IMG/VR virus record: IMGVR_UViG_3300042505_001149
Location: 1 to 21,127 of that record
Reading direction: 5' to 3' (one strand)
DNA: 21,127 bases
From: a virus
Shown here: piece by piece, positions 1-21,127 of the stretch
How the letters are laid out: the number at the start of each line of letters is the position of its first letter
Position numbering within the stretch: position 1 is the first letter of the stretch
Notes under the pieces: generated by a model
The model's input: only the letters and a program-made list of their open reading frames with translations
What the model was told of the DNA's origin: nothing
The model's database searches: none
Program-made: the position numbers and the translations under genes

Positions 1-1012
1 ATCCTTTTGCAACTTTTTGCCAAGTCATATTTTCATTTATATATACAGCCGAAGAGTATGTTTTTTCCGATACCTCTTCATAGTGATTAGTTACATATAA
101 CATTTTATCACACAAATCATCAAAACTTGGCATTGCCCACATACCTGCACCTTCGTATAAGCCAGTCATTTTCTCAGTGGACCAAGTGTAGTCCAAAGGG
201 ACCGACATCTCAGCGTATTCTTCGCAGGCAGTCGCATTAGTGCATATGGTAGGAATTGCTTTGGCGATCCCCTGAAATGGAATATTCCCCCACCCCTCAC
301 CGCTGGTCGGATACAGCAAGCAATCAGCAAGATCATAGATCCTGCCGAGCTCCTCAACAGGAACTTCCCAATCTATTATTTCAATCTGAGGGTGCTTCAA
401 TGCACTCCTCATTCCGCCAGTAAAGTTGCGAGCGTCTGCTGGTCCGTTCGATTTATATATCATACGGTATCCGTCTTTACCTCCAAAAACTTTTATAAAA
501 GCATCAACGGACATTTGAGAGTTCTTACGAGTAGATGGGGAGCCTATGCTTAAAAAAGTAAATGGATTTTTCCTCACCCTTTTTATTGGATAAAAAATTT
601 CCGGGTCAACGCCAAGTTTAAAGTCATACAGAGGAACTTTGACTCCAGAGTTAATAAACACATCGCGCATAAATGTTGAACAAGTCCATACCTCAGACAT
701 CCTGTTGCAATCCTGAACCCATGAATCTGGGAGACGATTTGTCTCCCAGAATGTAAAGCCAATTGAATAAGTTGTTGATTCTACAAAAAACTCGGGCAGG
801 GAATGGTTTATGATTATATCGTCAGACGGCCCAGTCGTCTTGAAATAGCCAAGCGACAAGTCGTTGGTAATTGGGACAATCTCCGCTGGGGCAGTTGAAT
901 TATTTCGCCTTATAGGCAAGCCAGTCTTTGATAATTGATCAAAGAGGCGATCTGGCGTATAGCCATACCCAACGCTTAGCGGAGATGATTGATTGTCAGA
1001 CCAAAGTATCAT
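1..1012 (-). CDS. GT4-family (GT-B) glycosyltransferase, 3' end cut by window edge
   Basis: Retaining-type glycosyltransferase expected to move a sugar from an activated donor to an unknown acceptor in the cytoplasm. The frame is open from an ATG at 1012 to the left edge, giving 337 visible residues (MILWSDNQSSPLSVGYGYTP...). The C-terminal half carries the GT4 donor-site signature YPTSGEGWGNIPFQGIAKA, and earlier there is LGVDPEIFYP, typical of the linker between the two Rossmann domains. The last visible residues (ENMTWQKVAK) resemble the W-x-x-V-A helix that ends many GT4 enzymes, so little is missing. In the EX7E motif the second Glu is Gln (E-G-W-G-N-I-P-F-Q), as in the other GT4 gene at 4800-6056, which suggests paralogy. 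The start overlaps the YkgJ-like gene stop as ATGA, so translation is probably coupled. The acceptor is unknown; virion protein, phage DNA or host envelope are all possible. Confidence 0.85.
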   Translation of the reverse strand, partial: MILWSDNQSSPLSVGYGYTPDRLFDQLSKTGLPIRRNNSTAPAEIVPITNDLSLGYFKTTGPSDDIIINHSLPEFFVESTTYSIGFTFWETNRLPDSWVQDCNRMSEVWTCSTFMRDVFINSGVKVPLYDFKLGVDPEIFYPIKRVRKNPFTFLSIGSPSTRKNSQMSVDAFIKVFGGKDGYRMIYKSNGPADARNFTGGMRSALKHPQIEIIDWEVPVEELGRIYDLADCLLYPTSGEGWGNIPFQGIAKAIPTICTNATACEEYAEMSVPLDYTWSTEKMTGLYEGAGMWAMPSFDDLCDKMLYVTNHYEEVSEKTYSSAVYINENMTWQKVAKG

Positions 1013-1764
1013 TCTTGAACTTGAAACGCTATTTGCTTCCCAGCTCTCTCGGCAGCTTCTCTTAATTTAGGAATAGGGAGCCCGTGAACTTTCGTATACT
1101 CAACACGATAATTAAACCACCCCTCAACTGCTTTCCACATTCTGTCATCAGTTTTATCCGCCAGCTCATCTAGTTCCTCAGGTGAAAGAAGAAAGCTTAA
1201 AACACCTAATGGCATATACACCACAACATCGTATCCTGAATCTTTATCTTCCGAATATTTTGACAGTGCGTTCTGAAAACTCCTAACCATACTCTCAACT
1301 GGGGTCCCCGAATAAAAGTCAACATTATTGTAAACATTTCTTTCCCTCGGGCAAACATCATCTACTCCAACAAAAGCTCCGTAACTACGGCATACGAGAG
1401 GTCTAAAGCCGTAAATTGTGCATCCGTCTTTGTAGAAAGCACATTTTCTTTTGGTTTCACCGCCAAAGATCCATGTATCATCATACATAGCACCCTTGAG
1501 GGCAGATACGATTTTGTCAAAGCAATCGTCGGCGTATTCCTTGCCTTTACTCTCAATGTCTAAATAATATTGCTGGGTTATTCTAAAAGCAATATTGGCA
1601 CACTCAGCCATATGAATTGTTAAACCAATGGTACAGCAATTCCCCGAGCCGAGACATTTGTATTTTGTTTTATTCTGGTTTGCCTCAATAATCCTTGCTT
1701 GGTTGTAAATCATATCCAACTCAGCAAAGACGGCGAGGTCTGACGAGGACACTTTACGCTGCAT
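1009..1764 (-). CDS. YkgJ/CxxCxxCC-type cysteine-cluster protein
   Basis: A 251-residue protein with the cysteine pattern of the YkgJ family (putative zinc or iron-sulfur binding): near residue 40 KCLGSGNCCTIG, then CAFYKDGCTIYGFRPLVCRSYG around residues 108-129 and a further Cys at VCPRER. The C-I/T-Y-x-x-RP-x-x-CR block is the strongest family signature. The biochemical role of most family members is not established; one relative is part of the FliB lysine N-methylase, but no methylase part is visible here. No signal peptide or membrane segment is seen, so it should be cytoplasmic. It starts at an ATG overlapping the upstream HTH gene stop (TAATG) and overlaps the downstream glycosyltransferase as ATGA, so it sits inside an operon with it. 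A link to protein or sugar modification is inference only. Confidence 0.75.
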   Translation of the reverse strand: MQRKVSSSDLAVFAELDMIYNQARIIEANQNKTKYKCLGSGNCCTIGLTIHMAECANIAFRITQQYYLDIESKGKEYADDCFDKIVSALKGAMYDDTWIFGGETKRKCAFYKDGCTIYGFRPLVCRSYGAFVGVDDVCPRERNVYNNVDFYSGTPVESMVRSFQNALSKYSEDKDSGYDVVVYMPLGVLSFLLSPEELDELADKTDDRMWKAVEGWFNYRVEYTKVHGLPIPKLREAAERAGKQIAFQVQE

Positions 1765-2057
1765 TATAAACCCATGCCTTTCTTTTTACGATCTCTTTGC
1801 TTTCGCAAATCACGCTTCCTGCGCTCCGACTCCTGTTGCATTGGAGACTTTGGTCTTTTTGATGTAACAGCAAGATTTCTCCCCTTCCCTCTAAACTTTA
1901 ATAAATCATATTTCTTGCACCAGTTATACAACCCTTGCGGACTTATTTCTATATTATAAGTTTGCTTAAGAACTTTGACTATATCAGTTAGATTCATTCT
2001 CTTCTTGACATAGTGCTCGTACAGCCAAGACTTATCCTTATAAGGCTCTAGAGTCAT
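1764..2057 (-). CDS. Small basic helix-turn-helix protein
   Basis: A 97-residue protein with a likely DNA-binding HTH in residues 8-55: KSWLYEHYVKKRMNLTDIVK followed by ISPQGLYNWCKKYDL, which has the spacing of a transposase-type or sigma-r4-type HTH. The tail (residues 55-97) is strongly basic, rich in Lys and Arg (RRKRDLRKQRDRKKKG), and probably binds nucleic acid non-specifically. No catalytic domain is present, so it is not a transposase. It overlaps the end of the RuvC-like gene by 20 bases and its stop overlaps the next ATG. It could be a transcription regulator or an accessory factor of the adjacent resolvase. Specific function is not recognised. Confidence 0.6.
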   Translation of the reverse strand: MTLEPYKDKSWLYEHYVKKRMNLTDIVKVLKQTYNIEISPQGLYNWCKKYDLLKFRGKGRNLAVTSKRPKSPMQQESERRKRDLRKQRDRKKKGMGL

Positions 2058-2610
2058 TTGAAACCGCCATTAAGTAATACCATAAACCTATCCCTACTGC
2101 ATCTACAATATCATCGTCAGACAGATCGTCATCGGACATTGCAAAATAGTCTACCACAATTTCACGAACCCGATCTTTTCTTTCCTTCTTTTTCTTAGAC
2201 TCAGTGTTTAATAAAATCTTGTCCTCTTTTGAGATATTCTTATAACCAATACCCCGCTTCCATAAGATAGGGTTTACATCCATAACTTTCCGACAGTACA
2301 TCTGTACGATTCCCCATGAGTAACCTATGATATAAGATATCACCCTGCTAGTCTGGAAATTTTGGATATATACAGACTGCTCTATCACCGCAATTGATGG
2401 ATTGTGCTTCTTACAGACAGCCTGTATCCCGGAATTAATTTCATTAAACTTTATGCTAATATCATTAGTTTTTGTAAATTTAATCTTACCGCAGTCCAGC
2501 AATCTCAGTCCATTGTTGAAGTCAATTACAGCCCAGCCAAGCGAATGTGACGAGGGGTCGATAGATAGAATGACTTTGTCATTTGTGTGTACAATATTTT
2601 TGAGGCTCAA
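2038..2610 (-). CDS. ruvC: RuvC-like Holliday junction resolvase
   Basis: A 190-residue RNase H-fold endonuclease expected to cut four-way DNA junctions formed during recombination-dependent replication, or branched DNA before packaging. The acidic site is visible: D18 in LSIDPSSHSLGWA, E77 in IAVIEQSVY, and the C-terminal pair D167/D170 in DDIVDAVGIGLWYY. Length matches bacterial RuvC (about 170-190 residues). Between E77 and the C-terminal motif there is a Lys-rich insertion around residues 135-150, which could contact DNA. The ATG overlaps the stop of the zinc-finger gene as ATGA. Nearby are a Cas4-like nuclease and a second PD-(D/E)XK nuclease, so this is a recombination block. Confidence 0.85.
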   Translation of the reverse strand: MSLKNIVHTNDKVILSIDPSSHSLGWAVIDFNNGLRLLDCGKIKFTKTNDISIKFNEINSGIQAVCKKHNPSIAVIEQSVYIQNFQTSRVISYIIGYSWGIVQMYCRKVMDVNPILWKRGIGYKNISKEDKILLNTESKKKKERKDRVREIVVDYFAMSDDDLSDDDIVDAVGIGLWYYLMAVSNDSRAL

Positions 2611-2918
2611 TCTAGACCATCCCTGATACGAGATTCATCCCAGCCCCAGCCAACTAGTCTTTTAACATACCTTTCACGCTTACACCTCTCGCAAATATTT
2701 TCTTTATTATACCGAGATAAAGTTGTAATGCATTCTTTTGTCTTGCACTTTCTTTTTTTATCTTTGTTAGCCTTTTTTTCGTAATAATTTTCTAATAATT
2801 TTTTATTAGTGATAATCTTCCTACACTCCGGGGAGCAGTAGATACTATTATAAACTTTAGCTACAAAATGTTTTTTACAGTCCGGATTATTACAAATCCT
2901 GTTTTCATCATTAACCAC
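2607..2918 (-). CDS. Double zinc-finger protein, unknown function
   Basis: A 103-residue protein if translation starts at GTG 2918, which overlaps the Cas4-like gene stop by 8 bases. The frame stays open upstream to 3050, but that part would run 140 bases inside the Cas4-like gene and has no zinc-finger content, so I chose the internal GTG; a GGGGAG run just upstream could serve as ribosome site although the spacing is short. Residues 8-30 hold CNNPDCKKHF and YCSPECRK, a treble-clef-like C-x4-C...C-x3-C finger. A second cluster, CKTKECITT and ICERCKRERY, follows around residues 56-82. Lys and Arg are abundant, so nucleic-acid binding is likely. It is coupled to ruvC by an ATGA overlap. No enzyme motif is visible. 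Confidence 0.65.
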   Translation of the reverse strand: MVNDENRICNNPDCKKHFVAKVYNSIYCSPECRKIITNKKLLENYYEKKANKDKKRKCKTKECITTLSRYNKENICERCKRERYVKRLVGWGWDESRIRDGLD

Positions 2919-3639
2919 TCTCTCCCCAGCATAAAGAAGACACATTACAATCAGCACAGTGCTTAGATGTTCTCTTGTAAGGTCTGTCAGGGATAGTACC
3001 GCTAGTGTAATTCCCATAAATATCTCTATATTTCTTAAACAATTTATCAATAAAAGCTTGATCTTTCTCTATATAAAGAGGAAGAATCTCTTGATTGTTT
3101 TTACATTCATATATTACAAAACCGCCGTCTAAGTTTAGACACTCCATGTAAATTTGAGCCTGACGGTAATGCTCGTCTTTCGGCTTGTTATGAAGTTTTC
3201 TATAATGAAAGCCTTCAGAACTGATTGACTTTAGTTCAATCAACTTATCGCCATGCCAATTAATAATTCCATCAGCCGTACCCTCGATTGGGGGAGACGA
3301 ATAAGTAACGGGAATCTCTTCTTGAACAAGAACACCCATTTCCCTAAAATAACCATATAGTCTATCGTGAACAGCATGACCGTTATCAAAAATCCGAAGC
3401 GTTTGCGCCCTAAAGTCTGGAGTGACACTCACTCCCTCAAACAAGTAATACCAATATCTAGCGCACTGATTGGTGTAGCTAGGGTGAAATCCTTTTACCT
3501 TTTTAAATTCAGGCTTGTTTCTCTCCAAGAGAGCATCGTCAATTGCCTTATTTAGGCTATTTTCAAGATCGACAGATGTTATCTTTTCAACTGGGACAGG
3601 AATTACCTTGGGGGCTCTCAATACTTTTAGTGATTTCAT
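2911..3639 (-). CDS. cas4: Cas4/RecB-like PD-(D/E)XK exonuclease
   Basis: A 242-residue nuclease of the Cas4/RecB family, expected to resect DNA ends and support recombination. Visible motifs: NGHAVHDRLY around residues 86-95 (RecB-type His), GTADG with D123, the IELK catalytic motif with E135 and K137, and HYRQAQIYM with Q161 and Y165 (QxxxY). Four cysteines fit the Cas4 iron-sulfur ligands: C59 near the N-terminus and C228, C231 and C237 at the end (CADCNVSSLC). No CRISPR array or other cas genes are in the window; stand-alone Cas4-like genes are common in actinobacteriophages. It starts at an ATG overlapping the previous stop (ATGA), with AAAGGGCGG upstream as ribosome site. It lies in the recombination block with the RuvC-like and Hjc-like genes. 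Confidence 0.85.
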   Translation of the reverse strand: MKSLKVLRAPKVIPVPVEKITSVDLENSLNKAIDDALLERNKPEFKKVKGFHPSYTNQCARYWYYLFEGVSVTPDFRAQTLRIFDNGHAVHDRLYGYFREMGVLVQEEIPVTYSSPPIEGTADGIINWHGDKLIELKSISSEGFHYRKLHNKPKDEHYRQAQIYMECLNLDGGFVIYECKNNQEILPLYIEKDQAFIDKLFKKYRDIYGNYTSGTIPDRPYKRTSKHCADCNVSSLCWGESG

Positions 3640-3956
3640 TGCATACCGCCCTTTGCAGCTAATTTTAGTGCATTAATATTTTCCGTTAGTGCTTCATACA
3701 TGGTTTTCCATATATCGTTTACAAATTTATCTTGATCATTCATAACCGAAGACTTTCTTTTGAAGGCCTGGGATTTAACAATCATCAGTGTTCTATACGC
3801 CGCTAATATATTAGCATACTTGATAGCCTGCCCAGACAGATAATGATCCGGATTCACAATAATATCCTCAACTATACGGATACATTCTAAAAACTCATCA
3901 GCCTTGTCACCCATTTGCTCAGCCAAAGTTTCCTTGTTAATTATAATATCTGGCAC
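3636..3956 (-). CDS. Hypothetical helical protein
   Basis: A 106-residue protein without a motif I recognise. Composition and hydrophobic spacing suggest it is mostly alpha-helical; it has no signal peptide, no membrane segment and only one cysteine. It starts at GTG 3956, directly after the preceding stop (TAA then GTG), with AAAGGA about 8 bases upstream as ribosome site. Its stop overlaps the ATG of the Cas4-like nuclease, so the two are probably translationally coupled and may act together, for example as a nuclease partner. That role is inferred from position only. Confidence 0.65.
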   Translation of the reverse strand: MPDIIINKETLAEQMGDKADEFLECIRIVEDIIVNPDHYLSGQAIKYANILAAYRTLMIVKSQAFKRKSSVMNDQDKFVNDIWKTMYEALTENINALKLAAKGGMQ

Positions 3957-4145
3957 TTATTGATCCTTTCTAAGATCTTCTGTCTTAACAACAGCCTGCT
4001 TTACTAAAGTCCTCTGTATCCCAATGTGATACTTATATACATAAAAGCCAAAATAATGACCATCATCCCAGTTATAACTTACACCAAAAGACCGCCAATG
4101 AGACATTTTGTCACAAAAGAGAACATATTTATTTACCTTACTCAT
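3957..4145 (-). CDS. Small hypothetical protein rich in aromatic residues
   Basis: A 62-residue protein, not recognised. It is unusually rich in Tyr, Phe, His and Trp (for example WDDGHYFGFYVYKYH at residues 26-40), which suggests a compact beta-rich fold. The start ATG lies inside the end of the Hjc-like nuclease gene with an 8-base overlap (ATGAGTAA), and the stop is immediately followed by the GTG of the next gene. The tight coupling supports it being a real gene, although no function can be given. Confidence 0.55.
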   Translation of the reverse strand: MSKVNKYVLFCDKMSHWRSFGVSYNWDDGHYFGFYVYKYHIGIQRTLVKQAVVKTEDLRKDQ

Positions 4146-4437
4146 AATCGCTTCCTTTCACAAGTTCTTGAAACACTTCCCAGTCTATTATAGCGACCTT
4201 TGTCTCTGAATTCTCTCCGAACACAACAGAAATACAAGGGTATTTATAGTTAGAATTCCATGCATCCTTACGCATCTTAGCCCACGCCTTCAAAGTTAAA
4301 GTAAAAGTTTTCTCATTATGCTTATAATCCAAAAGAAACTTATTCAAAGAAGCATCACCCTTCCTAATCCCACGACCAGAGTTCTTAACAGCTTTCGCCT
4401 TATCCCTCTTAATCTCCTCTTGCTCAGTTCTTTTCAC
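4138..4437 (-). CDS. PD-(D/E)XK nuclease, Hjc/VRR-like resolvase type
   Basis: A 99-residue protein with the layout of small archaeal- and phage-type junction resolvases or restriction-fold nucleases: Glu/Lys-rich N-terminal helix, RGIRKGDAS with D28, then FLLDYKHNEKTFTLTLKAW with the catalytic D37-x-K39, a hydrophobic strand PCISVVFGE and a final strand/helix VAIIDWEVFQEL. The GD-x8-DxK spacing and the following K-x-x-TLTLKAW strand and helix match phage proteins of this fold. The usual E-x-K is D-x-K here, which the family tolerates. It starts at GTG 4437 overlapping the previous stop (TAGTG). Together with the RuvC-like gene this would give the phage two structure-specific nucleases. It could instead be a general nickase. 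Confidence 0.65.
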   Translation of the reverse strand: MKRTEQEEIKRDKAKAVKNSGRGIRKGDASLNKFLLDYKHNEKTFTLTLKAWAKMRKDAWNSNYKYPCISVVFGENSETKVAIIDWEVFQELVKGSDYE

Positions 4438-4667
4438 TAGGAACTTCTTTTCTTGTTGCCTCTAACTTCTTCATATGCCCGAATTGCTTCCAAGCGCCGG
4501 ATAACAAACGAATCTTTATCAGACGAACAAAATACCAGAGCGTCATGCAGCTGCTCCGTAAGATAGTATTCTCTCCAATACCGACTCGTCTGGATCTCTA
4601 GGGCTCTGCGAATACGCTTCTCCTGAGACTCCAGATCCTCGATTCTCTGCATAATCTTTTTCCTCAT
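4437..4667 (-). CDS. Small charged coiled-coil-like protein
   Basis: A 76-residue protein, not recognised. The first half (residues 1-25) is an amphipathic charged helix with heptad-like spacing (IMQRIEDLESQEKRIRRAL), and most of the rest is also predicted helical by eye. The ATG at 4667 is preceded by GGAG with a 5-base gap, a good ribosome site that overlaps the stop of the 32-residue gene upstream. Its stop overlaps the GTG of the Hjc-like nuclease (TAGTG), so it may be a partner or regulator of that enzyme; this is inferred from position. Confidence 0.6.
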   Translation of the reverse strand: MRKKIMQRIEDLESQEKRIRRALEIQTSRYWREYYLTEQLHDALVFCSSDKDSFVIRRLEAIRAYEEVRGNKKRSS

Positions 4668-4675
4668 ACAAGCTC

Positions 4676-4774
4676 CTACTCATCGTCTTCCACCCCCCTG
4701 TCACCACAAAGTGGATCCTGAGGAATAGGCTGTGCGCAATGGCACAGATATGTTCTCACACCAATAATAATCAC
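4676..4774 (-). CDS. 32-residue cysteine-containing microprotein
   Basis: A very short gene starting at GTG 4774, preceded by AAGGAG with a 5-base gap, and ending at TAG 4676, just ahead of the ribosome site of the next gene. The product (MIIIGVRTYLCHCAQPIPQD, then PLCGDRGVEDDE) has C11, H12, C13 and C23, enough for a single metal site, followed by an acidic tail. Without it, 4668-4799 would be the only intergenic gap above 100 bases in the window, and the good Shine-Dalgarno sequence with exact gene-to-gene spacing supports translation. Function unknown; it resembles the rubredoxin-like or zinc-knuckle microproteins common in actinobacteriophages, but a match was not tested. Confidence 0.55.
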   Translation of the reverse strand: MIIIGVRTYLCHCAQPIPQDPLCGDRGVEDDE

Positions 4775-4786
4775 GCAAACTCCTTC

Positions 4787-4814
4787 ATTATCTATAGTAT
4801 CACTTAAAGTGCAA
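4787..4814 (-). promoter_or_regulatory. Possible promoter before the small-gene/recombination block
   Basis: On the minus strand, TTGCAC (4809-4814) and GATAAT (4787-4792) are separated by 16 bases, resembling -35 and -10 boxes. The predicted start would fall close to the AAGGAG ribosome site of the 32-residue gene, giving a very short leader. The -35 box overlaps the end of the GT4 gene. The -10 matches 5 of 6 consensus bases but the -35 is weak, and AT-rich DNA yields such matches by chance. Confidence 0.25.
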
Positions 4815-6056
4815 TAAAATCTCTTGATCAGTAGGTTCTCTAAACGAGGGGTTCTTGATCAGATGATCGTACTCATCCTCAGGGACTTTATGAATCGGAT
4901 TGTCCCTTGAAAAACGAATACCGTTTGGCGTAGAATACCCCGAACCACTTTGGAAGTATATGTATTTCTTTCTAGACACTTTCCCAATTGGCTTGAACAT
5001 ATCAATACCCACCCGCTTAATCAAGCCGCTTAGCATCTTGTCACATTGACTCTGCCAGTTGTATTCCTTGATAACTTTCGGGGCCTGTTTATAATAAAAA
5101 TCACATTGAGCATCAAAATTTTCAACCGCATTCTTCATCAACTCCACTGTTGAATCAAAATCGGGGAGTATGACATCACCAGTGTGATAGCCGGAATGCT
5201 GGGTCTTACCCATTGTTGACTCAATGATATTACCGCCAAGATATTTTTCGTAACTACACCACTTACTTGTTGAAATTGTTGGCATTCCTGTAGCCAACGC
5301 CTGAAGAGGGATTAGCCCGAAGCCCTCTCCTTCTGTTGGGTAGATAAGAATATCATGCTGATGGTACAGCTCAACCATTTCTTCCTGAGTCAGTGTTTTA
5401 AATATCCTGATAATATTTTCTTCCATGGCGGGGGCTTTGCCATTGAAAAGATCCATGACACTGAAGCCGCCGCCTTCCGCTCCGTGCCCATGATGTTTCA
5501 ATGTTAGCTGAAAATTATTATTACCTTTAAATAATTTAAGGAAAGCTCGCTCTGCGAGATCAGCCCTTTTTCGTTTACTGTCCGAATCAACATGCAGGAA
5601 TCGTATCTTATTCCGATTACCCCTTCTAAGGGGCTTCCACATATCATCAACACCAAGCTCGAATATATGTGTTGGGACATCTACGCCAGAATTTGCAATT
5701 GCATCGGCAGAGAATTGATTACCCACCCAGATTTCATCAAAAGTTTTCATAGTGGGAATCCACCAATCCCACGCTCTAGTTGATTCCAAATATGTACCAT
5801 TAATCTTGTACTGATGATCATGGTGTTTCTTGAAACCTGGCTGCCTGTAATCCTGTCCCGTGATAGGGTGATGCCATTCTGGCTCCATATAAAACATCTG
5901 GATTTGTGCAGCGGGATCATTCTCAACGACCTCCATCTGCTGACCGCGATAAGTGAATTGATTAAAGTGCTTTACAATATTGGTATAGCCATAGGCGTAG
6001 CCAAAGATGTTTATAGCATCCTTAATGTGCTGATCGGTATGGATTGAAAAAATCAT
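4800..6056 (-). CDS. GT4-family (GT-B) glycosyltransferase
   Basis: A complete 418-residue glycosyltransferase with a GT-B fold. Visible features: TFDEIWVGNQFSADAI in the N-terminal domain, FELGVDDMWKPLRRG at the domain linker, and YPTEGEGFGLIPLQALATG in the donor-binding domain (around residue 240). As in the gene at the left edge, the second Glu of EX7E is Gln (E-G-F-G-L-I-P-L-Q). The last 70 or so residues (FQSGSGYSTPNGIRFSRDN onward) lie beyond the usual GT4 core and are unrecognised. The ATG overlaps the stop of the RecA-like gene (ATGA). There is no signal peptide or membrane segment, so it acts in the cytoplasm. With the GT2 gene and the nucleotidyltransferase it suggests glycosylation of a phage or host component; the acceptor is not evident. 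Confidence 0.85.
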   Translation of the reverse strand: MIFSIHTDQHIKDAINIFGYAYGYTNIVKHFNQFTYRGQQMEVVENDPAAQIQMFYMEPEWHHPITGQDYRQPGFKKHHDHQYKINGTYLESTRAWDWWIPTMKTFDEIWVGNQFSADAIANSGVDVPTHIFELGVDDMWKPLRRGNRNKIRFLHVDSDSKRKRADLAERAFLKLFKGNNNFQLTLKHHGHGAEGGGFSVMDLFNGKAPAMEENIIRIFKTLTQEEMVELYHQHDILIYPTEGEGFGLIPLQALATGMPTISTSKWCSYEKYLGGNIIESTMGKTQHSGYHTGDVILPDFDSTVELMKNAVENFDAQCDFYYKQAPKVIKEYNWQSQCDKMLSGLIKRVGIDMFKPIGKVSRKKYIYFQSGSGYSTPNGIRFSRDNPIHKVPEDEYDHLIKNPSFREPTDQEILLHFK

Positions 6057-6967
6057 GCATTTATGCGCTTAAGAATTTCCTTAATTTGTTTTTCAGTCAA
6101 TTCAATAGCACCCATACCATTCCATTTACTTTCTTCATAAGAATACCATGCACCCTTGCGCTGAATAATATCCATTTGAATGGCAATATCAATAATCTCT
6201 CGGCTTTGATCAATCCGGCCCTCTTGAGGGAGGACATAGTAGTAACCCGTTGCTCCGATAGTTGGAATCTGTTTTGTTTTCTCAACAGTCCAAGTAGCCC
6301 GTTGAGAAGTAATCATATTATTCTCTTCACGCTCCATCTCGCCCTTGGACATAGAGAGAAACAACTTAACAATATTGTGCATGTTATGGTGAACCGTATT
6401 GCCCATCTTTGCTTTCGTAATCGCGTACATACCGCTCAAATCAACTGTTTGATGAGCAACAAACAGCATAATATTACGTTCTTTGTGAAGATAATTCACC
6501 AGCTTCTGCAAAAAGTAGCCTTGTGAACGAGCCGATAACCCCATCGCCTTACCACCCTCAGGCTTATCATAAAACTCTTCCTTCACAATATTAGACAAAG
6601 AGTCAAACAAGAAAATGTGTTTTTCCTTGTCATCCGTGAGGTATCCAATCAGATTCTTCATAATATCCTCAACAATAGTGGACTGAATTACCACCACATC
6701 ACTAATATCCAAACCACACTTCTCAGCATACGCATCATTATAAGAAGACTCAGAATCAACAATCACAGGACGATACCCCATCCTCTGCGCCTCCGCCATA
6801 ATCCGAAAACACATAGTCGTCTTGCCCACCGAAGGTGTGCCCCAGAACAGATGAGTTGCGCCAGTGTTCAGCCCGCCCCCTAAAGCTTGATTCAGACCAA
6901 TACTGGGGGTTGGAATAACATCATGAATCGGCATTAGATCGCCTTTTCTTTTATCTACAATTAACAT
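6053..6967 (-). CDS. recA: RecA/UvsX-like recombinase ATPase
   Basis: A 304-residue RecA-family ATPase expected to form filaments on single-stranded DNA and carry out strand exchange for repair and recombination-dependent replication. It opens with PSIGLNQALGGGLNTGATHL, the RecA-type entry to Walker A, GTPSVGKTT at residues 43-51. VIVDSESSY (about 69-77) has the catalytic-Glu position, HIFLFDSLSN (117-126) is Walker B, and FVAHQT precedes a KAKMGNTVHHN loop where RecA has its DNA-binding L2. It is shorter than bacterial RecA (about 350), with reduced terminal domains, as in phage proteins. ATG 6967 has AGGAG four bases upstream. Its 5' half (about 6540-6950) has a strongly G+T-rich coding strand, unlike flanking genes. 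A non-recombinase RecA core (Sak4- or RadA-like) cannot be excluded. Confidence 0.8.
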   Translation of the reverse strand: MLIVDKRKGDLMPIHDVIPTPSIGLNQALGGGLNTGATHLFWGTPSVGKTTMCFRIMAEAQRMGYRPVIVDSESSYNDAYAEKCGLDISDVVVIQSTIVEDIMKNLIGYLTDDKEKHIFLFDSLSNIVKEEFYDKPEGGKAMGLSARSQGYFLQKLVNYLHKERNIMLFVAHQTVDLSGMYAITKAKMGNTVHHNMHNIVKLFLSMSKGEMEREENNMITSQRATWTVEKTKQIPTIGATGYYYVLPQEGRIDQSREIIDIAIQMDIIQRKGAWYSYEESKWNGMGAIELTEKQIKEILKRINA

Positions 6968-6976
6968 ATTTCTCCT

Positions 6977-7411
6977 TTATTGAAACATTCTATCTAAAAT
7001 TCTTGATTTAATAACTGTTGTCGAGATGTCCTCTGTGTATGGCACAAATACAACCTTAATACCTTGTTCATCCAACCACTCTTGGGTGAAGCCCATTTGC
7101 TTATGGTAATTCTTATTCTCCCAGTCGGAGCCGACAACTATTAAGTCTGGCTTTGCTTCTAGAATAGCGGGTCTTGAATCAGCCTCACCGACATTGATGA
7201 TAACCTTATCAACCCATTTACATGAGGCGACCACTTCCATTCTTTCAAATAAATCACAAATTGGTGGTTCTTTATAGCTGGCGCAGAACTCACTGGGATT
7301 TACTGAAACGACAACTTCCCCGCCTCTGCCAGCGAGATCTTTGCACTTCTTTAATAACCTAACATGGCCTGAGTGAAACAGATCAAATGTACCACCAGTA
7401 TATACAATCAT
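6977..7411 (-). CDS. Cytidylyltransferase-like nucleotidyltransferase (TagD/RfaE type)
   Basis: A 144-residue enzyme of the HIGH-type nucleotidyltransferase superfamily, which joins a nucleotide to a phosphorylated small molecule (for example glycerol-3-phosphate, a sugar phosphate or a phosphoalcohol). Motifs: GGTFDLFHSGH with H13 and H16, FERMEVVASCKWVDKV, VVGSDWENK near residue 94, and the C-terminal ISTTVIKSRI (ISTT at 129-132), which binds the nucleotide phosphates. Length matches glycerol-3-phosphate cytidylyltransferase (about 130-140 residues). Substrate cannot be read from sequence. It starts at an ATG with GGAG five bases upstream and overlaps the GT2 gene, so it could supply activated donor or acceptor for the neighbouring glycosyltransferases. 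Confidence 0.85.
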   Translation of the reverse strand: MIVYTGGTFDLFHSGHVRLLKKCKDLAGRGGEVVVSVNPSEFCASYKEPPICDLFERMEVVASCKWVDKVIINVGEADSRPAILEAKPDLIVVGSDWENKNYHKQMGFTQEWLDEQGIKVVFVPYTEDISTTVIKSRILDRMFQ

Positions 7412-8130
7412 TTTTTCTCCAATGAAGCGCTAACGAAATTCCATTTATTTGCACTATGAAAAGTAAATCTCTCAACACTATTAGCATCAGCTAGTGCGTC
7501 TGAGTATTCAAACATAACCCAATCAAAATCCTTAAATTCAAACAGATTAGTGTCATTTACTAAAACTGTTGGAGAGCTAGGGGTACTAACTGTCTTGCAA
7601 TTGAGACCAGCCCAAGCCAAAACATTTCTAGAATCCAAGTGCTTCACTCCTGTTCTAAAGTCCATGACATCCCTTCTCCACACATTCATACTCGCAAGTG
7701 TTGCTGCAATTAAAAATGATTTATCATTTAAACTATTTATCAACTCAGCCATTGTACCAGAAAAACCAGGGATAACTTCGCCAGAGTAGGGTGCAAATTG
7801 CATAACCCTGTCTACTCCGTTCAGCATAGGGAGTATTGTTTCAATAGCACCCGGGAGCAGGGTATCGTCATCACCAATCACCCATACATACTCGCCAGAC
7901 CCGACTGTTGTGCCGTACAAGCAATTGCCATCACACCCAATATTTTGTTTCCTTATGGAGTAATCGGATATATAATCCTTGTATTTATAAACGACTTGCC
8001 TTGCATAACCATCTTGGTCATTGTCAGATACAATAATCTCAACATTGGAATTAGTTTGAGATACTATACTATCCAAGCAATAATCCAAAGAGTCTCTTCT
8101 GTATGTTGGAATATATATTGTAAGAAGCAT
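7408..8130 (-). CDS. GT2-family (GT-A) glycosyltransferase
   Basis: A 240-residue inverting-type glycosyltransferase. The N-terminus LLTIYIPTYRRDSLDYCLDS is the GT2 nucleotide-binding opening, EIIVSDNDQD follows, and VWVIGDDDTLLPG carries the metal-binding DDD at residues 87-89. QNIGCDGNC near residue 62 also fits the family (the usual N-x-G region before the DXD strand). The part after residue 110 is divergent. There is no membrane segment, unlike dolichol-type GT2 enzymes. The ATG overlaps the dnaE stop (TGATG), and the next gene, a nucleotidyltransferase, starts 4 bases before its stop. Acceptor unknown. Phage GT2 and GT4 enzymes in actinobacteriophages are known to glycosylate virion proteins, which makes that the first hypothesis. 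Confidence 0.85.
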   Translation of the reverse strand: MLLTIYIPTYRRDSLDYCLDSIVSQTNSNVEIIVSDNDQDGYARQVVYKYKDYISDYSIRKQNIGCDGNCLYGTTVGSGEYVWVIGDDDTLLPGAIETILPMLNGVDRVMQFAPYSGEVIPGFSGTMAELINSLNDKSFLIAATLASMNVWRRDVMDFRTGVKHLDSRNVLAWAGLNCKTVSTPSSPTVLVNDTNLFEFKDFDWVMFEYSDALADANSVERFTFHSANKWNFVSASLEKK

Positions 8131-11100
8131 CAGACACTCTCTTTTACAAGATTCTTTCTCTTGACATAATCATCTACCGTAATGATTTTATCTGCCGACT
8201 CAAGCTTGTACGAGTCAAGGCGATTGAGAGTATTCTTGTCCTCAACTTTTGACAGACGAACGGCATACCACTCATTTTCCTTAAGCATCTGCTTAACTTT
8301 CTTATACACTGCGGCAAAGACTACGATCTTAAAGAATTGCTTGCCATCCCAGCAATAGACGCTTGCCATCTCTTTGCCCGACGAGGTAGTGAAGCTTCTA
8401 ATATTAAACACATATGCCAGTGTTTTTTCATCAGTTACATAACCAATGCCGTGATCATAAAGCCAAGCGTACTTATGATCAATACCATGCTTCTTGAGCA
8501 TCATAATGTTAAACAGATTAGAATCTTCTGCCTGATAGACATCACAGTAGGCATGTAATGTTCTATCCCCGATAAGAGCATAAACATAATCCCTCTGGGC
8601 GAGTTCGGTATTGCGTTCTCCAAAGACCGTGCAGGAACCCGAGTGATCTTCAAACTCAACTCTCAAGTACCCAGTAGCTTTCTTTGTGGAACGCACAACT
8701 GCTTTAATTAAAGTAAGGTTTGAAATTGTTTCATGAAAGTCTACGGCGTTTTCTACAAATTCATCAATAGCAGTTTTGTGCTGATTGGCAGCGATAGGGA
8801 ACCCAAGGATTGGTAGGTAATACTTTTCATTATCAAACTGGGAGACATGACCTATCGATTTAAACGCGCCGACTTTATCGAAGTTCTCTCGCAGTGGTGC
8901 TTTTATTGCCGTCTTGGAACACTTATTATTAAATTCCTCAAATGAATTAAACGGGCGCTTGGTTGTGATTTCTTTAATCGCACTAGAACCACATCCAGTG
9001 ACATTGGCTAATCCAAATCTAATTCCCTCTTCTTCATCGGGGAGAGACATTGAGAAGAACTCCTCTGACTTGTTAATGTCAGGGGCGTATATTTTAAGAC
9101 CAAGTCTTTGTGCTTCCATCAAGTATGCCGTGATCTTGTCAGATGCCGACTCGTTATAAAGAAGCGACCAAATAAATTCCAACGGGTAATTAATCTTCAA
9201 CCACATTGTTTGATACGACATAAGTGAATAGGCAACAGCATGAGATTTATTAAACATATACAATGCCGACATTTCAAACTCAGCCCATATCTTTTCGGAT
9301 TGAGCTGGGGTGAGATATTTATTACTTACAAACTTGTCTTTAAACTTGGCGAACTCAGCAATATCACGCTTCTTACCAATGATCTTTCTAAGGGAGTCGG
9401 CCTCGGACCATGTGAAGTCTGCCAACAGCACCGCCATCTGCATCAATTGCTCTTGAAAAATGACCGTACCGTATGTTTCCTCAAGAATTGGTTTTACAAT
9501 ATCATTCGGATACTTAGGTTTAGCCTCACCCTTTTTACAATCGATATACCGCTTGCCTTGAGAAAGCAAAGCGCCGGGTCGGACTAAGGCATTGGAAACA
9601 ACAAGGTCATTAAAGTTATCAATACCCATTCTTTCAATAAGGTTTCTATAGGCAGCCGCATCCGCCTGAAAGATACCCACGGTGTTAATATTATTAAAGT
9701 TTTCAAACACCCTTTGATCATCCAGACCAAGTGATTGGGCTCGCACATCAATCCCCAGACGCTCCTGAATCTTCGCTAAGCAATCTTTAATCACAGATAC
9801 GGTCTTTAGACCCAAAATATCTATTTTAATAAGCCCAACGGCTTCGGCATCTTCCATTGCAAAAGCTGTAACCGCCGAACGCTCCCCGCCTTGAGAATCC
9901 TTGCGAGATTCAACGGGGCAAACATCGGTCAAAGGAACAGAAGAAACCACCATGCCCGCCGCATGCACCCCAACGGTACGAATACGATTCTCCAGCCTTG
10001 AAGCCAACGGCACAACATCGGGATACTTCTTGCCAAACACCTTTCCCTTCTCGGTGGCTTTAAGTTCATCAATCGTTTCAAAAAACGGGGTGATCGAATT
10101 GATTTCGGCATACGGAACTTGCAGCACTCTTGCAACATCTTTAACCGCACTCTTCGCCTTGAAAGTACCATAAATAGAAATTGCCGCAACATTATCCTCG
10201 CCCCAACAAGTAGCAAGATAAGTTTTAATCTCATCACGCCTCTTATCTTCAAAGTCCAAGTCAATATCCGGATAGTCATTGCGCTCAGGATTAATAAAAC
10301 GAGCAAACAACAAATTATATTTAATCGGATCAACTTCCGTGATGTTCAACAAAAACGCCATCAAACTACCGCCAACAGAACCACGACCAGTACCACGACC
10401 AATACCATTCGCATCAGCCCACTTCACCAAATCCCACACAATCAAAAAATAGTCCGCAAAACCAAGCTGCTTAATAATCGACAACTCATCATCCAGCCGT
10501 TGACGATACACATCACTATCCAAACCCGATTCCTTCAAACTAAAATGCGTAATTTCCGACAAATAATAATCCGAATCCAACGCCTTCATATACTTCGGCA
10601 AAAGATTCTTACGCTTTTCCATCCGAGCCGTACACTTCTCGGCAACCTCCATCGTATTTTCCAGAATATCAAGCCGATCATACCCAGCATCTTTAAACCA
10701 AGAAGCCACCTCATCAGCATGAGCCACATACGGGTTAATCTCATCAAACCTAAGATGCCTGTTAGGATACATATTGTTGATTTTCGCCACCATATCTAGG
10801 GATGGGTTGTGCAAGCAATCGGCATGGTCCTTAGCATGGCGCTGGTCTGCGGCAGATAGGCCTGGGAACTGAGAAAGCATCAGCAGAATCTCTTCACAGC
10901 CCTTATCTTTCTTACTAGGGAAATGGCAATCTGCCGTAGCAAGTACAGGTCTGTTATAAGCGTTTGCTAAATCAATTAACCCGTCATTTAAATCCTTTGG
11001 GTTCCAAGCTTGCATTTCATAATAGAAATCATCCTTGAATATCTTTATAAACCTTTCAGACAGCTGCTCTGCACGGGCAGTATCGCCCGCCATAATTGCC

Positions 11101-11531
11101 TTGGATATAGCACTACCCATACACCCTGATAACGAGATAATGTCGCCATCAACAAATTCCTCAAGCAGAGCGAAATCCATTCTTGGCTTATAGTAAAAAT
11201 TACTACCCCAAGCCTTTTGATTCATCTTGAATAGCTTCTTAAGACCTTCGTTATTCTTAGCCAGAAGAATCAAATGGAAGCGCTCACTCCTATCCTCGGA
11301 GTCAGATTCTATTGATGGTACGAAATAGGCTTCTATGCCAAACAAAGGCTTTACATCATTTGCTACACAAGCATCTTGAAACTTCAATACCCCGCCCATA
11401 GTGCCGTGGTCAGTAATCGCAGCGGCGAACTGACCGTTGGTGCTTGTTATCTTAGCAATCTCCTCGGGTGTAGACATACCGTCTAACAGTGAGTACTCAG
11501 AGTGACAATGTAGGTGAACAAAGTCTGTCAT
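8130..11531 (-). CDS. dnaE: C-family DNA polymerase (DnaE-like, DNA polymerase III alpha)
   Basis: A 1133-residue replicative polymerase. The N-terminal PHP domain keeps all nine expected metal ligands: H8, H10, D17, H42, E67, H86, C137, D201 and H203. The palm has GRGTGRGSVGGSL (about 378-390), YPDIDLDFEDKRR with catalytic D422 and D424, and LIKIDILGLKT with the third Asp. TVIFQEQLMQMA and SLRKIIGKK mark the fingers. Toward the C-terminus are two OB-like stretches, YLRVEFEDHSGSCTVFGER and, after TTSSGKEMASVYCWDG, a second one in the usual DnaE OB position. No clear clamp-binding QxxLF motif is visible. Length is close to bacterial DnaE (about 1160). ATG 11531 has GGAG five bases upstream and overlaps the nucleotidase stop. 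A stretch from about 9850 to 10720 has a very G+T-rich coding strand. Confidence 0.95.
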   Translation of the reverse strand: MTDFVHLHCHSEYSLLDGMSTPEEIAKITSTNGQFAAAITDHGTMGGVLKFQDACVANDVKPLFGIEAYFVPSIESDSEDRSERFHLILLAKNNEGLKKLFKMNQKAWGSNFYYKPRMDFALLEEFVDGDIISLSGCMGSAISKAIMAGDTARAEQLSERFIKIFKDDFYYEMQAWNPKDLNDGLIDLANAYNRPVLATADCHFPSKKDKGCEEILLMLSQFPGLSAADQRHAKDHADCLHNPSLDMVAKINNMYPNRHLRFDEINPYVAHADEVASWFKDAGYDRLDILENTMEVAEKCTARMEKRKNLLPKYMKALDSDYYLSEITHFSLKESGLDSDVYRQRLDDELSIIKQLGFADYFLIVWDLVKWADANGIGRGTGRGSVGGSLMAFLLNITEVDPIKYNLLFARFINPERNDYPDIDLDFEDKRRDEIKTYLATCWGEDNVAAISIYGTFKAKSAVKDVARVLQVPYAEINSITPFFETIDELKATEKGKVFGKKYPDVVPLASRLENRIRTVGVHAAGMVVSSVPLTDVCPVESRKDSQGGERSAVTAFAMEDAEAVGLIKIDILGLKTVSVIKDCLAKIQERLGIDVRAQSLGLDDQRVFENFNNINTVGIFQADAAAYRNLIERMGIDNFNDLVVSNALVRPGALLSQGKRYIDCKKGEAKPKYPNDIVKPILEETYGTVIFQEQLMQMAVLLADFTWSEADSLRKIIGKKRDIAEFAKFKDKFVSNKYLTPAQSEKIWAEFEMSALYMFNKSHAVAYSLMSYQTMWLKINYPLEFIWSLLYNESASDKITAYLMEAQRLGLKIYAPDINKSEEFFSMSLPDEEEGIRFGLANVTGCGSSAIKEITTKRPFNSFEEFNNKCSKTAIKAPLRENFDKVGAFKSIGHVSQFDNEKYYLPILGFPIAANQHKTAIDEFVENAVDFHETISNLTLIKAVVRSTKKATGYLRVEFEDHSGSCTVFGERNTELAQRDYVYALIGDRTLHAYCDVYQAEDSNLFNIMMLKKHGIDHKYAWLYDHGIGYVTDEKTLAYVFNIRSFTTSSGKEMASVYCWDGKQFFKIVVFAAVYKKVKQMLKENEWYAVRLSKVEDKNTLNRLDSYKLESADKIITVDDYVKRKNLVKESV

Positions 11532-12070
11532 AAATTCTCCAAATCAATATCGTATAAGGACTCAATGGTCGTAAAGTCGTTCCAACTAGACTGATTATAC
11601 CATGCAGCTCTAAGGAAACATTTCACCCCGCAACTTTCTAATACTTTTATTTCTTCAGGATTATCCTCAACTACAAAAATGGGATCTATATTTTTTACAA
11701 TGTCTATTTTCTTACCATATTCAGCAAAATATATTTCATGTATCTCGATATGCCATTTATTCAGCCAAGGCATTGCTTCTTTAACAGAAGCTTCTTGTCG
11801 CCTCGCAGTGACAACATTGATCTCATAACCGATACTAGCCCAATAGTTTATTTGAAAAAAAGCGTCAGAGAATGGCTTAATATTTTTCCAAAAAAGAGAA
11901 TTACCAAATAACTTTAGAGCCTCTGGGCTCTTAGTGTTTGTTGTAAACCACTCAGCATAACTGGGGTCGTCAACTGAACCATCTTGCTGCAAGTAGTTGG
12001 AGACCGATTTGTCTATGTCGGCAATAACCCCGTCAAGATCCAATACAATGGATTTATTTACTAATTTCAT
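11528..12070 (-). CDS. HAD-superfamily 5'(3')-deoxyribonucleotidase-like phosphatase
   Basis: A 180-residue HAD hydrolase. Motif I is IVLDLDGVIAD with nucleophile D11 and acid/base D13; motif II is the T88 of NVVTARR; K120/K121 in EYGKKIDIV is motif III; and FVVEDNPEEI (E135, D136) is motif IV. The layout and length match small pyrimidine deoxynucleotidases (NT5C type), which remove phosphate from dNMPs, so it may tune the nucleotide pool during replication. A phosphatase acting on a sugar or polynucleotide 3' end is an alternative. It begins after the terminator downstream of ssb, with AAGGA as ribosome site, and overlaps the dnaE start, so it heads the dnaE segment. Confidence 0.75.
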   Translation of the reverse strand: MKLVNKSIVLDLDGVIADIDKSVSNYLQQDGSVDDPSYAEWFTTNTKSPEALKLFGNSLFWKNIKPFSDAFFQINYWASIGYEINVVTARRQEASVKEAMPWLNKWHIEIHEIYFAEYGKKIDIVKNIDPIFVVEDNPEEIKVLESCGVKCFLRAAWYNQSSWNDFTTIESLYDIDLENL

Positions 12071-12090
12071 TACATCCTTAATTTACGCTT

Positions 12091-12127
12091 AAAAATGCAA
12101 AAGAGGAGGGCTTGCGCCCTCCCCTTT
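12091..12127 (-). terminator. Rho-independent terminator after the single-strand binding protein gene
   Basis: On the minus strand, AAAGGGGAGGGC pairs with GCCCTCCTCTTT across a GCAA tetraloop: a 12-bp stem with one G-U pair, followed by TGCATTTTT. GCAA is a stable GNRA loop. It lies 10 bases past the ssb stop and before the nucleotidase-dnaE segment, so it should cut transcription after ssb, letting the abundant binding protein be made in excess of polymerase. Confidence 0.85.
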
Positions 12128-12137
12128 GTGCTACGGA

Positions 12138-12779
12138 CTACCAGGAGTCTTTCATTTCACCAGTGGTGAGGAACATTTGTTGCTTTTCATATGGAAGCAT
12201 CAAGTAGACAGTATCCAATTGGTGCATCGGCAAATCCGTAATTTGCTGTGGTTCAGCTGAAGAATCCAGCGGAATTAGCGAATAGTTCGTATCTGACGCA
12301 GCGGAGCCTGTTCGTGAATACTTATAAAAGCGATCCGTGATGGTGCCAAATTCTTTAGCATACTCAATAAGAGTTAAACCAATATGGCGTTGATTGAAAG
12401 TCGTGTCAAGAACTCTTGGTTCCCAAACACCCGGCTCCATTTCAACAGCAATATTGATAAGCAGATGAGGCTTTGGTCTCCATGCCTTATCCACTGCGGA
12501 TTGCTCAGTACCCCAGCAACGATAATTATACTTTTCCAAGCCAGCAGTGGAAGCTACTCTCCACTTCCAGTTGATTGGGGAAGTAATTACGGGGACATTA
12601 ATTGCTGTCCCAGTCTCATCGTTGTAATTTTTAGAATCCTCTGTTAACTCCTGACGGAATCGAATTCTGTATGACTGTCCTGACTGAACCGTAAAGAATT
12701 TCTTAGGACCAGTATTTGTACCTGTTTTTGTTACGGACTTCTCTAAGTCCTTTAATGATTTTAATGATTGAAATGACAT
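12138..12779 (-). CDS. gp32-like single-stranded DNA-binding protein
   Basis: A 213-residue protein expected to coat single-stranded DNA at the fork and organise helicase, primase and recombinase. It has an N-terminal Lys/Thr-rich arm, then KKFFTVQSGQSYRIRFRQEL (residues 26-45) opening an OB-like domain, INWKWRVAS and YRCWGTEQSAVDKAWRPKPH in the middle, and IGLTLIEYAKEFGTITDRFY near 130-155, similar to the core of phage gp32-type proteins. It ends in EMKDSW rather than the strongly acidic DDDIPF-like tail of bacterial SSB. The ribosome site is strong (AGGAGAC, 4 bases before ATG), and the gene is followed by a hairpin terminator, both consistent with high expression. Position right after the primase supports the call. 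I rate the family assignment as likely, not certain. Confidence 0.7.
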   Translation of the reverse strand: MSFQSLKSLKDLEKSVTKTGTNTGPKKFFTVQSGQSYRIRFRQELTEDSKNYNDETGTAINVPVITSPINWKWRVASTAGLEKYNYRCWGTEQSAVDKAWRPKPHLLINIAVEMEPGVWEPRVLDTTFNQRHIGLTLIEYAKEFGTITDRFYKYSRTGSAASDTNYSLIPLDSSAEPQQITDLPMHQLDTVYLMLPYEKQQMFLTTGEMKDSW

Positions 12780-12788
12780 ATTTGTCTC

Positions 12789-13724
12789 CTATATAATTAT
12801 TTCTTTGTTGTTAATTGCATTTATTATTTGCTCTTTAGTCATCTCCGCAGGGTCTTTAACTCCTTCGGGGATTCTTGCTACCGAGATTTCTTTGCCTCGG
12901 CACATCTCTATCATAGCATATCTCATCGCCATGCCAGCCTCATCGTTATCACAAAATAAAGTAATTTTATCAAAAAATCTTCTTATCATATCGCCCTGCT
13001 TTTTTGAAACAGCAGCGCCTAGTGTCGCAACGACATTTGGAAATCCAGCCTGATGCACAAACATGCAGTCTACACTGCCCTCAACAATTATAACTGAATT
13101 ATAATTTTTTGCGTTGTTGATATTGAATAACACATCAGCCCTTTTGAAGCCCTTGTTGTATAGATACCGAGGTTGCTGGGATGGCTCAACAGCTCTCCCT
13201 ATCAACCCCACGACTTCATGGCTACTAGACCTAACGGGTATGGTCACTCTGTTTTTCTCAACCGAAAAACCAACCTCGAAATGCATCATTGTATCTATCG
13301 CCAAGCCTCTTTCGCACATTGTTCTTAACAATGAAATATCTTTTTCGTAATCAATTTCAAGATTTTCAATGGACAAAGGTTGATCCTCATCCACCTTGTA
13401 CAAGTATGTATTGAGATCTCGATCTAATTTATGCCTGTCTAGCTCAACATGCTTACTATATGCCTTGCCGGTTAGGTTGAAATACAGCTGTCTAAAGTTA
13501 CCTTTCTTCCCGCAAGATGGGTTGAAGCATTGCCATAGTCCTGTCCTTACATTTATATACATAGCGGCACTATGGGTGTTTCTATGGAACGGGCAGTAAA
13601 CATTCAACTCTTCGCCAGTAGCGCTTTGAACAGCAACATTGTAACTGCTGAACAAAGACAATATCTCTGACTCTATCGAGTTAGATGTGGAGTTTAAATT
13701 GATAGACATTTCTAGTCGCATCAT
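12789..13724 (-). CDS. dnaG: DnaG-type primase (zinc finger plus TOPRIM)
   Basis: A 311-residue primase that lays RNA primers for the phage polymerase. The zinc finger is visible as VYCPFH...LWQCFNPSCGKKG with C44, H47, C66 and C71 (a CHC2-type finger). The TOPRIM catalytic core follows: VIIVEGSVDCMF with E215 and D219, VVATLGAAVS, then LFCDNDEAG with D259 and D261. It lacks the C-terminal helicase-binding domain of bacterial DnaG (about 580 residues), as expected for short phage primases. The start is uncertain: ATG 13724 lies 44 bases inside the previous small gene, an ATG one codon on and another at 13709 are also possible, and none has a clear Shine-Dalgarno site. It follows the DnaB-like helicase, as in many phage replisome operons. 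Confidence 0.9.
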   Translation of the reverse strand: MMRLEMSINLNSTSNSIESEILSLFSSYNVAVQSATGEELNVYCPFHRNTHSAAMYINVRTGLWQCFNPSCGKKGNFRQLYFNLTGKAYSKHVELDRHKLDRDLNTYLYKVDEDQPLSIENLEIDYEKDISLLRTMCERGLAIDTMMHFEVGFSVEKNRVTIPVRSSSHEVVGLIGRAVEPSQQPRYLYNKGFKRADVLFNINNAKNYNSVIIVEGSVDCMFVHQAGFPNVVATLGAAVSKKQGDMIRRFFDKITLFCDNDEAGMAMRYAMIEMCRGKEISVARIPEGVKDPAEMTKEQIINAINNKEIII

Positions 13725-13848
13725 AATCTGTTGTTAAAGTAGTTTTTTCAAAATTACCATATTTACCACGGGCCTCGTCTTCAATCCACCCTCGTATCCT
13801 GTTAAGTGTTTCAATATCATTAACCTCTCCCTCGGCAATAATGGTCAT
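13681..13848 (-). CDS. Small unknown protein between helicase and primase
   Basis: A 55-residue protein from ATG 13848, whose A is shared with the helicase stop (TAATG). A longer frame reaching 13872 would begin inside the helicase gene and is less likely. The sequence (MTIIAEGEVNDIETLNRIRG, then acidic and basic stretches) suggests one long helix followed by beta strands; no motif is recognised. The primase reading frame begins 44 bases before its end, so the two are nested. It may be a replisome accessory protein, judged only from position. Confidence 0.55.
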   Translation of the reverse strand: MTIIAEGEVNDIETLNRIRGWIEDEARGKYGNFEKTTLTTDYDATRNVYQFKLHI

Positions 13849-15062
13849 TAGATATCCCACTCTTCCACCCACTTACCAGTCTCCAAGTTCCATCTGAGAT
13901 AGAACCCGAAATGGGATGCGCGGCGAACTTTCCTAGATACTACTTGGAACAGGTCCGAGGATGGCTCTCTATGGATCGCAAGAACAAGGTCGGCATCATA
14001 AGCCAATTGCTTACTCCATGCAACCTCTTCCAGCTCAGGCGGGCGTTCAGAGTGTCCCTCCGACATTGTTACTGCCGCAACATCGATAATCGGAATACCA
14101 TTTTTAACAGCAATCCTCTTGAATGCCTTAGACAAATTCTTTGCTTTCTCGGTCTCATTCTTAGCCCCGCTTGAATCATCAAAGAGGCTGTGGTAGTCAA
14201 GAATTACCATATCAGGGTGATACTGATCAATCTTCGCCTGCACCATGTTTTGGTCAGCAGTCTCAAGACCCTCTGATGTAACAAGATGAATAGCATGCTT
14301 ACCGTCAAATGTACTCTGAGCCCACTTTTCATATCCATCGACAATGCCTGGGTTTGCCTTGATTAAATCGGTATTGGTAAAGTGACCTTCCCCATTGTTT
14401 AGCAATGTATCCAGTCTCTGCCCCTCTTGTTGCTTATTCATTTCAAGAGAAATGATCAACGGTCTGTAGCCAGCTTTCCATGCGTTGACAGCGAATAGTC
14501 TTGCAATGAATGACTTACCAACACCAGTCCAACCGAGCAGTACTATAAAGTCGCCGGGTTGCCAACCACCAAACACCTTGTCAATAACATCAATCCCACT
14601 TGGGACTCCAGCAATTTTCTTAGGGTTAAGAGATCGCGCCCTCAAGTCATTAGCCCGATCTTTCCATTCACCAGCAAGATCAGTGTCTTTGAGATTAGAG
14701 GAGAACTTATAAAGCTTAGAAGTCTCTTCCATCAAAAACGATAGCGCCTCTTTCGGTCCTGACTCATTGATGAGCCCGTGTGCCTTAGCGACAATCCCTC
14801 TTGTTTGATAAGAGAGAGACTCTTTCTTCGCTTCATCAATATAATAAGCAAGGGGCTCTGGAGTCAGGATGAACTCAAAATCGCCATGATGCTGCTTAAT
14901 AGTCTCTTTTGACGGCACCTTGCTGTGAGATTCATAGTGAGAAACAATAAAGTTCCACACATCTCTGTACTCTAGAAATACATTCTCAACACCGCCATTT
15001 ACTGCGCCAGTGTAGTCTTGCGTATCAACAATGGAATTTAGAAGCCTTACTTCGTAATTCAC
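13848..15062 (-). CDS. dnaB: DnaB-like replicative helicase
   Basis: A 404-residue hexameric helicase that unwinds the phage fork. The N-terminal 120 or so residues form a helical DnaB-N-like domain. The RecA-like motor follows: GVPSGIDVIDKVFGGWQPGD leads into Walker A, GWTGVGKS at residues 177-184; IISLEMN (about 204-210) is motif H1a; MVILDYHSLFDD (286-297) is Walker B; and VAWSKQLAYDADLVLAIHRE plus VVSRKVRRASHFGFYLRWN near the end match the H3/H4 region and DNA-binding loop. Bacterial DnaB is about 470 residues, so this is slightly compact. It starts at GTG 15062 with GGAG five bases upstream, overlapping the stop of a 101-residue gene (GTGA) that may encode its loader. Confidence 0.9.
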   Translation of the reverse strand: MNYEVRLLNSIVDTQDYTGAVNGGVENVFLEYRDVWNFIVSHYESHSKVPSKETIKQHHGDFEFILTPEPLAYYIDEAKKESLSYQTRGIVAKAHGLINESGPKEALSFLMEETSKLYKFSSNLKDTDLAGEWKDRANDLRARSLNPKKIAGVPSGIDVIDKVFGGWQPGDFIVLLGWTGVGKSFIARLFAVNAWKAGYRPLIISLEMNKQQEGQRLDTLLNNGEGHFTNTDLIKANPGIVDGYEKWAQSTFDGKHAIHLVTSEGLETADQNMVQAKIDQYHPDMVILDYHSLFDDSSGAKNETEKAKNLSKAFKRIAVKNGIPIIDVAAVTMSEGHSERPPELEEVAWSKQLAYDADLVLAIHREPSSDLFQVVSRKVRRASHFGFYLRWNLETGKWVEEWDI

Positions 15063-15364
15063 TCAATCTCCATTCTCTTCTTTGTCTCTTCGACTATTGA
15101 CTTAAATTTATCACTAGATTTCTTATCAAACTCTGCCTTTTCAATAAAGGATCTTGACTCTATCGCAAAATCAAATATTAGAAATGGGCCTGGCTTACTT
15201 TTTACAAACCTATCAATTCCCAATTCCAAATTGTCTGTTTTATAAAAGTTTGCCAGTGAATCAGCAACCGCCTCTTGACGAGGAGAGTCAGGGATTAAAA
15301 GTTTATTTTGCTTTTCGCAACAACTTTTGAAGTATCTTATCAGATCTTGTCCAGTTTTTATCAT
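15059..15364 (-). CDS. 101-residue protein before helicase; candidate helicase loader
   Basis: Not a recognised family. The protein is charged and mostly helical by eye, with a central hydrophobic strand in KPGPFLIFDFAIESRSFIEK (residues 55-74) and a Lys/Glu-rich C-terminal helix. It starts at ATG 15364, 62 bases inside the WhiB-like gene, and its stop overlaps the helicase GTG. Several phages encode a loader of about 100-150 residues directly before or after DnaB (for example the SPP1 G39P type), and size and coupling fit that role, but no sequence match was seen by eye. An alternative is a nuclease or recombination accessory protein. Confidence 0.5.
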   Translation of the reverse strand: MIKTGQDLIRYFKSCCEKQNKLLIPDSPRQEAVADSLANFYKTDNLELGIDRFVKSKPGPFLIFDFAIESRSFIEKAEFDKKSSDKFKSIVEETKKRMEIE

Positions 15365-15593
15365 TTTCTTTCTTAGCCTCCTTCCAAGTCTCTAGCATGA
15401 TATCGAACTCTGAGTACCCGCCATTGACTCCAAAAATATGCTCAACCGCCCATGCGTTTAATAAACATTCTTTTCTTACCGAGCATGATGAGCAAACTTT
15501 CTTTGCGTACTCAACTTCTTTATGATTGTAAGAAAACCAGTAATGACTGTTGGGATCTTTTGCGCACAGCGCAAGAAGAGTCCAGTGAGACAT
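15303..15593 (-). CDS. whiB: WhiB-family iron-sulfur transcription regulator
   Basis: A 96-residue WhiB-like protein. The four ligands of the [4Fe-4S] cluster are C10, C34, C37 and C43 (C-x23-C-x2-C-x5-C, with CSSCSVRKEC matching the usual CPVRxxC block). IFGVNGGYSE at residues 53-62 is the conserved turn, with Asn where most members have Trp (GVWGG), and the C-terminus is basic (SDKILQKLLRKAK), fitting DNA or sigma-factor contact. WhiB proteins bind the host primary sigma factor; phage versions such as WhiB of mycobacteriophage TM4 interfere with host WhiB2 control. The family is restricted to Actinobacteria and their phages, so it identifies the host phylum. The ATG directly follows the upstream stop; only a weak AGAGAAG ribosome site is seen. 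Confidence 0.85.
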   Translation of the reverse strand: MSHWTLLALCAKDPNSHYWFSYNHKEVEYAKKVCSSCSVRKECLLNAWAVEHIFGVNGGYSEFDIMLETWKEAKKENDKNWTRSDKILQKLLRKAK

Positions 15594-15800
15594 TTACTTC
15601 TCTGCATCGAGCTCTTGGAGTTTTGCTTCAATTTGTGAATCAATTGAATCCCACAATTTACCCCAAGACTTTTCATCATCAATGCTGGATGTAATTACTC
15701 TCGCTCCCGCATCAAGACGAAGTGATTCATAGTTGCCCAAGTTCTTCGTAATGCCTACCGAAGCCCAAATCTCAACTTGATTTTCATTTAACTGTGCCAT
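15594..15800 (-). CDS. Conserved-looking small hypothetical protein
   Basis: A 68-residue protein, no recognised motif. It looks like a soluble alpha/beta domain: ENQVEIWASVGITKNLGNYE, a segment suggestive of a paired-strand edge, and an acidic helix at the end (DSIDSQIEAKLQELDAEK). It is preceded by GGGAGTAGG at suitable distance, 2 bases after the MerR-like gene, and directly abuts the WhiB-like gene (TAA then ATG). It may be part of the same regulatory cassette; function unknown. Confidence 0.6.
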   Translation of the reverse strand: MAQLNENQVEIWASVGITKNLGNYESLRLDAGARVITSSIDDEKSWGKLWDSIDSQIEAKLQELDAEK

Positions 15801-15802
15801 AC

Positions 15803-16243
15803 TTACCTACTCCCTAGTTTAACTTTTTCGGATATTCTAATTATCTTTGCTTGTACATTAATTTGCTTTTCACTAGGAGGTCTCCCTGGAGTCCTCCCGT
15901 TAAAAAATGATACCATATCGTAAACATCTTGCCTCTCATAGTAGCGCCAATTTTTGTAACTTTTACAAGTTTCATTAAATTTCTTACCACTAGGGATCAA
16001 CCCTCGCTTTTCGTATTTCCGAATAGTGTCTGATCTTTTTTCAACAATCTTAGCGACTTCACCGATGGTGTATATCCTATGCATAATTAACTCAGCATTC
16101 GCATACGGAAGAACCATTTCTTCTTTTGAGGTCAAATCAATTACATAAACTTTATTTAAATTTTTTGCAATTTTCTTAACCTTGACTATGGTATCAGCGT
16201 ATTTGTAAAATTTATTTACTACGATCTTCGTCTGCAAGTTCAT
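15803..16243 (-). CDS. MerR-type helix-turn-helix DNA-binding protein
   Basis: A 146-residue protein with a MerR-like winged HTH in residues 55-115: RIYTIGEVAKIVEKRSDTIR (helix-turn-helix), KYEKRGLIPSG, then YKNWRYYERQDVYDMVSFF, the wing plus second helix. The dimerisation coiled coil and effector domain of full MerR regulators are absent; instead the tail is basic (GRTPGRPPSEKQ), an AT-hook-like GRPP stretch. The N-terminal 50 residues have a small beta-like domain (VNKFYKYADTIVKVKKIAKN). The start at ATG 16243 is supported by GAGGAG five bases upstream, although it lies 32 bases inside the previous gene. It probably binds phage promoters or origin DNA and may set the switch between gene classes; targets unknown. 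Confidence 0.75.
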   Translation of the reverse strand: MNLQTKIVVNKFYKYADTIVKVKKIAKNLNKVYVIDLTSKEEMVLPYANAELIMHRIYTIGEVAKIVEKRSDTIRKYEKRGLIPSGKKFNETCKSYKNWRYYERQDVYDMVSFFNGRTPGRPPSEKQINVQAKIIRISEKVKLGSR

Positions 16244-16439
16244 ATCGCTCCTCTATTGTTTTTAAGTCAAAGGCTCTCAATATCGTATTGAGCTTTCTGA
16301 CTTCAATATCCTTACTATCAGCGCAATGAATACATGTAACATCCACCCAATTTTTGCGCATAGCATAGTATTGAGATCCAATCATCTTCTTACCACCGCA
16401 AAATACACACCTAAAATCAGTAATTTTATTTACCAGCAT
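16212..16439 (-). CDS. Small zinc-ribbon protein
   Basis: A 75-residue protein from ATG 16439, whose A is shared with the metallophosphoesterase stop (TAATG). A TTG five codons upstream is possible but less likely. Two CxxC knuckles, FRCVFCGGKK and VTCIHCADS, are about 22 residues apart, which forms a zinc ribbon. Between them is a basic stretch (YYAMRKNW). The C-terminal half is a charged helix. Such proteins often bind nucleic acid or RNA polymerase. It belongs to the run metallophosphoesterase, zinc ribbon, MerR, 68 aa, WhiB, and its end overlaps the MerR-like gene by 32 bases. Confidence 0.65.
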   Translation of the reverse strand: MLVNKITDFRCVFCGGKKMIGSQYYAMRKNWVDVTCIHCADSKDIEVRKLNTILRAFDLKTIEERYELADEDRSK

Positions 16440-17605
16440 TAGTTCAACCAGCAATTATATTCCGCCGTAACCATTCCTTTTTCAGGGTGTACAAAGTACA
16501 ACGATTGCGATGGTCTTCCAGCGGCAGCAAGCACTTCGGCTGCATATGTGTTCACAGATTCAGGGCTGCCTGATATTCTCAACTGCACCGTGTTGAATGT
16601 CATTTTTGTTGGAGTATGAAAATGCCCAATGTAAATGTCATCAAAGTCCTCATCAAGAGCGCCAATCTTCCAGCCATACGCTTTTTTCTGGAAAGTATGA
16701 AATGATGAAAGACTATTGAACTGATCGCCATGACAGAGCATTGCTTTATAATTCCCAATCTTGTCAATAGCATACCAATGTCGTTCACCACGACCGTCTG
16801 GAATCTTAAATTCAATCCGCTTTTCTTTTTCAAACATAAGCTGAGTGATGCGGTAAAGCATCCTGTCACCATTGGTTTCAGGATCGTGGTCTCTGCGAGC
16901 ACGACCACCAATAGAACCATGATTACCAATCACTCCAACAAATGTTACTTTTTCGAAGTTCTCCAACATTTTGTTAATGAAGTTTTTCATAATCCGTGGT
17001 CCATCAACAGTGATCTGTCTATACAGACCGCCATCAACCAAGAAAGATTGACCCGGGAATATCAGCTCGCCTTCAATGATGTCACCGAGGGCCCAGATTC
17101 TCAACTCCTTGACTGGGTGGTCTTGTCTTTGGATGTTTGTCAGCTCTATCACCTTTTCAGCAAAAAGATTAATTCTCTCTTCACAGATTTGTGAATTATA
17201 ATCAGGAGTGATCTTTGCTAATTGCCAGTCAGCAAGAACAGCAACGGCAACTTCTTCTCCGCCCTTCTTTTTTGTCAAGACTGGCTTAGCAACTGACTTG
17301 TATTTATTATTAGCAATGTCTTCTTTCACCGCTTGATAAATAGCATCAGCTAAATCATCATTCTTAGTTTTTACTTTATTGTATTCCTGCTGAAGCCGTG
17401 TGAATGCAACTCTTAGCTCAGCATCTGAATTAGGGATTTCTCCGCTTAATGGATCTTTAGGCACTTCGAATAAACCTTTCTCTCTTCTGTATTTGCAGAT
17501 ACCAGAACTGTCGATTGATCTACGACACTCCTTGTCTGCATATTTATGGTTTGCCGTATTTGGTTCAAATTCTTGATTACAGTTATCAGCTTCGCAAATT
17601 TTCAT
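16439..17605 (-). CDS. Metallophosphoesterase with cysteine-rich N-terminus
   Basis: A calcineurin-like phosphoesterase of 388 residues. In order: a cysteine-rich start (MKICEADNCNQEF...DKECRRS), a helical linker, then the catalytic core with VAVLADWQLAK (D126), WALGDIIEGE (D175), VIGNHGS (N228, H229), LCHGDQF (H292) and YIGHFHTP (H328, H330), the full metallophosphoesterase set. The first motif is D-W-Q rather than D-x-H, a variant in which Gln replaces the His. Substrate unknown; nucleases, nucleotidases and protein phosphatases share this fold. The frame extends upstream to a TTG at 17644, but ATG 17605 is preferred because the cysteine cluster begins there and a TATAAT box ends 7 bases upstream. 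No Shine-Dalgarno site is present. Confidence 0.8.
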   Translation of the reverse strand: MKICEADNCNQEFEPNTANHKYADKECRRSIDSSGICKYRREKGLFEVPKDPLSGEIPNSDAELRVAFTRLQQEYNKVKTKNDDLADAIYQAVKEDIANNKYKSVAKPVLTKKKGGEEVAVAVLADWQLAKITPDYNSQICEERINLFAEKVIELTNIQRQDHPVKELRIWALGDIIEGELIFPGQSFLVDGGLYRQITVDGPRIMKNFINKMLENFEKVTFVGVIGNHGSIGGRARRDHDPETNGDRMLYRITQLMFEKEKRIEFKIPDGRGERHWYAIDKIGNYKAMLCHGDQFNSLSSFHTFQKKAYGWKIGALDEDFDDIYIGHFHTPTKMTFNTVQLRISGSPESVNTYAAEVLAAAGRPSQSLYFVHPEKGMVTAEYNCWLN

Positions 17606-17644
17606 AAGGTTAATTATACACGGTTGAATGAGGAATGTTGTCAA
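17606..17644 (-). promoter_or_regulatory. Candidate promoter for a leaderless metallophosphoesterase transcript
   Basis: On the minus strand a perfect TATAAT (17613-17618) ends 7 bases before ATG 17605, which would place the transcription start at or next to the A of the ATG. TTGACA (17639-17644) lies upstream, but its 20-base gap is longer than the usual 16-18. No Shine-Dalgarno sequence precedes the ATG. Leaderless mRNAs are common in Actinobacteria. It lies in the only short gap between HNH and metallophosphoesterase genes. Confidence 0.45.
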
Positions 17645-17654
17645 GAATGGGTTT

Positions 17655-18059
17655 TTATATTTTTTTTACTCTGCCATCTCTAGTTTCTTTATTTCTTTTT
17701 TTCATATTTGCCCTCATTTTTTGACGATGCTCATTAGTTGGCTTCTTCCCTTCTCTATGCACAGCGCTATGTTCCGGCACTGTACATAGATATAAGTTGC
17801 CCACTCTATTATCAGCCTTTATTTCATTAATATGATGCACCGTTTCCCATGGCTGCAGGAATCGCCCCAGATATTGCTCAAACACCGCCCTGTGCTCGTA
17901 TATATAACCTTTAATGCTAAAAGGATGTTCTTGATTTAATATCCGAACATAGCCTTTATCATCAATATACTTTCCGCCGCCATAGTTTGGATTATTCTCT
18001 CCAGAGACACTTCTTATTGACCATTCAATGTCATCTCTTCTAGAGGCTAGTTGCCCCAT
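17655..18059 (-). CDS. Free-standing HNH endonuclease (HNH_3, NUMOD-like start)
   Basis: A 134-residue HNH nuclease. After a short start comes SGENNPNYGGGKY, similar to a NUMOD3-type DNA-binding repeat, then DKGYVRIL, YIYEHRAVFEQYLGR, and the catalytic block ETVHHINEIKADNRVGNLYL with the HH, N and N of the ββα-metal fold, closing with EHSAVHREG. The C-terminal 25 residues are strongly basic. Free-standing HNH genes of this type act as homing endonucleases that cut related phage genomes and spread the gene. It sits exactly between the virion genes and the replication/regulatory genes, 2 bases after the upstream stop, a common insertion site. The ATG has no strong ribosome site. An intron- or intein-linked version is not supported. 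Confidence 0.85.
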   Translation of the reverse strand: MGQLASRRDDIEWSIRSVSGENNPNYGGGKYIDDKGYVRILNQEHPFSIKGYIYEHRAVFEQYLGRFLQPWETVHHINEIKADNRVGNLYLCTVPEHSAVHREGKKPTNEHRQKMRANMKKRNKETRDGRVKKI

Positions 18060-18061
18060 GA

Positions 18062-18727
18062 CTATACGCTTGCGCCAGCGTCTTCAATAATAAGTTGCAA
18101 TTTTTCTGTTGATGTCGGATTAACGCTAACTTGAGGAGCGTTTGTTGCGCCAGATGTACCAAAAACTCGTGAGACAGAGACAGAAAATGAATTCGCATTA
18201 AGACCGCCGCCTGACTCTAGGTAGACAGAGTAGGTGCCCGCGCCAACGCGCCCGCTATCTTGCTTGAAGGTGGACCCGCTTGTCAAGACATTAGCGTTCG
18301 CCGCAGTGTTGTAAAATATATGAGGAGATGGAGTGAAGTTCCATTCCATAACAGGACTAGTTCCTGCGTACCCATTTGAGACCGCATTAAATATTTTTAA
18401 AGTTAATTTGCAGTCCTCAGCGCCTTTACCGAGTATGGTGAACCCAGGGAATACGCAAGTAGCCTTGTAGTACCTATTCGGCTGTATTGTCACTCTTTGA
18501 TCAGACCCGCCAACAGGATTGGTTAAGGCTAGTATTTGAGTATCTGTATTGCTAACATTTGAAACAACATTGTTTGTTGTTAATTGTATAAATTCAAGAA
18601 CACCTGCGGGCTTGGCATCATTGAAGTCCCGAATTTGTTCCATATTCATGGACATCTGCGCAAGCCTGTCTGAGCTGATTGGGGTACCGTCTGTCCATGA
18701 TACAAAAGTGTAGTTCTCGTAAGCCAT
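18062..18727 (-). CDS. Probable tail fiber or virion structural protein
   Basis: A 221-residue protein, mostly beta-strand by eye and rich in Ser, Thr, Asn and Gly, with no enzyme motif. The N-terminus NYTFVSWTDGTPISSDRLAQ followed by MSMNMEQIRDFND looks like an anchoring segment seen at the start of actinophage tail accessory proteins, and residues 45 to the end have the repeat-free beta-sandwich look of a receptor-binding or decoration domain. It lies between the S74 fiber and the HNH gene. A TATAAT overlapping the upstream stop codon ends 6 bases before its ATG and no Shine-Dalgarno site is seen. The virion role is inferred from position and composition. Confidence 0.55.
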   Translation of the reverse strand: MAYENYTFVSWTDGTPISSDRLAQMSMNMEQIRDFNDAKPAGVLEFIQLTTNNVVSNVSNTDTQILALTNPVGGSDQRVTIQPNRYYKATCVFPGFTILGKGAEDCKLTLKIFNAVSNGYAGTSPVMEWNFTPSPHIFYNTAANANVLTSGSTFKQDSGRVGAGTYSVYLESGGGLNANSFSVSVSRVFGTSGATNAPQVSVNPTSTEKLQLIIEDAGASV

Positions 18728-18733
18728 TTATCT

Positions 18734-18739
18734 ATTATA
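18734..18739 (-). promoter_or_regulatory. Possible -10 box before the 221-residue fiber gene
   Basis: TATAAT on the minus strand overlaps the stop codon of the S74 fiber gene (GTATAA) and ends 6 bases before ATG 18727, the same layout as the metallophosphoesterase promoter. No -35 match is found at 16-18 bases and there is no extended TG. It may be chance in AT-rich DNA, but the missing ribosome site makes leaderless expression worth testing. Confidence 0.25.
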
Positions 18740-20213
18740 CCTTACTTTCTAGTTCTTTGACACGATTGTTTAGATCCTGTACTGCTTGTATTAAATAAGG
18801 GACCAACCCAAGATAATTGACTGAAAGAAAAGCTTCCTCATCATACGGATTTGCTGAAACTACTAGATCAGGCAGAATCTCATTAAGTTCCTGAGCTATT
18901 AAGCCAAGTCTTCTTGGGTATAGGTGCAGATTTTCTTCGTCTAGCAAATCTACTGGGTTAAAAGATACGACCCTTAATGAATCATATAATTTATTTAGCC
19001 AAGTATTTTCTGCATCTAAAATATTTGACTTTGATCTTACATCCGACACCGTTCCAAGAACAGCCGATACGACATTATCAACTGTTCCTCGTATATCTGG
19101 GTTATTCCAAACAAGCCCCATATAATTAGCAGTACCTGGACCAGTTGTAATTCCAGGATATATTATACCTATACCATTGACCTGACCCGTCTCCATCTCA
19201 ACCGTGCTGGTGCTCTGGATTGGAAGAGTTGAAAATATTCCGTTAGTCATATCTAATGCTATTCCCTCGCTTGGGCTTGTTACAAAAAGTTTTCCAGGGG
19301 CTATCCTGACCGCATTCAAAGGCTGACTGACTTGTTTAACTATAAAAGTATAAACAGTCCCGCCCTCAAAAACATAGGGGACATTGATTGATGTCTCTAT
19401 ACCGTCTTCAAGTGCGATTATGCTGCCATCTCCATTTAATGAAGCAAATGTCCCGATATCGCTTTGAGCAATAATTACTGTATCCCCATCATCATTAATA
19501 AGACTAATTTTGCCATCTGAAGATATAATATTACCCCCACTGATATCCCAGTTACCAACTGTTCCCGATGTCGCGTCTATTTGCCCGCTAATGTTTGCGC
19601 CAGTTGCGGATAAAGCCCCGCCAGCACTGACGCTAAAATTGCCGCTTGATGTTACGATTGCACCATTTCCAAAAAGCGAAAAAGCATTGGCAGTCAGATT
19701 CCCGTTTGCGTCAATATCAATTCCAGGCGTTGATACAGCCCCAGCTGTAATTGTTCCACGAATATAACTAGAATCAAAAACAGCTGAGCCGTCACCAGAT
19801 ATTGCCCAACCCACAGTGCCATTTGATGTTATTGAACCATTAGCTGCGACATTGCCATCGAAATTACTGCTTCTAATAATATTATTAACCAATACAATAT
19901 TCGCAGACAGCTCACTAGCCGTAACAGCACCGGCTTCTATATGTATCGACTGGATTGAGTTAGGATTCAACCGAACACCCGATGGCCCGAGCACATCTGT
20001 TTTAACTATGTTTGAAATAACAGATTTCAAGCTATCAAAATTCTTTTGCTGATTAGCCTGTCTGCTTGATGACCCAACATTCCCGACAACAAAGTCATAA
20101 ATTGAATAACTGGCTGTATCTATTAATGACGAAGATATACCATTGTGATCATGACCACCTTGAAAAAATAATATGCAACCCTCGGAAATTCCAGAGGAGA
20201 ACCTAGAAGCCAT
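18735..20213 (-). CDS. Tail fiber/spike with C-terminal S74 intramolecular chaperone
   Basis: A 492-residue trimeric-type fiber. The N-terminus holds FFQGGHDHNGISSSLIDT, a motif seen at the start of many phage fiber and neck proteins. Residues 90-330 are low-complexity beta material with repeated Gly/Ser/Asn turns (GNLTANAFSLFG, SGNFSVSAGG, SGTVGNWDISGG), as in triple beta-helix shafts. The last 103 residues form the S74 peptidase/chaperone: VSDVRSKSNI with predicted self-cleavage between S390 and D391 and K395 as catalytic partner, RRLGLIAQELNEILPDLV, and a C-terminal coiled coil (LIQAVQDLNNRVKELE). The chaperone would trimerise the fiber and then cut itself off. The ATG shares its A with the previous stop (TAATG), with AAGGTGG as ribosome site. 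It probably contacts the host surface. Confidence 0.85.
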   Translation of the reverse strand: MASRFSSGISEGCILFFQGGHDHNGISSSLIDTASYSIYDFVVGNVGSSSRQANQQKNFDSLKSVISNIVKTDVLGPSGVRLNPNSIQSIHIEAGAVTASELSANIVLVNNIIRSSNFDGNVAANGSITSNGTVGWAISGDGSAVFDSSYIRGTITAGAVSTPGIDIDANGNLTANAFSLFGNGAIVTSSGNFSVSAGGALSATGANISGQIDATSGTVGNWDISGGNIISSDGKISLINDDGDTVIIAQSDIGTFASLNGDGSIIALEDGIETSINVPYVFEGGTVYTFIVKQVSQPLNAVRIAPGKLFVTSPSEGIALDMTNGIFSTLPIQSTSTVEMETGQVNGIGIIYPGITTGPGTANYMGLVWNNPDIRGTVDNVVSAVLGTVSDVRSKSNILDAENTWLNKLYDSLRVVSFNPVDLLDEENLHLYPRRLGLIAQELNEILPDLVVSANPYDEEAFLSVNYLGLVPYLIQAVQDLNNRVKELESKV

Positions 20214-21127
20214 TAAACCACCTTCCTTACAACTATTGACTGAGATAATGTCTCGCTATAGCTAAAGTCAGAGCTTATAACCCAATAGTCTCCATCTATT
20301 ATATCAAAAGAATCCATTGAAGATATTCGTATTCGGTCCCCTAATTGCATGGTGGGTATCGGAGTGATGTTTAAATTAATAATGGGGACTGGCTCACTCA
20401 TTTTGTCAATAATAAAAGTAGCCAACCTCTGGGCGTGGTCAAGGTCTGTAATGAATTCATTTTCAATTATCAGCTCTTTAAGGCCGTACTTTCTAATGTT
20501 GTCATCAAGAACGGCTTTCTTCTCTTTTACATCGCCAGTGTTTTCGGTAAACACAACTGGTATGCCCGCAATTGAAGCAAAATTCTTTTCATTGGTAAGA
20601 GGGTTTTCCCCCTCAAGATACACAATCTCACCAGAAACGGTATTGTTGGATGCGGCAACAATGAGCAAAGCTCCGTATGGAGTGGGATTGAATGTTATCA
20701 TCTCTACCTTAGGCGGGTTCACTAGTGAAAGATTCGTGATCAACGGGTTCTCAACTCTGAAGGCCGGTGATTTATCGTATAGAAGATCGTACTTCTTTAC
20801 CTCTCTCACAAGGTTAGTAGTTAAATGAGATGACGCAACGGTATCAAACTGTGCTCGCTCAACCGAAGTAAAAGAGTTACTAGAAATTCCACTGTACTTA
20901 ATGATTTCATCATTAATTTTTAAAAAACCAGATTTTGGGAAGAAAGGGTTGTCAGTAGATACAACATTAATACTAGTAGCTGAGTTACTGACATTAGACG
21001 AAAGAGATGTAATTCCAAGAGTAGTCGGGTCTTCCGCTCTCCACAATCCTTGTTTTGAAACTAAATTATTGGCAACTTTATTTACTTTAACAACAACTTT
21101 ATTGGTTTGCAACTGGACTGCGTAACT
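20213..21127 (-). CDS. Tail/baseplate structural protein, 5' end cut by window edge
   Basis: The frame is open to the right edge (SYAVQ precedes the first TTG at 21112), so the beginning is missing and only the last 304 residues are seen. A domain around residues 35-95 of the visible part (FFPKSGFLKINDEIIKYSGI, then FTSVERAQFDT) is the IgG-like GxLxIxxExIxYxG repeat common in phage tail and baseplate proteins. The C-terminal third (AQRLATFIIDKM, IPTMQLGDRIRISS, IIDGDYWVISSDFSYSETLSQSIVVRKVV) resembles the end of tail proteins of the gp27/gpD-like hub or tail-tip class. It precedes the fiber gene with a one-base overlap. The exact tail component cannot be assigned from the fragment. Confidence 0.7.
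   Translation of the reverse strand, partial: SYAVQLQTNKVVVKVNKVANNLVSKQGLWRAEDPTTLGITSLSSNVSNSATSINVVSTDNPFFPKSGFLKINDEIIKYSGISSNSFTSVERAQFDTVASSHLTTNLVREVKKYDLLYDKSPAFRVENPLITNLSLVNPPKVEMITFNPTPYGALLIVAASNNTVSGEIVYLEGENPLTNEKNFASIAGIPVVFTENTGDVKEKKAVLDDNIRKYGLKELIIENEFITDLDHAQRLATFIIDKMSEPVPIINLNITPIPTMQLGDRIRISSMDSFDIIDGDYWVISSDFSYSETLSQSIVVRKVV

Follow-up and report, generated by a model that had tools for sequence, protein, structure and literature searches.

Mycobacteriophages glycosylate their capsid and tail proteins with glycosyltransferases (GTs) of their own (PMC12363180), and such virion glycosylation is described for Che8, Corndog and Myrna, which combine an actinobacterial host with phage-coded glycosyltransferases, a methyltransferase in some cases, and sugars presumed to shield head or tail proteins (PMC12363180, PMC13313380). 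A second arrangement, which we term the GT-GT-NT module, is found in Streptomyces phages of the Stanwilliamsviridae (Blueeyedbeauty, Jay2Jay) and in Arthrobacter phage Atuin, where a nucleotidyltransferase (NT) lies directly behind two small glycosyltransferases, with overlaps; the Blueeyedbeauty copy follows RuvC in the block containing DnaE and RecA. In another actinobacterial phage, Pontimonas phage phiPsal1, the gene order is capsid, group I GT, SAM methyltransferase, GT2, neck protein, such that both glycosyltransferases reside between the major capsid and neck genes. Sugar genes can also accompany replication genes, as in RB69, whose sugar module lies between DNA polymerase and UvsX, and in T4, whose b-gt gene lies beside UvsX (PMC6024577).

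We compared these systems with a sugar-transfer locus in a 21,127-nt stretch of viral DNA (IMG/VR virus record IMGVR_UViG_3300042505_001149, positions 1 to 21,127; hereafter the window), which had no megablast match among phages. Its genes are transcribed from the minus strand in the order DnaE, GT2, NT, RecA/UvsX, GT4a, with a YkgJ-type protein and a second GT4 (GT4b) further on (Table 1). Open reading frames and Pfam and PHROGs families agree on this layout, in line with the initial annotation, which had described contiguous GT2, nucleotidyltransferase, RecA-like and GT4 genes below dnaE; its reading of these genes as a sugar-transfer cassette is likewise borne out. GT2, NT and GT4a score above the Pfam cut-offs. 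The three overlapping junctions it counted are DnaE/GT2 (1 nt), GT2/NT (4 nt) and RecA/GT4a (4 nt), the first of which must be included to reach that number, while NT and RecA are separated by 9 nt. Because overlapping same-strand junctions are common both in the window (15/27) and in the related record G001 (71/151), those of the cassette are not special, and we rejected them as a sign of one shared pathway.

Table 1. Positions in the window of the cassette genes, their neighbours and the host indicator.
Feature	Position	Strand	Evidence
GT4b (second GT4), truncated by the window end	2..1012	-	open-ended ORF; 348 aa in longer record G010
YkgJ-type CxxCxxCC protein, next to GT4b	1009..1764	-	PF03692 22.9 bits, just below cut-off 23
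GT4a, GT-B glycosyltransferase, catalytic part ~residues 1-349	4800..6056	-	PF00534 33.9 bits, cut-off 26.4; phrog_2170 E 4.9e-43
GT4a C-terminal extension, residues 350-418, homologous to small head-module protein	4803..5009	-	BLASTP E 3e-9 among 344 proteins
RecA/UvsX-like recombinase, inside cassette	6053..6967	-	PF00154 68.5 bits; phrog_97 E 2e-40
NT, small cytidylyltransferase-like nucleotidyltransferase	6977..7411	-	PF01467 67.6 bits, cut-off 21
GT2 (GT-A) glycosyltransferase, 240 aa	7408..8130	-	PF00535 52.5 bits, cut-off 23.3
DnaE-type DNA polymerase III alpha, upstream neighbour of cassette	8130..11531	-	phrog_405 E 1.4e-291; Pfam PF07733, PF17657, PF02811
WhiB-like protein, host indicator, outside cassette	15303..15593	-	same gene as G010:5025-5201, PF02467 43.3 bits

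The cassette appears to be a variant of the virion glycosylation known from actinophages, and differs from the mycobacteriophage systems in its coupled nucleotidyltransferase, in a head-protein domain fused to GT4a and in its location within the replication block. The NT of the GT-GT-NT module is 50-51% identical to that of the window, but this module carries two small GTs instead of the one GT2 and lies apart from the DnaE-RecA gap, whereas in phiPsal1 no NT is annotated and the SAM methyltransferase takes its place. Combining the evidence set out below, we consider it about 70% probable that this WhiB-bearing actinophage uses the cassette to glycosylate its virion; GT4a may dock on the head through its C-terminal domain.

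WhiB was present in all ten related records, one of which (G010) is 99-100% identical over the genes of the window; this agrees with the actinophage setting that had been assumed and supports an actinobacterial host, taken to be a freshwater one. All 41 viral loci of this lineage that span the GT2-NT-RecA segment keep it intact (several of these loci are near-identical populations), and the cassette genes are under purifying selection (mean pN/pS 0.15-0.35, with synonymous sites near saturation), so that the gene set is not a chance assembly. GT2-NT is the only constant part of the lineage cassette, and NT was found in 10/10 related records. GT4a is missing from 7 of the 40 lineage loci that cover its place, and the orthologue of GT4b separates DnaE from GT2 in nine loci (L005 included) and lies behind YkgJ in some others, as in the window, where the YkgJ gene, with cysteines conserved across a 12-row alignment, precedes GT4b in transcription order.

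GT2 carries a GDDD motif and a conserved (L/I)DSR (alignment with 19 relatives); its structure model is poor (pLDDT 56), and tblastn against 50,697 phage records gave no match. NT, aligned in 18 rows, is a member of the PF01467 superfamily, yet by score it is neither a glycerol-3-phosphate cytidylyltransferase nor a heptose-1-phosphate adenylyltransferase equivalog (TIGR01518, 64.9 of 165.4 bits; TIGR02199, 72 of 181.5 bits), and we presume that it makes the activated donor. We sought it in ten of the eleven L043-L055 records (all except L045), seven of which carry a GT2 at about 51% identity and three a more distant one, and found it in none, implying that GT2 does not everywhere require a phage NT. 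Cellular relatives of NT came from six loci, all on MAG contigs, one of which (L155) is phage-like; on two others (L153, L156), genes near NT looked by eye like sugar- or sulfotransferases.

NT resembles envelope-pathway nucleotidyltransferases that act on glycerol-3-phosphate and heptose-1-phosphate, and GT2 scores against GTs that make cell-surface and lipid-linked glycans. Both observations would also fit a modification of the host envelope, in which NT and the GTs change a surface glycan (a teichoic-like polymer or a lipid-linked sugar) for superinfection exclusion, a role that PMC10202952 names for Planktophila phage GTs. However, we saw no flippase, polymerase or membrane-anchored GT in the cassette, and an envelope target, which we consider unlikely, leaves the head-module neighbours and the GT4a head domain described below unexplained.

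The gap between DnaE and RecA holds GT2 and NT, much as sugar genes of T4 and RB69 occupy that between DNA polymerase and UvsX. From the position among replication genes the initial annotation had raised DNA hypermodification, which here would mean sugars placed on phage DNA as in these two phages. The 2OG oxygenases found in 9/10 related records and the many proteins without a known family could accommodate such a pathway, but the strongest 2OG matches of G001 and G002 sit in or beside the structural block, and a hydroxymethylase of the thymidylate-synthase type, among the genes that the annotation had proposed to look for, occurred in none of the ten related records (PF00303, with the control positive in 9/14). 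N6_N4_Mtase was likewise found in 0/10, TET/JBP (PF12851) exceeded its cut-off in 0/10, with one match at 11.6 versus 34.9 bits, a search of unproven sensitivity since no control genome gave a match, and no base-modifying enzyme appeared among the 108 of 170 G001 ORFs scanned with Pfam. Further differences from T4 and RB69 are that GT2 has a GT-A fold and that neither T4 AGT nor BGT is among the 50 PDB neighbours listed for GT4a (Foldseek). Because NT and GTs occur in the head modules of other phages, GT4a bears a head domain and the related records show no base-modifying enzyme, the proposal of DNA hypermodification is unsupported; position among replication genes is not diagnostic of a DNA target, and we regard this reading as very unlikely.

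The head-module setting is clearest on the bacterial MAG contig L155, where an HK97-type major capsid protein, a GT4-like protein, a small GT2, an NT 42% identical to that of the window and a head-to-tail adaptor are encoded by adjacent genes. Related orders occur in the viral loci L116 (GT4-GT2-NT-adaptor-tail tube), L119 (GT2-NT-adaptor-tube), L123 (capsid-GT4-NT-GT2) and L124 (NT-adaptor-tube); of the 31 distant viral NT loci, only 4 are set in a head module. The nearest GT2 outside the lineage (51% identity) comes from L044, the one such locus examined for its context, where it and a phrog_2170 GT4 follow the major head protein; neither megablast of this locus nor tblastn of its GT2 against phages gave a match. 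Synechococcus phage S-CBS4 encodes, in order, portal, hypothetical protein, GT, galactosyltransferase and SAM methyltransferase, then protease and head protein. Any orthology between the window GT2 and the small GT2-like proteins encoded by L155 and phiPsal1 would be tentative.

These loci also bear on the idea of several pathways, in which GT2-NT and GT4a/GT4b would each act on an acceptor of their own and be neighbours only because the DnaE-Cas4 interval is a hot spot of gene exchange. The absence of GT4a from some lineage loci, the variable position of GT4b and the constancy of GT2-NT alone would be expected under this idea, but GT4 and GT2 travel with NT in unrelated head modules too (L116, L123, L155) and GT2 and GT4 occur together in L044, and we rate it lowest among the explanations considered.

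GT4a belongs to family GT4 by its Pfam Glycos_transf_1 match above cut-off and the GT-B fold of its AlphaFold2 model (mean pLDDT 84.9; Foldseek), and at the E-X7-E motif of GT4 enzymes it reads E-X7-Q, with Q in at least 90% of alignment rows. Among the records listed by tblastn were Streptomyces (127), Rhodococcus (9) and Microcystis (1), with no mycobacteriophage among them. The C-terminal extension of GT4a matched a small head-module protein by hhalign with a probability of 98.5 (E 1.5e-15; controls at most 0.5), a match confined to GT4a among the cassette proteins. In the best 80 of 201 loci of this small protein, the major capsid gene lies directly upstream in 71/71 testable cases and a phrog_240 head gene downstream in 75/75; its tblastn against phages gave no match. 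The extension was found in 29/33 GT4a orthologues (two of the four misses are cut by contig ends, and GT4a of L012 and L013 is without it), and the tail of the L044 GT4 gave no convincing match to L044 head proteins. Among the literature matches listed, nothing was on point for a GT/head-domain fusion or for Stanwilliamsviridae GTs.

Taken together, NT in head modules, the context of the L044 GT2 and the head domain of GT4a point to a virion target. This tie would rest on relatives and on the GT4a domain rather than on position in the window, and it has to be set against the presence of the cassette among replication genes both in its own lineage and in Streptomyces phage Blueeyedbeauty. We infer the chemistry and the acceptor of the cassette enzymes as follows. 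NT would convert a phosphorylated sugar or polyol into an NDP donor, and GT2 and the GT4 enzymes would move sugars to virion proteins, most likely those of the head. GT4a may reach its substrate, or be built into the head, through its C-terminal domain, a homologue of the small protein whose gene stands between those of the major capsid protein and a head protein. More tentatively, at somewhat less than even odds, GT4a could use this domain, shared with the small head protein of the same phage, to dock on the capsid and sugar-coat the head while seated there, or be packaged with it, with NT supplying an unusual donor. The location among replication genes would then reflect where the lineage stores genes, not a DNA target.

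Relatives also encode FkbM methyltransferase, 2OG oxygenases, sulfotransferase and GNAT, a second tier of tailoring enzymes that could modify either the glycan or the protein. FkbM is present in 6/10 related records and, in L111, is fused to a GT25 that comes after NT. In G001 and G002 the structural block has a GT4 paralogue at its head end, the paralogue of G001 being separated from the portal gene by a ribonucleotide reductase gene. A collagen-like target for the 2OG oxygenases was rejected, as only runs of 6-7 GXY units were seen.

The phages of freshwater actinobacteria, an abundant group of bacteria, have been little studied. Whether such glycosyltransferases serve DNA protection or cell-wall change is left open in PMC10202952, and our sequence comparisons suggest a third answer, the phage particle as the target. 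A sugar cassette within a replication operon need not target DNA, and the head-protein domain fused to a glycosyltransferase offers a sequence handle for testing how a phage directs sugars to its own virion.

All of the genes named in the initial annotation were recovered on the minus strand in the order it claimed; the full row runs from DnaE through GT2, NT (a cytidylyltransferase-like nucleotidyltransferase), RecA/UvsX and GT4a to small ORFs, a Cas4-like nuclease, RuvC, YkgJ and GT4b. The overlaps it pointed to between cassette genes are present (1, 4 and 4 nt, with a 9-nt gap between NT and RecA), yet commonplace: 15 of 27 junctions overlap in the window, as do 71 of 151 in the related viral record G001, and because overlaps are the rule in both, those of the cassette are little informative.

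Cassette genes and their neighbours in the window
Feature	Position	Strand	Remark
DnaE	8130-11531	minus	
GT2	7408-8130	minus	
NT	6977-7411	minus	
RecA/UvsX	6053-6967	minus	
GT4a	4800-6056	minus	
YkgJ	1009-1764	minus	
GT4b	2-1012	minus	open end

The cassette is real and conserved. Megablast of the window, a 21-kb IMG/VR fragment, found no relatives among 50,697 phage records, and a GT2 scan yielded 54 viral loci, of which 43 belong to the same lineage by gene order (the shared genes of L002-L004 being 100% identical). GT2 and NT are constant across the lineage loci, with NT and RecA behind GT2 in all 41 loci covering both; GT4a is missing from 7 of the 40 covering its place, and GT4b lies behind YkgJ in many, an orthologue occurring between DnaE and GT2 in nine. 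Three records whose loci have a GT2-NT gap carry, just upstream of NT, a second stretch that matches its first 17 residues (G004:52089-52139, G007:50736-50786 and G009:40626-40676). The larger lineage records reach 105-109 kb, and G002 is probably a complete genome because its termini are identical over 123 bases. WhiB, found in all ten related records searched and in a window ORF (15303-15593), fits an actinobacterial host, and the low G+C content (0.377-0.378 in three records) would suit freshwater Nanopelagicales. Most of the lineage carries two WhiB genes per record (e.g., the window ORF and G010:31016-31225). Among the matches listed, DnaE is 36-37% identical to Streptomyces phage DnaE.

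GT4a exceeds GT4b in length by a C-terminal extension (residues 350-418). When GT4a was searched by BLASTP against all proteins called in G001 and G002 (344), the only kind of match besides glycosyltransferases (GTs) was a 99-aa head-module product (E = 3e-9 and 9e-9), and profile comparison of the extension with this small head protein gave a probability of 98.5 (E = 1.5e-15, 53 columns), against at most 0.5 for three other head-module proteins used as controls. The small protein stands alone in 7 of 10 records, always between the major capsid and phrog_240 head genes; among the best 80 of 201 viral loci, a capsid gene lies directly upstream in 71/71 with enough sequence and a phrog_240 gene downstream in 75/75. 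Of 33 GT4a proteins, 29 carry the extension; the exceptions are two contig-end cuts (L011, L033) and two real absences (L012, L013). The extension evolves faster than the GT4a core, yet is constrained (pN/pS 0.34 vs 0.16, with synonymous sites near saturation). The structural model of GT4a is of good quality, with a mean pLDDT of 84.9 and values of 80-89 over most of the extension, and its PDB neighbours, among them a chlorovirus GT, BshA, TarM and SdgB, a GT solved with a glycosylated SD peptide, are consistent with a GT-B enzyme without fixing the acceptor. Among the papers listed by searches of open-licence PMC literature, which were not specific to fusions, none describes such a fusion between a GT and a head-module domain.

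A head association also appears outside the lineage. The nearest GT2 relatives (about 51% identity, L043-L050) have a GT4 homologue alongside in 6 of 8 loci, the remaining two ending soon behind GT2; in L044, the one locus read, GT2 and a phrog_2170 GT4 both lie behind the major head protein and the phrog_240 head protein. A few genes ahead of them, L044:8404-9480 encodes a 358-aa head-module repeat protein with 28% Ser+Thr, a candidate glycan acceptor.

Across phages, the cassette is defined by NT. Of the 31 distant viral NT loci (L094-L125 without L107), 25 also hold, on the same short locus, a homologue of one of the GT queries; those that do not are L103, L105, L106, L121, L122 and L124. 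The next gene in many encodes a GT25-containing protein (assigned by family call in L097 and L111, elsewhere by BLAST to L111, where GT25 is fused to an FkbM methyltransferase). Several rows run within head modules: GT4, GT2, NT, head-to-tail adaptor and tail tube in L116; GT2, NT, adaptor and tube in L119; major capsid protein, GT4, NT and GT2 in L123; and NT, adaptor and tube in L124. The phage-like bacterial MAG contig L155, whose NT is 42% identical to that of the window over 137 residues, has the full row of capsid, GT4, GT2, NT and adaptor, then tube and tape measure (the last two named by eye and position). The row in Pontimonas phage phiPsal1 is capsid, GT, methyltransferase, GT2 and neck. 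In Streptomyces phages and Atuin, two small GTs precede NT, and in Blueeyedbeauty the NT module lies near RuvC. Together with the head-module loci, these phages indicate that the replication block is only one among several places where this module is kept. Blueeyedbeauty has two GTs beside its ribonucleotide reductase; in G001 the reductase gene (8381-10309, phrog_367) is flanked by a GT4 paralogue on one side and by the portal gene on the other.

The placement among replication genes had made DNA hypermodification worth considering, and the idea has a genuine precedent: according to PMC6024577, DNA polymerase and UvsX flank a sugar module in RB69, and b-gt adjoins UvsX in T4. The needed chemistry, in contrast, was not found in the records searched. 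The proposed hydroxymethylase check came back empty, PF00303 being found in 0/10 related records and 9/14 control genomes; N6_N4_Mtase likewise gave 0/10 against 11/14, and TET/JBP gave none over the cut-off (one at 11.6 bits), with no control genome positive. No base-modifying enzyme was seen in a Pfam scan of 108 of the 170 called ORFs of G001, the rest being mostly window-gene homologues, structural genes scanned with PHROGs, short ORFs and ORFs crossing 20-kb cuts. Because a number of large, conserved proteins belong to no family, this absence is no proof; DNA hypermodification is possible, but poorly supported. G001 encodes conserved proteins of 580 and 546 aa (75946-77688 and 87709-89349) that match no Pfam family, and one may be the terminase. 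Among 51 non-structural G001 proteins scanned, there was a weak hit to the ribosome-inactivating-protein family (PF00161, E = 0.00022). 2OG oxygenases occur in 9/10 records, most of those in G001 and G002 in or beside the structural block. A conserved one, on the minus strand, lies close to an FkbM methyltransferase gene (G001:106042-106623 and 433-1194; G002:15731-16291 and 18503-19102), and a TauD-type dioxygenase at the G001 site has no match in G002.

Related systems have been read in different ways. PMC12363180 reports glycosylated capsid and tail proteins for mycobacteriophages and names Che8, Corndog and Myrna as having glycosylated proteins, and PMC13313380 reads the GT and methyltransferase of Rhodococcus cluster CB phages as virion glycosylation too; Rhodococcus phages are among the GT4a matches. 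For Planktophila phage GTs, PMC10202952 proposes DNA protection or cell-wall change.

We consider virion glycosylation the best reading of the cassette, with a probability of roughly 70%. NT would supply an NDP donor; its scores, below both curated cut-offs (glycerol-3-phosphate and heptose-1-phosphate), do not identify the sugar. The GT2 and GT4 enzymes, judging from their linkage, would build a glycan on virion proteins, with the domain that GT4a shares with the small head protein presumably bringing it to the head. FkbM, present in 6/10 records, may trim the decoration, as may a sulfotransferase, a GNAT and a 2OG oxygenase encoded among 36 ORFs of the G001 structural region.
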